DNA of 64,000 nt from an uncultured Pelagibacteraceae bacterium. GTDB lineage: Bacteria > Pseudomonadota > Alphaproteobacteria > Pelagibacterales > Pelagibacteraceae. The translations under genes and the position numbers were made by a program. The notes below the pieces were generated by a model, which was not told where the DNA came from, made no database searches, and saw nothing but the letters and a program-made list of their open reading frames with translations. The stretch is taken from assembly GCA_902586485.1 (NCBI GenBank), contig CACIHO010000002.1:1-64000 (forward strand), read 5' to 3'. Below are positions 1 through 64,000 of this stretch, piece by piece. Within the stretch, counting starts at the first letter, position 1, and each line of letters opens with the position of its first letter.

Positions 1-159
1 ATTCTTGTTGTTTGAGAGTAATAGAGTAAAAGTTACTTTTTTATTCAAAAATTTATATTTTTTTGGAAAAGCTTTACATATTTTTTTAAAAAAAATATCC
101 TTATTTTTAAGCCTTTTTGACCAAGCCTTCTCCTCAGAGAAGACATTAACACTAATCAT
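1..159 (-). CDS. ybeY: YbeY endoribonuclease / rRNA maturation factor, N-terminal part (cut by window edge)
   Basis: Only the first 53 codons lie in the window; the metal-binding His motif of the family would be outside it. The visible protein starts MISVNVFSEEKAW and ends in VTFTLLLSNNKN. The latter matches the family strand that precedes the 'LN..yRgkdkPTDVLSFP' core. YbeY is a cytoplasmic zinc protein needed for 16S rRNA 3'-end maturation and late ribosome quality control. The ATG overlaps the last codons of the upstream phoH-like gene by 8 bp, so translation is probably coupled. phoH-ybeY adjacency is conserved in Proteobacteria and supports the call despite the truncation. Confidence 0.8.
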   Translation of the reverse strand, partial: MISVNVFSEEKAWSKRLKNKDIFFKKICKAFPKKYKFLNKKVTFTLLLSNNKN

Positions 160-1147
160 TATTTGAATATGCTTTAACTATTTTAGAAACAAGTGGATGT
201 CTAACTACATCTGAGTGATCAAAATCAACTACAGATATTTCCTTTAAATGCCCAAGTAACTCTTTTGATCGGACTAGTCCTGACATACTTTTATTTGGTA
301 AATCAATTTGAGAAGGGTCCCCATTGACTACTATTTTTGAATTTTCTCCAATACGTGTTAAAAACATTTTAATCTGAGTATCCGTAGCGTTTTGGGCCTC
401 ATCTAAAATTGCAAAAGAATTTTTAAGAGTTCTACCTCTCATAAACGCTAAGGGCGCAATCTCTATATCTCCAATCTCAATCATTCTTTGTATTTTTTCA
501 AAGTCGAAGAGATCATATAAAGAGTCATATAAAGGTCTGAGATAAGGATCTACTTTTTCCTTCATATCACCAGGTAAAAATCCTAAACGTTCGCCTGCTT
601 CTACAGCTGGTCTTGAAAGAATAATTCTCTCAATCTTTTTTTCTAAAAGCATAGTCAAACCTACAGCTACTGCTAAGAATGTTTTTCCTGTTCCTGCTGG
701 CCCGGCTGAAATTATAATGTCGCTGTCCCTTAAGGCTCTCACATAGCTTTTTTGTTTTTCAGATCTAGGGATTATAGATTTTTTAGGAGTTTTGATAATG
801 TCTGTTACATTATTATTTTTTACTTTTTCATTAATCATAAAGTTATCAACTGATGAAAGTATATCTTTATTCTCTATACTTCCATTATTAATAAACTGAT
901 TAGCCAAAAATTGAATAGCGTTTTTAATTTTTTCATTCTTTTCAGGTGTTGATTTAATTAAAATTGAATTTCCTCTTGAATATAAGCTACAATTTGTAAT
1001 TTTTTCTAATTCTTGTAAATTTTTATTAAATTCTCCAACAACACCTATTAACAAGTTGTTGTCATGAAATATAACACTTAAAGAATTGTTATCTGAATAA
1101 ACAAATTTTAAAGACTGATCGATATTTTTTTTTGTTATTTCACTCAA
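152..1147 (-). CDS. ybeZ: PhoH-like ATPase (YbeZ family)
   Basis: A 331-residue PhoH-family P-loop ATPase. Walker A (GPAGTGKT) lies at residues 149-156 and the Walker B region (FAILDEAQNAT) near 245-254. The N-terminal 120 residues form the KH/R3H-like leader typical of YbeZ, with a variable Asn/Lys-rich linker around 100-125. YbeZ is thought to work with YbeY in RNA/ribosome processing; both genes are adjacent and overlapping here. It follows miaB by 3 bp in one leftward operon. The length is normal for the family. The exact substrate of PhoH-like proteins is not settled, so the biochemical role stays inferred. Confidence 0.93.
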   Translation of the reverse strand: MSEITKKNIDQSLKFVYSDNNSLSVIFHDNNLLIGVVGEFNKNLQELEKITNCSLYSRGNSILIKSTPEKNEKIKNAIQFLANQFINNGSIENKDILSSVDNFMINEKVKNNNVTDIIKTPKKSIIPRSEKQKSYVRALRDSDIIISAGPAGTGKTFLAVAVGLTMLLEKKIERIILSRPAVEAGERLGFLPGDMKEKVDPYLRPLYDSLYDLFDFEKIQRMIEIGDIEIAPLAFMRGRTLKNSFAILDEAQNATDTQIKMFLTRIGENSKIVVNGDPSQIDLPNKSMSGLVRSKELLGHLKEISVVDFDHSDVVRHPLVSKIVKAYSNND

Positions 1148-1150
1148 ATT

Positions 1151-2479
1151 CTAAGCAACCTTCTGATCTGAATTAGTTATAATTTCGCCAAATAAAGTAT
1201 TTCTATTACTATCTTTAATTCTTACTTGCACTATATTTCCAATATCACTCTTTTTACCATTAAAAATTACAGATGTCATATACTCAGATCTGCCAAAAGC
1301 TTTACTTTTATCATCAGTTAAATTTTCAACCAAAACATCTATAACTTTTCCCTTCAACGAGTTGTTCATTTGGATTTGATTTTCGAATAAAACAGTTTGA
1401 ATTTTTTCTAATCTTTCAAAAGAAATTTTTTTTTCAATTAAGTCTAAATTTTCAGCTACTGTTCCAGGTCTTGGGCTAAAGATGAAAGAGTAAGAGTTAA
1501 TAAATTTAACCCTTTCAATTAAATTAAAGGTATCTTTAAAATCCTGATCTTCTTCACCAGGATAACCTATTATAAAATCACTTGAAAATTCTATCTTTGG
1601 GTTAATTTCTTTTAATTTATTAAAAGAATTTAAATATTCCTCAATAGTATGTTTTCTATTCATTAATTTTAGAATTTTATTAGATCCACTTTGGACAGGT
1701 AAATGCACAAGTGGCATTAACTTTTTAGAAGTTTTATAAACTTCAATCAAATCCTCCGTCATATCTTTTGGGTGAGATGTTGTGTATCTAACTCTTTTTA
1801 TTTCAGATATTTTTTCAATGTTAAATATTAAATCTGATAGTCTGTATCCTTCATTATCATAAGCATTAACATTTTGACCAAGTAAAATTATTTCTTTTAC
1901 ACCATTATCAGCTAAATATTTTGCTTCATCCAAAATTTGTTTAAATGGTCTAGAATATTCAGGCCCTCTTGTATATGGAACTACGCAAAAATGACAAAAC
2001 TTATCACATCCTTCCTGAATAGTTAAGAAAGATGATACTTTTCCAGCTTCATTTTTTATTTTGCTTAAATATTTAAATTTAGAAACAGCATCAAACTCTG
2101 TCTCTTCAATCTTTTTCTTTTTTTTTGTAAAACTTAAAATTGTATCATTAATTTTATGATAAGATTGAGGACCAATTACTAAATCAATGTAAGGTTCTCT
2201 TTTGAGCATTTCTTGATTTTCTGCCTGTGCAACACACCCAGTAATAATCACCAATGGTTTTTCTTTAGATCTAAAAATTTTTTTCACTCTACCTATTTCG
2301 TGATAAACTTTTTCTTTTGCCTTATCCCTTATATGGCATGTGTTTAAAAGATAGCAGTTTGCTTCTTCATACTTTTCAGTTTTTTCATATCCAATTTTTT
2401 TAACTGAGTCATAAATTCTATTTGAATCATACTCATTCATTTGACAACCGAAAGTTTTGATAAATATTTTCTGGTTCAT
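1151..2479 (-). CDS. miaB: tRNA-2-methylthio-N6-dimethylallyladenosine synthase
   Basis: Radical-SAM methylthiotransferase that converts i6A37 to ms2i6A37 in tRNAs reading UNN codons. The N-terminal MTTase domain carries the three auxiliary-cluster cysteines (C12 in KTFGCQMNEYDS, C48, C82). The radical SAM motif C-x3-C-x2-C is C158/C162/C165 (GCDKFCHFC). A TRAM-like RNA-binding domain fills roughly the last 65 residues. At 442 residues it is full length. It sits between fur/mur and the phoH-like gene with 1-3 bp gaps, an order common in Alphaproteobacteria. Confidence 0.97.
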   Translation of the reverse strand: MNQKIFIKTFGCQMNEYDSNRIYDSVKKIGYEKTEKYEEANCYLLNTCHIRDKAKEKVYHEIGRVKKIFRSKEKPLVIITGCVAQAENQEMLKREPYIDLVIGPQSYHKINDTILSFTKKKKKIEETEFDAVSKFKYLSKIKNEAGKVSSFLTIQEGCDKFCHFCVVPYTRGPEYSRPFKQILDEAKYLADNGVKEIILLGQNVNAYDNEGYRLSDLIFNIEKISEIKRVRYTTSHPKDMTEDLIEVYKTSKKLMPLVHLPVQSGSNKILKLMNRKHTIEEYLNSFNKLKEINPKIEFSSDFIIGYPGEEDQDFKDTFNLIERVKFINSYSFIFSPRPGTVAENLDLIEKKISFERLEKIQTVLFENQIQMNNSLKGKVIDVLVENLTDDKSKAFGRSEYMTSVIFNGKKSDIGNIVQVRIKDSNRNTLFGEIITNSDQKVA

Positions 2480-2480
2480 A

Positions 2481-2894
2481 TTATTGGGATTTTTTCTTAA
2501 CCCCGTATAATTCTAATTTATGATCTACTAATTTATAACCATATTTTTCTGCAACTTTTTTCTGTAGCTCCTCGATTTCTTCATCTACAAATTCGATAAT
2601 TTCACCTGTTTTCACATCGATTAAATGATCGTGATGACCTTCATTAAGCTCCTCATATCTGGCCTTTCCACCTTTAAATTCGTGCTTCGTTAATATTCCT
2701 GTTTCTTCAAATAATTTTACTGTTCTATAAACAGTTGCAATACTTATTTTTGGATCAATTTTAGATACTCTATTATAAAGTTCATCTACATCTGGGTGGT
2801 CAGTAGACTCAGACATTACTTGTGCAATTACTCTTCTTTGATCAGTCAATTTAACACCTTTTGCTACACATTTTTGTTCTATTGTTTCTGACAT
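2481..2894 (-). CDS. fur: Fur/Mur-type metalloregulator
   Basis: A 137-residue Fur-superfamily repressor. The winged-helix recognition region SIATVYRTVKLF is at about 51-62 and the metal-sensing motif HHDH at 87-90, followed by LIDVKTGEIIEF. The C-terminal CxxC pairs that hold the structural zinc of E. coli Fur are missing; the only cysteine is C9. This pattern, and the ending VDHKLELYG, resemble alphaproteobacterial Fur/Mur proteins that respond to Mn or Fe rather than Irr (which has a different heme-binding region). The gene lies between tsaB and miaB in a tight operon. Metal specificity cannot be read from the sequence. Confidence 0.88.
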   Translation of the reverse strand: MSETIEQKCVAKGVKLTDQRRVIAQVMSESTDHPDVDELYNRVSKIDPKISIATVYRTVKLFEETGILTKHEFKGGKARYEELNEGHHDHLIDVKTGEIIEFVDEEIEELQKKVAEKYGYKLVDHKLELYGVKKKSQ

Positions 2895-2903
2895 AAAATA
2901 ATT

Positions 2904-3290
2904 TTAACTTAAATAAATAGGGTTAATCAAATTTTTTTTAATATTAAATTTATCGCACAAATTAGGGATATTTTCATATTTTATATCTTTTTCACCTTTA
3001 AAATCTTGAATGCTGTAACAGTAATAATCAATATTGTTAATTAAATTAAATGCTTTAACTATAGAAAGAGAATTTCTAATTCCTGCAAAGCTTCCTGGAC
3101 CTCTATTTAAATAAATTTTATGAATGTCTGTTAATTTTAATTCGTGAGAATTTAAAAAATCATTAATAATCAAAGTTAATTTTTCATAATTAATTTTAGT
3201 ATTCTCTTTAGTAATATTATAAATATCATTATTAGTAATGATCATTAAAAAAATTTTTTCACTGGCTACATCAATTATCAGTTTATTCAT
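2904..3290 (-). CDS. tsaB: TsaB-like tRNA t6A biosynthesis protein, unusually short
   Basis: The start was chosen at the ATG giving MNKLIIDVASEKIF, which matches the family N-terminus (ILaIDTAt); an upstream ATG would add 17 unlikely residues. The segment NRGPGSFAGIRNSLSIVKAF is the family GPGSFTGLR signature, and the C-terminal INPIYLS resembles the usual P-Y-L ending. TsaB partners TsaD/TsaE in N6-threonylcarbamoyladenosine synthesis. At 128 residues it is little more than half the typical length of about 230, and the central/second ASKHA portion appears deleted. The rimI gene often found next to it is absent. Its 5' end overlaps the divergent deacetylase gene by 53 bp. Confidence 0.75.
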   Translation of the reverse strand: MNKLIIDVASEKIFLMIITNNDIYNITKENTKINYEKLTLIINDFLNSHELKLTDIHKIYLNRGPGSFAGIRNSLSIVKAFNLINNIDYYCYSIQDFKGEKDIKYENIPNLCDKFNIKKNLINPIYLS

Positions 3291-4305
3291 AATTATTTTA
3301 TTTTCAAACATCAGTTCTAAATCAGATGAAAATAATATCAAATACTATTCCAACGATGAAGGAATTTTATCAATAATGTATCATCGTTTTAATGAAAATA
3401 AGTACCCTTCAACCAATATCAAAATGGATATATTCAAAGAACATATAAATATAATAAAAAACTCAAATTATAATTTTCTTAATCCAAACAATTTCGCAGA
3501 AAAATTTAACTCTCCAAAATTAGAAAAAGAAATACTCATAACCATCGATGATGCATTTGAATCTTTTTATACAGAAGCATGGCCCTATCTAAAAGAAAAT
3601 AAAATTCCTTTTATTTTATTTGTTTCAACTGAACCAGTTGGAAAAAAAGGTTACATGACCTGGGAACAAATTAAAGAAGTTGAAAGAAATGAATTTGCAA
3701 ATATAGGACACCATTCGCATACCCATGAATATCTCATTGATGTAAGTAATGAGGAGTTTATTTTAGATATTGAAACAGCTAATAAAATTTTTGTAAGAGA
3801 GCTTGGTTATGTTCCAAGTTTATTCTCATATCCCTTTGGTGAATACTCAAAATTTATGAAAGACTATATATCTAGAAATTTCAAGTATGCTTTTGGTCAG
3901 CATTCTGGAGTCATTGATTTAAATAAAGATAAATTTGAATTACCTAGATTTCCTATTAATGAAAAATATGGAGAAATAAAAAGATTTAAATCAATAATAA
4001 ATTATTTTCCTCTTGAATATAAAAAAATTTTTCCAGAGGAAAAACAATTATTCGAAAACACAAACCCTCCAAGTTTCAAGGTTGTATTTTTCCAGGAGCA
4101 GAAAAATTTACCTAATATTAATTGCTATTCTAATGAGGGAGATATTTGGAAAAAATCAAAAACAAATTTTGCTAATAATTCTCTTACTATAGAATTTAGA
4201 GAACCATTCAAACCAAGAAGAGGTAGAATCAATTGTTCTCTAAATGATAATGGAAAATGGAGATGGTTTGGTGTTCAGTTTCCTATAAAAGTTAAAGAAA
4301 ATTAG
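3238..4305 (+). CDS. Exported polysaccharide deacetylase (NodB-like)
   Basis: A 355-residue protein with an N-terminal hydrophobic signal/anchor (about residues 4-26) and a NodB-type carbohydrate esterase 4 domain. Visible motifs are ITIDDAFESFY (metal Asp motif 1), GHHSHTHEYL (His-x3-His motif 2) and FSYPFGEY (motif 3). The last 110 residues are an additional domain I do not recognise. The likely activity is N-deacetylation of an envelope or extracellular glycan; the substrate is unknown. The first ATG is needed to supply the signal peptide, so its first 18 codons are antisense to the start of tsaB. Its stop interlocks with that of the convergent glucosaminidase gene. Confidence 0.85.
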   Translation: MIIKKIFSLATSIISLFIIILFSNISSKSDENNIKYYSNDEGILSIMYHRFNENKYPSTNIKMDIFKEHINIIKNSNYNFLNPNNFAEKFNSPKLEKEILITIDDAFESFYTEAWPYLKENKIPFILFVSTEPVGKKGYMTWEQIKEVERNEFANIGHHSHTHEYLIDVSNEEFILDIETANKIFVRELGYVPSLFSYPFGEYSKFMKDYISRNFKYAFGQHSGVIDLNKDKFELPRFPINEKYGEIKRFKSIINYFPLEYKKIFPEEKQLFENTNPPSFKVVFFQEQKNLPNINCYSNEGDIWKKSKTNFANNSLTIEFREPFKPRRGRINCSLNDNGKWRWFGVQFPIKVKEN

Positions 4306-5366
4306 ATTAAACTTTCTAGATCTTTACTAGATGGCAATAATCTCGCTTCATCAAAATCTTTAAGATTATTTTGTTCAATAATTTTTTGTAGGACCTCTAT
4401 ATATTGGTTTCCTGTTTCTGCATATTTATCTAAATACTTAGACAAAATTAAGCTATCTAGAGGTTTATTTTTATTTCTAAATTCTGTTCTTGCTTTTCTT
4501 AAATTTTTATAAGTTGAGTGTGTGTTTAAATTTCTTAAATATGCTCTAACAGATAGTTGTAAGCTATGAAACTTCATAACTTTATGGTCTTTACCCTCAT
4601 CAGCATTTTTAGGTTTTAATCCTTCTCCAGACCAAGTCCATTGTCCAAATAAAGCATTTCCCTTTAAAGCAAATCTTGAAGTGCCCCAGCCAGTTTCTTT
4701 AGCAGCTTGAGCTATTGCTAATGAAACTGGTATTTCATCCATTCTTACTTTCAAAGTAGATAAGTCATTTTTTCTTACACCATATTGTTTATATTTTTTT
4801 TCTAACCATTTTTTTTCAATATCAGTGTTGCTATTTTTATTTAAAATTGTGAATAATCTTTTTCTATCAACTCTAATTTTATTGTTTTCCTTAACTATTA
4901 AAGGAAGGACAATTTTTATAAACATGTCTTTTCTTTTTTTAGTATTTCCAATATTTTTAATTTCATTCGGCAGAAGACCAATATCTATTGGTTTCACTAA
5001 TTTTGTATCTCTTACATCTTTTAAATTATAATTTACCTCTTGAAATAATGACTCAATCTCAGATGTTGTGTATCTGACTAGATTAATTTCAGAATTATTC
5101 TCCTCTAAAATGTCATATAACAAATCTCTCTCATCAGCATCTACTGTTAAATCTTCCTCAATTAACTTATCTTTATTTAAAGTATTATTTAAAATGTTTT
5201 TTGAATTATTAGTAAATTCTTTGTTAATAAAATTTTTATCTGTAAAATTAATAAGTATGGGAATTACATAAAAAAATGAAATTATAATAAAAGAACTTAG
5301 AAAAAATCTTGATACTATTTCAAAACCTTTATTTTTGATAAAACCTGATTTTTTATATTTTCTCAT
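4302..5366 (-). CDS. Bax-like glucosaminidase-domain protein
   Basis: A 354-residue protein with one N-terminal membrane segment (about residues 17-38), a long charged linker, and a C-terminal glucosaminidase (GH73-like) domain. The signature is SLAIAQAAKETGWGTSRFA with the catalytic Glu in KETGWGTS, followed by ALFGQWTW and the tail LDKYAETGNQYIEVLQKII. This layout matches E. coli Bax and related peptidoglycan beta-N-acetylglucosaminidases anchored in the inner membrane and facing the periplasm. It is the last gene of the murJ-trpS-nfuA group (6 bp after nfuA). Cell-wall cleavage is inferred from the family. Confidence 0.85.
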   Translation of the reverse strand: MRKYKKSGFIKNKGFEIVSRFFLSSFIIISFFYVIPILINFTDKNFINKEFTNNSKNILNNTLNKDKLIEEDLTVDADERDLLYDILEENNSEINLVRYTTSEIESLFQEVNYNLKDVRDTKLVKPIDIGLLPNEIKNIGNTKKRKDMFIKIVLPLIVKENNKIRVDRKRLFTILNKNSNTDIEKKWLEKKYKQYGVRKNDLSTLKVRMDEIPVSLAIAQAAKETGWGTSRFALKGNALFGQWTWSGEGLKPKNADEGKDHKVMKFHSLQLSVRAYLRNLNTHSTYKNLRKARTEFRNKNKPLDSLILSKYLDKYAETGNQYIEVLQKIIEQNNLKDFDEARLLPSSKDLESLI

Positions 5367-5372
5367 AATTAA

Positions 5373-5915
5373 TTATTGTATAGCAACAACTTCTTTTACC
5401 TCTGGTAAATAATGACATAAAAGATTTTGAACACCTTGTTTTAAAGTCATGGTAGAACTGGGACAGCCTGAACAACTTCCTTGTAATTGCACCTTTACAA
5501 CTCCATTTTTAAATTCTTTAAATTTTATATCTCCTCCATCTTTTGCAACTGCAGGTCTTATTTTTTCCTCTAAAATTTTTATTATTTTTTTCTCAATTTC
5601 ACTTAAATCCAAATCATTTTCTTGTAAATTCTCATCAATGACAAATTCTTTACCGTCTGCGTAAAAATCATTTATTAAGGAAATTACAATGTGTTTTATC
5701 TCTTCCCACTTTATATTTTCACTTTTATTAACTGAAATAAAATCTTGACCTAAAAAAATACTTTCAACACCATTTATAGATATTATATTTCTCACTAATT
5801 CATTTTTAATATTTTCTTTATTTGTAATTTCATAAGGACCACTATTGGAAACTTTCTTCCCAGGAAGAAATTTCAAAGAGTTTGGATTTGGTGTAATTTC
5901 TGTTTGAACGAACAT
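5373..5915 (-). CDS. nfuA: NfuA-like Fe-S cluster scaffold/carrier
   Basis: A 180-residue protein with an N-terminal Nfu_N domain (MFVQTEITPNPNSLKFLPGK, residues 1-20) and a C-terminal NifU domain from about residue 105. The latter holds the cluster-binding CxxC in LQGSCSGCPSSTMTLKQG. Nfu proteins receive 4Fe-4S clusters from the main assembly machinery and pass them to client enzymes in the cytoplasm. The N-terminal domain is of the alphaproteobacterial/mitochondrial NFU1 kind rather than the A-type domain of E. coli NfuA. It lies 52 bp after trpS in the same direction. Confidence 0.93.
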   Translation of the reverse strand: MFVQTEITPNPNSLKFLPGKKVSNSGPYEITNKENIKNELVRNIISINGVESIFLGQDFISVNKSENIKWEEIKHIVISLINDFYADGKEFVIDENLQENDLDLSEIEKKIIKILEEKIRPAVAKDGGDIKFKEFKNGVVKVQLQGSCSGCPSSTMTLKQGVQNLLCHYLPEVKEVVAIQ

Positions 5916-5967
5916 AAATTATATATAGTTAATATTTTAGAAATTAAAACTTGATAATAAATTTTTT

Positions 5968-6969
5968 TTAAAAACCTACAATTTCTTTAATTCTTTGTAT
6001 CTTTTTAGATGCAATCAAATTAGCTTTTTCAACTCCGTCTAGAAGAATTTCGTCTAAATAACTTTTATCTCCTAAAAGTTTTTTAATTTCGTTAGAAATA
6101 GGTTCAATTTTCTCTACAAGCTCATCTGCTAATTTTTCTTTAAATTCTGAAAAGTTTTTACCTGCAAAATTCTTTACTGAATTTTCTATTGTGGAATTAG
6201 TCAAGCTTGAATAAATTCCTAAAAGATTTTTTGCTTCTAATCTTTCATTGAGCTCTTTTATATCTTGCGGCATAGGTAAAGGATCAGTTTTAGCTTTTTT
6301 TATTTTGTTAATTATTTGATCTTTATCATCTGTTAAATTAACTCTACTTAAATCTGATAACTCCGATTTACTCATTTTTTTTGAACCATCCTTTAAACTC
6401 ATAATTCTTGAAAACTCTTTTTGAATTAATGGTTCAGGAACTTGAAGAAAGTTTTCTACTTCAAAATCATTATTAAATTTTTGAGCTATATCCCTACATA
6501 ACTCCAAATGTTGCTTTTGATCATCACCTACAGGAACATGAGTAGCATCATATAACAGGATATCTGCAGCCATTAAAACTGGATATGAATATAATCCAAT
6601 ACTAGCTTTCTCTTTATCTTTACCAGCCTTCTCCTTGAATTGTGTCATTCTATTTAACCATCCCATTCTAGCAACACAGCTCAATATCCATGCTCCTTCG
6701 GCGTGAGCAGCTACTCCAGATTGATTAAAAATTATACTTTTTTTTGGATCTATTCCACTTGCTATAAAAGTTGCAACAGTTTCTCTGATATTATTTTTTA
6801 ATTCTTTTGGATCTTGCTTAACTGTAATAGCATGTAAATCTACCACACAAAAAATACATTTGTTATTATTATCATTATTTAAGTCTACAAAATTTTTTAT
6901 AGCACCTAAATAATTTCCTAAATGAAGATTACCAGTAGGTTGAACACCAGAAAATATTTTTTTACTCAT
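5968..6969 (-). CDS. trpS: Tryptophanyl-tRNA synthetase
   Basis: Class I aminoacyl-tRNA synthetase of the TrpRS family, 333 residues, close to the bacterial norm. The HIGH-type motif is [13 protein letters not shown] (residues 11-23) and the KMSKS loop is KKMSKSEL (about 197-204). The [28 protein letters not shown] segment forms the tryptophan/ATP pocket. It charges tRNA-Trp in the cytoplasm. It starts 5 bp after the murJ stop, so the two are co-transcribed. The murJ-trpS-nfuA order is common in Alphaproteobacteria. Confidence 0.98.
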
Positions 6970-6974
6970 AAAAA

Positions 6975-8504
6975 TTAATACTTTAATTTAATATCATGCA
7001 TTTGAAAAGCTTTGATGAAATGACATACAATTAAATAAAACAATAATCCCAATATAACAGATAAAACTAAATATAAAGATTTTATTGAGTGATTAAATTC
7101 TAATTCGTTTTGAAAAAAATTTAACAAAAAGTTAAAAAATAAACCCATAAGAATTGATGCAAAAATTATTTTAATAAACTTTATGAAAAATATTTTGTTA
7201 AAATAAAATAATTGTCGATTTTTTAAAAATAAAAATAACAATATTGAATTAAACCAAGATGAAATAGATGTGGCTATTGGAATTATTATAAAACCAATTT
7301 CACTAAAATAATAAACACTAATAAAGATATTAAGTAAAACTGAGATCAGAGAAATATAAAATGGAGTTTTAGTGTCATGATTTGCAAAGAAAAAACTCGA
7401 AAAAACTTTTATCAAAGCAAATGCTGGAAGACCTAATGCAAAATAATATAAAGCTAAACTTGAATTATTCACAGAATTTTCATTGAAAGACCCATAACCA
7501 AATAAAGCTGAAATAATTTGTTCTGATCCTATGATTAAAGCGATAGTCGCTGGAAGACTTAGGAATAAACTTAATTCAAGAGCTTTATTTTGTATAAGCA
7601 AAATCTTATTTTTTTTTCTAGATTGAACATGTTTTGACAGCTGTGGAAGTATTACTACACCAATTGCAATACCAGCTATAGCTAGGTTAATTTGATAAAT
7701 TCTATCAGCATAATATAAATAAGAAACTGCACTTGCTTGAAATGATGCAATTATAGTACCTACTAAAATATTAATTTGAGTAACTCCAGAGGCAAAGATG
7801 CTCGGTAATAGTTTTCTAAAAAAAAATTTAACTTTGTTACTTACTTTTAATTTATAATTAAATTCAAGTAAGTAATATTTTGATACATATTTATATAAAA
7901 ATATTAATTGTAAAAAACCAGCAAAAGAAACACCATAAGATAAATAATAAACCAGTTGATCACCTAAAGATTTAGAAAAACTCAAAACTAAAATTAAAAC
8001 AATATTTAAAATTATTGGGGCTGCTGCTGCAGCTGCAAACTTATTGTGTGAATTTAAAATTGCAGAAAAAAATGAGGCCAAACAAATAAAAAATAAAAAT
8101 GGAAAAGTAATTCTTGTTAAATTTATAGCTACCTCCATTTTTTCTAAATCACCCACAAATCCTGGAGCAATAATTGAAACAAATACAGGCATAAAAATTT
8201 CAATTATTATTGTTAAAAATAACAACCCTAAAAAAAGAAGATTAAAAATATCATTAGCAAATTTGTTTGATTGTTTTTTTCCTTTAGTTATCTCTGATGA
8301 ATAACTTGGAACAAATGCAGCATTAAAAGTGCCTTCGGCAAATAATCTTCTAAAAGTATTTGGAATTCTAAATGCTACAAAAAAGGCATCCGCCAACATC
8401 CCTGTTCCTAGAAAAATTGCTATTAAAATATCTCTTAAATAACCAAGCAATCTGCTGATGATAGTATAAAAACCAAATGTGCCTGTTGACTTAAGTAAGT
8501 TCAT
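6975..8504 (-). CDS. murJ: Lipid II flippase MurJ (MviN)
   Basis: A 509-residue polytopic MATE-like/MOP-superfamily membrane protein, with hydrophobic segments throughout (about 14). Family signatures are the N-terminal [23 protein letters not shown] and [31 protein letters not shown] split over residues 11-67, including the conserved Arg-rich RRLFAEG stretch. It moves the peptidoglycan precursor lipid II across the inner membrane. It heads the leftward trpS-nfuA-glucosaminidase group, and maeB starts divergently 52 bp away. Confidence 0.96.
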
Positions 8505-8556
8505 AAATCATATTAGTCTTAATTTTACCCCAATTGTACACTTATTGTTATCAGAA

Positions 8557-10842
8557 ATGAAAAAAACAAAAATTGATCATTACACAGATAAAGAAGCTTT
8601 AGATTTTCATAAAGACAAAAAACCAGGCAAGATTGAGATTATTTCTTCAAAAAATATGACAACTAAGCGTGATCTTGCTTTAGCATATTCTCCAGGAGTT
8701 GCTGCTCCTGTAAAAAAAATAAGTGAAAATCCAGAAGCAGCTTATGATTACACAAGTAAAGGAAACCTTGTTGCTGTAATAAGTAATGGTTCAGCAATAT
8801 TAGGAATGGGAAATTTAGGTGCTCTTGCATCAAAGCCTGTAATGGAAGGAAAAGCCGTATTATTTAAAAGATTTGCAGATATTGATTCGATTGATTTAGA
8901 GATTGATTGTAAAGATTCAGACGAAATCATAAATTCAATTAAAAATTTTGCACCTAGCTTTGGTGGAATAAATTTAGAGGACATAGCGGCTCCAGATTGT
9001 TTTATAATAGAACAGAAGTTAAAAGAAATTTTGGATATTCCAGTTTTTCATGACGATCAACATGGAACAGCAATTATAACAACGGCAGCATTAATTAATG
9101 CCTTAGATATTTGTGGTAAATCGATAAAAAAAATTAAAGTTGTAGTTAATGGTGCTGGGGCTTCAGCACAAGCTTGTACTGAGTTATTTAAAAACTCAGG
9201 AGTAAAATCTGAAAATATATTAATGCTAGATAGAAAGGGCGTTATTTATGAGGGAAGAACTGAGGGAATTGATCAATGGAAATCCAGATATGCAGTTAAA
9301 ACTAAACATAGAAATTTAAAGGATGCTGTTAAAGGTGCAGATGTTTTTTTAGGATTATCTGCAAAAGGTGTTCTAAAAAAAGAGATGGTTAAATCTATGG
9401 CAAAAAATCCAATTATATTTGCTTGTGCTAATCCTGATCCGGAAATTACGCCAGAGGAAATTAGTGAGGTTAGAAATGATGCTATTGTTGCAACAGGAAG
9501 ATCAGATTATCCCAATCAAGTAAATAATTTAATTGGATTTCCTTACATATTCAGAGGAGCTTTGGATGTTAGGTCCAAAACGATAAATGAAGAAATGAAA
9601 GTTGCTGCAGCTAATGCAATAGCTAGGCTTGCAAGAGAAGATGTTCCTGATGAAGTGGTTGCGGCTATGGGTGGAGAAAGACCTCATTATGGAAAAGATT
9701 ATATTATTCCATCAACATTTGATCCAAGATTAATTAGTGTAATACCAGCGGCTGTAGCAAAAGCAGCTATACATAGTGGGGTAGCTCGAAAAAATATAGA
9801 TGATTTTGACGCTTATAAAGATCAATTAAAACAAAGACTAGACCCAACAGTAACTATCATGCAAGGTATAAATTCATTTATTAAAAAAAATCAGAGAAAA
9901 ATTGTTTTCGCAGATGGTGAAGATGAAAATACTTTAAAAGCTGCTATAGCATTCAAAAATTCAAAATTAGGTATTCCAATCCTTGTTGGTAAAGAAAGTA
10001 AGATTAAAGAACAAATTAAAAATATTGGTTATAGTGAAAATTTTGACATTGAAATTGTTAATTCAAAAGATGAAGAAAAGAGAAAAAGATACGTTAAACA
10101 TTTATTTGAAAAATTGCAAAGAGAGCAAGGATTATTAGAAAGAGATTGTGACCGAATGATCAGAAATGATAGAGTTGTTTGGGCTACTAGTATGGTTGCC
10201 TGTGGCGATGCTGATGGTGCTGTAACAGGCAATACAAGAAGATTTGGTGCCTCATTTGAAAAAATTAAGCAAGTTGTTGATGTCAGAAAAGGTGAAATTA
10301 TGTTTGGTTTGAACATGATCGTTCACAAAGGGAGAACTATTTTTGTTGGGGATACAAGTGTCCATGAATATCCAACCTCTGAACAAATGGCTGAAATTGC
10401 AATATCTACAGCAAGAGTAGTTAGGCTTTTTGGATTTGATCCTAAAGTTGCTTTTGTATCCCACTCTACATTTGGACAACCTCTTACTAGTAGAACAAAA
10501 CATATTAGGAGTGCAGTTGAGATATTAAAAGAAAGAAAAGTAGACTTTGAATTTGATGGAGATATGCAGCCCGATGTTGCTCTTAATCCAGAGTATGAGG
10601 AACTATATCCTTTTGCAAAGATAGTTGGTAAAGCAAATATTTTAATAATGCCTGGACAACATAGTGCAGCTATTTCATATAAACTGATGAAAACAATTGG
10701 GGACACAAAAGTTATTGGACCATTACTAATTGGACTTGGGCTTCCAATAGAAATTGCACCATTAAGATCATCAACTTCTGAGATACTTAACTTGGCATCA
10801 ATTGCTGCTTATTCATCACAAGTGATTGACTACAAAAAATAA
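8557..10842 (+). CDS. maeB: NADP-dependent malic enzyme with C-terminal phosphotransacetylase-like domain
   Basis: A 761-residue MaeB-type fusion. The start was set at the ATG giving MKKTKIDHYTDKEALDFHK; an upstream frame extension into the murJ start is not typical. The malic domain (about 10-190) has LALAYSPGVAAPVK and FHDDQHGTAI. The NAD(P)-binding domain (about 165-430) has VVVNGAGASAQACTELF. The last 330 residues form a Pta-like domain, regarded in this family as regulatory (acetyl-CoA sensing) rather than catalytic. It converts malate to pyruvate and CO2 with NADPH formation. It is a lone rightward gene, abutting the convergent dolP-like gene with no gap. Confidence 0.96.
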   Translation: MKKTKIDHYTDKEALDFHKDKKPGKIEIISSKNMTTKRDLALAYSPGVAAPVKKISENPEAAYDYTSKGNLVAVISNGSAILGMGNLGALASKPVMEGKAVLFKRFADIDSIDLEIDCKDSDEIINSIKNFAPSFGGINLEDIAAPDCFIIEQKLKEILDIPVFHDDQHGTAIITTAALINALDICGKSIKKIKVVVNGAGASAQACTELFKNSGVKSENILMLDRKGVIYEGRTEGIDQWKSRYAVKTKHRNLKDAVKGADVFLGLSAKGVLKKEMVKSMAKNPIIFACANPDPEITPEEISEVRNDAIVATGRSDYPNQVNNLIGFPYIFRGALDVRSKTINEEMKVAAANAIARLAREDVPDEVVAAMGGERPHYGKDYIIPSTFDPRLISVIPAAVAKAAIHSGVARKNIDDFDAYKDQLKQRLDPTVTIMQGINSFIKKNQRKIVFADGEDENTLKAAIAFKNSKLGIPILVGKESKIKEQIKNIGYSENFDIEIVNSKDEEKRKRYVKHLFEKLQREQGLLERDCDRMIRNDRVVWATSMVACGDADGAVTGNTRRFGASFEKIKQVVDVRKGEIMFGLNMIVHKGRTIFVGDTSVHEYPTSEQMAEIAISTARVVRLFGFDPKVAFVSHSTFGQPLTSRTKHIRSAVEILKERKVDFEFDGDMQPDVALNPEYEELYPFAKIVGKANILIMPGQHSAAISYKLMKTIGDTKVIGPLLIGLGLPIEIAPLRSSTSEILNLASIAAYSSQVIDYKK

Positions 10843-11436
10843 TTATTCTCTTTGAATTCTTAAATCTTCAAACAAAATAATACTGGCAATTACATCTTCA
10901 ACATCAAGTATTTCTTTTGCTTCACTAATAACTAAATCCTTTTCTTCTGATGTTAAAGCAATTCCATAAATATAAATTTTCTTTTTATAAGTATCTATTT
11001 GATAATTGGTTGCCTTTATATTTTTATTAACAATTATAGCTGTTCTAAGCTGAGATGTTATTAATATATCTTTTGCAGATTGCTTGAAGTTAAACTCTTC
11101 CTTGATTTTAATATCATTCCTTACTGATCTGGCACCTTTGGTTTCCCATGCTAATTTTGTAATCATTAATTTTTCTTCTGGGCTATCTACTTTTCCGGTA
11201 ACAAAAATTCTCCCATCTAAAACTTTAGTTTTTACAGCTAAAAGATATTTTTTATCTTTTGCCAAAATTTTTGCACTTATACTTTTTTGCATAATAGAAT
11301 CATCAATTTGAGTACCAACTGTTCGAGGATCTAAAGCAACTGAAACACCAGTTCCAAAAAGACCTTTGGAACCAACTCCAACACATCCAGTTAAAATTAA
11401 ACTTACGAATATTAAAATTAGTAATTTATTTTTCAT
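10843..11436 (-). CDS. dolP: DolP-like dual BON-domain outer-membrane lipoprotein
   Basis: A 197-residue lipoprotein with signal MKNKLLILIFVSLILTGC (lipobox LTGC, acylated Cys at 18). Two BON domains follow, at about residues 48-115 and 125-190. The segment LDPRTVGTQIDDSIMQ closely matches the DPRSVGTQVDD segment of E. coli DolP (YraP), and the length is almost the same. DolP supports outer-membrane integrity at division sites and the BAM complex. rsmI and an LpoA-like gene stand next to it, as in the E. coli yraL-yraM-yraP neighbourhood. It overlaps the rsmI stop by 11 bp. Confidence 0.85.
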   Translation of the reverse strand: MKNKLLILIFVSLILTGCVGVGSKGLFGTGVSVALDPRTVGTQIDDSIMQKSISAKILAKDKKYLLAVKTKVLDGRIFVTGKVDSPEEKLMITKLAWETKGARSVRNDIKIKEEFNFKQSAKDILITSQLRTAIIVNKNIKATNYQIDTYKKKIYIYGIALTSEEKDLVISEAKEILDVEDVIASIILFEDLRIQRE

Positions 11437-12289
11437 TTTTTAATTCTAAACAATAATTATATATTTCTTTTTTAGGCACGTTAGTACTCTGACTTAAAAT
11501 TTCAGTAATTTCTTTAGTAGATAATTTATTAATCATTTTTTTAATTATATTAATATCTGATTCAGTTAATTTTTCAGATAAATTTTTATTTGTTTTTTTT
11601 TCTGAAATAACAACTGTTAGCTCACCTTTGGGTTCTTTTTCAAATAATTCTAATTCATCAACATTTTTTCTAATAAATTCCTCGTATATTTTTGTTATTT
11701 CTCTACAAAAAACTATCTTTCTTCCTGCAAAATTCTTTTTTATTTCAGGTATAATTTTATTAATTTTTTTTGGAGAAATAAAAAAAACTAAAGAATTTTC
11801 AAATACTGAGAATTTTTTCAATTCATTAGATAATTGCTGTTTTTTATCTGGGAAAAAACCACAAAATAAAAATTTATCTGAAAACCCACTAATTGAAACA
11901 GCTGCAGCAACAGCCGAAGGTCCGGGAATGGGAAATATTTTAATCTCGTTATTAATACACTCATTAACTAAAATTGAACCAGGGTCAGAAATGCTAGGTG
12001 TACCAGCATCTGATATCAAAGAAATTATTTTTCCAGATTTTAGATATTCAATAATTTTTACTACATTTTTTTTTTCATTAAATTTATGATTTGAAATTAA
12101 TTTTGATTTTATTTGATATTTGTCTAAAAGATTTTTTGAAATACGTGTATCTTCACATAAAATATAATGAGACTGCTGCAAAACTTCAATTGCTCTTAAA
12201 GTTATATCTTTTAAGTTTCCTAAAGGAGTTGATACCAAATAAAGACCATTTTCGTATTCTTTTAATTTAAATTGTGGTTTTATGATCAT
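11426..12289 (-). CDS. rsmI: 16S rRNA (cytidine-1402 2'-O)-methyltransferase RsmI
   Basis: A 287-residue member of the tetrapyrrole-methylase-fold family. Signatures are GLYLVSTPLGNLKDITLRAI near residue 16, CEDTRISKNLL near 55, and LISDAGTPSISDPG near 92. It methylates the 2'-OH of C1402 in 16S rRNA, using SAM, in the ribosomal decoding centre. It is divergent from the LpoA-like gene across a 34-bp gap, and translation probably couples to the downstream dolP-like gene (11-bp overlap). Confidence 0.96.
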   Translation of the reverse strand: MIIKPQFKLKEYENGLYLVSTPLGNLKDITLRAIEVLQQSHYILCEDTRISKNLLDKYQIKSKLISNHKFNEKKNVVKIIEYLKSGKIISLISDAGTPSISDPGSILVNECINNEIKIFPIPGPSAVAAAVSISGFSDKFLFCGFFPDKKQQLSNELKKFSVFENSLVFFISPKKINKIIPEIKKNFAGRKIVFCREITKIYEEFIRKNVDELELFEKEPKGELTVVISEKKTNKNLSEKLTESDINIIKKMINKLSTKEITEILSQSTNVPKKEIYNYCLELKNEK

Positions 12290-12323
12290 AATTTAGCTTA
12301 AAAAATATTATACTAGCATCAAA

Positions 12324-13478
12324 ATGATCAAATTAACTAAAATTATTTATTTAATTATATTAAGTTTTTACTTTCTGTTTTTTCCAAATGTTAATGCTAA
12401 AGAAAAAATCAAAATAGGATTATTGGTACCTATGACAGGAGAAAATAAGGAGATTGGAGAGTCAATAATTAAAGCAGTTGGATTAGCGGTCAAAGATATA
12501 AATAATGATCTTATAGAAATCTATCCAAAAGATACCGCAACTAAAGCTAACCAAACTTTAAAATCAGCATTTGAATTAAGTGAAATGGGTATAAATGTTG
12601 TTATCGGTCCAGTATTTTATAAAAGTTTAACTTATTTAGATGAAATGAAAGAATTAACCTTTTTATCATTAACAAATAAAACTTTAGATCTTCCAAAAAA
12701 TGTAATCTCTGCTGGAATTAATTCTACATCACAATTTAATACAATAAAAAAATTTTTAGAAACTAATCAAATACAAAGAACTATTTTTTTAACACCAATC
12801 CAAGATTATGAATTTGAAGTTAAAAGAGGAATGAAAAATTCAAAAATTAAAATTTATAAAGATTATGAGTATAATATAGAGCCTACAAAACTAACAAAAC
12901 AGATAGAAGAAATTACAAACTACAGAATAAGAAAGCAAAATTTAGAGGATGAAATAAAAAGGATAAAAAATTCAAATGATCCAAATAAAGAAAAAAAAAT
13001 AAAAAGACTTGAAAAAAGATATACTTTGGGTGGTTTAAATTTTGAAGCTGTCGTAATTGCAGATTTTGATGAAAGTCTAAAAAGTGTATCTACATCACTT
13101 TTATATACTGACGTTCTTCCTAAAAATAAATATTTTATAACTTTAAATCAGTGGTTTGATGAAAGTCTATTAAACGAAACTGATATTCAGCCATTATATT
13201 ATCCATCAATAAATAAAGAAAATTTTGATAGCTACAAAATAAAATATTTTAACGCATTTAATGAAGACCCTACACACTTGTCTCTATTAAGTTACGATCT
13301 TGTTGGCTTGGTATATTATTTATCAATAAATTCAAATTCAGAAAACCTAAATAAAATTTTTAAAAGAAAAAACTCATTCAAAGGGAAAATTGGAATTTTT
13401 GATATAAAAAATAATGAAATAAATCATAGACTTAATTTTTATAAAATCGAGGATCAAAAACTTATAGAAATTTTCTAA
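12324..13478 (+). CDS. LpoA-like periplasmic protein (penicillin-binding protein activator family)
   Basis: A 384-residue protein with a Sec signal peptide (hydrophobic residues about 7-22, likely cleavage after NVNA at about residue 25) and a type I periplasmic-binding-protein fold. IGLLVPMTGENKEIGESI is the usual first strand/helix of such domains. A charged Lys/Glu-rich insertion spans about residues 195-235. Divergent pairing with rsmI matches the E. coli rsmI(yraL)-lpoA(yraM) arrangement and suggests activation of peptidoglycan synthases. There is no lipobox cysteine and no N-terminal TPR domain, so it is not a classical LpoA lipoprotein. A branched-chain amino-acid-binding protein is the alternative, but no transporter genes are near. 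Confidence 0.7.
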   Translation: MIKLTKIIYLIILSFYFLFFPNVNAKEKIKIGLLVPMTGENKEIGESIIKAVGLAVKDINNDLIEIYPKDTATKANQTLKSAFELSEMGINVVIGPVFYKSLTYLDEMKELTFLSLTNKTLDLPKNVISAGINSTSQFNTIKKFLETNQIQRTIFLTPIQDYEFEVKRGMKNSKIKIYKDYEYNIEPTKLTKQIEEITNYRIRKQNLEDEIKRIKNSNDPNKEKKIKRLEKRYTLGGLNFEAVVIADFDESLKSVSTSLLYTDVLPKNKYFITLNQWFDESLLNETDIQPLYYPSINKENFDSYKIKYFNAFNEDPTHLSLLSYDLVGLVYYLSINSNSENLNKIFKRKNSFKGKIGIFDIKNNEINHRLNFYKIEDQKLIEIF

Positions 13479-14064
13479 TTTTTTTAAAAGCTTGATGTCT
13501 ATGATCCATCTTGTATTTTTGAGACGGCCTCATTTGTCCAAAAGTTTTTGTTTTTTTTAAAGGAATAAAAATTGGATCATAACCAAATCCATTCTTTCCT
13601 TTTGGTTTATCTGAAATATGACCTTCAATTTTTCCTAGTACACATGCAATTTTTTGATTTAAATATGAAATAGACAACGCGCAAATAAATCTTGCTTTAA
13701 TTTTTTTATTTTTCCAATTTTTATCTTTTTTATTAAGCTCTCTGTAAACTTTTCTGATAGCTTTACTAAAATCTCCCTGCCTTCCTCCCCACCTTGCTGA
13801 ATAAATACCAGGATTTTTATTTAAAAAATCTATCTCTAGGCCCGAGTCATCAGCCAAACAAATTAACCCTGTTTTTTTTGAAAAATATTTGGACTTTATT
13901 AATGAATTTTCTTTAAATGTCTTTCCATTTTCAACTGGACTTTTAAGATTAAATTTGGATGTAGAATAAATTTTAATATTTTTTGGCAATAAACTCTTGA
14001 TTTCACGTAATTTACCACTGTTATTAGTGCCAATAAGTAATTTATTAATTTTTTGTTTATACAT
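13462..14064 (-). CDS. rdgB: XTP/dITP diphosphatase (RdgB/HAM1)
   Basis: A 200-residue nucleotide-sanitising pyrophosphatase. Motifs are LLIGTNNSGKLREIKSLL near residue 9, CLADDSGLEIDFLN near 69, PGIYSARWGG near 84, and GKNGFGYDPIFIP near 155. It hydrolyses ITP, dITP and XTP to monophosphates, preventing incorporation of deaminated purines. It is a single gene transcribed toward the LpoA-like gene with a 17-bp tail-to-tail overlap, and divergent from grpE; the grpE promoter lies in the 36-bp gap. Confidence 0.95.
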   Translation of the reverse strand: MYKQKINKLLIGTNNSGKLREIKSLLPKNIKIYSTSKFNLKSPVENGKTFKENSLIKSKYFSKKTGLICLADDSGLEIDFLNKNPGIYSARWGGRQGDFSKAIRKVYRELNKKDKNWKNKKIKARFICALSISYLNQKIACVLGKIEGHISDKPKGKNGFGYDPIFIPLKKTKTFGQMRPSQKYKMDHRHQAFKKIRKFL

Positions 14065-14092
14065 CTAGAAATTAACAAAATGCTTACCATAT
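14065..14092 (+). promoter_or_regulatory. Sigma-32 (RpoH)-like promoter of grpE
   Basis: A -35-like CTAGAAA at 14065-14071 and a -10-like ACCATAT at 14086-14092 are separated so that 17 bases follow CTAG. The same spacing and bases (CTTG-N17-ACCAT) occur before hslV, and a relative occurs before dnaK. The predicted transcription start (about 14099) falls within two bases of the grpE ATG, which would make the message leaderless. The assignment rests on motif similarity; no transcript data. Confidence 0.5.
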
Positions 14093-14100
14093 AAGAGACT

Positions 14101-14754
14101 ATGGAAAAAGAAGAAAACCAAAATAGCACTTCTGCAGATCAAAACCAGGATTCTGTAAAAGAAAATGATAAACCTCAAGAAAATTTAGCCGAAGAAAATA
14201 AACAAGAAATAGAGCAAGAGGCTAAAGAAGAAATTAAAGAACCTACTCCAGAAGAAAAAATTGCTGAACTAGAAGACAAAGTAGCAAGAACTTTTGCTGA
14301 AATGGAAAATCAAAGAAGAAGGTTTGAAAAAGAAAAAGAAGATGCTTTTGAATATGGTGGCTATAGTTTTGCTAAAGAAGCATTAAGTTTGATTGATAAC
14401 TTAGATCGATCAAAACATGTTCTTGAAAGTGACGATAAATTAAAAGAAACAGAAGCATTAAAAAAAACACTAGAACATTTGGACATTATTAAAAAAGATC
14501 TAATCTCAATTTTTGAAAAAAATAACATTAAACCAATTGATAGCCTTAACAAAAAACTAGATCCAAACTTTCATCAAGCAATGATGGAAATAGAGGATGA
14601 TACGAAAGAACCTGGAACAATAATCCAGGAAATTCAGAAAGGCTTTACTATAAAAGACAGATTGCTTAGACCCTCACTTGTAGGAGTGTCAAAAAAAGTT
14701 ACAACAAAAGAGGAAAAAACTAAGGAAAATCAGGAAAATCCAGAGAATAAATAA
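14101..14754 (+). CDS. grpE: GrpE nucleotide-exchange factor of DnaK
   Basis: A 217-residue GrpE. A long acidic Glu/Gln/Asn-rich N-terminal tail (about residues 1-55) precedes the coiled-coil ELEDKVARTFAEMENQRRRFEKEKE and the C-terminal beta-domain with DPNFHQAMMEIEDD and GFTIKDRLLRPSLVGVSKK. It releases ADP from DnaK. It leads the grpE-dnaK-dnaJ group; no hrcA repressor gene or CIRCE-type inverted repeat is seen upstream. The ATG has no visible ribosome-binding site, consistent with a leaderless or very short leader. Confidence 0.96.
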   Translation: MEKEENQNSTSADQNQDSVKENDKPQENLAEENKQEIEQEAKEEIKEPTPEEKIAELEDKVARTFAEMENQRRRFEKEKEDAFEYGGYSFAKEALSLIDNLDRSKHVLESDDKLKETEALKKTLEHLDIIKKDLISIFEKNNIKPIDSLNKKLDPNFHQAMMEIEDDTKEPGTIIQEIQKGFTIKDRLLRPSLVGVSKKVTTKEEKTKENQENPENK

Positions 14755-14766
14755 TTATGAGATCAA

Positions 14767-14794
14767 CTTGTAGTTTCACATTTAAGCATTATAT
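14767..14794 (+). promoter_or_regulatory. Sigma-32-like promoter of dnaK
   Basis: CTTG at 14767-14770, a 17-base spacer, then ATTATAT at 14788-14794. This fits the alphaproteobacterial RpoH pattern CTTG-N17/18-CYTATNT with one change and aligns with the grpE and hslV promoters. It allows dnaK-dnaJ transcription separate from grpE. A good ribosome-binding site (AAGGAGAG, 14799-14806) follows, so the leader would be only about 16 nt. Confidence 0.5.
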
Positions 14795-14816
14795 GACGAA
14801 GGAGAGACATTAAATT

Positions 14817-16742
14817 ATGAGTAAGATTATTGGAATAGACCTAGGAACAACAAATTCATGTGTTGCTATCATGGAGGGAACACAAGCTAAAGTATTAGAA
14901 AATGCTGAGGGAGCAAGAACTACTCCATCAGTTGTAGCATTTACAGATGAAAATGAAAAATTAATTGGACAACCAGCAAAAAGACAGGCTGTTACAAATC
15001 CAGAAAACACTATCTTTGCTGTTAAAAGATTAATTGGGAGAAATTTTGATGATCCAACTGTAAAAAAAGATGTGGAAGCTGCACCTTTTAAAATTATTAA
15101 TTCTGAAAAAGGCGATGCTTGGATTGAAGCTAAAGGTGAAAAATATTCGCCATCTCAAATATCTGCATTTATTTTACAAAAAATGAAAGAAACTGCAGAA
15201 AAATATTTAGGTCAAGCGGTAACTAAAGCTGTAATTACAGTGCCAGCATATTTTAACGATGCACAAAGACAAGCAACAAAAGATGCAGGAAAAATTGCTG
15301 GACTAGAGGTTTTAAGAATTATTAATGAACCAACTGCAGCGTCACTTGCATATGGTTTAGATAAAAAACAAAATAAAAAAATTGCTGTTTATGACTTGGG
15401 TGGTGGAACATTTGATGTTTCAATCTTAGAACTAGGTGACGGTGTTTTTGAAGTTAAATCAACTAATGGTGATACTTTTTTAGGTGGTGAAGATTTTGAC
15501 AATGCTGTTGTTGATTACTTAATTTCTGAATTTAAGAAAGATAATGGAATTGATCTTAAGTCAGACAAACTTGCTTTACAAAGATTAAAAGAAGCTGCTG
15601 AAAAGGCAAAAATAGAATTATCATCTGCGGAACAGACAGATATAAACTTACCTTTTATTACAGCGGATAAAACAGGTCCAAAGCATATTAATTTAAAAAT
15701 GACTAGAGCAAAACTTGAAGCTTTAGTTGAGGACCTGATTGCTAAAACAATGCCTCCATGTAAAACTGCATTAAAAGACGCGGGAATAACTGCTAGTGAA
15801 ATCGATGAAGTTGTAATGGTTGGTGGTATGACTAGAATGCCTAAAGTATTAGAGGAAGTTAAAAACTTTTTTGGCAAAGATCCTAACAAAAGTGTAAACC
15901 CAGATGAAGTAGTTGCAATGGGTGCTGCAATTCAAGCCGGTGTATTACAAGGTGATGTAAAAGATGTTCTTCTATTAGATGTTACTCCATTATCATTAGG
16001 AATTGAAACACTTGGTGGAGTTTCAACAAAACTAATTGATAAAAACACAACTATTCCAACAAAAAAAAGTCAGGTATTTTCAACTGCTGAGGATAACCAG
16101 CCAGCTGTATCTATTAGAGTTCTACAAGGTGAGAGAGAAATGGCAGCTGACAATAAAGCCTTGGGTAATTTTGAATTAGTGGGTATTGCGCCAGCACCAA
16201 GAGGTGTGCCTCAAATTGAAGTTACATTTGATATTGATGCTAACGGAATTGTGAACGTTTCAGCGAAAGATAAGGGCACTGGTAAAGAACAAAAAATTCA
16301 AATTCAAGCATCGGGCGGTTTAAGCGATGAAGAGATCGAGAAAATGGTTAAAGATGCTGAAGCTAATAAAGAAGCAGATAAAAAGAAAAGAGAGTCGGTT
16401 GATGTTAGAAACCAAGCAGATACTTTAATTCACTCTACTGAAAAGAATTTAAAAGAGCATGGATCAAAAATTTCAGATGCAGAGAAAAAAGCAATTGAAG
16501 ATTCTTCAAGTGCTGTAAAAGAGGCTTTAAAAGGCGAAGATATAGAAGATATTAAGAAGAAAACTGAAGCTTTAGTTCAAGCTTCAATGAAACTTGGAGA
16601 AGCAATATATAAATCACAACAAAGTACAAAGCCTGAGTCTGGAAAAGACGATGGTGAAGATGATTCAGGTAAAAAAGACGAGAATGTTGTTGATGCTGAT
16701 TTCGAAGAAGTGAAAGACGAGAATAAAGAAAAAAGCGCTTAA
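14817..16742 (+). CDS. dnaK: Hsp70 chaperone DnaK
   Basis: A 641-residue Hsp70. Phosphate-binding motifs are [17 protein letters not shown] at residue 4 and [13 protein letters not shown] near 195; the interdomain linker is [12 protein letters not shown] near 387. The substrate domain is followed by a helical lid and an acidic tail ending [16 protein letters not shown], similar to the EEVKD ending of E. coli DnaK. It works with DnaJ and GrpE in ATP-driven folding in the cytoplasm. It has a strong ribosome-binding site 11-12 bases before the ATG. Confidence 0.99.
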
Positions 16743-16771
16743 ACTGACATTTAATTGTCTGGGGTAATTTG

Positions 16772-17899
16772 ATGGCTAAAAGAGACTATTACGATGTCCT
16801 AGGCGTTAATAAAAGCGCAAGTCCTGAAGAGTTAAAATCCGCATATAGAAAACTAGCTGTTAAATATCACCCTGATAAAAATCCCGGAGATACTAAGGCT
16901 GAAGAAAAATTTAAAGAGGCCAGTGAAGCATACGGAATACTTTCAGATAAAGAGAAAAAACAAAACTACGATAACTTTGGACATGCCGCTTTTGAAAATG
17001 GTGGTGGAAGACCAGGTGGTGGTTTTGGAGGTTTTAGTGGAGCAGACTTTTCAGATATTTTTGAGGATTTTTTTGGAGATTTTGGAGGCAGAGGAAGATC
17101 AAGAAATAGAAAATCAAATAATAGAGGTTCTGACTTAAGATATGATTTATCTATTTCTTTGGAAGAAGCTTACAGTGGAAAGAAACAAGATATTAAGTTT
17201 TCAACAACAGAACAGTGTAGTACATGCAGAGGAAACGGATCTAAACCAGGTTATTCTCCTGATAGATGTTCATATTGTGGTGGTAATGGTAGAATAAGAT
17301 CCAATCAAGGTTTCTTCACTGTGCAACAAACTTGTCCTCAATGTAATGGAAATGGTGAGGAAATAACAAACCCTTGTAATGATTGTAATGGCCAGGGTAA
17401 AAAACAAGCATCAAAGAAAATTTCTGTAACCATCCCAAAAGGCGTTGATGACGGAACTAGAATTAGGCTTGCAGGAAAAGGTGAAGCAGGAACAAGAGGT
17501 GGAGCGACAGGTGATCTTTATCTATTTATTAATGTAAATTCTCATAACTTGTTTAAAAGATCTGATGAAAATTTATTTTTTGAATTTCCACTTTCTCTTG
17601 CAGATGCAGCATTAGGAACAACAATAGAAATTCCAACTATTGATGGTGGGAAAGCTAAAATTAAAATTCCTGATGGAACTCAAAATGGTAAACAATTTAG
17701 ATTAAAGGGTAAAGGGATGCCATTTATGAGGAGAGGCGATTTTGGGGACTTATATGTTCAAGTTAAAACAGAAGTACCTGTATATTTAAATAAAAGACAA
17801 AAAGAATTATTAGAGCAATTTAGAGAAATTGAAAACGATAAGTCAAATCCAAGTATTAAAAAATTTTTTCAAAAAGCAAAAGATTTCTGGAAAAACTAA
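16772..17899 (+). CDS. dnaJ: Hsp40 co-chaperone DnaJ
   Basis: A 375-residue type I DnaJ. The start is the ATG giving [12 protein letters not shown]; a TTG one codon earlier is possible but unneeded. The J-domain carries HPD in [11 protein letters not shown], and a Gly/Phe-rich linker lies at about 75-110. Four zinc repeats are [24 protein letters not shown] and CNDCNGQG, followed by the C-terminal substrate domain. It stimulates DnaK ATPase and delivers clients. It lies 29 bp after dnaK. Confidence 0.98.
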
Positions 17900-17935
17900 A
17901 AGACTAATCTTCTAAAAAAGGTTAATATTAGCTAA

Positions 17936-18712
17936 ATGAAAAAAATTAATTTAGCGATTTCTGGTTGCATGGGTAGGATGGGCCAGCAATTAATTAAGTC
18001 TTCAAAGAAAAATAAAAATTTTAAACTAGTTACACTTACTGAAAACAGATTAATAAATAAAAAATTTAATGGAGTTAAACTTGAATTAAATTCTGACAAA
18101 GCTTTTAAAAAAACTGACATAATTATTGACTTCACAGTACCAGATTGTGCTCTTGAAATTCTAAAAATAGCATCAAAACTAAAGAAAAAAGTGGTAATTG
18201 GTACAACCGGATTTACCAGAAACCAGGAAAATCAAATTAAAAAGTATTCAAAAAAAATACCTATTCTAAAAGCAGGTAACATGAGCTTAGGTGTAAATTT
18301 ATTGATGTATTTAACCGAGATTGCATCAAGATCACTAAATGATGAATACTTAAGCAAAATATTTGAAGTACACCACAAACATAAAAAAGACTATCCGTCT
18401 GGGACTGCGTTAATGCTTGGTAAAGGAATTGCTGATGGAAAAAATAAAAATTTGTATAATTTAATTGGTAAAAAATTTTTAAATAAAAAATCCTTTCCTT
18501 ATGGAAAAAAAATCAATTTTAACTCGATTAGAAAAGGTGAAGTTATTGGTGAACACGAAGTAAAATTCTCAAGTGGAAAAGAAATAATTACATTAAACCA
18601 TGAGGGTTTTGATAGAGCTCTATATTCAGATGGTGCTTTAACAGGCGCGAAATGGTTAATGAAAAAAAAACCAGGTTTATATTCTATGAGAGATTTGCTT
18701 AACTTTTCATAA
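17936..18712 (+). CDS. dapB: 4-hydroxy-tetrahydrodipicolinate reductase
   Basis: A 258-residue DapB. The NAD(P)-binding motif SGCMGRMGQ is near residue 9, GTTGFT marks the middle, and EVHHKHKKDYPSGTALMLG holds the catalytic His and Lys. It catalyses the second committed step of lysine/diaminopimelate synthesis. dnaJ-dapB adjacency is usual in Alphaproteobacteria. Its stop overlaps the nth start (TAATG). Confidence 0.97.
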   Translation: MKKINLAISGCMGRMGQQLIKSSKKNKNFKLVTLTENRLINKKFNGVKLELNSDKAFKKTDIIIDFTVPDCALEILKIASKLKKKVVIGTTGFTRNQENQIKKYSKKIPILKAGNMSLGVNLLMYLTEIASRSLNDEYLSKIFEVHHKHKKDYPSGTALMLGKGIADGKNKNLYNLIGKKFLNKKSFPYGKKINFNSIRKGEVIGEHEVKFSSGKEIITLNHEGFDRALYSDGALTGAKWLMKKKPGLYSMRDLLNFS

Positions 18713-19365
18713 TGAATGAAAAACAAAAAGCAAAAATCATCGTTAGAACTTTAAATAAAATTTATCCTAAAGCACCTATTCCTCTTAAAAGTAAAAATAC
18801 TTTCACATTGTTAATTTCTGTACTGCTTTCTGCGCAATGTACTGATGTGAATGTAAACAATGTAACAAAGGATATATATCCAAAATATTATAAGCCTGAG
18901 CATTTTGTAAAATTAGGAAGAAAAAAAATCGAAAAATTAATTAAAAAAATTGGAATTTTTAGAGTTAAAGCCAAAAGTATTTACTTAATGTCTAAACAGG
19001 TATTAGAAAGACATAAAGGTAAAGTACCCAAAACTTTTGAACAACTTGAGAAATTACCTGGTGTAGGACATAAAACTGCTAGTGTGGTAATGTCTCAAGG
19101 TTTTGGATATCCTGCCTTTGCTGTTGATACCCACATTCATAGACTTGCACAAAGATGGGGATTAACAAATGGAAAAAATGTAGTTCAAACAGAAAAAGAC
19201 TTGAAAAGAATCTTTCCAAAAAAAATTTGGTCTAAACTCCATCTTCAAATAATTTTTTATGGAAGAGAATATTGTAAAGCTAGAGACTGTTTTGGTTTGA
19301 CTTGTAAAATATGTACTACTTGCTACCCAAATAGAAAAAAACCTGTTATTACCAAAAAAGCTTGA
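18712..19365 (+). CDS. nth: Endonuclease III (DNA glycosylase/AP lyase)
   Basis: A 217-residue HhH-GPD base-excision repair enzyme removing oxidised pyrimidines. The helix-hairpin-helix LEKLPGVGHKTASVVM contains catalytic Lys121, and FAVDTHIHRLA contains catalytic Asp139. The C-terminal cysteines are C188, C193, C198, C201 and C204. The spacing does not match the usual C-x6-C-x2-C-x5-C of the 4Fe-4S cluster, so the ligand set may differ. Translation is coupled to dapB by a 1-base overlap. Confidence 0.95.
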   Translation: MNEKQKAKIIVRTLNKIYPKAPIPLKSKNTFTLLISVLLSAQCTDVNVNNVTKDIYPKYYKPEHFVKLGRKKIEKLIKKIGIFRVKAKSIYLMSKQVLERHKGKVPKTFEQLEKLPGVGHKTASVVMSQGFGYPAFAVDTHIHRLAQRWGLTNGKNVVQTEKDLKRIFPKKIWSKLHLQIIFYGREYCKARDCFGLTCKICTTCYPNRKKPVITKKA

Positions 19366-19366
19366 T

Positions 19367-20296
19367 ATGAAAATTTTAGGAATTGGAAATGCAATTGTCG
19401 ACGTCATCTGTAAAGTGGATAATAATTTTATTGAACAAAATAATCTCACAAAAAGCACAATGAAATTATTTTTTGATGAAAAAGAATTTAAAAAATTATT
19501 AACAGATCTTAAAATTGAAAAAACTATTTCTGGAGGCTCTGTAGCAAATTCTATAGTTGGATTATCTCAACTTGGTAACAAAGTTGGTTTTATAGGTAAA
19601 GTTTCTGATGATGAATTTGGTAGTAAATATGAGGAAGGTTTAAAAAAAGAAAATGTCAAATATTTTTATTCAAAAAAAAAAGAAGCATTACCAACAGGTA
19701 CTTGTTTAGTTTTAGTTACCCCGGACTCAGAGAGAACAATGTGTACATTTTTAGGAACTGCTGGAAAAATTAATAAAGACGATGTTAATACAGACGCAAT
19801 TAAACAAAGTGAAATAATTTTTTTAGAGGGTTACCTGTGGGATGAAGGAGATCCCAAGAAAGCATTTGATAAAGCTATTAACAATGCAAACAAAGTTGCT
19901 ATGTCTCTATCAGATTTATTTTGTGTTGAGAGACACAAAAAACAATTTTTAAACTTAGTTAACAACAAATTAGATATAATATTTGGAAATGAGCAAGAAT
20001 TTTTGTCATTGATTAGTAGTAGTTCATTCAACGATGTAATAACTTTTTCAAAGTCAATCAATAAAAATGTAATTGTCACAAGAGGTAAGGAGGGTTCAGT
20101 AGCAATAAAAAATGATGATGTTTTTGAATGCCCAGCTAATAAAAATTTAAAGTTAATAGATCTTACAGGTGCGGGAGATTTATTTGCAGCTGGATATTTA
20201 CATGGTGTAATAAATAATATGAGTATTATGGAAAGCCTTAAGAAAGGAACAGAACTTTCTTCAAAAATAATTCAAAAAATTGGTGCTAGAATTTAA
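19367..20296 (+). CDS. PfkB-family sugar/nucleoside kinase (adenosine kinase-like)
   Basis: A 309-residue ribokinase-fold enzyme. The N-terminal GIGNAIVDVICKVD and SGGSVANSIVGLSQLG (signature 1) bind the sugar. DLTGAGDLFAAGYLHG (signature 2) contains the catalytic Asp and anion hole. The overall pattern and start resemble alphaproteobacterial adenosine kinase-type members, which salvage nucleosides, but the substrate cannot be fixed from sequence. It begins 1 bp after the nth stop in the same direction. Confidence 0.85.
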   Translation: MKILGIGNAIVDVICKVDNNFIEQNNLTKSTMKLFFDEKEFKKLLTDLKIEKTISGGSVANSIVGLSQLGNKVGFIGKVSDDEFGSKYEEGLKKENVKYFYSKKKEALPTGTCLVLVTPDSERTMCTFLGTAGKINKDDVNTDAIKQSEIIFLEGYLWDEGDPKKAFDKAINNANKVAMSLSDLFCVERHKKQFLNLVNNKLDIIFGNEQEFLSLISSSSFNDVITFSKSINKNVIVTRGKEGSVAIKNDDVFECPANKNLKLIDLTGAGDLFAAGYLHGVINNMSIMESLKKGTELSSKIIQKIGARI

Positions 20297-20330
20297 TATT
20301 AATTAATTGTAAAAAATATTATATTTAAAA

Positions 20331-20933
20331 ATGACTGATCAAGAAATTATTAAGCTTTTTCCAGAACCCATCTTTAAATATCATTTAAAAGACCATCAGA
20401 ATTTGAACAAGGAGTTATCAAAATATATTTACGATCTTAGAGATCAAGAAAATATAGGTTTAAGAAGATCTAATAAAGGAGGATGGCATTCAAAAAACTT
20501 TAAATTAGGATTTAAAGGTACTGTTCAACATAAGTTTGCATTAGAAATGCAAAAATACATTATTAATGTATTTCAAAATTATGGATGGAAGACTAAAGAC
20601 GTAGATATTAGAATTAAGGAAATGTGGGCAATAATAAATAAAAAAGATGATTTTAATGTTATTCATACTCATCCAAATTGTTATTTAAGCGCCGCATATT
20701 ACGTAAAAGCCCCAAAAAATTGTGGCAGATTTCAAATTGAATGTCCTAATATAGCAAGAAGGTATGCTTATCCTGAAGTTGAACGGAAAAATGAATTAAA
20801 TATTGAAGTTGCTGGAATAGATGTTGAAGAAGGTGACTTACTATTGTTCCCAGGATATCTACCCCATAAAGTCGCAAAAAATGAAAGTGATAATGATCGT
20901 ATTGTAATTAGTTTTAATGTAGACGTAAAATAA
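20331..20933 (+). CDS. Putative 2OG-Fe(II) oxygenase-fold protein (TIGR02466-like)
   Basis: A 200-residue protein with the layout of the putative 2-oxoglutarate/iron oxygenase family PF13759. It starts with the family-like LFPEPIFKYHL, has a metal-site candidate NVIHTHPNCYLSAAYYV, then GDLLLFPGYLPHKV with the distal His, and RIVISFNVDVK supplying an Arg for the co-substrate. Such genes are frequent in marine bacteria and cyanophages; their substrates are unknown. It is the last gene of the rightward grpE-to-oxygenase chain. Confidence 0.75.
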   Translation: MTDQEIIKLFPEPIFKYHLKDHQNLNKELSKYIYDLRDQENIGLRRSNKGGWHSKNFKLGFKGTVQHKFALEMQKYIINVFQNYGWKTKDVDIRIKEMWAIINKKDDFNVIHTHPNCYLSAAYYVKAPKNCGRFQIECPNIARRYAYPEVERKNELNIEVAGIDVEEGDLLLFPGYLPHKVAKNESDNDRIVISFNVDVK

Positions 20934-20942
20934 AATCTTTTG

Positions 20943-21062
20943 TTAATTTTTTTTTCTTTTAAAACTTCCTTTTCCTTTTTTTGGCTTAACTACTTTAGGT
21001 TTATATTTTTGTGAAAAAAGATTTCTTACAATTGGATTTTTTTTAGTTGACTTGATAACCAT
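20943..21062 (-). CDS. arfA: ArfA-like alternative ribosome-rescue factor (39 residues)
   Basis: A small ORF starting MVIKSTKKNPIVRNLF and ending with VVKPKKGKGSFKRKKN. The pattern N-P-[IL]-x-R near residue 9 followed by a basic K-K-G-K-G-S-[YF]-x-R-K tail is the core of the ArfA family (E. coli ArfA: KKGKGSYMRKGKH). ArfA enters the empty mRNA channel of stalled ribosomes and recruits RF2. The short length fits the mature, truncated form. Its ATG overlaps the last codons of the upstream regulator gene by 20 bp, implying coupled translation. The gap left by ignoring this ORF would be odd in such a compact genome. No RNase III hairpin like the E. coli one was seen. Confidence 0.75.
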   Translation of the reverse strand: MVIKSTKKNPIVRNLFSQKYKPKVVKPKKGKGSFKRKKN

Positions 21063-21606
21063 TTTTTTTACTCATAATAAATTCATTATCATTAAATGCA
21101 TTCGAAATTTTTTTTCTTAGTCTGTATATATGTGTTTCAACAGTATGAGTTTCAATATCAGATTGATAACTCCACACATTTTTTTGCAACTCATTTACAC
21201 TCACAGGTTTTTTATTTTTAAATAAATGCATAATAGTATCAACTTCTTTTTCAGTTAATTTTAATTTTTTGTTTTTTAAAATAATTTCTCTTGAGTTTAA
21301 ATCGATAATATAATCATTGATTTTAACTTTTGATTGATCACTGAATTGACTTTTTAGCAAGATTACATTTATTTTTTCTACCAACTTAAAAATGTTTAAA
21401 GGTAAATTATCTACACAAACAACATTATGAAAATTTAAATTTTTACTTTTTGTAATAATTACATAATTCTTAAGTTCTTCGATCTGATTGTTTAATATAT
21501 TTTCATTTTCAATATTAAGTATTTCAAAATTTAAATTAGGGCTTAATTCCTCAAGAATGTGATATAAAGATTGAAATTTGTATACTATTAAATTTTGATA
21601 GTTCAT
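21043..21606 (-). CDS. OmpR/PhoB-type winged-helix regulator with degenerate receiver
   Basis: A 187-residue protein. The start was placed at the ATG giving MNYQNLIVYKFQ, which leaves 12 bp to the divergent gene. The C-terminal half (about residues 95-187) is a clear Trans_reg_C domain: DLNSREIILKNKKLKLTEKE, VSVNELQKNVW and HTVETHIYRLRKKI, ending KKNGYQVN. The N-terminal half has the size and end (LPLNIFKLVEKINVILL) of a CheY receiver but no phospho-Asp at the expected place. It therefore probably acts without phosphorylation; no kinase gene is nearby. It overlaps the arfA-like gene. Target genes unknown. Confidence 0.75.
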   Translation of the reverse strand: MNYQNLIVYKFQSLYHILEELSPNLNFEILNIENENILNNQIEELKNYVIITKSKNLNFHNVVCVDNLPLNIFKLVEKINVILLKSQFSDQSKVKINDYIIDLNSREIILKNKKLKLTEKEVDTIMHLFKNKKPVSVNELQKNVWSYQSDIETHTVETHIYRLRKKISNAFNDNEFIMSKKNGYQVN

Positions 21607-21618
21607 TATTAAGAGAAT

Positions 21619-22113
21619 ATGACAATTTTTGTAAAAAATAAACACACTCTTATTGTAGATGAATTTATGTTTAAGTGTTGTATAGGAAAAAAAGGATCAA
21701 CACTAAAAAAAAGAGAAGGAGACAAAAAGACACCAAAAGGAACTTATAAAATTGAAAATCTTTATTACAGAAAAGATAGAATAAAAAGTCCAGAAACTAA
21801 TTTAAAAGTTGTTAAAATTACAAATAAAATGGGGTGGTGTAATGATATTAGGTTTCCAAAAAAGTATAACAAACAAATTAAATCAGACTACAAACTTAAA
21901 CATGAAAAACTTTTTAGAAGAGATTATAAATATAATTTATTAATTCCAATTAAGTACAACTTCAAAAAGCCTATTATTGGCAGAGGTAGTTGTATTTTTA
22001 TTCATCTTACTAAAAATTATAAACCCACAGCAGGTTGTATAGCCTTGAAAGAAAAAGATTTTTTGATCATGCTGAAAATAATTAATAAAAATACTAAAAT
22101 AAAAATTTTTTAA
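21619..22113 (+). CDS. YkuD-type L,D-transpeptidase domain protein, no signal peptide
   Basis: A 164-residue single-domain protein. The catalytic motif is IHLTKNYKPTAGCIAL with His129 and Cys140, preceded by GSTLKKREGDKKTPKGTYKI, the usual YkuD entry strand. L,D-transpeptidases make or hydrolyse bonds at meso-diaminopimelate in peptidoglycan. There is no signal peptide or membrane segment; the domain begins at residue 1, so either the protein stays inside the cell or is exported in another way. It is divergent from the regulator and interlocks stops (TTAA) with the PLP-homeostasis gene. Confidence 0.82.
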   Translation: MTIFVKNKHTLIVDEFMFKCCIGKKGSTLKKREGDKKTPKGTYKIENLYYRKDRIKSPETNLKVVKITNKMGWCNDIRFPKKYNKQIKSDYKLKHEKLFRRDYKYNLLIPIKYNFKKPIIGRGSCIFIHLTKNYKPTAGCIALKEKDFLIMLKIINKNTKIKIF

Positions 22114-22769
22114 ACCCTCTGACCAAAAATACTAGAACCAATTCTTACATACGTCGATAAATGTTTAACAGCAACAAGAAAATCTGAAGACATTCCCATA
22201 CTTAATTCGGTAAAACCTAAATCACTATTTATTTTATTCATCTGCTCAAAATAATTATCTGGGTCAATATTTAAAGGAGGTATACACATTAAACCAATTA
22301 CATCTAAACCAATTTCTTTACTATAATTAACTAATTGTTTAACTTCTGTTTTATTAATTCCAGATTTTTGGCTTTCATTTCCAATATTTACTTGTAAAAA
22401 AATCTTAATTTTTTTTTTAATTTTATTCTGTTCATCTGAAATTTTTTTCGCAAGTTTTTCACTGTCTACTGAATGAATATAATCAAATATTTGAACAGCT
22501 AATTTTACTTTGTTTGTTTGTAATTTACCAATCATATGCAATTTTAATTGTGGATTTTTTTTTTTTATATCTGTCCATTTTTCTACAGCTTCTTGTACTT
22601 TATTTTCACCATAATCAAGATGACCATATTCAATTAGAGGTAAAATTTTATCTATTTTGAAAGTCTTAGAAACTGCAACAATTTTAGGTTCGTTATCAAT
22701 ATGTAATTTATTAAGATAAAATTTAATATTATTATTGATATCTAATAAATTTTTTACTGTATTATGCAT
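22110..22769 (-). CDS. yggS: YggS-family pyridoxal-phosphate homeostasis protein
   Basis: A 219-residue alanine-racemase-fold protein of the PLPBP/YggS family. PLP would be bound by Lys35 in IVAVSKTF. Other family marks are YGENKVQEAVEKW, LHMIGKLQTNKVK, LQVNIGNESQKSGI and LSMGMSSDF, with GSSIFGQR at the C-terminus as phosphate-binding elements. It buffers PLP and affects amino- and keto-acid pools; no enzymatic activity is known. It is divergent from the ThiE-like gene across only 7 bp. Confidence 0.95.
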   Translation of the reverse strand: MHNTVKNLLDINNNIKFYLNKLHIDNEPKIVAVSKTFKIDKILPLIEYGHLDYGENKVQEAVEKWTDIKKKNPQLKLHMIGKLQTNKVKLAVQIFDYIHSVDSEKLAKKISDEQNKIKKKIKIFLQVNIGNESQKSGINKTEVKQLVNYSKEIGLDVIGLMCIPPLNIDPDNYFEQMNKINSDLGFTELSMGMSSDFLVAVKHLSTYVRIGSSIFGQRV

Positions 22770-22776
22770 AAATGTG

Positions 22777-23307
22777 ATGATGAAATATTACTTTATTAAT
22801 AAATTTGACACAAATAATATCAGTAGGCAAGATAAACAAACATCAATTATTTATAGAAACTATTTAAATAAATCACTTGATCATAAGCTTATTTTACAAA
22901 TAAAAAAATATTGCAAAAAAAAATCAATAAAGTTTTATTTATCAAATAATATTAGGTTGGCGATAAAACTTGATTTGGATGGTGCTTATATTCCATCTTT
23001 CAATAGAAGCTTTAAACATTTATCATACAATTATAAAAAAAACTTTCAGCTAATTGGTTCAGCTCATGATCTCAAAGAAATTAAAATAAAAGAAAATCAA
23101 AATGTAAAAAAAATTTTTTTATCTTCTTTATTTAAAAAAAATAGAAATTTTTTAGGAATAAATAGATTTAAACTACTTTCAAAAATGACCAAAAAAGACA
23201 TTGTTATTCTTGGTGGAATTTCAAATAAAAATTTAAAAAAACTTAAACTTTTAAATAATAAAGAATTTGCAGGAATATCTTTTTTTGAGAAAAAAAAAGG
23301 CCCCTAA
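22777..23307 (+). CDS. ThiE/TenI-like TIM-barrel protein, degenerate
   Basis: A 176-residue protein starting at the first of two adjacent ATGs (MMKYYFINKF). Weak thiamine-phosphate-synthase features are IKLDLDGAYIPS (family GvHlgq position), QLIGSAHDLKEI (family iG.S.h) and KDIVILGGISNKNLKKL (family iaIGGI). The pyrophosphate/Mg-binding GQxD segment is not present, so catalytic TMP synthase activity is doubtful. Its last codons lie inside the hairpin that terminates the convergent porin gene. The call is a fold-level inference. Confidence 0.55.
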   Translation: MMKYYFINKFDTNNISRQDKQTSIIYRNYLNKSLDHKLILQIKKYCKKKSIKFYLSNNIRLAIKLDLDGAYIPSFNRSFKHLSYNYKKNFQLIGSAHDLKEIKIKENQNVKKIFLSSLFKKNRNFLGINRFKLLSKMTKKDIVILGGISNKNLKKLKLLNNKEFAGISFFEKKKGP

Positions 23308-23321
23308 AAAGGGGCCCTTTT
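23291..23321 (-). terminator. Rho-independent terminator of the porin gene
   Basis: GGCCCC (23299-23304) and GGGGCC (23311-23316) form a G/C-rich stem with an A/T loop. On the minus strand it is followed by eight T residues (A-run 23291-23298), a textbook terminator 20-30 bases after the porin stop. On the plus strand it is followed by CTTTT and also overlaps the stop codon of the ThiE-like gene, so it can serve both directions. Confidence 0.9.
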
Positions 23322-23343
23322 ATAATTTTTAGCTTAAGCTAAA

Positions 23344-24312
23344 TTAGAATGCAAATGATGCACCTAAAGCCCAAGTTTCTCTGTCTTGTGTAGTACCTGT
23401 TCCACCAGCAGAGTTTTCAATATCAGCTGAAGAAGCTGTTATTGTCATACCACCTGCAGTGTAAGAGATAGAGATTTTAGAAGTTTCTGTGTCTTCAGTG
23501 TGACCAGTTTCTTCAATTGTCTCAGCACCGTAAGAGATAGAAAGTTCATCTGAAACTGTGTAAGACAGTTTGTAAGAATCCATTTCTTGGTCTCCATTAG
23601 CAGCACTTGTGTCAAACTCATGGTTAGAGTAAGCAACAGTTACTGGACCGTATGCGTAAGATGCTTTCATTGAAGTTGCATCTGTGTCAGCTGTTGTACT
23701 GTTACCATCACCAACACCGTAGCTAACTGATAAACCTTCTACACCTGTGTAAGTCGCAGCCCAAGAAGTAGCTGAGTCTGTTGTAGATGCAGTTGGAACA
23801 TAAGAAGCTGATAGTGATAAACCATCCATTAATGAAGGAAGTGTGTATACTATCATGTTAGCGCTTGTAGCAGAAGAGCTGATTACAACGTCACCTGTTA
23901 CATCACCATCAAAGCTATCCCAGATGTCACCAGCAGCTGAACCATCAATAGCTGATTGAGCTGAGCTTCCGCCTTCACCATGGAATACTAAAGTTCCTAA
24001 ACCGTCAGATGAAACTGTAAGCGAGTGTGAGTCAAACGGCGCTTCACTTCCACCAGCTTCAGTGTTAGTTTCGTTATCACCTTGGTCTAATATGAAAGAT
24101 AATGAAACGTTTAATCCATTATCAAGCTCTCCACTACCAGTAAAAGTTAACTGGTTACCCATAGAGAATGTTTTACCAGTACTTGCAGCACCACCTTGTG
24201 TATGCTCAAGTCCTAGAGAAGCCGAACCAGCAACAGACATTTCACCTGCGTTTGCTGAAACAGCAACAAGAGAACCTGCTAATGCAGATAATCCGATTTT
24301 TTTAATGTTCAT
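23344..24312 (-). CDS. General porin (outer-membrane beta-barrel)
   Basis: A 322-residue protein with signal peptide MNIKKIGLSALAGSLVAVSANA (cleavage after ANA, about residue 22). Alternating beta strands follow, and the C-terminus ends GASFAF with the terminal Phe needed for BAM recognition. The mature protein is strongly acidic (many Asp/Glu, Ser, Thr, Gly) and nearly Lys-poor, unlike most neighbours. Codons use more G/C than surrounding genes. Together with a strong promoter, ribosome-binding site and terminator, this suggests very high expression. It should form a diffusion channel for small, probably charged solutes; the solute is not predictable. Confidence 0.88.
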   Translation of the reverse strand: MNIKKIGLSALAGSLVAVSANAGEMSVAGSASLGLEHTQGGAASTGKTFSMGNQLTFTGSGELDNGLNVSLSFILDQGDNETNTEAGGSEAPFDSHSLTVSSDGLGTLVFHGEGGSSAQSAIDGSAAGDIWDSFDGDVTGDVVISSSATSANMIVYTLPSLMDGLSLSASYVPTASTTDSATSWAATYTGVEGLSVSYGVGDGNSTTADTDATSMKASYAYGPVTVAYSNHEFDTSAANGDQEMDSYKLSYTVSDELSISYGAETIEETGHTEDTETSKISISYTAGGMTITASSADIENSAGGTGTTQDRETWALGASFAF

Positions 24313-24320
24313 AATTAATT

Positions 24321-24328
24321 ACTCCTTT
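24321..24328 (-). promoter_or_regulatory. Strong Shine-Dalgarno of the porin gene
   Basis: On the minus strand the sequence reads AAAGGAGT, with the AGGAG core 9 bases before the porin ATG. Good matches like this are uncommon in the window, most of whose genes start with no clear Shine-Dalgarno, and support high translation. Confidence 0.8.
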
Positions 24329-24413
24329 GTAATTGTTATTATTAATAATAAACGCCCATTAATTATCAGTTTTAAGACTTGTTTTTTAAGAATTTGATAG
24401 ATTTAAGTGAACT

Positions 24414-24442
24414 ATTATAAAAGTGTTGTATTTTTACAACAA
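24414..24442 (-). promoter_or_regulatory. Sigma-70-type promoter of the porin gene
   Basis: On the minus strand, -35 TTGTTG (24437-24442) and a perfect -10 TATAAT (24414-24419) are separated by exactly 17 bases. The predicted start near 24407 gives a leader of about 95 nt. A perfect inverted repeat covers the spacer (see next entry), which suggests repression or activation at this site. Confidence 0.7.
24425..24440. promoter_or_regulatory. Inverted-repeat operator candidate in the porin promoter
   Basis: Perfect palindromic repeat GTTGTA-TTTT-TACAAC lying between and partly on the -35 and -10 elements of the porin promoter. A second, similar repeat lies 52 bp upstream. The regulator is unknown. 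Confidence 0.5.
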
Positions 24443-24475
24443 TATTAATTAGCTTTTTTCCTATATTTTAGCATT

Positions 24476-24493
24476 TTACAAACTATGTTGTAA
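24476..24493. promoter_or_regulatory. Second inverted repeat, upstream of the porin promoter
   Basis: TTACAA and TTGTAA arms of 6 bp separated by 6 bp, sharing the TTGTA/TACAA half-site with the repeat in the promoter spacer. The centres are 52 bp apart, close to five helical turns. It also lies 31 bp before the divergent DUF3576 lipoprotein gene and could affect both. Confidence 0.4.
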
Positions 24494-24523
24494 TAATTTG
24501 AAAATTTCTTAAATGCTATAAAT

Positions 24524-25066
24524 ATGCCAAAAAAAAATTTTGCAATATCAATTCCTATAATCTTCTTATTACTTTTCCTAGTTTCTTGCAAAGATGGAAA
24601 ATTACCAGGGGGTGACGCTAGAAAATTCCCTGCCGACCCAGAATTAAGAGTTAAAAAAAATTTAGAGGAAGGTAGAGGTTTTAGACTTAATGATCAATTT
24701 GGAGGAAAACAAAGAGGTGGGGTTTTTGATTTTGCTAGCTCAAATGAGTTGTGGAGAGCTTCACTAGATATTATTGACTTTATGCCATTATCTTCGGTCA
24801 ATTACAGTGGAGGAATAATTATTACTGATTGGTATTCAGAAACATCGGACTCAAACGAAAGTATCAAAATATCTATTCGTTTCTTAACAAATGAAATCAG
24901 ATCTGACGCTTTAGATGTAAAAGTTTTTAATAGAATTTGTAAAAATAATATTATGAATTGCAAGATAATAGAAACTGAGGGTGCTATCGTGTCTGAATTA
25001 AAGAAAAAAATTTTAAAAACAGCCACAAAATATAAAAATGAAAATGAAAAAAAAGATAAAAAATAA
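24524..25066 (+). CDS. DUF3576-type lipoprotein
   Basis: A 180-residue lipoprotein. The signal is hydrophobic up to the lipobox LVSC (Cys22). The rest matches the DUF3576 family of Alphaproteobacteria: NELWRASLDIIDFMPLSSVNYSGG, ITDWYSE, and RFLTNEIRSDALDVKVF. The function of the family is unknown; its usual place just before leuS and lptE suggests outer-membrane work, which is inference. It is divergent from the porin. Confidence 0.85.
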   Translation: MPKKNFAISIPIIFLLLFLVSCKDGKLPGGDARKFPADPELRVKKNLEEGRGFRLNDQFGGKQRGGVFDFASSNELWRASLDIIDFMPLSSVNYSGGIIITDWYSETSDSNESIKISIRFLTNEIRSDALDVKVFNRICKNNIMNCKIIETEGAIVSELKKKILKTATKYKNENEKKDKK

Positions 25067-25109
25067 TTTTTTTCTTTAAAATATTTATCTTAAATAAATC
25101 TGAAAAATA

Positions 25110-27647
25110 GTGGAAAGATATAATTATAAAATAACTGAAAGTAAATGGCAAAAATTTTGGGAAAAAAATAAAGTTTTTTCAACCAAAATAGACAAACATA
25201 AAAAAAAATTTTACTGTCTTGAAATGTTTCCATACCCATCAGGCAAAATACATATGGGACATGTTAGAAACTATACAATAGGTGATGTACTTGCCAGATA
25301 TAAAATTTTACAAGGATTTAATGTATTACATCCTATGGGATGGGACTCTTTTGGTATGCCTGCCGAAAATGCTGCAAGGCAAAATAATTTAAGTCCTAAA
25401 AAATGGACGGAAACAAACATTTCAAACATGAAGTCTCAACTAAAAAGACTGGGATTATCTATTGACTGGGAAAGAGAAATTTCTACTTGTTCTCCAGAAT
25501 ATTATAAACATCAGCAAGAATTTTTTTTGGAGCTTTACGATAAAGGTTTAGTTTATCGTAAAGAGCAATACGTAAATTGGGATCCAGTAGATCAAACAGT
25601 TTTAGCTAATGAGCAAGTAATTGACGGTAAAGGCTGGCGTTCTGGAGCTACTGTAGAAAGAAGAAAGTTAAACCAATGGTTTTTCAATATTACAAAATTT
25701 TCGAGCGAATTATTAGATGGTTTAGATAATCTAGATGAATGGCCGAATAAAGTAAAAGTTATGCAAAAAAATTGGATAGGTAAATCATTTGGTTGTGAAA
25801 TCAAATTTCAGATTGAAAATTCTAAAGATGTAAACGAGATTAAATGTTTTACTACGAGACCAGATACATTATTTGGAATGTCTTTTTTAGCTTTATCTGT
25901 TGATCATCCACTTGCAAAATTTTATGAACATAACGATAAATTCAAAGATTTTAAAAAAAATTGTTCATTAACAGGCACAACTGAAGAGTCTATAGCCAGT
26001 GCTGAAAAAATTGGCTTTAAAACAAATTTGATCGCTATTAATCCTTTAGATAAAAATATCAAAGTACCCGTATATTTTGCTAATTTTGTACTTATGGATT
26101 ATGGATTGGGCGCTGTATTTGGATGTCCTGCTCATGATCAAAGAGATTTAGATTTTGCTTTAAAATACAATCTTGAAGTCACACCTGTTGTAACTCCAAA
26201 TTTAAATGAAGCTAAATTAGATATAAAAGATAAAGCTTATACAGGACCAGGTTATTTAATAAATTCATCCTTTCTAAATGGTTTAAAATGCCCAGATGAG
26301 GCAATAATAAAAACCATAGAATATCTTGAAAAAAATAATTTGGGGAAAAAAAAAATTAATTTTAGATTAAAAGATTGGGGAATTTCTAGACAACGATATT
26401 GGGGATGTCCAATTCCAATAATGTATGATGAAAATGGAAATCCCACAAAAGTTCCAAAAGATATGTTGCCCGTGAAACTTCCCGATATCAACAAGTTTGA
26501 AACTACAGGTAATCCACTTGATAGTGAAACAAAATGGAAAACAATTAGTTACAATGGGAAAAAATTCATCCGGGAAACTGATACTTTGGATACTTTTGTT
26601 GATTCCTCTTGGTATTTTTTAAGATTTTGCTCGCCACAAAGTAATGAATATGGATTTGATTATAACGCAGTAAATTATTGGATGCCCGTTGATCAATACA
26701 TAGGAGGTGTGGAGCATGCTATCCTACATCTTTTATATTCAAGATTTTTTACTCAAGCTCTAAGTGAAAAAAATGAAAAGTTTAATTTAAAAGAGCCTTT
26801 TAAAGGATTATTCACCCAAGGTATGGTTTGTCACGAAACATATAAAGATAAAAATAATAATTGGATTAGTCCAGATGAAATTGAAGTTGTTAATGGACGT
26901 AAAGTTTTAAAAAACAATAATTCAGAATTAGTTAAAGTTGGTGCGTCTGAATCAATGTCTAAGTCGAAAAAGAATACAATTGATCCAGAAAAAATTATTG
27001 AAAACTATGGAGCTGATTCCACTAGATTATTTATTTTGTCTGATAGTCCTCCAGAAAAAGATGTGCAATGGTCAGATGAAGGTATTGTGTCTGCACACAA
27101 GTTTATTCAAAAATTATGGAGCCTTAATTTAAAAATTAATGAAGAAATAAATAAAAATCATAAGAATACAGAAAATGATAAAATCACAAAATATACTAAT
27201 CAATTTATAAAAAAAGTTACCCAAAATTTAAATAGTTTTAGTTACAATATAATCGTTGCCAATCTACATGAAATGCATGCCTTCCTTAGCAAAGAAATAA
27301 ATTCGACTTACTCTAAAGAAATTTTGTTACAAAATTATAAGAAAATATTAACTGTTTTAATACCTATAATACCACACTTTGCTTATGAATGCTTAAAATG
27401 TTTAAATCAAAATGAAAATATTGTATGGCCAAAATATGATGAGAAATTATTAATTGAAGAATATGTTAATATTGTAGTTCAAATAAACGGAAAAAAAAGA
27501 GGCTTAATTAAATCTCAGAGGGAAATAAAGGAAGAAGAACTGCTAGAAAAAATAGAAAAAGAAAAAAATATTTCAAAATATCTTGAGAATAATAAAATTA
27601 AGAAAAAAATATTTATTCCAAATAAATTAATAAATATTATCATTTAG
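25110..27647 (+). CDS. leuS: Leucyl-tRNA synthetase
   Basis: An 845-residue class I synthetase. HIGH-type motif HMGH at residues 48-51 ([16 protein letters not shown]); KMSKS-type motif [15 protein letters not shown] near residue 613. The CP1 editing domain runs at about 220-420 with the [11 protein letters not shown] region, and the C-terminal part has [11 protein letters not shown]. The start is GTG ([14 protein letters not shown] matches family N-termini; an in-frame stop lies 3 codons upstream). It charges tRNA-Leu and leads leuS-lptE-holA. Confidence 0.97.
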
Positions 27648-27648
27648 T

Positions 27649-28122
27649 ATGTTAAAAAAAATTTATTTTATATTAATTATCTCGTTTTTATTTCAAGGTT
27701 GTGATTACAAACCAATATATTCTAAAAATGAACAATTTGCTTTTACAATTACTAATTTAGAATTTTCTGGTGATAAGATTGTAAATAATTATCTTGAAAA
27801 AAACCTAATTAAATTCAGTAACTCAAATACAGATAAAAAATTCAAACTTTTAATAAATACATCTTACTCAAAAAGTTCTTTAGCAAAAAATAAATCAGGC
27901 AATACTACAGATTATAAACTAACATTAAGTTTAAATTTAAAGTTAACTGAAACTGGAGATGATAAAAATAAATTGAAGGAGGAAGAAGTATCTTTTGCTG
28001 AAGATTTTATTGTTACCAAGAATGATAGTACTTTTGAGCAAACAAATTATGAAAACCTTATGAAAAATAATTTAGCAGAAATATTATTGAATAGAATAAT
28101 TATTTATTTAAAAACTAAATGA
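27649..28122 (+). CDS. lptE: LPS-assembly lipoprotein LptE
   Basis: A 157-residue lipoprotein with signal MLKKIYFILIISFLFQGC (Cys18), then DYKPIY, a typical LptE opening (GfrPLY/YkPLY). LptE plugs the LptD barrel and helps insert lipopolysaccharide into the outer membrane. Sequence conservation is low in this family, so the call rests on size, lipobox, motif and the leuS-lptE-holA order found across Proteobacteria. It starts 1 bp after leuS and overlaps holA by 4 bp. Confidence 0.82.
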   Translation: MLKKIYFILIISFLFQGCDYKPIYSKNEQFAFTITNLEFSGDKIVNNYLEKNLIKFSNSNTDKKFKLLINTSYSKSSLAKNKSGNTTDYKLTLSLNLKLTETGDDKNKLKEEEVSFAEDFIVTKNDSTFEQTNYENLMKNNLAEILLNRIIIYLKTK

Positions 28123-29117
28123 TAATTAAAAATTTTGAGACAAACAAAATAAATTTAGATCAACATAGATTCATATTACTTTATGGCCAAAACGAAGGCC
28201 ATAAAAAAGAAATAATAAAAAAAATTTTAAACCAAATTAATGAAAAAGAAGTTTTATCTTATGATGAAAAATTTTTACTAGAAAATTATAATAATTTTTT
28301 TGATAATATTTCAACAAATTCATTATTTGAAAAAAATAAAGTTATATTAATCACTAAATCCTCAGATAAAATTATTTCTACAATTGAGGAGATAGAAGAG
28401 AGAAATATTAGTGCGACTACTTTTATTTTTAACTCATCAATACTGGATAAAAAATCAAAATTAAGAAAGCTATTTGAAAAAAAAGATAAATTTATTTGTA
28501 TTCCATTTTATCCAGATAACAATCAAGTTTTATCAAAATTTACATATGATTTTTTAAAAGAAAAAAAAATATCTATGTCATCTTTAAATATTAATTACAT
28601 TGTGAGTCTTTGTAACGGTGATAGAGAAGTATTATTTAACGAACTAACAAAAATTGAGAATTTTGGAAAAACAAACAAAAAAATAACTGATGAAAACTTA
28701 TTCAAATTAACAAATTTAATTGAAAATTATAGTGTTTCTGAACTTATAGATAACTGTTTAGTAAAAAATAAAAAAAGATTACTAAAGATTCTAAATGAAA
28801 ATAATTTTAACAACGATGATTCGATAATTATTACTAGGACTTTTTTAAATAAGGCAAAAAGAATATTAAAATTAAGTGAAGAATTTAATAATAATAAAAA
28901 TATCGATTTTACTTTGTCAAATGCTCGCCCCCCAATTTTTTGGAAGGATAAAGAAATAACAAAACAACAAATTTTAAATTGGAAGCCAGAAAATATAAAA
29001 GATTTAATTTACAAATTAAATGAGATTGAACTAATTATTAAAAAAAATATAAATAATTCACTAAATGTAATTACAAACTTTATATTAGAACAATGTTCTT
29101 CAAATACTAGTAATTAG
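28119..29117 (+). CDS. holA: DNA polymerase III delta subunit
   Basis: A 332-residue AAA+-like clamp-loader delta subunit. It has FILLYGQNEGHKKEIIKKIL near the N-terminus without a functional Walker A, SLFEKNKVILITKS in the middle, and a C-terminal helical collar domain. Delta opens the beta clamp. Position after lptE is conserved. It converges on parB with an 11-bp tail overlap. Confidence 0.9.
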   Translation: MIIKNFETNKINLDQHRFILLYGQNEGHKKEIIKKILNQINEKEVLSYDEKFLLENYNNFFDNISTNSLFEKNKVILITKSSDKIISTIEEIEERNISATTFIFNSSILDKKSKLRKLFEKKDKFICIPFYPDNNQVLSKFTYDFLKEKKISMSSLNINYIVSLCNGDREVLFNELTKIENFGKTNKKITDENLFKLTNLIENYSVSELIDNCLVKNKKRLLKILNENNFNNDDSIIITRTFLNKAKRILKLSEEFNNNKNIDFTLSNARPPIFWKDKEITKQQILNWKPENIKDLIYKLNEIELIIKKNINNSLNVITNFILEQCSSNTSN

Positions 29118-29949
29118 CCTTAATTATATCTATAATTTTATTTAACTGGTCTAAATCTTTATATTGAAAAGATATAATACCCTTGTTTCTTTTGTTATTT
29201 TTTATATCGACATTTAATCCTATTTTATTTGATATAGATAACTCTAACGCAATAATATTTGTGTCTTTTGAAATATTAGATTTTTGTTTTTTATTTTTAA
29301 AAATTTTAACAAAATTTTCTGACTGTCTAACGGATAGTTTTTTTTCAATAATTTTTTTTGCAACAAAACTAGCATTTTCAAGACCTACTAAAATTTTAGC
29401 ATGACCTGCAGTTAATTTTTGAGTTTCAATTAGTTCAATTACATCATGAGGTAAAGTTAAGAGTCTTAAAGAATTAGTTATATAACTTCTGCTTTTTCCA
29501 ATAAATTTAGATACTTTTTCTTGATCATAATTGAAATCATCGATAAGACGTTTATATCCTTGAGCTTCTTCAAGTGGATTTAAATCATGTCTTTGTACAT
29601 TTTCTACAATAGCAAATTCTAAAGATTTTAAATCATCAGCTTCCGTAATAACAACAGGAACATTGTGCAGCCCCGCCCTTTGAGCTGCAAGCCATCTTCT
29701 CTCTCCTGCAATAATTTCAAATTTAGATTTATCATCATTAGATTTTCTTACTACAATTGGCTGTATTACACCTCTTTCTTTAATTGAGTTAGTTAAATCT
29801 TCTAGACTAGACTCATCAAAAATTTTTCTCGGTTGATACTTATTTGGTGCTAAGTCACTTATTGGTAATTTATTTTTTTGGGTTTCTATTTTGGTTTCTC
29901 CTATTAATGAGGATAATCCACGACCTAATCCTTTTTTTATTTTATCCAT
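29107..29949 (-). CDS. parB: Chromosome partition protein ParB
   Basis: A 280-residue ParB/Spo0J CTPase. It starts with KKGLGRGLSSLIGE (ParA-stimulating tail). The N-terminal domain has YQPRKIF, AGERRWLAAQRAG (CTP-binding) and ENVQRHDLNPLEEAQGYKRL. The HTH region EKVSKFIGKSRSYITNSLRLL is at about 145-165, and a C-terminal dimerisation domain follows. It loads on parS; a near-perfect parS lies 1.4 kb away in rsmG. Its ATG overlaps the parA stop by 1 base. Confidence 0.97.
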   Translation of the reverse strand: MDKIKKGLGRGLSSLIGETKIETQKNKLPISDLAPNKYQPRKIFDESSLEDLTNSIKERGVIQPIVVRKSNDDKSKFEIIAGERRWLAAQRAGLHNVPVVITEADDLKSLEFAIVENVQRHDLNPLEEAQGYKRLIDDFNYDQEKVSKFIGKSRSYITNSLRLLTLPHDVIELIETQKLTAGHAKILVGLENASFVAKKIIEKKLSVRQSENFVKIFKNKKQKSNISKDTNIIALELSISNKIGLNVDIKNNKRNKGIISFQYKDLDQLNKIIDIIKANY

Positions 29950-30743
29950 TATGCTGCGCTTCCTATTGTTGACTCTTGGCTTATAAACTCGTCAGTAAAG
30001 CTAAAATATGATTTGCTACCAGGACAAGATTTGTCATAAATTAAAACTGGTATGCCATGTGAAGGAGCTTCGGATAATCTAACGTTCCTTGGTATTACCG
30101 TAGAATAAACTTTTTCACTAAAGAAGTCTCTTGCCTCTTTCTCAACTTGTGAAGAAAGCTTATTTCGTTTGTCATACATTGTTAAGAGTATACCCCTTAT
30201 TTTCAAGTCTGGATTCAAGCTTATTTTTATCCTCTCAATTGTCTTCATTAGTTGAGTTAAACCCTCTAAAGCAAAAAATTCGGTCTGAAGTGGTACCAAT
30301 AATGAGTTTGAGCTTACAAGAGCCATTACTGTCAACAGACTCAATGAAGGTGGACAATCTATCAAAACATAATCATACAGTGCTCTAGAATTGTTTAAAT
30401 ATGCGGTTATTTTAGTCTTTAGTATAAAAGCTCTATTACTATCATCAGCTGTCTCAACTTCTATGCCTGATAAATCTACATTTGATGTGATTATATCTAA
30501 ATTTTTGAACTGTGTTTTTTTAATCACCTCACTAATTTCTCTAGCTCCGTTTAAAACTCCATAAATTGTGTCACTTGAGTTATCCATATTTGATAATCCT
30601 AGACCTGTGGTAGCGTTGCCTTGAGGATCTAGATCAATTACTAAAATTTTTTTATCTATTTGAGATAAGCCTGCTGCAAGATTTATCACCGTAGTGGTTT
30701 TTCCAACCCCACCCTTTTGATTTATGACTGAAATAATTTGCAT
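29949..30743 (-). CDS. parA: Chromosome partition ATPase ParA
   Basis: A 264-residue ParA/Soj ATPase. It begins MQIISVINQKGGVGKTTTVI with the deviant Walker A KGGVGKTT (residues 10-17). LVIDLDPQGNATTGLG and YDYVLIDCPPSLSLLT are the switch motifs. With ParB it moves newly copied origin regions apart. It lies 21 bp after rsmG in the leftward mnmG-rsmG-parA-parB operon, standard for bacterial origin regions. Confidence 0.98.
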   Translation of the reverse strand: MQIISVINQKGGVGKTTTVINLAAGLSQIDKKILVIDLDPQGNATTGLGLSNMDNSSDTIYGVLNGAREISEVIKKTQFKNLDIITSNVDLSGIEVETADDSNRAFILKTKITAYLNNSRALYDYVLIDCPPSLSLLTVMALVSSNSLLVPLQTEFFALEGLTQLMKTIERIKISLNPDLKIRGILLTMYDKRNKLSSQVEKEARDFFSEKVYSTVIPRNVRLSEAPSHGIPVLIYDKSCPGSKSYFSFTDEFISQESTIGSAA

Positions 30744-30764
30744 TTATTTTTTTTTATAATCTTT

Positions 30765-31409
30765 TTAATTTTTTTTTTTAATTTTTTTAATATTTATTAA
30801 AAAAGAGTCTTCACTTGTTAAACTTTTCTTTTCTATATAGTCTAGTTCCCAATTTTTTTTGGAATTTTCAAAAACTTTTTTTCCATTTTTTCCCATAAAG
30901 AAAATTAAATTTTTATATTTTGAAAAATTTTCATATACTAGATCTAAAACTACCGGCATTGGTTTGAATGCTCTAGACATTATTGTTCCTGTTTCTAAAT
31001 TTTTTATTTTAAAAATATTTTTTTGAAAAATTTTTGTTTTTAATTTTAATTTTTCTGACACTTCCTCTAAAAAATGGCTTTTATGGTAACTTTTTTCATA
31101 TAAATGAACATACATGTTATTCCCCATATTTTTTAGTATGATTGCCACAATAATTCCTGGAAAACCTCCTCCTGAACCTAAATCTATGGTTGTATTGCTA
31201 TTTAAATCAACAAAATCAACTATTTGTGCTGAATCAATAATATGACGTTCAATTATAGTCTTTTTTGATGCTGTATTTTTGCCAATTATGTTTATTTTTT
31301 CATTTTTTTCAAGAATCATGGATATATAGTTTTCAAAGTCCAAAAATATTTCACGTGAAACATTTAAGTGTTTGATTCTAGAATAAGAATTTAAAATTTC
31401 TTGATCCAT
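30765..31409 (-). CDS. rsmG: 16S rRNA (guanine-527 N7)-methyltransferase RsmG
   Basis: A 214-residue class I methyltransferase (GidB). The SAM motif is TTIDLGSGGGFPGIIVAIIL at about residues 73-92, with ERHIIDSAQIVDFV before it and GTIMSRAFKP later. It methylates G527 of 16S rRNA. Its 5' third contains the parS-like palindrome. Start overlaps the mnmG stop by 1 base. Confidence 0.96.
   Translation of the reverse strand: MDQEILNSYSRIKHLNVSREIFLDFENYISMILEKNEKINIIGKNTASKKTIIERHIIDSAQIVDFVDLNSNTTIDLGSGGGFPGIIVAIILKNMGNNMYVHLYEKSYHKSHFLEEVSEKLKLKTKIFQKNIFKIKNLETGTIMSRAFKPMPVVLDLVYENFSKYKNLIFFMGKNGKKVFENSKKNWELDYIEKKSLTSEDSFLINIKKIKKKN
31347..31362. promoter_or_regulatory. parS centromere-like site
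   Basis: TATTTCACGTGAAACA matches the widely conserved ParB site TGTTTCACGTGAAACA at 15 of 16 positions. It lies inside rsmG, in codons 16-21, about 8.3 kb from the predicted oriC and directly upstream of parA-parB. By eye it is the only good match in the window. Confidence 0.88.
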
Positions 31410-33280
31410 TAAGCTATATGCTTAATAGACTTTCTTTTGACATGTGACAACAAAATATATACAGCTGCAGGAGTTATTCCATCAATTCTTAGAGCTTGGC
31501 CCATTGTTTTAGGCTTTATTTCTTTGAATTTAGCTTTTACCTCATTAGATAAACCTGATAGTCCATCGTAATTAATTTTATCTGGAATAATTAGGTTTTC
31601 ATCTCTCTTAAATGCTAAAATATCAGCTTTTTGCTTCTTTAAATATCCTCTATAGTGTGCATTAATCTCTACTTGCTCATCAATATCTTTACTAAAAAAA
31701 GGTATATCAGGCCATATCTCCCTAATTTTACTCATATTTATCCCTTTTTGGGTTAATACTTCTTCAGATGATCTCAATATTCCATCTTTAGCTAATTTAA
31801 TTCCAAATTTCTCTGCTTTAGATGGTGAAATCTTGGATTTAACCATATTTCTGATTATTTGATTAATTTGTTTAGATTTACTCAAATATATGGTTTTTCT
31901 CTTGTCACCTATTAAACCAATCTCTATTCCTTTGGTTGTTAATCTCTGATCAGCATTGTCAGATCTCAAGCTTAATCGATATTCTGCTCTCGATGTAAAC
32001 ATGCGGTATGGTTCTGCTACTCCTTTAGTAACTAAGTCATCAATCATTACTCCAATATAAGCATCAGACCTATCAAGGATAAATGGCTCTAATTTTTTAA
32101 CAGACAAAGCAGCATTTATTCCAGCTATTAGGCCTTGTGCAGCAGCTTCCTCGTATCCTGTAGTTCCATTAATCTGGCCAGCAAGATAAAGATTGCTAAT
32201 TTTCTTAGTTTCTAAGGTTAAGAATAGCTCACGTGGATCTACATAGTCATACTCTATTGCATATCCTGGTCTTAATATAGATACATTCTTTAAACCACTG
32301 ATATTATTACATATTTCTTGTTGAACAGTCGCTGGTAGTGACGTGGAGATGCCGTTTGGGTAAATTGTGTGATCATTTAGACCTTCTGGTTCTAAAAATA
32401 TTTGGTGACGAACTTTATCCGCAAATTTAACTATCTTATCTTCTATAGATGGACAATATCTTGGTCCTACTCCTTTTATATTACCTGAGTAAATTGCACT
32501 CTTAGATAAATTCTTTTCTATAATTTTATGAACCTTCTCATTTGTATACGTCATTCTGCATGACACTTGTTTGTTTAAATTTGTTTTTGTTAAGAAAGAA
32601 AAAAAATAAGGATCTTCATCGGCAAACTGTTCTTCCAAGTTTTCAAAGTTAATTGTCCTAGCGTCTAATCTTGGTGGGGTTCCAGTTTTTAATCTTCCAA
32701 TTTTAAAATCGTATTTAGCCAATTGTTCACTTAAACCTGTTGAAGGTTTCTCATCGTATCTGCCTGCTGGAGTTCTTTCATCACCTATATGTATCAAACC
32801 ATTTAAAAAAGTGCCTGTTGTGAGTATTATCTTATTCGATAGAACTTTCTTTCCTTCTTTAGTTTCAAATCCACTTATTGAATTTTTATCAAAAATAAAT
32901 TTTATTACGGGATCTGCAAAAACGCTTAAATTACAATAGTTTAAAAGTTTTTTTTGCATAAACTTACGATATAATGATCTATCTGATTGAGTTCTTGGTC
33001 CTCTGACTGCTGGCCCTCTACTTCTATTTAACAATCTAAATTGTATACCTGATTTGTCTGCTACTTCTCCCATAACGCCATCCAGGGCATCTATTTCTCT
33101 GACCAAATGACCTTTACCCAAACCACCTATTGCAGGATTACATGACATCTCTCCAATAGTTTCTATTTTGTGAGTGAATAGTGCAGTGTTTACCCCTAGA
33201 CGAGCCGATGCCGCAGCTGCTTCACAACCTGCATGCCCACCTCCTATTACTACTACATCAAAAGACAAATCATTTTTCAT
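31409..33280 (-). CDS. mnmG: tRNA uridine 5-carboxymethylaminomethyl modification enzyme MnmG (GidA)
   Basis: A 623-residue FAD enzyme. N-terminal [20 protein letters not shown] binds [29 protein letters not shown] and [16 protein letters not shown] are family signatures; [19 protein letters not shown] lies further on and the C-terminal helical domain follows. With MnmE it modifies U34 of several tRNAs. It is 117 bp downstream of mnmE. Confidence 0.98.
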
Positions 33281-33397
33281 AACCCGAATTTATAGGTGAT
33301 TACATATTTTACAAGGTAGGCTTATTTTTTTGTAGATTATTCAATGTTATCAACGTTTTTAGGCAAAAAACCTCAAAAAAACCAGCAAAATGATGTA

Positions 33398-34729
33398 TTA
33401 TTTACCTATACAAAAATCATTGAAAATACTACCTAATATCTCCTCAACATCAACTTTTCCAACGATCATGCCTAAATGTCTAGTAGCTAATCTTAAATCT
33501 TCTGCTGCTTTATCGAAATCTTGTATTTCTTTTTTTTGATTAAAATTTTTTAGATGATCTAAACATTGTTGTAAATGTTGTCTGTGTCTTTCTCTGGTAA
33601 TTAAAATATCATCACTTGAAATAAATTTATTTTTTAAATTTTTTTTTATTTTAAAAATTAATTCCTCGATGTTTTTATTATCTTTAATTGAAATTAAAAC
33701 GTGATTTGTTTTTTTTATTTCTGGATCAATATCTTTTTCTAAAAGATCAGACTTATTTATAACTAATATAGCATTTTCATCTAACAAACCCTTCAAAACA
33801 CCATTAAAATCAAGGTTTTTTGGATCAACTACAACAAGCTTTAAATCTGCTTCTTCTGCTCTATTTAGGGATAATTTAATACCTTTCTTTTCTATCTCGT
33901 CTTTTGAGTCTCTTATTCCAGCCGTATCAGATATTATTACTGGATAACCGTCTATATTAAGATGTGTTTCTATTACGTCTCTAGTTGTGCCAGCAATTTC
34001 GGAAACAATTGCTACATCTCGATTGGATAAATGATTCAGCAAACTTGATTTACCAGCATTAGTTGGGCCTAGAATTGCAATCTTAAAACCTTCTCTAATT
34101 CTTTCCCCAACTTTTTGATCATTTAGTATTTTTTTAATTTTTTTTATTATCTCATCTAAACTGCTTTTAATTTCCTCTAAAATATTATTTGGTAAATCTT
34201 CATCAGGGAAATCAATTTTTGCCTCTATATGTGATAAAATTTTAAGAAGTTTATCTCTAAGAAAATTAAATTGATCACTTGATTTTCCATTCATAATTTT
34301 AATTGCCTGTTGTCTTTGAATTTCAGTTTCTGAAGAAATTAAATCAGCAATACTTTCAGCTTTAAGCAAATTTATTTTACCATTTTGAAATGCTAATTTT
34401 GTAAATTCCCCAGGCTCAGCTAATCTACAATTTTCTATACTTGATAGAGTGGAATGAAGAGCGTCAACAACCGCCTTACTACCGTGAACTTGTATCTCGG
34501 CCATGTCTTCTCCTGTGAAGCTCTCAGGCCCAGGAAACCACAATACCAATCCTTCATCGATTAGCTCAGAAGTGTTGATTTTATTGATTTTTCTTAATGT
34601 TGCTTCTCTTGGACGAGGAAGTTCTTTGCAAGTTAATTTTTTAATAACATTTGATGTTGCTTCTCCAGATATTCTAATTACTGCAACACCTGAAATACCT
34701 GGCCCAGAGGATAAAGCATATATAGTCAT
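33398..34729 (-). CDS. mnmE: tRNA modification GTPase MnmE (TrmE)
   Basis: A 443-residue protein with an N-terminal tetrahydrofolate-binding domain and a helical domain split by a G domain. G motifs are GPTNAGKSS (221-229), SDTAGIRDS and NKSDLL. The C-terminus ends FCIGK with the conserved Cys. It forms the MnmE-MnmG complex that installs (c)mnm5U34 on tRNA. It heads the leftward mnmE-mnmG-rsmG-parA-parB string. Confidence 0.98.
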   Translation of the reverse strand: MTIYALSSGPGISGVAVIRISGEATSNVIKKLTCKELPRPREATLRKINKINTSELIDEGLVLWFPGPESFTGEDMAEIQVHGSKAVVDALHSTLSSIENCRLAEPGEFTKLAFQNGKINLLKAESIADLISSETEIQRQQAIKIMNGKSSDQFNFLRDKLLKILSHIEAKIDFPDEDLPNNILEEIKSSLDEIIKKIKKILNDQKVGERIREGFKIAILGPTNAGKSSLLNHLSNRDVAIVSEIAGTTRDVIETHLNIDGYPVIISDTAGIRDSKDEIEKKGIKLSLNRAEEADLKLVVVDPKNLDFNGVLKGLLDENAILVINKSDLLEKDIDPEIKKTNHVLISIKDNKNIEELIFKIKKNLKNKFISSDDILITRERHRQHLQQCLDHLKNFNQKKEIQDFDKAAEDLRLATRHLGMIVGKVDVEEILGSIFNDFCIGK

Positions 34730-34961
34730 TCAAATAATATATATAATAATAGGGTGGGTTTGGAAGAAAAGAAATACGATAAAGCAAAAAATCTCATTAT
34801 ATGGCAGTTATTTGGGTGCTAAAAAAATCTCTTCAAAATAGAAATAACATTAATAATCTGTTTGATAATTTAGTTCGCACAAAAAAATTGATAAAAATTT
34901 ATCTAAAAGTTAACAAAATAAAGTTACCTAGCATCTTTATTCAATTTGTGTAAAATTAATT
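34730..34961. other. Intergenic region between mnmE and a sulfotransferase gene
   Basis: 232 bp without a convincing gene. An A/T-rich start region for mnmE lies at the left. A 50-codon open frame (34801-34953, plus strand, starting MAVIWVLKKSLQNRNN) runs almost to the sulfotransferase start, but it has no ribosome-binding site and I recognise no family. No hairpin terminator or repeat was seen. Confidence 0.4.
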
Positions 34962-35828
34962 ATGATTATTTGGTTGGCCTCATACCCGAAGAGTGGCAAT
35001 ACCTGGGTAAGAACAATTATAAATGAATTAATATACAGGGATAACGATGTAAACAATGTATTCAAAGAGGCATCAACAAACATTAGACAATTTCCACAAT
35101 ATACAGATTTTGAAACACCTAATAATTTTTTTAATAAGGAAAGAACTGATAATCTTAAAAAAGAGTTAATTGAAGATACAATTAAAAGTTGGATTAAATT
35201 ACAAAATAAAATTAATTCTGATAATAAAACTAAACTATTTAAGACACATAATCTTCTTGGAAAATTTAATATTGATGGGAAAGATTACTCTTTTACAGAT
35301 TTGCAAAATACTATTGGTGTAATACATATTGTTAGAGATCCAAGGTCGATAATTACCTCTTTAAAAAATCATTTTTCATTATCGACTGAAAATGAAGCAA
35401 AAAATATGATTATTGATAAGAATACTTGGTCGGGTCTTAAAATAAAAAAAACTGTTCCAAATTATTTTTCTTCATGGTCAAATCATTATAATTCCTGGAA
35501 AAGATTTCCAAAAAATAATTTACTATTAAAATATGAAGATATTTTGCAAGATCCACAAAATCAAATTAGCAAACTATCAATTTATTTACAAAATTTTTTT
35601 AAATTTAAGATTAACAATAAAAGAATTCAACAAATTGCTGATAAGACCTCATTTAGCAATTTTAAAAGAGTAGAAGAGGCTGGAAGATTTTATGAAAAAA
35701 CTGAAAAAGGAAAAAAATTTTTTTATTTAGGACCATATAATAAATGGAAAAACATATTGAGCAAAGAAACTGTTATAAAAGTTGAGAAGGAGTTTTATAA
35801 TGAAATGAAAGAGTTAAATTATATTTAA
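34962..35828 (+). CDS. Sulfotransferase-domain protein (paralogue 1)
   Basis: A 288-residue protein of the P-loop sulfotransferase family. The 5'-phosphosulfate loop is [12 protein letters not shown] (residues 6-17). The 3'-phosphate-binding region is [18 protein letters not shown] near 126-143, and [10 protein letters not shown] follows. It would transfer sulfate from PAPS to an unknown acceptor, perhaps a glycan or lipid. No signal peptide. It stands alone, inserted between mnmE and rho, which are often neighbours in Alphaproteobacteria. It shares many segments with the gene at 55.5 kb. Its stop interlocks with rho. Confidence 0.88.
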
Positions 35829-37093
35829 GAGGGTTTATTCATAGAATTAAAAAACTCAGCATTATTTTTTGTGTCTTTTAATTTTGAATTTATAAATTCA
35901 ATGGCATCCATTGTTCCCATTGGGGCAATTATTCTTCTAAGTACATTCATCTTTTGTAGATCATTTTTATCAAATAATAGCTCTTCTCTTCTTGTTCCTG
36001 ATTTTGTTATATCAATAGCTGGATAAATTCTCTTATCTGCAATTTTTCTATCTAATATTGTTTCACTATTTCCCGTTCCTTTAAATTCTTCAAAGATTAC
36101 TTCATCCATTCTACTTCCTGTATCAATTAAAGCTGTAGAAATAATTGTTAGTGAGCCACCTTCTTCAATATTTCTTGCTGCACCGAAAAATCTTTTGGGT
36201 CTCTGAAGTGCATTTGCGTCAACACCACCAGTTAAAACTTTTCCTGAACTAGGTATCACTGCATTATAGGCTCTTCCAAGTCTTGTTATAGAATCTAATA
36301 GTATAATAACGTCCTTTTTATGTTCAGTTAATCTTTTAGCTTTTTCAATAACCATTTCAGCTACTGCCACGTGCCTTTGAGCTGGTTCATCGAAAGTTGA
36401 GCTAATTACTTCACCTTTTACTGTTCTTTGCATATCTGTTACTTCTTCTGGACGCTCATCAATCAGTAGTACCATAAGATAACATTCAGGATAATTTTTA
36501 GCTATTGAGTTTGCTATACTTTGTAAAATCATTGTTTTTCCAGCTTTAGGTGGAGAGATTATTATAGATCTTTGTCCCTTGCCGATTGGGCTAACCAGAT
36601 CAATTAATCTAGGAGTTAAATCTTGTTTTTTTTCAACTTTGGTTGTTTCAACCTCCATCACCAATTGTTTATCTGGATATAAGGGAGTTAAGTTATCAAA
36701 TGCAATTTTGTGTCTTGCTTTTTCCGGTTCTTCAAAATTTATTTTGCTAACTTGTAACAATGCGAAATATCTTTCACCTTCTTTAGGGGCTCTTACTGGT
36801 CCTTCAACAGTGTCGCCTGTTCTCAAACCAAATTTTCTTATTTGACTTGGGCTTACATATATATCATCCGGTCCAGGAAGATAATTTGACTCCATTGCTC
36901 TTAAAAAGCCAAAGCCGTCCTGTAATAACTGTAAAACACCTACACCAGTAATTTCCTCTTTTTCAGCAACTTTTTTAAGAATAGCAAAAAGTATTTCTTG
37001 TTTTCTTAGTGTGCTAGCGTTTTCTATGCCAAGCTCTTCTGCTTGAGTAATAAGCTGTTCAGATGATTTTAGTTTGAGTTCTTGAATATTCAT
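35825..37093 (-). CDS. rho: Transcription termination factor Rho
   Basis: A 422-residue hexameric RNA helicase. The RNA-binding cold-shock-like domain contains [22 protein letters not shown] (residues 60-81). Walker A is PPKAGKTM (181-188), and the segments [12 protein letters not shown] and [20 protein letters not shown] are typical. It lacks the N-terminal insertions seen in some Rho proteins. Because very few intrinsic terminators are visible in the window, Rho is probably the main terminator in this genome (inference). Confidence 0.98.
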
Positions 37094-37159
37094 GATTAAT
37101 TTTTTGATAAGGACTTATCAGATATATATAATATATATACTACTGTTGTTATTTCAACC

Positions 37160-37594
37160 CTAGATTGGCTTAAAAATAGTTAAAAATACAACGATAATTA
37201 AGATAACCGTGGGTATTTCGTTAATAATTCTAAAGAATTTTGCAGATCTGGTGTTTGTAGAATTTTTTAGGGCAACAAGGCATTTCCCCAAATAATCATT
37301 GTAAGCTGATAACAAAATTATCAGGACAATTTTTATCTGAAACCATAATTGAGAAAAAATGTCTATTCCATTGAGATAAATTAATACTAGTCCAAAAACC
37401 CAAGTAAAAATCATTGCTGGACGCATAATGTAGTAAAATAGCTTTCTTTCCATAACTTCAAAGATATCTGTCGCTTCTTTTTTTTCTTTATTTTCAACGT
37501 GGTAAACAAAGATCCTAGGAAGATACAAAAGACCAGCCATCCAAGAAATAACTGCAATCAAATGTAAAGATTTAAATAATAAATACGAATTCAT
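37160..37594 (-). CDS. hemJ: Protoporphyrinogen IX oxidase HemJ
   Basis: A 144-residue inner-membrane protein with about four hydrophobic segments. N-terminal SLHLIAVISWMAGLLYLPRIFVYH contains the conserved His and the WMAGLLYLPR signature of the UPF0093/HemJ family. MRPAMIFTWVFGLVL follows. It oxidises protoporphyrinogen IX to protoporphyrin IX, the step before ferrochelatase, whose gene is 3 bp upstream. The hemE-hemH-hemJ grouping covers the late heme pathway. Confidence 0.93.
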   Translation of the reverse strand: MNSYLLFKSLHLIAVISWMAGLLYLPRIFVYHVENKEKKEATDIFEVMERKLFYYIMRPAMIFTWVFGLVLIYLNGIDIFSQLWFQIKIVLIILLSAYNDYLGKCLVALKNSTNTRSAKFFRIINEIPTVILIIVVFLTIFKPI

Positions 37595-37597
37595 ATA

Positions 37598-38593
37598 TCA
37601 AATATTTCTTTCAATTAAGGATTTTAATAAAAGGATATGATCATCATTATCATTTAAACAAGGAACCATATCAAAATTTACTCCTCCAGCGCTAATGAAA
37701 CTCTCTTTACCTTGAATTAAAATTTCCTCCAAAGTCTCAACACAGTCAGATGAAAAGCCAGGGCAAATTGTAAGAACATTTTTAACTCCTTCATCAGGCA
37801 AGTTTTCTAGAGTCTTATCAGTATATGGTTGAAGCCATTCTTGTGGACCAAATCTTGATTGAAATGTAGTTTTAATTTTAATTAAACTAAATTTTTCTGA
37901 TATCAATCTTGTCGTTTTATGACAATAACAATGATAAGGATCACCTTTATCAAAATACTTTTTTGGTATGCCATGATAAGAGGCTATAATCAGATCTGGT
38001 TTCCAATTTATTTCATTAAGTTTTTTATTAATGGAATTAACTAGTGCATTAATATATAGAGGGTCAGATTCGTAATGTGGTATTATTTTTAAAGAGGGTT
38101 GCCATCTCATTTTCATTAAAGTTCTATAAACTTCGTCACATACTGTTGCTGTAGTGGCAGCAGCATACTGTGGATAAAGAGGAACTACGACTAAATTTTC
38201 ACAGCCCATTTCATGTAATTTATGAATCTTGCTTTTAATACTAGGATTCCCATATCTCATTGCAAAATCTATAATGATATTTTCTTTAGAAATTGAGTTT
38301 GAAATTTTTTCACTTTGCTTTTTTGTATAATAGAGGAGTGGAGACATGTTTTTGTCTTTCATCCATATTTCCTTATAAGCTTTGGCTGTTTTAGAAGGCC
38401 TAAAATTTAAAATAAAAATATTTAAAATTATTTGCCAAATCACAGGATTTACTTCAATAACCCTTCTATCAGAAAGAAACTCTCTTAAATATTTTCTTAT
38501 ATCGAGCCAACTAGTAGAATCCGGTGTTCCTAAATTAATTATCAGAACACCAGTTTTGCCAAACTTTACAGGAGGATGATTTTTTTCAATCAT
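37598..38593 (-). CDS. hemH: Ferrochelatase
   Basis: A 331-residue HemH. Signatures are VLIINLGTPDS at the start, SYHGIPKKYFDKGDPYHCYC holding the catalytic His, and FQSRFGPQEWLQPYTD. CPGFSSDCVETLEEI contains the conserved Glu. It inserts Fe2+ into protoporphyrin IX. The start overlaps the hemE stop by 4 bp. Confidence 0.97.
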   Translation of the reverse strand: MIEKNHPPVKFGKTGVLIINLGTPDSTSWLDIRKYLREFLSDRRVIEVNPVIWQIILNIFILNFRPSKTAKAYKEIWMKDKNMSPLLYYTKKQSEKISNSISKENIIIDFAMRYGNPSIKSKIHKLHEMGCENLVVVPLYPQYAAATTATVCDEVYRTLMKMRWQPSLKIIPHYESDPLYINALVNSINKKLNEINWKPDLIIASYHGIPKKYFDKGDPYHCYCHKTTRLISEKFSLIKIKTTFQSRFGPQEWLQPYTDKTLENLPDEGVKNVLTICPGFSSDCVETLEEILIQGKESFISAGGVNFDMVPCLNDNDDHILLLKSLIERNI

Positions 38594-39594
38594 TTAAAAT
38601 CTTTTACAATGTTTATTAAATTTTCTACCATTTCTGTATTAGTCTCAGGCAAAATACCATGTCCAAGATTAAATATATACGGATGATCTTTAAAGATTTC
38701 CAAATATTTAGAAGTTTCTTTTTTCAAAGTTTCTTTGTCTGTAAGTAAAATTTTAGGATCTAAACCGCCTTGAATAGGTATTTTTATATCCTTAAGTATT
38801 TTTTTTGGATCAACATTATAATCAATACTGATAGCATCGGGTTTAACAATTTCACAAAATTCTTTATAATTTTTTACTTCTCTCGGGAAACATATCGCTG
38901 GAACATTTAAAGATTTTACATAATTTACTAAATTTAAGGTCGGAGAATAAACATAGTTAGGTAAATCTTTTTCATCTAATAAGCCTGCCCAACTATCAAA
39001 AATTTGAATGATATTTGCGCCATTGTCAACTTGGTTTTTAATATGAACTTTTAAAAATTTTTCAATAATTAATAAAATTCTATTTATTAGGAACTCATCT
39101 TTAAAGAAATCTTTTTTTAAATTATTTTTAGGAGACTGTTGATTGACCATATAAACCAATAATGTCCATGGAGCGCCAACAAAGCCGATAGTATTTTTGT
39201 TTTTTAAACTATTTTCCGAACTAACTTTTTTTATTGCTTTATATACACGATGTATTTTTTCAACAAAATCAATTTCATCGATCTTAGTAATTTCATTTAA
39301 ATTTAGTTCCCCTAATTTAGGCCCAAAGTTTTTCTCAAATATTACTTTCTGACCTAATCCATATGGAAGCATTAAGATATCTGAAAATATTATTGCAGCG
39401 TCAAGATCAAATCTTCTTAAGGGTTGTAGAGTTATTTCTGAAGATAAATCTTCATTTAAACATAAATTAATAAAATTAGGATTTTCTTTCCTTATTTCTC
39501 TAAACTCTGGTAAATATCTTCCTGCTTGTCTCATAATCCATATAGGATTAAAGGAAGTATCTTTATTAACTATTACTTTGTTTAAAGGTTTCAT
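38590..39594 (-). CDS. hemE: Uroporphyrinogen decarboxylase
   Basis: A 334-residue HemE. The N-terminal signature NPIWIMRQAGRYLPEFREIR has the conserved Arg pair for substrate carboxylates, and AAIIFSDILMLPYGLG holds the conserved Asp. GFVGAPWTLLVYMV and FNLGHGILPETN occur later. It converts uroporphyrinogen III to coproporphyrinogen III. It is the first leftward gene beside the predicted origin, as hemE is in Rickettsia and Caulobacter. Confidence 0.97.
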   Translation of the reverse strand: MKPLNKVIVNKDTSFNPIWIMRQAGRYLPEFREIRKENPNFINLCLNEDLSSEITLQPLRRFDLDAAIIFSDILMLPYGLGQKVIFEKNFGPKLGELNLNEITKIDEIDFVEKIHRVYKAIKKVSSENSLKNKNTIGFVGAPWTLLVYMVNQQSPKNNLKKDFFKDEFLINRILLIIEKFLKVHIKNQVDNGANIIQIFDSWAGLLDEKDLPNYVYSPTLNLVNYVKSLNVPAICFPREVKNYKEFCEIVKPDAISIDYNVDPKKILKDIKIPIQGGLDPKILLTDKETLKKETSKYLEIFKDHPYIFNLGHGILPETNTEMVENLINIVKDFK

Positions 39595-39861
39595 AAATAA
39601 GTATTATTAATTATTGTAGTTGTAGTATATCTTGTGAATAAAGGTGATAAATTTTTATCAACATTATATTCAGACTTTACCAACATTTAAAATTACTAAA
39701 ATTGTTTAAAATGAAGCTTTTTTGATTGTATCAATTTTTGTGGATTGTTTTTACGTATTTATTATTATTGTTGATAAATATTAGGTTTTACAGCCTTAAA
39801 TTAACAAATATTCAATTGTGTAATTTAATTAAAATAATACAAGTTTAATGACATTTTATTC
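39595..39861. other. Predicted chromosomal replication origin (oriC) region
   Basis: A 267-bp, A/T-rich gene-free stretch between hemE and ppsR, the place of oriC in Rickettsia and Caulobacter (hemE-RP001 interval). DnaA-box-like 9-mers are TTATTCACA (minus strand, 39633-39641, fits TTWTNCACA), TTATCAACA (39655-39663), the same sequence inverted (39769-39777) and a weaker CAATCCACA (minus, 39739-39747). Genes on both sides point outward. dnaA is not in the window. Confidence 0.75.
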
Positions 39862-40689
39862 ATGAATAATACATATCAAATATATTTAATTTCGGATTCT
39901 ACTGGAGAAACTTTAGATAGAATTTTTTTGGCTCTAAAAGCACAATTTTTAAATATAAAATATAAAGTTAATTCTTACTCATTTACTAGAACTGAAAATC
40001 AAATTTTAAAAATTTTAGAAGACGCAGAGAAAAATAAAAACTCTATAATTTTATACACAATTGTTGATAATAATCTTGCCAAGTATCTAGCAAATGTAAG
40101 TGAAATTAAGAAAATCCCATGTTTTGGAGTTCTGGGTAATTTAATTTTAAACTTTTCAAAGATACTTAATCAAAAAGCCACTCATGAACCAAGCGGTCAA
40201 CACATATTAAACGATGAATATTATGATCGAATAGAAGCAATTCAATTTACAATGAATCATGATGATGGGAATTTGATTAATGAAATTGACAAATCAGACA
40301 TAATTCTTGTAGGTGTTAGCAGAACAAGCAAAACCCCCACATCAATTTATCTTGCAAATAAAGGATTCAAAACTTCAAATATACCTTTGGTTAATGAAAA
40401 TTCTTTACCGGAACAATTAAAAAAGACTCCCCAGATGACGTGCGTAGTAGGATTGAGCACAGAGCCTGAAAGATTAGCAGACCTTAGAAAAAATAGAATG
40501 AACTCTCTAAGAGAAACTGAGAATTATAAATATACAGATTTAGAAAATATTAAAAAAGAAGTTTTGGATGCAAAAAAAACCTTTCAAAAATATAAATGGC
40601 CGCTTATAGATGTTACAAGAAAATCAGTTGAAGAAACTGCTGCCTCTATAATTAAAATTCATGAGATATATTTAAATAATGTTAAATAA
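39862..40689 (+). CDS. ppsR: Pyruvate,phosphate dikinase / PEP synthase regulatory protein (DUF299)
   Basis: A 275-residue bifunctional Ser/Thr kinase/pyrophosphorylase of the DUF299 family. It opens with IYLISDSTGETLDRI, and the P-loop-like motif is ILVGVSRTSKTPTSIYLA near residue 150. The family switches PPDK or PpsA on and off by ADP-dependent (de)phosphorylation. It is the counterpart of RP001 beside the rickettsial origin. No dikinase gene lies in the window. It overlaps maf by 11 bp. Confidence 0.93.
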   Translation: MNNTYQIYLISDSTGETLDRIFLALKAQFLNIKYKVNSYSFTRTENQILKILEDAEKNKNSIILYTIVDNNLAKYLANVSEIKKIPCFGVLGNLILNFSKILNQKATHEPSGQHILNDEYYDRIEAIQFTMNHDDGNLINEIDKSDIILVGVSRTSKTPTSIYLANKGFKTSNIPLVNENSLPEQLKKTPQMTCVVGLSTEPERLADLRKNRMNSLRETENYKYTDLENIKKEVLDAKKTFQKYKWPLIDVTRKSVEETAASIIKIHEIYLNNVK

Positions 40690-41266
40690 AATTATTCTTG
40701 CATCTAAAAGCAAAGTTAGAAAAGATATTTTAGATAATAACGATATAGAATGTGTTGTTGAGCCATCAAACATAGACGAAGATCCTGTTAAAGAAAGCCT
40801 ATTAAAAGAACAAGCAAGCTCAGAAATAATTTCAAAAAACCTAGCCGAATTGAAAGCGAACAAAGTTAGTATGAAAAAAACTGATGAAATAGTTTTAGGA
40901 GCAGATAGCGTGATAGATTTGGAGGGGGAATTAATATCCAAGCCAGAAAACAGAGAAGAGGCAATGCAAATATTAAGAAAACTTAATGGTAAATCACATT
41001 TATTAATCAGTTCTGTTTGCATATCAAAAAATGGATCAATGATTTGGAACTATACTGATAAGGCAAAATTAACTATGAAAAATTTTACTGAAGATGAGCT
41101 AAAGAATTATTTAACTAAAATATCTGATGAAGCACTATATGCTTATAATGTTTATCAAATTGAAGGTGAGGGCAGACATTTGTTCTCAAAAATTGAAGGA
41201 AACGAGAATACAATTATGGGCCTTCCTATTGACAAAATTAAAGATTATTTAAAAAATTATGAATAA
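40679..41266 (+). CDS. maf: Maf-type nucleotide pyrophosphatase
   Basis: A 195-residue Maf/Ham1-fold protein. IILASKSKVRKDIL is the family N-terminal motif (LASaSprR), LGADSVIDLEG holds the metal/catalytic Asp, and YQIEGEGRHLFSKIEGNENTIMGLP is the usual C-terminal signature. Maf proteins hydrolyse dTTP/UTP or modified nucleotides. It overlaps both ppsR and aroE, giving one rightward operon from the origin. Confidence 0.94.
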   Translation: MLNKIILASKSKVRKDILDNNDIECVVEPSNIDEDPVKESLLKEQASSEIISKNLAELKANKVSMKKTDEIVLGADSVIDLEGELISKPENREEAMQILRKLNGKSHLLISSVCISKNGSMIWNYTDKAKLTMKNFTEDELKNYLTKISDEALYAYNVYQIEGEGRHLFSKIEGNENTIMGLPIDKIKDYLKNYE

Positions 41267-42098
41267 ATATTTGGTAATTGGGAATCCAATAGCACATTCT
41301 TTATCTCCATTGTTGCACAATTATTGGTTTAAAAAATATAGATTTCTTGACTCAATTTATGAAAAAAAAAAAGTAGAGAAAAAGGATTTAAAAAAAATTG
41401 TTGAGCGAATTAAGAATGATGAAGTTAAAGGAGTTAATGTAACTGTTCCTTTTAAAAGGGAAATCTTTAATTTTATAGATACAGCCCCATATGAAGTTCA
41501 ATTTACTAAATCCGTAAATACATTAGTAAAAGAAAATGACAAAGTTGTTGGATATAATACAGATCAACAGGGCTTTGAAATAAGCTTGGAAGAAAATGAC
41601 TGGGATTGTAAAGATAAAAAAATTTTAATTATCGGAGCAGGAGGTGTCACGCCTTCAATTTTATCCACTTTTATTAAAGTGGATGGAGCAGAAAAGATTT
41701 ATTTGTCTAACAGAACACGGAGCAAGGCGGAAGAGTTAAAAAAATTATGGGATAAAGCCCTTGGCATTTATCAAATGAAAAAAGATACAATCGAAGTTAT
41801 AGATTGGGAAAAAAAAAGTGAATTATGTGATTTAATAATAAATACAACCAGTGTGGGTCTGACAAAAGATGAAAAATTAAATTTTGATTTTAGTGATTAT
41901 AATAACAAAAAAGATGTCTTGTTTTATGATTTAATTTACAATCCTAAAGAAACAAATTTTCTTAAGGATGCTAGAATTAGAGGAAACAGGACAATGAATG
42001 GCAAAATGATGTTTTTATGGCAAGCTCATTTAGCTTTTAAAATGTGGACAGGCGTCAGTCCAACTATTGATGAAGAAGTAATTAAATTATTAGATTGA
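41259..42098 (+). CDS. aroE: Shikimate dehydrogenase
   Basis: A 279-residue AroE. Shikimate-binding motifs are IGNPIAHSLSPLLHNYWF near residue 7 and GVNVTVPFK with the catalytic Lys near 66, with NTD in GYNTDQQGF. The NADP-binding Rossmann motif is IIGAGGVTPSIL. It reduces 3-dehydroshikimate in aromatic amino-acid synthesis. The start overlaps maf by 8 bp and the stop overlaps coaE by 4 bp. Confidence 0.96.
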   Translation: MNKYLVIGNPIAHSLSPLLHNYWFKKYRFLDSIYEKKKVEKKDLKKIVERIKNDEVKGVNVTVPFKREIFNFIDTAPYEVQFTKSVNTLVKENDKVVGYNTDQQGFEISLEENDWDCKDKKILIIGAGGVTPSILSTFIKVDGAEKIYLSNRTRSKAEELKKLWDKALGIYQMKKDTIEVIDWEKKSELCDLIINTTSVGLTKDEKLNFDFSDYNNKKDVLFYDLIYNPKETNFLKDARIRGNRTMNGKMMFLWQAHLAFKMWTGVSPTIDEEVIKLLD

Positions 42099-42667
42099 TG
42101 ATAAGAATTGGAATTTTAGGAGATATAGGTTCGGGAAAAAGTTATGTAGCAAAGAATTTTGGATATCCAGTATTTAATGCAGATAGTGAAGTATCGAAAA
42201 TTTATAAAAAAAATAAAAAAATTTTTAATAAATTAAAAAAAAAATTACCAAGATATATATCTAAATTTCCAATAGATAAAAACGAAGTAAGTGTAGCAAT
42301 ATTAAGTAACAAAAATAATTTAAAAAAAATTATTAATATTGTTCACTTAGAAGTTCGGAAGCAAATGAAATTATTTTTAAATAAAAATAAAAATAAAAAA
42401 TTTGTAGTGTTAGACATTCCTCTGCTTTTAGAAAACAAACTTAATAAAAAAGGGGATATCTTAATATTTATAGACTCTAAAAAATCAGATATCTTAAAAA
42501 AATTAACGAAAAGAAAAAATTTTAATAAAAAGTTATTTAATAAATTTCAAAAAATTCAATTTTCACCACAATACAAAATTAGAAAGTCCAATTTTATAAT
42601 TAAAAATGATTTTACCAAAAAAACAATTAATATTAATATCAAAGATGTTAAAAAAAAAATAAACTAA
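42095..42667 (+). CDS. coaE: Dephospho-CoA kinase
   Basis: A 190-residue P-loop kinase. GILGDIGSGKSYVAK (P-loop GDIGSGKS, residues 9-16) is followed by NADSEVSKIY with the CoA-site Asp and VLDIPLLLENKL. It catalyses the last step of coenzyme A synthesis. It is very Lys/Asn-rich and slightly shorter than E. coli CoaE. Between aroE and dnaQ, as in other Alphaproteobacteria. Confidence 0.95.
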   Translation: MMIRIGILGDIGSGKSYVAKNFGYPVFNADSEVSKIYKKNKKIFNKLKKKLPRYISKFPIDKNEVSVAILSNKNNLKKIINIVHLEVRKQMKLFLNKNKNKKFVVLDIPLLLENKLNKKGDILIFIDSKKSDILKKLTKRKNFNKKLFNKFQKIQFSPQYKIRKSNFIIKNDFTKKTININIKDVKKKIN

Positions 42668-43332
42668 TGAAAGAAGTAGTTTTAGATACTGAGACAACAG
42701 GAATATCTGTAAAAGATGGTCATAGAATTGTAGAAATTGGTTGTATAGAGTTAGAAAATTTGGTTCCAACTAAAAATAAATTTCATTGTTATTTAAATCC
42801 CGAAAGAAAAGTTTCCGAAAAGGCTTTCGAAATTCATGGATATACCGATGATTTTTTGGCAAAAAAACAAAAGTTTAGTCAAATATGTGAAGAATTTTTA
42901 AATTTTATAAAAAATAAAAGATTAATAATCCACAATGCTGAATTCGATATTCAACATCTAAATAATGAATTTTCTATTTTAGGTAAAAAAAATATAGAAA
43001 ATGAAATAATTGATACTTTGGTTTTAGCTAGAGATAAATTTCCAGGATCATCTGTAAATTTGGATGCTCTTTGTAAAAGGTATAGAATAGATAATTCAAA
43101 AAGAGTCAAACACACTGCTTTAATTGACTGTGAGCTTTTAGCAAAAGTTTATGTAAACTTAATTGATCAAAAGGAACCTACTTTGGACTTCCAAATTCAA
43201 AATCAAGATAAAAAACATAAAAATAATTCAAATGTTTCTTATTACAAAAGGGTTATAAGTCCTAAAGAGGAAGAAATTAAATTGCATGAACAGTACTTAA
43301 AAAATAATTTAAAGAAAAACTATTTTAATTAG
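42667..43332 (+). CDS. dnaQ: DNA polymerase III epsilon subunit (3'-5' proofreading exonuclease)
   Basis: A 221-residue DEDDh exonuclease. Exo I is VVLDTETTGIS (Asp7, Glu9), Exo II is IIHNAEFDIQHLNNEF, and Exo III includes KHTALIDCELLAKVY. The C-terminal 40 residues are the Lys-rich polymerase-tethering tail. It proofreads during replication. Start overlaps the coaE stop (TAATG) and the end overlaps secB by 8 bp tail to tail. Confidence 0.96.
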   Translation: MKEVVLDTETTGISVKDGHRIVEIGCIELENLVPTKNKFHCYLNPERKVSEKAFEIHGYTDDFLAKKQKFSQICEEFLNFIKNKRLIIHNAEFDIQHLNNEFSILGKKNIENEIIDTLVLARDKFPGSSVNLDALCKRYRIDNSKRVKHTALIDCELLAKVYVNLIDQKEPTLDFQIQNQDKKHKNNSNVSYYKRVISPKEEEIKLHEQYLKNNLKKNYFN

Positions 43333-43747
43333 CCCTTTGTTTATACAAGTTTTCAAAATCAATTTTTTTTTCTAATTTAATCACTGGATATCCAGAATTT
43401 TGAAGAAGATTTAATATTGATTTTTCTAAATCATTATAAATTTCATTTTGTACATCACAAAGTATAATTTTTTCAAGATCATTTTTTTCTTTTACACCTT
43501 CTTCAATTCTCACAATTGTTATAAATACAATCTCAAAGTAAGATTTTTTATCAACATCTTCCTTATCTTGAAATTTAAGTGTTGTACTTACCTCAATTAT
43601 TTTATTTTTTAAAACTCTTGAGCTGATATCTATTCCTAGTTTATATTTAGATATTCTTTCTTTTACAAACAAATAAGTTTCGATGTCTTTTGTTTCACTG
43701 GACATATCTTTTACAAATTTGCTTAAAATTTTATATTTTTTTGTCAT
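43325..43747 (-). CDS. secB: Protein-export chaperone SecB
   Basis: A 140-residue SecB. KYKILSKFVKDMSSETKDIETYLF corresponds to the family YIKDLSFE strand, split here over residues 4-27. GIDISSRVLKNKIIEVSTTLKF and SYFEIVFITIVRIEE follow, and the tail is helical. Tetrameric SecB keeps preproteins unfolded and hands them to SecA. dnaQ-secB-fxsA-tim44 order is an alphaproteobacterial feature and supports the call. Overlaps fxsA by 17 bp. Confidence 0.88.
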   Translation of the reverse strand: MTKKYKILSKFVKDMSSETKDIETYLFVKERISKYKLGIDISSRVLKNKIIEVSTTLKFQDKEDVDKKSYFEIVFITIVRIEEGVKEKNDLEKIILCDVQNEIYNDLEKSILNLLQNSGYPVIKLEKKIDFENLYKQRAN

Positions 43748-44162
43748 CGTCTATATCTTCTAACTCTTCGAATTCACCATCAATATATTCTTTTTTTTTA
43801 TTATCATAATCATGAATTTTTTTTTTTAATATTTTTTCAAAAACAAATTTTCTACTCAGTGGAAATATTAAAAAAAAACCCACGATATCTGTGACAAAGC
43901 CAGGTATAATTAAAAGTAAAGCAGCAAAGGCAATTGCTGCTCCAGATAGCATCTGATACGTTGGAGCTTCATTTCTTTTTAATTGAATAAAACCTGACTT
44001 GAGCGTGTTTAAACCCTCATATTTTGCATAATACACACCTACTATAGCTGTTGTAAAAATTAGAAATATCGTCGTAATCGCTCCAATTTGCGAGCCAATT
44101 TTAATCAAAAGATAGATTTCAATTGCTGGGACTAAAATTATAGCAAAAAATATTGAGTTCAT
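43731..44162 (-). CDS. fxsA: FxsA-like membrane protein
   Basis: A 143-residue cytoplasmic-membrane protein. Hydrophobic segments cover about 2-45 and 73-97. VPAIEIYLLIKIGSQIGAITTI near the N-terminus and LSGAAIAFAALLLIIPGFVTDIVGFFLI contain the FxsA family pattern (E.ylLi.vg..iG and lLliPGfltD). The tail is charged and cytosolic. In E. coli it influences T7 exclusion by F plasmid; the normal role is not known. Divergent from the Tim44-like gene. Confidence 0.9.
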   Translation of the reverse strand: MNSIFFAIILVPAIEIYLLIKIGSQIGAITTIFLIFTTAIVGVYYAKYEGLNTLKSGFIQLKRNEAPTYQMLSGAAIAFAALLLIIPGFVTDIVGFFLIFPLSRKFVFEKILKKKIHDYDNKKKEYIDGEFEELEDIDDDKKI

Positions 44163-44220
44163 TTGTCCTTAATCTAAATTGCTGGTTGAAATTAATCAAC
44201 ATAGTAATTACTATCGTGTT

Positions 44221-44817
44221 ATGAGTTATAGTTTTGAGTACATAGATATTATTTTGTTAGCAATGATTGCTGGGTTTATTTTTTTAAGATTGAGAGGAAT
44301 TCTTGGTAAAAGAACCGGTTTTGAGGGAAAATCACCAGCTCAATTTAAAGAGGTTTTAAAAAATATTAAGGTAGATAAAGCGACCAAACCAAAAGAGAAG
44401 TTTGATGATGAGGCCCAAAAAGAGTTTTTAAAAGGTGCAAAAATTGCTTATGAAACAATAATAACTGATTTCAGCGATAATGATAATAAGATTACAAATG
44501 CAAAACCTCTCTTAAATAAAGATGTATTTAATCAGTTTGATGATGCGTTGAAAGAAAGAGCAAAAAGGGGTCATTTTGCAGAAATAACGTTTATCGGTGT
44601 CAATAAAGCTGAAATTAAGGAGCATAAAAAAGTTGGAAATATTTTAAATGTAACAGTAGATTTTATAGCAGAGGTTATTACTTGCATAAGAGATAAAGAT
44701 AAAAAAATTGTCTCTGGGGACCCTGAAAAAATTAAAAAAATTTATGATACATGGATCTTTTCAAGAGATACAACTTCAACTAATCCAAATTGGCAGCTTG
44801 TAAATATATTAACATAA
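44221..44817 (+). CDS. Bacterial Tim44-like protein (TimA type)
   Basis: A 198-residue protein. The start was chosen at ATG giving MSYSFEYIDIILLAMIAGFIFLRLRG, whose membrane segment and LRLRGILGKRTGFE match alphaproteobacterial family members; a TTG 14 codons earlier is less likely. A Tim44 domain follows from about residue 65 (AKIAYETIITDF... TWIFSRDTTSTNPNWQLV). It is related to mitochondrial Tim44, and bacterial homologues sit in the inner membrane. It ends directly before the Smr-domain gene. Confidence 0.87.
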   Translation: MSYSFEYIDIILLAMIAGFIFLRLRGILGKRTGFEGKSPAQFKEVLKNIKVDKATKPKEKFDDEAQKEFLKGAKIAYETIITDFSDNDNKITNAKPLLNKDVFNQFDDALKERAKRGHFAEITFIGVNKAEIKEHKKVGNILNVTVDFIAEVITCIRDKDKKIVSGDPEKIKKIYDTWIFSRDTTSTNPNWQLVNILT

Positions 44818-45240
44818 TTGAACGATAATATTTCAGAAAAAGATAAAAAAGATTGGCACAAATTTATTAATAGCACTGAAAAATTACCCAATAAAGATTT
44901 TAAAAATCAAAAAAACAAAAATCAAAAAGTAAGATCAATAGATTTGCATGGTTATACTTTAGACGAAGCAAACAAAACTATAGAAACTTTTATAAACAAA
45001 GCTTTTTCTGAAAATATTAACAAATTAATTATTGTTACAGGAAAAGGTCTTCATTCCGAAAACGAGAAAGATCCATATGTTTCAAAAGACCTTGGCATCC
45101 TAAAATATTCTGTTCCAGAATTTATTAATAATAATGCTGGTTTAATGAACATGATAAATGAAATCACAGATGCTAAAATAGAAGATGGTGGTGGGGGCGC
45201 TTTTTATATTTTTTTAAAAAAAAATAAATCTATAAAATAA
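44818..45240 (+). CDS. Smr-domain protein
   Basis: A 140-residue protein with a C-terminal Smr domain: [22 protein letters not shown] (LDLHG motif), [12 protein letters not shown] (TGKG motif) and [12 protein letters not shown]. Smr domains are nuclease-like; this small alphaproteobacterial type has an unknown role. The start appears to be TTG immediately after the preceding TAA stop; no upstream alternative exists without overlapping that gene. Tail-to-tail 11-bp overlap with hslU. Confidence 0.88.
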
Positions 45241-46603
45241 ATTTTGAAAGATCTGTATCTTTAACGAGATTATCTAAGTTTTTATTTATATATTCTTTGT
45301 TAATAATAATCTTTTCCCCTGCTCTATCTGTGGCTGTAAAGCTTATTTCATCTAATATTTTTTCGATGATAGTATGTAACCTTCTAGCACCTATATTTTC
45401 AACAGTTGTGTTTACCTCTGAAGCAATATTGGCTATTGCATCTATCCCATCTTCTGAAAATTCAAGATCAACATTTTCGGTTTTCAATAAAGCCACATAT
45501 TGCTTGATTAAGCTGAAATCAGGTTCTCTTAAAATTCTTTTAAAATCATCACTAGTTAAAGCCTCAAGCTCAACTCTAATCGGTAATCTTCCTTGTAATT
45601 CAGGTAACAGATCAGATGGCTTTGCAAGCTGAAAGGCACCTGATGCAATAAATAAAATATGATCTGTTTTTATTGGACCATGTTTAGTGTTTACTGTAGT
45701 TCCTTCAATTAAAGGTAATAAATCTCTTTGAACACCTTCCCTTGAAACATCTCCGCCAACTCTATCTGTTCTTGCAGAAATTTTGTCAATCTCGTCTAAA
45801 AATACAATTCCATTGTTTTCAGTAGAAAGTTTTGCTGCCTTAATTATTTTATCTTGTTCAATTAACTTATCCGATTCGTCATTTATTAAAATTTCATGAG
45901 ATTCTTTCACTGTCATTTTTTTCTTTTTTTCTTTATTGCCCATAGATTTTCCAATCATTTCACCAATGTTGATCATTCCAACATTAGCTCCAGGCATACC
46001 AGGAATCTCAAAAGAGGCACCACTTGAGCCAGTATCACTAACTGCTATTTCTATTTCATTATCGTCTAAATCACCATTTCTTAATCTTTTTCTAAAACTT
46101 TCTCTTGTAGCTAAACTTGCTTTTTTACCAACTAAAGCATCTAAAACTTTTTCTTCAGCTGCTTTTTGAGCTTGTGCAAAAACTTCTTTTCTTTTTTTGA
46201 CCTTTTCCATTGAAATAGCAATTTCAATTAAATCTCTAACTATTTGTTCAACATCTCTTCCTACATATCCAACTTCAGTAAATCTTGTAGCTTCAACTTT
46301 TACAAAAGGTGCCTCTGCTAGTTTTGATAATCTTCTAGAGATTTCAGTTTTTCCAACACCAGTTGGCCCAATCATTAAAATATTTTTTGGCAAAACTTCA
46401 TTTTTCATTTCACCTTTTAGAGCTTGTCTTCTCCATCTATTTCTTAAAGCAACCGCTACAGCTCTTTTTGCTTTATTTTGACCAACAACAAATCTATCTA
46501 ACTCTGAGACTATTTCTCTAGGAGATAGGGAGCTTACTAATGAAGCCTCTTCTTTTTGATTTTTATCTTTTGGATGTAGTTGTGTTACGTTTGAATTATC
46601 CAT
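45230..46603 (-). CDS. hslU: ATP-dependent protease ATPase subunit HslU (ClpY)
   Basis: A 457-residue AAA+ unfoldase. Walker A is GPTGVGKT (79-86), Walker [10 protein letters not shown], and the intermediate domain (about 115-245) includes a Gly/Met-rich stretch [16 protein letters not shown]. The C-terminus ends DLSKFIL, the tail that docks into HslV. It unfolds substrates for HslV. ATG overlaps the hslV stop by 1 base. Confidence 0.98.
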
Positions 46604-47118
46604 TATATTTTTTCAATTTTAACATTATCGTTTGTGAAAACACATATATCAGCAGCAACTTTAATAGCTTTTTTAGCAACTTCTTCGGCAGACATATTAC
46701 CTTCCATTAAAACTTTTCCAGCTGCAAGAGCGTAATTACCACCTGAACCTATTCCAATTACATCACCTTCAGGCTCCAAAACATCGCCAGTTCCAGAAAT
46801 AATATAGCTGTTATTTTTGTCACCAACAGCCATTAACGCCTCTAATCTTCTTAAATATTTATCAGTTCGCCAGTCTTTTGCTAATTCAACAGCAGCTCTG
46901 GATAAATTCCCAGCATGCTTTTCTAATTTTCCCTCTAATCTTTCAAATAGGGTTAATGCATCAGCAGTAGATCCTGCAAAACCTGCTACCACATCTCTTT
47001 TTTCAATTTTTCTAACTTTTGAAGCAGTGCTTTTAACAACAGTATTTCCCATACTAACTTGCCCATCTCCAGCAACGACTACTTCATTATTTTTCCTAAC
47101 TAATACAATTGTTGTCAT
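46603..47118 (-). CDS. hslV: ATP-dependent protease peptidase subunit HslV (ClpQ)
   Basis: A 171-residue proteasome-like peptidase. It begins [22 protein letters not shown]; after Met removal the catalytic nucleophile is the N-terminal Thr. [15 protein letters not shown] is the Na+/structural loop. It forms HslVU with the adjacent ATPase. A sigma-32-like promoter lies directly before the ATG, consistent with heat-shock control. Confidence 0.98.
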
Positions 47119-47124
47119 ACCTAA

Positions 47125-47153
47125 TAAATGGTAACTATTTTTGATACTTCAAG
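47125..47153 (-). promoter_or_regulatory. Sigma-32-like promoter of hslVU
   Basis: On the minus strand CTTGAAG begins at 47153 and ACCATTTA covers 47132-47125, with 17 bases between CTTG and ACCATT. This is close to the E. coli heat-shock consensus (CTTGAA ... CCCCATTTA) and to the grpE promoter here. The last promoter base is 6 bases before the hslV ATG, implying an almost leaderless message. Confidence 0.6.
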
Positions 47154-47167
47154 TGTTCAGACTGATA

Positions 47168-47196
47168 TTGATATAGCGGGATTATGTATGTATACC
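47168..47196 (+). promoter_or_regulatory. Probable sigma-70 promoter of the his operon
   Basis: TTGATA (47168-47173), 17-base spacer, TATACC (47191-47196), the latter preceded by TATG like an extended -10. The predicted start is about 5 bases before the hisB ATG. No his leader peptide or attenuator hairpin fits in the gap. It shares an 89-bp interval with the divergent hslV promoter. Confidence 0.4.
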
Positions 47197-47207
47197 ATTA
47201 AAAATAT

Positions 47208-47798
47208 ATGGCTAGAAAAGGAAAAGTATCTCGAAAAACAAAAGAAACCAGCATCAATGTCGAAGTAAATATTGATGGCAAAGGTAAATACCAAATTGAT
47301 ACTGGTATTGGTTTCTTGGATCACATGCTTGAACAATTATCAAAGCATTCTTTGATTGATTTAAAAGTTAAAGCAAAAGGAGATACTCATATCGACCTTC
47401 ACCATACAACAGAAGATACAGGTATCGCTATTGGTGAAGCTTTAAAAAAAGCAGCTAAAAAATTTGTAGGCATAAAAAGATATGCTCATACAGTCATTCC
47501 AATGGACGAAACATTAACTAGAGTTGCAATTGATGTTTCAAACAGACCTTATTTAATTTGGAAAGTAAAATTGAAAGTTGAGAAACTTGGAGAAATGGAC
47601 ACAGAACTATTCAAAGAATGGTTCCAAGCATTTTCTCAATCTGCTGGTATTACATTACATGTTGAAAACATTTATGGTGATAATAGCCATCACATAATTG
47701 AGTCTTGTTATAAAGCATTAGCAAGATCATTAAGAGCTGCATTGGAGATGGATCCAAGAAATAAGAAGAGCATCCCATCCACAAAAGGCTCATTATAA
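47208..47798 (+). CDS. hisB: Imidazoleglycerol-phosphate dehydratase
   Basis: A 196-residue monofunctional HisB (no phosphatase domain). Signatures are [15 protein letters not shown] near residue 30, [17 protein letters not shown] near 63 and [19 protein letters not shown] near 150, supplying the Mn-binding His clusters. It catalyses the sixth step of histidine synthesis. First gene of hisB-H-A-F-E; hisI (phosphoribosyl-AMP cyclohydrolase) and the earlier genes are elsewhere. Confidence 0.98.
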
Positions 47799-47803
47799 GT
47801 TTA

Positions 47804-48430
47804 ATGAACGTCACAATTGTTGATTATAATTCGGGCAATATAAGCTCGGTAATAAACTCCTTTAAAGAAGTTGCTAAAGACAAAGTAAATATCGAAGTAA
47901 CTTCAGATTTAAATAAGATTAAATCTTCAGATAAAGTTGTTTTACCAGGACAGGGTTCGTTTAAGAGTTGTGTTGATGCACTTAACAACATTAGTGGTTT
48001 AGTAGACACTTTAAATGAGTTTGCAATTAATAATAAAAAACCTCTTCTTGGAATTTGTGTTGGTCTTCAAATGTTTGCAGATATTGGCTATGAAGAAACT
48101 GAAACTAAAGGTCTTGGTTGGATATCAGGTAAAGTATTAAAAATAGATAATCAAAACGGAAAATATAAACTTCCTCACATCGGTTGGAATCAAATTAATA
48201 TTCTTAAAGATAGTAAAATTTTTAAAGATATAGAAAATAATTCACATATGTATTTTGTTCACAGTTATGAATTTGTACCAGAAGATAAAAATGTAATTTC
48301 ATCAACAACCGATTATTCATCAAATATTGTTTGTTCTGTTGAAAAGGATAATATTTTTGGAACACAGTTTCACCCAGAGAAAAGTGATAAAACTGGACTT
48401 AAAATAATTAACAATTTTATAAGTTTATAA
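47804..48430 (+). CDS. hisH: Imidazole glycerol phosphate synthase, glutaminase subunit
   Basis: A 208-residue class I glutamine amidotransferase. VLPGQGSFKSC forms the oxyanion strand, the catalytic Cys85 lies in LLGICVGLQMF, and the His/Glu pair lies in FGTQFHPEKSD. It supplies ammonia to HisF, encoded two genes downstream. It lies 5 bp after hisB and directly before hisA. Confidence 0.98.
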   Translation: MNVTIVDYNSGNISSVINSFKEVAKDKVNIEVTSDLNKIKSSDKVVLPGQGSFKSCVDALNNISGLVDTLNEFAINNKKPLLGICVGLQMFADIGYEETETKGLGWISGKVLKIDNQNGKYKLPHIGWNQINILKDSKIFKDIENNSHMYFVHSYEFVPEDKNVISSTTDYSSNIVCSVEKDNIFGTQFHPEKSDKTGLKIINNFISL

Positions 48431-49156
48431 ATGAAAATATTTCCAGCAATAGATATTAAAGATAAAAAGTGTGTGAGGTTAGTTAAAGGAGACTTTGACA
48501 ACAAAACTGAATATGAAATGTCTCCAGTTGAACAAGCTGGTAAATATAAAGATCATGGTTTTAAAAATTTACACATAGTTGATTTAGATGGCGCTTTAAC
48601 AGGTGAAACAGTTAATTTGGACATAATTCAAGAAATAGTAAAAAAATTTGATCTTAAAATTGAAATTGGTGGAGGTATTAGAAATTTTGAAAGTATTCAG
48701 AAATATACTGATGCCGGTGTTGAAAAAGTTATTTTAGGAAGTGCTGCCATAAAAGATAAAAACTTTTTAAAGGAAGCTTGTGAAAAATTTCCAAATAAAA
48801 TTGCTTTAGGTTTAGATGCCAAAGATGGTTATTTATCTGTATCTGGTTGGAGAGAAAATTCTAATCAACTAACACTAGATTACTTAAAAGAAGTAAATGA
48901 TTATGGTGCAAGTAGATTAATTTACACTGATATCAATAGAGATGGGATGAAGCAAAGTCCTAATTTTGAAGAGACATCAAAAGTTGCAGATACTTCTAAT
49001 TGCCCAGTAATTATATCTGGTGGTGTTTCTTCAATTGATGACATTAAAAAAGCTAAAGAATTAAACAATAATAACATCGAAGGTATTATTGTTGGAAAAG
49101 CTATATACGATGGTGATATCAAATTAGATGATTTAATTAAGGAATTAGATGCTTAA
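48431..49156 (+). CDS. hisA: ProFAR isomerase (1-(5-phosphoribosyl)-5-[(5-phosphoribosylamino)methylideneamino]imidazole-4-carboxamide isomerase)
   Basis: A 241-residue TIM barrel. The N-terminal half begins [19 protein letters not shown] with catalytic Asp8, EIGGGIRN is the first phosphate-binding loop, and [14 protein letters not shown] supplies the second catalytic Asp. [15 protein letters not shown] completes the second phosphate site. It overlaps hisF by 8 bp. Confidence 0.98.
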
Positions 49157-49904
49157 AAATAGAATAATACCTTGCTTAGATGTTAAAAATGGACGTGTTG
49201 TTAAGGGAATTAATTTTGTAGATCTGCAGGATGCAGGCGATCCCGTCGAACAAGCTAAAATCTATTCAGACGGTGGAGCAGATGAAATTTGCTTTTTAGA
49301 TATTACTGCATCAAATGAAAATAGAGATACTATTTACGATGTAGTAGAGAGAACGTCGAAGAAATGTTTTGTTCCTCTGACAGTTGGAGGTGGTGTTAGA
49401 GGTGTTGAGGATATCAATAAACTACTGAACTGTGGTGCAGACAAAGTATCAATTAATACTGCTGCAGTTCAAAATCCAGAAGTAGTTTTAGAAAGTTCTA
49501 AAAAATTTGGATCACAATGTATTGTGGTAGCGATAGATGCTAAAAAAAATGGAGATAAATGGGAAATTTTCACTCATGGTGGAAGAAATAATACAGGCAT
49601 TGATGCCATAGAATTTGCAAAAAAAATGGAAGATAGTGGAGCAGGTGAGCTACTAGTTACTTCTATGGATCGAGATGGTACTCAAGTTGGTTATGATATT
49701 GAACTTATGTCTAAAATATCATCAAAAGTAAATATTCCAGTAATTGCATCTGGTGGAGTTGGAAACTTAGATCATTTAGTAGATGGAATCAAATTAGGAA
49801 AAGCAAGCGCAGTTTTAGCAGCATCAATATTTCATTATGGCAAACATTCTGTAAAAGAAGCTAAGGAGTATTTGGATTCAAAAGGAATTCCTGTTAGAAT
49901 TTAA
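49149..49904 (+). CDS. hisF: Imidazole glycerol phosphate synthase, cyclase subunit
   Basis: A 251-residue TIM barrel. [19 protein letters not shown] has catalytic Asp11, [16 protein letters not shown] and [15 protein letters not shown] bind the phosphates, and [14 protein letters not shown] carries the other catalytic Asp. It combines PRFAR with ammonia from HisH to form IGP and AICAR. AICAR feeds into purine synthesis via PurH, also in this window. Confidence 0.98.
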
Positions 49905-49905
49905 T

Positions 49906-50178
49906 ATGCTTAATACATTAGAAAACTTAATTAAACTTGCAAGAGATAGAAAATCTTCTCCTGTTGAAGGTTCTTACACCAACAAGTTACTTACAGACAA
50001 ATCATTAAGTAAGGCAAAGGTCTTAGAAGAAGTTAATGAATTGATTGAGGCAGTGGAGGAAAATTCAAACAAAATTCATGAAGCAGCAGATGTATTTTAC
50101 CATTTGCTAATGTATCTTGAGGCAAATAATATACAGATAGAAGAAGTAATGTTAGAATTAGAAAAAAGAAAAAAATGA
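49906..50178 (+). CDS. hisE: Phosphoribosyl-ATP pyrophosphatase
   Basis: A 90-residue all-alpha pyrophosphatase. SYTNKLLTDKSLSKAKVLEE and VNELIEAVEENSNKIHEAADVFYHLLMYLE contain the EExxE/ExxD metal motif of the HisE/MazG fold. It is a separate protein, not fused to HisI. It follows hisF by 1 bp and overlaps the HIT-family gene by 4 bp. Confidence 0.95.
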   Translation: MLNTLENLIKLARDRKSSPVEGSYTNKLLTDKSLSKAKVLEEVNELIEAVEENSNKIHEAADVFYHLLMYLEANNIQIEEVMLELEKRKK

Positions 50179-50540
50179 GGTACGACGACAATAATATTTT
50201 TGCAAAAATTTTACGTGGAGAAATTCCTTGTAACAAAATTTATGAGGATGATTTTGTTTTGTCATTTCATGATATCAATCCACAAAAAAAAATTCATGCT
50301 TTAGTTATTCCTAAAGGTAAATACGCTGACTTAGATGATTTTAGTCTTAACGCCTCATCGGAGGAGATGGTTGGGTTATTAAAAGGCATTAATATAGTTG
50401 CTAAAAAGCTAGGTATTTCAACAGAAGTAGGGAAGGGCTACAGAGCTTTAGCAAATATTAGTGATCATGGTGGTCAGGAAGTACCTCATTTACATTTTCA
50501 TTTATTTGGAGGTGAACGAGTGGGGAAAATGGTTGAGTGA
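50175..50540 (+). CDS. hinT: HIT-family purine nucleotide hydrolase (HinT-like)
   Basis: A 121-residue histidine-triad protein. The catalytic motif is VPHLHFHLFGG with His105, His107 and His109; IFAKILRGEIPCNKIYEDD is the standard opening. HinT proteins hydrolyse AMP-lysine and related phosphoramidates. hisE-hinT adjacency is common in Alphaproteobacteria. Confidence 0.94.
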   Translation: MRYDDNNIFAKILRGEIPCNKIYEDDFVLSFHDINPQKKIHALVIPKGKYADLDDFSLNASSEEMVGLLKGINIVAKKLGISTEVGKGYRALANISDHGGQEVPHLHFHLFGGERVGKMVE

Positions 50541-51040
50541 CCGAAGAAGTTAAAAGAAATTATTTAGAAATAAACTCACTTCAAGATCTTAAAGAAGGGA
50601 ATAAGCCCTCAGAAGATTATTCTTTAAGTTTAATTGATCCAATTAATTTTCAATTAAATAAATATTTTTACAAAAATATTGGTAAAAACCATAAATGGGT
50701 TGATAGACTTACTTGGTCAGAGGAAAAATGGATTAGTTATGTATCTAACGAGAGTGTCAAATCATATGTTTTTAAATTTAATGATGATTTGGTTGGTTTT
50801 TTTGAATTAATTTTTCACCCAGAAAAAAACGAGACAGAAATTGCTTATTTTGGAATATTAGAAGAATATCAAAATAAAAAATTAGGTTCTTATTTATTAT
50901 CTGAAGCAATTAAAAAATCTTTTAAAAATAAAGTTAATCGTGTTTGGGTTCATACTTGTTCATTAGATCACGAAAATGCATTAAGCAATTATATTTCAAG
51001 AGGAATGAAAATATTCAAAACTGAAATTATAAATGTTTAA
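50537..51040 (+). CDS. GNAT-family N-acetyltransferase
   Basis: A 167-residue GNAT-fold protein. The acetyl-CoA region reads YFGILEEYQNKKLGSYLLSEAIKKSF (V-x-x-x-x-x-Q/R-x-x-G/A pattern), and VWVHTCSLDHENALSNYISRGMKIF is the usual last strand-helix. The start appears to be GTG overlapping the hinT stop (GTGA). The substrate is unknown. It ends in an interlocked stop with the convergent lolA-like gene. Confidence 0.82.
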   Translation: MTEEVKRNYLEINSLQDLKEGNKPSEDYSLSLIDPINFQLNKYFYKNIGKNHKWVDRLTWSEEKWISYVSNESVKSYVFKFNDDLVGFFELIFHPEKNETEIAYFGILEEYQNKKLGSYLLSEAIKKSFKNKVNRVWVHTCSLDHENALSNYISRGMKIFKTEIINV

Positions 51041-51585
51041 TTCTGAGTCGGGATTAAAAAAAGATTTTTTGAAAGCACTCTATTTTTTCTTATTGAGCTA
51101 AGAAAAGTAATATTAAAATTTTGATAAATATCAGTATTTTGCCAACCGACTAAATCATAAGATTGTTTATCAAAAAAAATATTAATTTCGTTATCTCCTT
51201 CTTTAATTGTAAAATTAATTAGACTATTATCAACAATTCTTTCCTCAAGATCATAAATTTTATCTATTAGAAAATTTTTATCTAAAATTAAATTTAAAGC
51301 AGTTTTTTCTAATGGATATCTATAATAGCTGGTCCTTGTTTTTATTACTAAAGATTTTCCATTTGAAACTAAAATTTTATTATTACTTCTCGCGTATTCA
51401 CAAAAGATTTTTTTTTGATATTCAATGGTACAGTTTCCGTTTTCTATTTTACCATTAACATTTTGCTCGAATTTAAAATCAAGATTTTTTGTATTTTTCA
51501 GATTTTGTATTACTTTTTCTTTGATCTCAGCATTTGAGATAGAGGTAGATACAAATAAAAAAAATATTAGAAAATATCGTAGCAT
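51037..51585 (-). CDS. lolA: LolA-like outer-membrane lipoprotein carrier
   Basis: A 182-residue periplasmic protein with signal MLRYFLIFFLFVSTSISNA (cleavage near residue 19). The fold signatures DFKFEQNVNGKIENGNCTIEYQKKIFCEY and KILVSNGKSLVIKT resemble the LolA beta-sheet with a hydrophobic cavity. LolA carries lipoproteins from LolCDE to the outer membrane. Sequence identity is low, but location right after ftsK is typical for lolA. Confidence 0.82.
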   Translation of the reverse strand: MLRYFLIFFLFVSTSISNAEIKEKVIQNLKNTKNLDFKFEQNVNGKIENGNCTIEYQKKIFCEYARSNNKILVSNGKSLVIKTRTSYYRYPLEKTALNLILDKNFLIDKIYDLEERIVDNSLINFTIKEGDNEINIFFDKQSYDLVGWQNTDIYQNFNITFLSSIRKNRVLSKNLFLIPTQN

Positions 51586-53669
51586 TAAAGCACATCTCTT
51601 TTGCCAACATGATTTGCTTTACTAACAACACCATCTGCTTCCATCATGTCAATAATTCTTGCTGCTCTATTGTATCCAATCTGAAGCTTTCTTTGTAAAA
51701 AAGAAGTAGACGCTTTACCTTCAGACCTAATTATATCTAAAGCTTGCTCATAAAGCTCATCTCTCTCACCTTGGTTTTGACTATCACCAATTTCTTTCTC
51801 GTCAGCAAAATTTAATATTTCATCAACATAATCTGGCTCTGCTTGAGATCTCAAAGAATTATTTATTTTTTCAATTTCACTGTCTGAAACAAATGGAGCA
51901 TGAATTCTTACTATTCGGTTAGCAGAGGACATATATAGCATATCTCCTTTTCCTAATAATTGTTCAGCTCCTTGTTCTCCAAGTATAGTCCTGCTATCTA
52001 TTTTTGATGTTACTTGGAAAGATATTCTTGTAGGAAAATTAGCTTTAATTGTACCCGTTATAACATCTACACTTGGTCTTTGGGTAGCCATTATAATATG
52101 GATACCTGCAGCTCTTGCCATTTGAGATAGTTTTTGAATATAATTTTCAATTTCTTTGCCAGCAACCAACATCAAATCTGACATTTCATCAACAACTACT
52201 ACAATATAAGGCATTGGAAGTTTATGTTTTGAATTGTAACCATCAATGTTCCTCACACCTTCTTTTGTCATTAATCTATATCTATTTTCCATTTCCTTAA
52301 CTACCCAGCCTAAAACTGAAGCTGCTTTTTTAGCCTCAGTGATCACTGGACAAAGTAAATGTGGAATTCCTTCATACGTAGACAGCTCCAACATTTTTGG
52401 ATCAATTAAAATAAATTTACATTTATCGGGTGTGTGTTGGTAAAGAAGTGATAAAATAATCGTATTTATACATACTGATTTACCAGATCCCGTAGTTCCG
52501 GCTATCAGCAAATGCGGCATTGATGATAAATCACCAACTATTGGATTGCCTGATATACTTTTGCCAAGTGCGATTGGTAGTTTGATATCTCTTTTTTTAA
52601 AATCACTATTATTTAAAATTTCACTTAAATAAACATTTTCTCTAGAATTATTTGGTAGCTCAATACCAATAGTATTGCTTCCAGGGATTGTAGATATTCT
52701 TGCAGATTCTGAACTAGTGTTTCTTGCTATATCATCTGATAAATTAATAATTTTTGAAACTTTTACTCCTGCTGCAGGTTCAAATTCGTTTAGTGTAACA
52801 ACAGGTCCATGACTTACTTTTTTAATTTTTCCATTAACCCCAAAATCTAATAAGATTTTTTCTAAGAATTCAGGATCATTATTCTCATTTTTTTCAGATC
52901 CTTCTCTTTCTTTCTTGGAGGGTATTTTTAATAAATCTAAGCTTGGGAGTTTAAATTTAATTTTGCTATCTGCTTTATTTTCAGCTTTTATGAAGGGCAA
53001 ATCTTCTTGTATAAGATTTTTAATTTCATCTTGTGGTATATATTCACTTATTATTTCGCTTTTATCTGTGTAATTTTTTTCTTTTTGTTTTTTAAATAAA
53101 TTTAAAAATTTTAATATTAATTTATAAAATTTAAATGGATTAAAATTTATACTTTTTAAAAACATTACTGAAATTAAAATAATTAAAAAATAGTAAGATA
53201 TTTGATTGTTTACAAGTAGGATTCGATTTAAATAAGTTTCGTTAAGATAATTACCTATAAAGCCACCATTGCCGTTTATATAAAGTGTAAACGCATCAGA
53301 ATAATAATGAGTTAAAAAAAGAGTTCCAAAAATACAATAAAGTACGGCAAAGAAAATGTTTTCAATTATTAAAATAAATTCTTTACTCTTTAACAGATTA
53401 ATGCCTGTAATGATAAAGGTTAAAGAAATTAGATAAGCAATTAGCCCAACTGATTGGAAAAATAAATCAGAAACAAAACTACCTTTAAAACCAAAAAAAT
53501 TATTAATTTCGGTCCCATCTGGAAAAATGAAATTTGGATCTTCAGGTGAATAAGTAAATAATGCAATAAATAATGCTAAACCTAAAAAAAAGAGAATTAA
53601 ACCAGAGATTTCTGCTAATCTCTTAGTTGTAAAATCAATAAACAAATTGGCTGTTTTTTTAATATCCAT
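51585..53669 (-). CDS. ftsK: DNA translocase FtsK
   Basis: A 694-residue protein. Four or five membrane segments occupy residues 20-172; a short charged linker (about 190-265) replaces the long Pro/Gln linker of E. coli. The RecA-like motor has Walker A GTTGSGKS (391-398) and VVVVDEMSDLM, and the C-terminal winged gamma domain (about 630-694) contains STSFLQRKLQIGYNRAARII. It coordinates division with dimer resolution at dif using polar motifs. Overlaps lolA by 1 base. Confidence 0.97.
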   Translation of the reverse strand: MDIKKTANLFIDFTTKRLAEISGLILFFLGLALFIALFTYSPEDPNFIFPDGTEINNFFGFKGSFVSDLFFQSVGLIAYLISLTFIITGINLLKSKEFILIIENIFFAVLYCIFGTLFLTHYYSDAFTLYINGNGGFIGNYLNETYLNRILLVNNQISYYFLIILISVMFLKSINFNPFKFYKLILKFLNLFKKQKEKNYTDKSEIISEYIPQDEIKNLIQEDLPFIKAENKADSKIKFKLPSLDLLKIPSKKEREGSEKNENNDPEFLEKILLDFGVNGKIKKVSHGPVVTLNEFEPAAGVKVSKIINLSDDIARNTSSESARISTIPGSNTIGIELPNNSRENVYLSEILNNSDFKKRDIKLPIALGKSISGNPIVGDLSSMPHLLIAGTTGSGKSVCINTIILSLLYQHTPDKCKFILIDPKMLELSTYEGIPHLLCPVITEAKKAASVLGWVVKEMENRYRLMTKEGVRNIDGYNSKHKLPMPYIVVVVDEMSDLMLVAGKEIENYIQKLSQMARAAGIHIIMATQRPSVDVITGTIKANFPTRISFQVTSKIDSRTILGEQGAEQLLGKGDMLYMSSANRIVRIHAPFVSDSEIEKINNSLRSQAEPDYVDEILNFADEKEIGDSQNQGERDELYEQALDIIRSEGKASTSFLQRKLQIGYNRAARIIDMMEADGVVSKANHVGKRDVL

Positions 53670-53731
53670 ATAAATGAATCAATTATATCACTTTGTATCA
53701 TCTAATTTTTGTTGTTAAAATTAAAAATAAT

Positions 53732-54805
53732 ATGAGAGTTTGTATTCTTGGCAGTGGTTTATCGAGCTTAACTTTAGCAAAATCTTTAGTTAATCAAAAA
53801 ATATATGTTGATCTTTTATATCCAAAAAAAAAAAATTCAGTAAATAAAACTCGAACAATAGGTATTTCTAAAAGTAATGTAGAATTTTTTAATAAAAAAA
53901 TAATCAATATTGAAAAAATTATTTTTAAATTAAATAAAATAGAAATTTACAGTGAAAATTTAAAAAAACAAAAGTTAATTAATTTTGGAAATAATAGTGA
54001 TCATTTATTCTCGATCGCTAAAAACCATAAGCTTCAAGAACTTTTAGAAAAAAATCTATTTAATAATAAGTATTTTAGAAAAACTAATTATAAAAAAAAA
54101 ATCAATTATTCTAAAAATTATGATTTAGTTTTTAATACTGATTACAATCATCCAATAACAAAAAAATATTTCAATAAAAAAATTGAGAAAAAATATAATA
54201 GCCTTGCTTACACTACAATTATAAAACATGATAAAATTTCCAATAACATTGCTATACAAATATTTACAAAAAATGGTCCATTAGCGTTTTTGCCAATTTC
54301 AGAATACGAAACATCAGTTGTTTACTCAATTAATAATTATCTCAAAGGTGATGCTGAAATAAATAGCTTAATTTATAATCATAACCCCAAATACAATTTA
54401 AAAAAAATAAATAAAATTCATTCTTTTGAGCTAAAAGGATTAAGTCTCCGATCTTATTTTCACAAAAATATTTTAGCTTTTGGAGATTTACTCCACAGAA
54501 TTCACCCTCTCGCTGGACAGGGTTTTAATATGACAATTAGAGATATAAAGATCTTAAATTCTATAATTCAAAATAAAATTGATCTTGGTTTACCTTTAGA
54601 TTCAACATTAAATACAGAATTTGAAAATTACCAAAAACATAAAAATTATATATTTTCTTCTGGAATTAACTTAATTCACGAGTTTTTTAACTTAGAAAGA
54701 AAAACCAAAAATGATTATTTAAGTAAATCAATTCAATATTTTAACAAAAATCCAAGTATTAATAAAATTTTTACAAAAATCGCTGATGAAGGTTTTCTAT
54801 TTTAA
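53732..54805 (+). CDS. UbiH/UbiF-type FAD-dependent hydroxylase
   Basis: A 357-residue flavoprotein monooxygenase. The start is the ATG giving MRVCILGSGLSSLTLAKSLV, with the FAD-binding GxGxxG-type motif; an upstream ATG adds 13 residues without function. The second FAD motif GDLLHRIHPLAGQGFNMTIRD near residue 250 is the hallmark of ubiquinone hydroxylases, which add ring hydroxyls in coenzyme Q synthesis. It is very Lys/Asn-rich and diverged. Divergent from ftsK, a common alphaproteobacterial location. The exact ring position is not predictable. Confidence 0.82.
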   Translation: MRVCILGSGLSSLTLAKSLVNQKIYVDLLYPKKKNSVNKTRTIGISKSNVEFFNKKIINIEKIIFKLNKIEIYSENLKKQKLINFGNNSDHLFSIAKNHKLQELLEKNLFNNKYFRKTNYKKKINYSKNYDLVFNTDYNHPITKKYFNKKIEKKYNSLAYTTIIKHDKISNNIAIQIFTKNGPLAFLPISEYETSVVYSINNYLKGDAEINSLIYNHNPKYNLKKINKIHSFELKGLSLRSYFHKNILAFGDLLHRIHPLAGQGFNMTIRDIKILNSIIQNKIDLGLPLDSTLNTEFENYQKHKNYIFSSGINLIHEFFNLERKTKNDYLSKSIQYFNKNPSINKIFTKIADEGFLF

Positions 54806-54812
54806 AGAGTCT

Positions 54813-55451
54813 TTATTGCAGAGTAGTATTTTCGTAATTATCATAAGTATATGTTTTTAGAATTTCTGCAATTTTATTTTTTCTAGTGTCTAGGTTTTTT
54901 GCTTCAAGTAAAACTTGTTTTTCTTCAATTGAAAATGGTGATGCCATAGCTAAGGCATTAATAGTCTCATTTAAACTTTGTTTTTCTAATGACTTCCAAT
55001 TAATGATAAAACCTCTTTTTTCGAATAAAGATTTTAAATCTTTAAAAATGAGTTTAAGATCAGAAAAATTTAATTTTTCGCTTTCATCACTTAAATCATT
55101 TGAATATTCATTATAGTCAACTTCTACACTTCTATATTTTTCATTTGTATTTACCTCATTTACAATTTGAAATCTGATTTTTCCTTTTAGTTCAATTAGA
55201 TAACGACTATCTTCTGTCTCTCTAAAACTTATTATCTTTCCTAGACAACCAACATCGTATAATTTTGGTATACCATTTTCGTCTGCAGAATTTTTTGGCT
55301 GAATCATCCCGATGAGTTTATCTGATTTCATGCTATCGTTTACCATATCAAGGTATCGTGGTTCGAATATATTTAATGGTACTGTAGTATTGGGAAAGAT
55401 TATAAAATTACTTAATGGGAAAATTGGAATTATTTTAGGAAAATATTTCAT
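54813..55451 (-). CDS. Lon N-terminal (substrate-binding) domain protein
   Basis: A 212-residue protein made only of the LON substrate-binding domain: IIPIFPLSNFIIFPNTTVPLNIFEPRYLDMV (split over residues 6-36), then IGMIQP, DVGCLGKIISF and ISF-type strands, then a helical part. There is no ATPase or protease domain. Stand-alone proteins of this kind are common in Alphaproteobacteria and of unknown function. It points toward the ubiH-like gene. Confidence 0.9.
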   Translation of the reverse strand: MKYFPKIIPIFPLSNFIIFPNTTVPLNIFEPRYLDMVNDSMKSDKLIGMIQPKNSADENGIPKLYDVGCLGKIISFRETEDSRYLIELKGKIRFQIVNEVNTNEKYRSVEVDYNEYSNDLSDESEKLNFSDLKLIFKDLKSLFEKRGFIINWKSLEKQSLNETINALAMASPFSIEEKQVLLEAKNLDTRKNKIAEILKTYTYDNYENTTLQ

Positions 55452-55499
55452 AAATTTTAATTAACTATTTTAATTTTATTGATCTATAATATTTATACA

Positions 55500-56354
55500 A
55501 TGATATTTTGGATCGCATCTTATCCTAAGAGTGGAAATACTTGGCTACGTGCTTTAATAAGCTCATATTATTACACAAAAGACGGAATCTTTGAACAAAA
55601 TGTTATAAATCAAATTGGTCAATTTCCTGAAAAAAGACATTTTCAAGATTTTAATTATGATCAAAATATTGTTACTGATACTTCACGATTTTGGTTAGAA
55701 GCGCAAAAAAAAATTAACCTAGACAAAAAATTAAAATTTTTTAAAACACACAATGCATTTGGTTCACTTAACAATAATAAATTTACAGATAACATAAATT
55801 CTGTTGGTGTTCTATATATAATAAGAGACCCAAGAAATATAATTACATCTCTGAAAAATCATTATGAATTAAATGATCAAGAAGCATTAAAATGGATGAT
55901 GAATGAAAATAATTATATTTATGACGTGCGTAATTTTGAAAAAGATGGATATAGTGATTTCCAGTTTGTTAGTTCTTGGAATACAAATTATAAATCTTGG
56001 ATGGTTCAAAAAAAAATACCAATAAAAATAATTAAATATGAAGATTTGTTGAATCAAACTTTTTCAGTTTCTAAAGATGTAATAAAATTTATAAATAAAA
56101 CTACAAATAATGATGAAAAAATTGATAGGGAAAAATTGAAAAATTCTGTTAACTCAACCTTATTCAATAAATTAAAAGATAATGAAAGAAAAAATGGTTT
56201 TTCAGAAGCAATTGTCTCTAAAAAAAATGATAAAAAAATTCCTTTTTTTTATCTTGGACCAAAAAATGATTGGAAAAAAATTTTAGATGACGATTTAAAA
56301 ATTAAGCTAAATGAAGTATTTAAAAAAAATTTAGTTGAGTTATCTTATAATTAG
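55500..56354 (+). CDS. Sulfotransferase-domain protein (paralogue 2)
   Basis: A 284-residue sulfotransferase. The start was set at the ATG giving [20 protein letters not shown], matching paralogue 1; an upstream ATG adds 7 residues. The PAPS loop is [12 protein letters not shown], the 3'-phosphate loop [18 protein letters not shown], and it shares QFPE, FFKTHN, KYEDLL and FFYLGP..W segments with the gene at 35 kb. Same subfamily, likely same kind of acceptor. It stands just before tRNA-Gly. Confidence 0.88.
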   Translation: MIFWIASYPKSGNTWLRALISSYYYTKDGIFEQNVINQIGQFPEKRHFQDFNYDQNIVTDTSRFWLEAQKKINLDKKLKFFKTHNAFGSLNNNKFTDNINSVGVLYIIRDPRNIITSLKNHYELNDQEALKWMMNENNYIYDVRNFEKDGYSDFQFVSSWNTNYKSWMVQKKIPIKIIKYEDLLNQTFSVSKDVIKFINKTTNNDEKIDREKLKNSVNSTLFNKLKDNERKNGFSEAIVSKKNDKKIPFFYLGPKNDWKKILDDDLKIKLNEVFKKNLVELSYN

Positions 56355-56379
56355 AATATCTTACAAACAAATTAATTGT

Positions 56380-56454
56380 GCGGGCATAGCTCAGTGGTAG
56401 AGCGTCTCGTTGCCAACGAGAAGGTCGAGGGTTCGACCCCCTTTGCCCGCTCCA
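56380..56454 (+). tRNA. tRNA-Gly (anticodon GCC)
   Basis: A complete cloverleaf. Acceptor GCGGGCA pairs with TGCCCGC, D arm GCTC...GAGC, anticodon stem TCTCG/CGAGA with loop TTGCCAA (anticodon GCC at 56412-56414), T arm GAGGG-TTCGACC-CCCTT, and an encoded CCA end. It decodes GGC/GGU. No terminator follows; the next gene starts 7 bases on. Confidence 0.98.
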
Positions 56455-56461
56455 AAAAAAA

Positions 56462-57376
56462 GTGATAAAACCAAATTTTTTAACTTCAATTTTTCAAAAA
56501 TTTCTCAAAAAGAAAGATATTAGGAATTTTAAAAATAGTTTCACTTATTATATTTTTTTTAGAATTATCAGGAATTTTTTATCACACGATTTAATTATTA
56601 AAATTTATAATTTTAAAATTTATGGAAGTATAAAAAAAAATAAAACATCTTATTTTTTGTTAAAAAAATGTGATTTCGGTGATTATCATGAACTTAATAC
56701 TATAAAAAAATTTTCCAAAAAAAATAGATTATTATTTGTCGACTGTGGATGTAACTATGGATTTTATTCTTTTTTTGTTGCTTCACTTTCTAAAAAAAAT
56801 CAAATTTTATCAATTGAGGCTTCCAAGAAAACTTCTTATGAATTTATTAAAAATCAAAATATTAATAATTTTAATAATATTAATTTTTTTAATAAAGCGG
56901 TATCGAATTCTTTTGATGAAAATATTTTATTTAATGAAAGTGTAAATGATTGGGAAAGTTCTCAGATACATAGCGATTTTAAATCTAATTCACATTCAAT
57001 TGTTAAATCAACTAAAATTGACAGTTTATTAGAGGAATTTAATTTAGATGATTATTCAGTTATTATAAAATTAGATTTAGAAGGTAATGAAATCAACGCA
57101 ATTAAAGGTAGTTTAGATGTAATAAAAAAAACAGAACCGTTGTTTATTATAGAATTCTCAAAATATATTTTTAATGATTTGGACAATATTGACTATTTAA
57201 AGAATTTTTTAATTAAATATGATTATTCTATTTATGATACAAATTGTAACAAAAAAAACTTAGATGCTATTTTAGAAATGATAAAAACTTTAAAAAAAAG
57301 ATACAATACAATTGGTAATTATTATCTAATCAAAAATATGTCTAAAAATCTTGAGGTTTTTCTCTCAAATGACTGA
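56462..57376 (+). CDS. FkbM-family methyltransferase
   Basis: A 304-residue SAM methyltransferase. LLFVDCGCNYGFYSFFVA (motif I) lies near residue 91, ILSIEASKKTSYEFIKNQ follows, and KLDLEGNEINAIKGSLDVI is the FkbM-specific segment. Such enzymes O-methylate sugars or lipids in surface glycans. The start is GTG 8 bases after the tRNA-Gly CCA end; there is no Met codon before the SAM motif. It is extremely A/T-rich even for this genome, which suggests an accessory gene. The end overlaps phhB by 8 bp. Confidence 0.85.
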   Translation: MIKPNFLTSIFQKFLKKKDIRNFKNSFTYYIFFRIIRNFLSHDLIIKIYNFKIYGSIKKNKTSYFLLKKCDFGDYHELNTIKKFSKKNRLLFVDCGCNYGFYSFFVASLSKKNQILSIEASKKTSYEFIKNQNINNFNNINFFNKAVSNSFDENILFNESVNDWESSQIHSDFKSNSHSIVKSTKIDSLLEEFNLDDYSVIIKLDLEGNEINAIKGSLDVIKKTEPLFIIEFSKYIFNDLDNIDYLKNFLIKYDYSIYDTNCNKKNLDAILEMIKTLKKRYNTIGNYYLIKNMSKNLEVFLSND

Positions 57377-57713
57377 TTTAGCCAATAAAAAGTGTATTCC
57401 ATGTGAAGGTAACATTCCTCCTTTTAATGCTGAAGAAATACATAAATATCTAAAAAAAGTTGATGGTTGGGAAGTTCTAGAAGATAAAATAGATGGTTTT
57501 CATTTAATCAAAAGTTTTAAATTTGATAATTTTTTAAAAAGCCAAGAATTTGTGAATAAAGTTGGAGAAATAGCAGAGTTAGAAGGTCATCACCCCGATT
57601 TGTGGTTTGGTTGGGGTTATGCGAGAATTAAAATATTTACACATGCAATTAAAGGTCTAGCAGAGAGTGATTTTATTCTTGCTGCAAAAATTGATAAGAT
57701 ATCTAATGTCTAA
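57369..57713 (+). CDS. phhB: Pterin-4a-carbinolamine dehydratase
   Basis: A 114-residue PCD/DCoH protein. The start used is the ATG giving MTDLANKKCIPCEGN. VDGWEVLEDK, SFKFDNFLKSQEFVNKVGEIAELEGHHPDLWFGWGYARIKIFTHAIKGL (split) contains the catalytic HHP motif. It recycles 4a-hydroxytetrahydropterin. No phenylalanine hydroxylase gene is adjacent, so it may serve in pterin/molybdopterin-type metabolism instead. Tail-to-tail 11-bp overlap with purH. Confidence 0.93.
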   Translation: MTDLANKKCIPCEGNIPPFNAEEIHKYLKKVDGWEVLEDKIDGFHLIKSFKFDNFLKSQEFVNKVGEIAELEGHHPDLWFGWGYARIKIFTHAIKGLAESDFILAAKIDKISNV

Positions 57714-59241
57714 AGTGTCTCGTTTTTGAAAAAAGAAGCACAGTATCTGTTTCATCTGCAAAATTAATTATTTCTTTATCTCTTAATGATCCAGATGGCT
57801 GAATTACAGCTTTAACACCGGATTGGACCAATTTTTCAAATCCGTCTACAAACGGGAAAAATGCATCTGACGCAGCAACTAAATTATTATTTTCAAGATT
57901 AAATTTTTTCATTTTATTTATTGCTATTTGACAACTGTCTAATCTACTTGGTTGGCCAGAACCAATCCCCACAGTTGTTTCGTTAGATGCTAATACTATT
58001 GCATTTGATTTCACATACCTGCATATATTAAAAGCAAAAATAAGATCTTTAAGTTGTTTAAATGTTGGTTTTCTTTTTGATACAACTTTAAAATTTTTTT
58101 TTGAAAATAAATTTATGTCTTCTGATTGTATCATTATTTCTTGATTAAATGATACAAATTTAAGAAATTCTCCCGATACATAATTTGTTCCATCAATCAA
58201 TCTTAGGTTTTTTTTAGTTTTTAAAATTTTGGTAGCATCTCTATCAAACCCATTTGCAATTATTACTTCTAAAAATAACTTATTTAATTCTTTAGCTAAT
58301 TTTCCTGTAATTTTAAAGTTACAAGAAACTACTCCACCGAAAGCGCTTACTGGATCACAAGAAATAGCAGATTTATAACTTTCTAAATGATCGTTTTTAA
58401 CAGAAACTCCACACGGGTTTGCATGTTTGACTATGACTGTTCCTTTACCTTTTGGTAAAGATCTTGAAATAGTTAAGGCACTAAATATGTCATTATAATT
58501 GTTAAAACTTAGTTGTTTTCCATGAATTTGTTTTAAATTTGTATTTAAATTACCTGAATAAATTGCACTTTCTTGATGAGGGTTTTCTCCGTATCTAAGT
58601 TTATCTATTAGATTTCCATGAAAAATTTTTTTATTAGGAAAAATATTATTTGTTTTTGTGTTAAAATAACTTGAAATAACCGAGTCATAATAAGCTGTCT
58701 CACTAAATGCAATGTTAGATAGTTTTTCTCTAAAATTTAAAGAAGTTGATCCCTTAAATTTGTTTAGTTCTTGAATTAATTCTTCATATTGGTTTGAAGA
58801 TGTTATTACTGTTACATCATTGTAGTTTTTAGCTGCAGACCTGACCATTGAAGGACCACCAATATCAATATTTTCAATAATTTTATTATGGTTTTTTGTT
58901 TTTTTAAGGGTATTTTCAAAAGGATAAAAGTTAACAACAACTAAATCAATATTCTCAAAACCGTTATCTTTAAGATCTTTTAAGTGAGATTTTTTTTCTC
59001 TTTTATTTAAAATACCTGCATGGATTTTTGGATGAAGGGTTTTTACTCTACCATCTAAAATTTCAGGTGAATTAGTAAAACTAGAAACCTCCAAACATTT
59101 AAATTTTAATCTTTTAATCTCTTTATAGGTACCGCCTGAACTAATTATTTTTATTTGGTTTTTTTTTAAAATGTTTAATAGTAATTTTAAGTTTTTTTTA
59201 TCATATACAGAAATAAGAGCTGTTTTGATTTTTTTCTTCAT
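57703..59241 (-). CDS. purH: Bifunctional AICAR transformylase / IMP cyclohydrolase
   Basis: A 512-residue PurH. The N-terminal MGS-like IMP cyclohydrolase domain has ALISVYDKKNLKLL and SSGGTYKEIKRL, and RVKTLHPKIHAGIL follows. The transformylase domain from about residue 200 has LRYGENPHQESAIY and VKHANPCGVSV with the conserved Lys/His, and the C-terminus ends in LFSKTRHFRH. It catalyses the last two steps of IMP synthesis. Start overlaps the heparinase-like stop by 1 base. Confidence 0.98.
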   Translation of the reverse strand: MKKKIKTALISVYDKKNLKLLLNILKKNQIKIISSGGTYKEIKRLKFKCLEVSSFTNSPEILDGRVKTLHPKIHAGILNKREKKSHLKDLKDNGFENIDLVVVNFYPFENTLKKTKNHNKIIENIDIGGPSMVRSAAKNYNDVTVITSSNQYEELIQELNKFKGSTSLNFREKLSNIAFSETAYYDSVISSYFNTKTNNIFPNKKIFHGNLIDKLRYGENPHQESAIYSGNLNTNLKQIHGKQLSFNNYNDIFSALTISRSLPKGKGTVIVKHANPCGVSVKNDHLESYKSAISCDPVSAFGGVVSCNFKITGKLAKELNKLFLEVIIANGFDRDATKILKTKKNLRLIDGTNYVSGEFLKFVSFNQEIMIQSEDINLFSKKNFKVVSKRKPTFKQLKDLIFAFNICRYVKSNAIVLASNETTVGIGSGQPSRLDSCQIAINKMKKFNLENNNLVAASDAFFPFVDGFEKLVQSGVKAVIQPSGSLRDKEIINFADETDTVLLFSKTRHFRH

Positions 59242-60866
59242 TATAATTTACTGATCTCCCACTTAATTATCTGCTTTTTTTCTTTGTTTATTCCTGAGAT
59301 AAAAATATTTTGGTTTTCTTTATATGAATTTTTATTACCGAAATATAAACCATTATCAATATTTATATCAAAGTTATCACAACTAAATTTCCATCCTTCA
59401 TCCTCAACTTCTATTAGTATAGATTTATTGTCTTGTGTTTTCATTACTTTTGACTCTGGATCAAGATGAAATCTTATATCAAATTTAATTTCTTTATTGG
59501 ATACTTTTCTAAATAATTTATCGTAACCAATAAATTTCATTTGTTCCGGGTAGAACTCAATTTCTCTCTCATAAATTGTTCCAAATTTAATTGAATATCC
59601 ATCATGCGTTCCTGATATTTTCCAATAATTGTTTTTAAATATTACATTTTTTTTTGTAACTTTAAGACCTTTATCAATAAATAAATTATTACTACCTTTT
59701 ATAAAATTACATGATGAGTAATCTTCTATGGTTAAAGCACAATGAAGGGCTGTACTTTTTGATAATTTATTGAATTTATTATTTTTGTCTGAGTAATAAC
59801 CAGCATTTGAAATTAATTTTTTATCATTTGAAAATATTTCAAATGATAAAGCACCAGCCTGATAGTCATTGGAAAATGTCTTGTTAGGACTAGAACCAAT
59901 ATCAGCAGCAAGAATTATTTTTTTATTTTTTAGTATTACATAACCTCCAAGTTCATTAATTTGATTTTTAAAAGAATAACCGAACCTTTTCAAATATTGA
60001 TCAAATTCGTTATTATCAGATGAATAATTGCCATTAAAAAAAATATCTTGTTTTACATTTTGCCAAATGAAAGCATAACTTGAACCCAAGTAATAAATAG
60101 TTTCATCTATATATTCAGGGATTAAACTTTGAGACTCTTTAAACCACTCTCTAATTATTATAAAATATTTTAAATAAAATGTTAATTGTCTAATATTTCT
60201 AGATTTTGGAAAACCCTGGTTGTCAATTGACGATTTAATAATATTTTTTAAAAAATTTAATCCATTATCAAGATATTGTTTTTCATTTTTGTAAGCTAAT
60301 CCAGTCAAAATTATTGCAGCACACCCAATCATTTTATTTTCTACTTCTTCCGAATTTTTTATTTCATTTAATAAATGATTAGTTTGTTTCTGAATCATAT
60401 GATCAAATGTAGATCTGTATTCTTGCTCACTGTCTTCATAAGTAAGTTGGTGATTTGATAACCATGAAATAATTCTTTTTGCTGTTAAATCGAATTCCCA
60501 ACTTTTTTTTTGATATTTAGAGTTATTTAAAATCCAATTTTTTATAACTGTTTGAGTGTTTTTTTTAGATGACTTTAAGTCTAAACTGAAAAACCAAAAA
60601 AAATTATTTAATTTTTCATAATCTTTTGAGCTTAAATTTTTTTGCCAGATTGATTCAATAGCGAAGTCTTCAATTTTATATTTTTTATTTTGGTATTTTA
60701 TTATAGACGAAAGTAAATGAGGACTTGGTTTGTATTCAAAACTATTATCAAAAGTCTTTGATATTTTTTTTTCGTAAAAATTTGAATTTTGATAAATTGA
60801 TTTAAAACTTTTTATTATATTTAAATAAAATTGACCTAAAATACTTAAGTAATACCTATTAATCAT
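59241..60866 (-). CDS. Heparinase II/III-family protein
   Basis: A 541-residue protein with an N-terminal alpha/alpha-toroid (about 40-270) and a C-terminal heparinase II/III beta domain (about 300-540). Marks are GGYVILKNKKIILAADIGSS and YQAGALSFEIFSNDKKLISNAGYY, then STALHCALTIED. There is no recognisable signal peptide. The family includes polysaccharide lyases, but the alphaproteobacterial group encoded between rpe and purH has no proven activity. rpe-heparinase-purH order is conserved, so lyase function should be considered unproven. Confidence 0.82.
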   Translation of the reverse strand: MINRYYLSILGQFYLNIIKSFKSIYQNSNFYEKKISKTFDNSFEYKPSPHLLSSIIKYQNKKYKIEDFAIESIWQKNLSSKDYEKLNNFFWFFSLDLKSSKKNTQTVIKNWILNNSKYQKKSWEFDLTAKRIISWLSNHQLTYEDSEQEYRSTFDHMIQKQTNHLLNEIKNSEEVENKMIGCAAIILTGLAYKNEKQYLDNGLNFLKNIIKSSIDNQGFPKSRNIRQLTFYLKYFIIIREWFKESQSLIPEYIDETIYYLGSSYAFIWQNVKQDIFFNGNYSSDNNEFDQYLKRFGYSFKNQINELGGYVILKNKKIILAADIGSSPNKTFSNDYQAGALSFEIFSNDKKLISNAGYYSDKNNKFNKLSKSTALHCALTIEDYSSCNFIKGSNNLFIDKGLKVTKKNVIFKNNYWKISGTHDGYSIKFGTIYEREIEFYPEQMKFIGYDKLFRKVSNKEIKFDIRFHLDPESKVMKTQDNKSILIEVEDEGWKFSCDNFDINIDNGLYFGNKNSYKENQNIFISGINKEKKQIIKWEISKL

Positions 60867-60870
60867 TAAC

Positions 60871-61530
60871 TTATTTTAATTTTAATAAATTAATATTTTT
60901 TTTTATATCTCCATCATTACTTTTAAATACCGTGGTCCCTGAAACTAGAATATTTGCGCCAGCCTCAATTACACTCTTACAATTATCAAAATTTATACCA
61001 CCATCAATTTCTATGTCAAAATTCACTTTTTTTTGCTCTTTAATTTTTTTTAGTTCTTTAATTTTATCTAAAACTTCTGGCATAAATTTTTGACCTCCAA
61101 ATCCAGGATTTACACTCATAATTAAAACTAAATCTATTTGATCTAATAGATCTAATATTAAATCAATTTTAGATTCGGGATTAAGTGAAACTCCAACTTT
61201 TTTATTTCTTTCTTTTATTTTTTTAATTGAATTTTCTAAATTATCAGTTGCTTCTGGGTGAATAGTAATTATATCTGCACCTGCATCGGCATAAGCCTCT
61301 ATATACTTGTGAACTGGTGAAATCATTAAGTGAACATCAAATTTTAATGAACTATGTTTTCGAAGAGCTTTAATTACAGGTGGACCTATTGTTAAATTAG
61401 GAACAAAATGACCATCCATCACATCTACATGAATCATGTCGGCCCCACCCTCTTCAAGTCTTTTTATTTCTGTTCCTAACTGACTAAAATCAGCTGAAAG
61501 AATTGATGGAGAAATTTGTATATTTTTCAT
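60871..61530 (-). CDS. rpe: Ribulose-phosphate 3-epimerase
   Basis: A 219-residue TIM barrel. ISPSILSADFSQLGTEIKRLE, MIHVDVMDGHFVPNLTIGP with metal His/Asp, LMISPVHKYIEAYADAGAD, and MSVNPGFGGQKF are all present, with VDGGI-type IEIDGGINFDNC at the phosphate site. It interconverts ribulose 5-phosphate and xylulose 5-phosphate. It lies 4 bp before the heparinase-like gene. Confidence 0.98.
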   Translation of the reverse strand: MKNIQISPSILSADFSQLGTEIKRLEEGGADMIHVDVMDGHFVPNLTIGPPVIKALRKHSSLKFDVHLMISPVHKYIEAYADAGADIITIHPEATDNLENSIKKIKERNKKVGVSLNPESKIDLILDLLDQIDLVLIMSVNPGFGGQKFMPEVLDKIKELKKIKEQKKVNFDIEIDGGINFDNCKSVIEAGANILVSGTTVFKSNDGDIKKNINLLKLK

Positions 61531-61564
61531 TGATCAATAGATTAACTAGTATCAATTTTAAAAA

Positions 61565-61915
61565 TTAAAATGAATTAAAAAATTGATAAATTTGTCTAGA
61601 AATTTCACTCTCCAAAGGAAATGACAACATTCCCATCACTGAATAGCCTAAGATCCAAGGCATTAGATAAAATCTAATCATGTAAAAGAACCACGCAACA
61701 TATAATGGAATCAAAGGACCGATAATAAATGAAGGTGTTATTGGTTTAAATAATTTAATCAAAGGATTGGTGTATTTTACAAATACCTTCATGAAAAAAA
61801 ATTGAGAGTCTTCTTTTTGAAAAATATTCATTGCCACTCTACCAATCAGAGTCCACATTATAATACCAAGCAAATAATCAATAAAATATATTAAAGGATG
61901 AAAATTTGCCGACAT
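61565..61915 (-). CDS. YggT-family membrane protein
   Basis: A 116-residue protein with about three hydrophobic segments. YFIDYLLGIIMWTLIGRVAMNIFQKED and FVKYTNPLIKLFKPITPSFI resemble the YggT repeat (e-P-l-r-P.R.i.P). A related chloroplast family acts in cytochrome b6 heme attachment, but bacterial function is unknown. It is upstream of rpe by 34 bp, same direction. Confidence 0.7.
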   Translation of the reverse strand: MSANFHPLIYFIDYLLGIIMWTLIGRVAMNIFQKEDSQFFFMKVFVKYTNPLIKLFKPITPSFIIGPLIPLYVAWFFYMIRFYLMPWILGYSVMGMLSFPLESEISRQIYQFFNSF

Positions 61916-61947
61916 TCAAAATTTATATTGGAAAACGTATTGAAATA

Positions 61948-61973
61948 AAAGGGGCGAAATTAATCGCCCCTTT
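61948..61973 (-). terminator. Rho-independent terminator of the solute symporter operon
   Basis: Stem GGGGCGA (61951-61957) / TCGCCCC (61964-61970) with three flanking A-T pairs and a 6-base loop. On the minus strand it is followed by TTTTATTT. It begins 10 bases after the symporter stop. The hairpin is nearly symmetric and could also stop plus-strand transcription. Confidence 0.85.
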
Positions 61974-61983
61974 AAAAGATTAT

Positions 61984-63795
61984 TTAGTGTGATTTACCAA
62001 GAATTGATTTACCACTCGGTACACGTACATCATCAACCATTTTTTGAGTAGCCTTATCTGGTTCTGCAGTCATTAAACTAACTATCACCATTAAAACTAA
62101 ACTTACAGCTGATCCGAAGATACCAAATGTTAACTGTGTAATTCCTAGGAATCCACTTCCACCAGTTCGTACCCAAACTAGGTACCACGCACCGGCGATT
62201 AGACCACCTAGCATACCAGCAACCGCACCTTGTCTATTAGCTCTCTTCCACCATACACCAAGTACAAGTGGGAAGAACAATCCAGACATCGCAAAATCAA
62301 AAGCCCAAATAACCGAACCTAAGATTCCTTGAATCTCCATTGCTGCAATAGTTGCTCCAGCAAAACCAATTATTACAAGTAATACCCTTGCAACAAGTAG
62401 TCGTTTTGCAGTTTCCGCTTTTGGATCAATGATCTTATAGTAAACATCATGTGATATAGCGTTTGCAATTGCTAGAATCAAACCATCAGCAGTAGACATG
62501 GCAGCTGCCATACCTCCTGCAGCAACTAGACCTGAAATTACATAAGGTAATCCAGCTATCTCTGGAGTTGCTAATACAACGGCTTTACCACCCATGAAGA
62601 ACTCATTCAATTCAAGAGTTCCATTTCCGTTAAAGTCGCTGATAAACATTAGGTTTGCTTGGTTCCAGTTTTGGTACCAATCTATCGCTTCCACTTCTGC
62701 AAATGTCTTACCGATAATACCTGTTGGTAAATTCGGGTCGATCAATGATAACTTAGATAATGTAGCTAACATTGGAGCAGAAGAATAAAGTAGGAATATA
62801 AAGAATAATGACCAACCTACTGATTTTCTAGCTGCTTTTACACTTGGAGTAGTAAAGTATCTCATCATCACGTGCGGTAATGAAGCTGTTCCCATCATCA
62901 TCGCTAATGCTAAAGAAATAAATGCCCAAGGTGTAGCGTTCACTGCAGAGTGAGCTTTAGTTATTCCTGCTAAGCCTTTAGGTACTGATTTTAGATCAGC
63001 AGCCGCGTTTTTAACAAAACCGAACTGTTGCTCTAATTCACCAATTCTAGCTACCTCGTCAGCTAACATAAAGTGAGGGAAGAAACCCGCACCCATTTTA
63101 TTACTGATCCAGAATACTGGAAGTAGGTAAGCTATAATCAGTACGATATATTGTGCAACCTGTGTCCAAGTTACCCCTCTCATACCACCTAACATTGAAC
63201 ATAATAAAATACTTATTAGTCCAACATAAACTGCGTATTGAAATGGGATATCAAGTGCAACAGATGCAATAGTACCTGTAGCGTTAATTTGTGCAGTCAC
63301 ATAAGTGAATGAAGCAACAGTTAAAACTACCACTGCGCTAAATCTTGCTAGATTACCACCGTATCTTGTACCTATAAAATCTGGAACTGTATAACAGCCA
63401 AATTTTCTTAAGTATGGTGCTAATAAAGATGCAACAAGCACGTAACCACCAGTCCAACCTACAAGTAGTGCCATATAACCGTAACCTTTAAAGTAAATAC
63501 CACCCGCCATTGCAACGAATGAAGCACCAGACATCCAGTCTGCTGCAGTCGCCATTCCGTTGAAGACTGTAGGTACTTGCCTACCAGCTACGTAATATGC
63601 ATCTGCTTGGGCTGTTCTTGATAGCCAACCGATTAATGCATAGATGAATACAGTAAATGCAACGAAAGCGATACCGATCGCTTTAGCTGTCATACCCATC
63701 TGTTCAGCAATTGCCATAATGATTATGAAACCTATAAATCCTCCGGTATAGATCCCGTAAACTTTAGGCAAATTATCTATGAAATTACCTTTCAT
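61984..63795 (-). CDS. Sodium:solute symporter (ActP/VC_2705-like), large subunit
   Basis: A 603-residue SSS-family transporter with about 13 membrane segments. YYVAGRQVPTVFNGMATAADWMSGASFV near residue 68, GTRYGGNLARFSAVVVLTVASF near 142, and VVLATPEIAGLPYVISGLVAAGGMAAAMSTADGLIL near 406 are family hallmarks (acetate/organic-acid symporters). A loop between membrane segments holds an EF-hand-like DFNGNGTLELNE (387-398). It pairs with the DUF4212 subunit upstream (1-base overlap). Codons are more G/C-rich than the neighbours, suggesting high expression. The substrate is probably a small carboxylate, but not proven. Confidence 0.93.
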   Translation of the reverse strand: MKGNFIDNLPKVYGIYTGGFIGFIIIMAIAEQMGMTAKAIGIAFVAFTVFIYALIGWLSRTAQADAYYVAGRQVPTVFNGMATAADWMSGASFVAMAGGIYFKGYGYMALLVGWTGGYVLVASLLAPYLRKFGCYTVPDFIGTRYGGNLARFSAVVVLTVASFTYVTAQINATGTIASVALDIPFQYAVYVGLISILLCSMLGGMRGVTWTQVAQYIVLIIAYLLPVFWISNKMGAGFFPHFMLADEVARIGELEQQFGFVKNAAADLKSVPKGLAGITKAHSAVNATPWAFISLALAMMMGTASLPHVMMRYFTTPSVKAARKSVGWSLFFIFLLYSSAPMLATLSKLSLIDPNLPTGIIGKTFAEVEAIDWYQNWNQANLMFISDFNGNGTLELNEFFMGGKAVVLATPEIAGLPYVISGLVAAGGMAAAMSTADGLILAIANAISHDVYYKIIDPKAETAKRLLVARVLLVIIGFAGATIAAMEIQGILGSVIWAFDFAMSGLFFPLVLGVWWKRANRQGAVAGMLGGLIAGAWYLVWVRTGGSGFLGITQLTFGIFGSAVSLVLMVIVSLMTAEPDKATQKMVDDVRVPSGKSILGKSH

Positions 63796-64000
63796 TATTC
63801 GTCCTCTCTTTCGCTAAAGCCGAACTCTTCATCGATTTTTTCTTGTCTATTCGCAAACCAGAAAATTAGGATTACAAATGCACCAAGAGATCCCTGACAT
63901 GTAAACCAGTATGTCCATGGATAACCGAAAGGTCCTGTGACCTCGTTCATTTCAGCTCCAAAGAGAAAGATGCCAATTGAGAAAACAAACCAGATTGCTA
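63795..64000 (-). CDS. DUF4212 sodium:solute symporter small subunit, C-terminal part (cut by window edge)
   Basis: The last 67 codons of the gene before the symporter. The protein ends FVILIFWFANRQEKIDEEFG followed by FSEREDE. This matches the ending of DUF4212 proteins (F.yA.rqdrld.efg), which accompany VC_2705-type symporters. One membrane segment is visible at about 38-49 of the fragment and another at its beginning. Its stop overlaps the symporter ATG (TAATG), so translation is coupled. Confidence 0.88.
   Translation of the reverse strand, partial: AIWFVFSIGIFLFGAEMNEVTGPFGYPWTYWFTCQGSLGAFVILIFWFANRQEKIDEEFGFSEREDE

Follow-up and report, generated by a model that had tools for sequence, protein, structure and literature searches.

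In other alphaproteobacteria, grpE is placed under heat-shock regulation through hrcA-grpE and CIRCE control. The locus described here would likewise place grpE under heat-shock control, but HrcA was found in 0 of 61 genomes of the source genus, with the control search positive in Caulobacter and six others. For S. meliloti, the RpoH1 promoter consensus is given as CTTGAA-N15-16-CCTATAT, and in the sections of that source available to us it does not specify how far the promoter lies from the start codon (PMC4843759). In the same species, promoters were sought 5-12 nt before mapped transcription starts, and 171 leaderless transcripts, all beginning with AUG, were mapped by RNA-seq; the available part of that report does not present them as an RpoH class (PMC3616915). 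A heat-shock message almost without a leader is described, in the excerpt of the source at hand, for hsp70 of Natrinema sp. J7, the mRNA of which carries four nucleotides before the start codon (PMC4574771), although this organism is an archaeon with transcription machinery unlike that of SAR11. SAR11 bacteria are reported, in the portion of the article that we could draw on, to have sigma-32 and sigma-70 as their only sigma factors (PMC13198564). Within the open-access literature, neither a SAR11 transcription-start map nor leaderless RpoH genes in SAR11 were found among the matches listed; likewise limited to that literature and those matches, the arrangement reported below combines known ingredients in a way not found in print.

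The window (the whole 64,000-nt stretch of DNA that was analysed) carries two divergent genes, rdgB (Ham1 / XTP pyrophosphatase; 13462..14064, minus strand) and grpE (14101..14754, plus strand; Pfam GrpE, 1.2e-41), the starts of which are separated by 36 bases. On the plus strand these bases comprise CTAG at 14065-14068, 17 bases, ACCATAT at 14086-14092 and AAGAGACT, and are followed by the grpE ATG at 14101. The preliminary description had placed CTAG-N17-ACCATAT directly before the ATG; the motif is present at 14065-14092, with eight bases between the site and the start codon. We read the stretch as CTAG-N18-CCATAT-N8-ATG, with a putative RpoH-type -35 core (14065..14068), an 18-nt spacer consisting of the N17 plus the A (14069..14086), a -10 core (14087..14092) and an 8-nt gap (14093..14100). 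Written as CTAGAA-N15-ACCATAT, the grpE site agrees with the published part of the S. meliloti RpoH1 consensus seen by us at 10 of the 13 specified positions and has an allowed spacing, differing in the -35 by an A where CTTG has T, and in the -10 at two positions, with CCAT in place of CTAT; on the same footing, the groES promoter lies nearer to that consensus than the grpE promoter does. RpoH is encoded in the source genome (contig C7; TIGR02392 score 364 bits, cut-off 323). The curated cut-off was exceeded in 46 of the 61 genus genomes, including the source genome, many of them being incomplete, and the weaker TIGR02392 matches lay mostly in RpoD-sized open frames.

We gathered 115 grpE loci from the genus: 30 representing the best 30 of 101 matching genomes, the best 80 of 476 candidates from a named collection, and five more. 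All 80 kept loci from that collection are titled Pelagibacteraceae and thus belong to SAR11, bacteria that abound in the ocean. One locus ends at a contig edge, leaving 114 readable loci with 88 distinct sequences; some genomes are represented twice and the orthologues are related, so that locus counts here and below are not independent of one another. CT(A/G)G-N18-CCATAT-N7/8-ATG was present in 114/114 readable loci, while the bases of the gap varied, and the site thus proved to be kept in orthologous intergenic regions, the comparison on which the preliminary description had staked its proposal. The -35 core was CTAG in 108 loci and CTGG in six, each one position off CTTG; the spacer was 18 nt and the -10 core CCATAT in every locus (114/114), and the gap was 8 nt in 109 loci and 7 nt in five. 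The gap carried 0.57 bits of information per position, compared with 2.00 for the -10 core, 1.91 for the -35 core and 1.46 for the spacer (0.90 for the third bases of early grpE codons). Together with the two gap lengths of 7 and 8 nt, the value of 0.57 bits implies that the length of the gap is held and its sequence is not. The first in-frame start after the -10 core was ATG in 80 of 81 distinct loci, the remaining one having a GTG at gap 2 and an ATG at gap 8. A Shine-Dalgarno reading of AAGAG/GAGG in the gap was rejected, as these bases lie too near the ATG and are not kept in other lineages; the GA-rich gaps of the source clade were not kept in other clades.

An RpoH polymerase bound at CTAG-N18-CCATAT would be expected to initiate on the first base of the grpE start codon, or no more than about three bases ahead of it, which would render the grpE mRNA leaderless or nearly so. 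With the +1 predicted 6-9 nt past CCATAT, initiation would fall at 14098-14101 and leave a leader of 0 to about 3 nt. The short distance proposed in the preliminary description therefore holds as a prediction, with its range of about two bases from the ATG widened to 0 to about 3 nt. Both the recognition of this site by RpoH and the exact start base are what we infer from its promoter elements, from the fixed spacing to the ATG and from conservation, which together support a sigma-32-type promoter at a leaderless or near-leaderless distance. As in the S. meliloti leaderless transcripts, also from an alphaproteobacterium, the start codon would contain the first nucleotide; there the starts were mapped by RNA-seq, whereas those of grpE and hslV are predicted. 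grpE begins with ATG, and its message would carry no Shine-Dalgarno sequence just before it, the predicted leader of no more than about 3 nt being too short for one. This absence is ordinary and by itself no argument for stress-specific translation, such as the reading by 70S ribosomes under stress that the preliminary description put forward as speculation, since in stretches of three genomes a Shine-Dalgarno core was found on only 10-16% of the genes that come first in a transcription unit (2-6% in a control stretch). In the minimum-energy fold of the predicted grpE message the first 28 bases are unpaired, but the fold is no more or less stable than its base composition would lead one to expect (z -0.49); the start of the hslV message is partly paired in its predicted fold, so that an open 5' end is not common to the two. 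A pyrimidine occupied position -1 in 82 of 88 distinct grpE sequences, but was rejected as proof of an initiator signature because the leadered dnaK has T there in 90/93. A search for RNA thermometers and further Rfam elements, applied at gathering threshold to the window and to the hsp20 and groES loci, returned only a tRNA.

The hslV gene (46603..47118, minus strand) is preceded by a comparable RpoH-type promoter, CTTGAA-N16-CCATTT (47126..47153), in which CTTG at 47153-47150 is followed by N17, ACCATTT ending at 47126, a 7-nt gap (47119..47125) and the ATG at 47118. The start codon is supported by TIGR03692, to which residues 2-171 align at model positions 1-171, so that residue 2 meets the first model position. 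We read 51 genus loci, composed of the best 30 and 20 among the most diverged of 106 matching genomes, plus one. CTTG-N18-CCA was present in 51/51, the hexamer conforming to CCA(T/C)NT, and the resemblance between the hslV and grpE promoters asserted at the outset is borne out by CTTG-N18-CCATTT-N7-ATG. Among 38 distinct sequences the gap was 7 nt in every case (38/38), and the hexamer was CCATTT in 27, CCATCT in six, CCACCT in three, and CCACTT and CCATGT in one each. Of 23 genomes searched, 21 yielded hslV, and in the other two, both of g3, it was not found (related genera are designated g2 to g6). NTTGAA-N16-CCACAT was present in all 19 loci outside the genus (19/19), at a gap of 8 in g5 and g6, 9 in g2, 9-10 in a second family of the order and 26-29 in g4; the gap was thus 8-10 nt in 16/19, and in g2 a TTG is also present at gap 3. 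HslV starts with Met-Thr in the source genus, whereas the proteins of the other genera have a longer N-terminal stretch ahead of the corresponding position. The start codon has accordingly moved relative to the protein and still lies 7-10 nt from the promoter, except in g4; the promoter is thus tied to the ATG and not to the protein. This pattern is hard to explain unless the promoter-to-ATG distance of hslV is under selection.

To the extent that sequence patterns can define further members, two more genes appear to be served by this architecture. In 10 genomes, CTTGAA-N16-CYAYNT-N6-9-ATG yielded 12 matches, against one for the reversed control: 10 at the hslV start (one per genome), one at actR/regA (G135) and one inside a longer open frame. 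We then read 31 loci of actR/regA, which encodes a redox response regulator; they are mostly the best 30 of a homologue search, with identity assigned by NF033791. (A/C)TTG-N18-hexamer-N7-ATG was present in 30/31 and the other locus had a gap of 8; including a further copy in G012 with a gap of 10, the gap was 7 in 30/32. The hexamer was CCATAT in 26 loci at the 7-nt register and CTATAT in the source genome, where the gene lies at G000:C2:179256-179851 (L330:15256-15851) in the same arrangement as grpE and hslV. These observations make actR/regA a newly recognised candidate RpoH target with the short gap. lon also appears to share the arrangement, in two genomes only: ATTGCA-N16-CCATAT-N7-ATG precedes it in both genomes where it was found (2/2), namely G131 (L430:6690-9103; TIGR00763), in which an alternative in-frame ATG lies 3 nt earlier (gap 4), and G123 (C1, near 539054; L361-L362). 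Of the synteny-predicted places searched for lon in G012, G125, G131, G135 and G137, only that in G131 contained the gene.

The loose motif CTNG-N17-ANNAT, offered in the preliminary description as a search pattern, turned out to be uninformative: the window contains 45 matches against 38.2 expected, and 18 of 100 shuffles reached 45, so we rejected it as evidence by itself. A stricter pattern with an ATG 5-10 nt past CCATNT gave 11 matches across the source genome (G000; 1.07 Mb, 31 contigs, 79% complete), against three for the reversed-pattern control; grpE and hslV aside, the other nine of the 11 lay within open frames or on the strand opposite to them, and none marked the start of a gene. 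When NT(T/A/G)G-N18-CCA(T/C)(A/C/T)T was placed before new ORF starts in 2.06 Mb, comprising stretches of seven genomes, matches occurred at gap 7 (hslV, lon, lon), 8 (grpE), 10 (regA) and 4 (the lon ATG of the alternative start); all remaining gaps between 0 and 40 gave none. With a looser -10, 11 matches fell at gap 7, compared with 1.6 on average for the gaps apart from 7 and 8, and four of the 11 were genes already named; other matches at gap 7 or 8 (sufB-like, ferredoxin-like, lpxB-like and others, named by reading) are single cases and are not claimed. A position-weight scan of 1.26 Mb for further RpoH-like sites gave no clear excess over shuffles at four thresholds (10 vs 11.4 at threshold 16; 4 vs 2.0 at 18). 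The grpE/hslV arrangement is far above chance by its conservation across relatives, not by motif frequency.

The short gap is not shared by all heat-shock genes. The arrangement, which the preliminary description proposed to look for in all SAR11 heat-shock genes, is not general among them, as dnaK, groES and hsp20 have leaders. dnaK (14817..16742, plus strand; Pfam HSP70) has its own RpoH-like promoter, CTTG-N18-TTATAT (14767..14794, plus strand), 22 nt before its ATG and conserved in the genus, in which the YTATAT-to-ATG gap was 14-24 nt among 94 distinct sequences. As this promoter lies directly after grpE (14767-14816), grpE and dnaK need not share one transcript. groES is preceded in the genus by CTTG-N18/19-(C/T)TATATGA and by AGGAG-like sequences, with a YTATAT-to-ATG gap of 24-37 nt (28 distinct sequences from 30 loci). 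In the source genome the CTTG-N18-CCATAT of hsp20 is separated from the start codon by a 62-nt leader that includes AAAGGAGGA, showing that the -10 type does not force leaderless placement. This gene (L103:992-1438, G000:C24; Pfam HSP20) has a perfect CTTGAA-N16-CCATAT and a strong Shine-Dalgarno sequence in its leader. Within the source genus the -35 core is CTAG/CTGG for grpE, against CTTG for groES, hslV and hsp20.

Overall, we consider it likely that an RpoH-type promoter between rdgB and grpE gives rise to a leaderless or near-leaderless grpE mRNA, in an architecture shared with hslV, regA and, in two genomes, lon. The RpoH-like promoter set would then have one arm with the short gap and another, comprising dnaK, groES and hsp20, with leaders. 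We put forward only tentatively, and with less than even confidence, that the Pelagibacterales RpoH regulon is split by promoter placement, with leaderless grpE, hslV, lon and actR/regA (CCA(T/C)NT held 7-8 nt before the ATG) and leadered dnaK, groES and hsp20 translated by different routes, and with RpoH also driving RegA. If so, stress could, with no extra regulator, change the amounts of proteases and exchange factor relative to those of chaperones, and two of the few regulators in these cells would be wired together. Two RpoH-like promoter architectures conserved in one genus make a sharp prediction on 5' ends and provide a natural example where stress-protein ratios may be set by leader length as well as by promoter strength.

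Leaderless placement might instead be a genome-wide habit of SAR11, in which heat-shock genes would not be special, a reading that we regard as possible but doubtful. Genes that come first in a transcription unit show a TANNNT peak ending 6 nt before the ATG (45 vs a background of 23 per offset), but operon-internal genes show the same peak (36 vs 17), so that an in-frame-stop artefact accounts for it, at least partly, and the -10/ATG distance test was rejected as proof of general leaderless transcription. The leaders of dnaK and groES also argue against such a habit; rdgB, which itself looks leaderless, fits it. The rdgB start codon abuts the grpE -35 core in 83 of 88 distinct genus sequences. 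A candidate rdgB -10, GTTAAT (14071..14076, minus strand; 4/6 to TATAAT), ends 6 nt before the rdgB ATG, inside the grpE spacer, the divergent promoters sharing the 36 bp. When the match to TATAAT was scored over offsets 2-19 upstream of the rdgB ATG, the peak offset, which is exactly the one expected of a -10 that directs initiation at the ATG, had a mean of 4.43/6, with 40/83 sequences scoring at least 5; the next best offset had a mean of 3.73 (14/83). No -35 matching this candidate was seen, and the candidate is absent from the list of a simple sigma-70 scan. The rdgB promoter is probably RpoD-type and also leaderless, and both genes of the 36-bp gap may thus be leaderless. Given the overlap, two polymerases would probably be unable to bind together, making mutual exclusion of the rdgB and grpE promoters plausible.

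It is also conceivable, though we judge it unlikely, that the grpE promoter is real and the message nevertheless leadered, starting at least four bases upstream or mainly from another promoter, with the short gap a product of genome compaction. The rdgB-grpE space is indeed tiny at 36 bp, and in S. meliloti, according to the part of the report available, RpoH starts were sought 5-12 nt past the promoter (PMC3616915). The hslV upstream intergenic space, however, is 89 bp, so shortness is not forced, and gaps fixed at 7-8 nt (grpE) and 7 nt (hslV) contrast with the longer, variable ones that dnaK and groES show within the genus. When 13900-14900 was scanned for simple sigma-70 promoters, the scan returned no plus-strand site before 14597, and hence none in 13900-14100 that could serve as an upstream promoter. 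Beyond the genus, the grpE gap is 7 in g6 and about 7-10 in g5 (by eye; 3 of 7 g5 loci measured), and g2 has ATGs at gaps 3 and 21. Compaction draws some support from the leaders found in g3 and g4: the grpE gap is 43-44 nt in g3 and 26-27 nt in g4 and, with g4 hslV at 26-29 nt, shows that the short-gap arrangement is not obligatory.

That the conserved block serves another regulator or RpoD is improbable still, for although CTAG is palindromic, one position off CTTG and abutting rdgB, and the RpoH site is assigned by sequence, the grpE spacing and -10 type are those of hslV, the -35 at the homologous place is CTTG in the related genera g2 and g4, CCATAT matches TATAAT poorly, and RpoH is, in the available portion of the source, the only reported SAR11 sigma besides sigma-70 (PMC13198564).

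The related lineages also provided several observations in their own right. Neither grpE nor hslV has the short gap in g4 (L258-L260, L284, L287, L288), where each is leadered with a gap of about 26-29 nt. In g3 (L256, L257) a short ATG reading frame (ATGACAAAAAAATTATAA in L256) begins right after the grpE -10, ahead of the 43-44 nt gap. The second family of the order mostly has another conserved block ahead of grpE, TTGACG...CATTACATA, and its members differ in the gap, which is about 8 in some and greater in others. This block (L224-L253, of which L226 ends at a contig edge) is strongly conserved and resembles TATTGACGAAAATAATATAGATCATTACATA.
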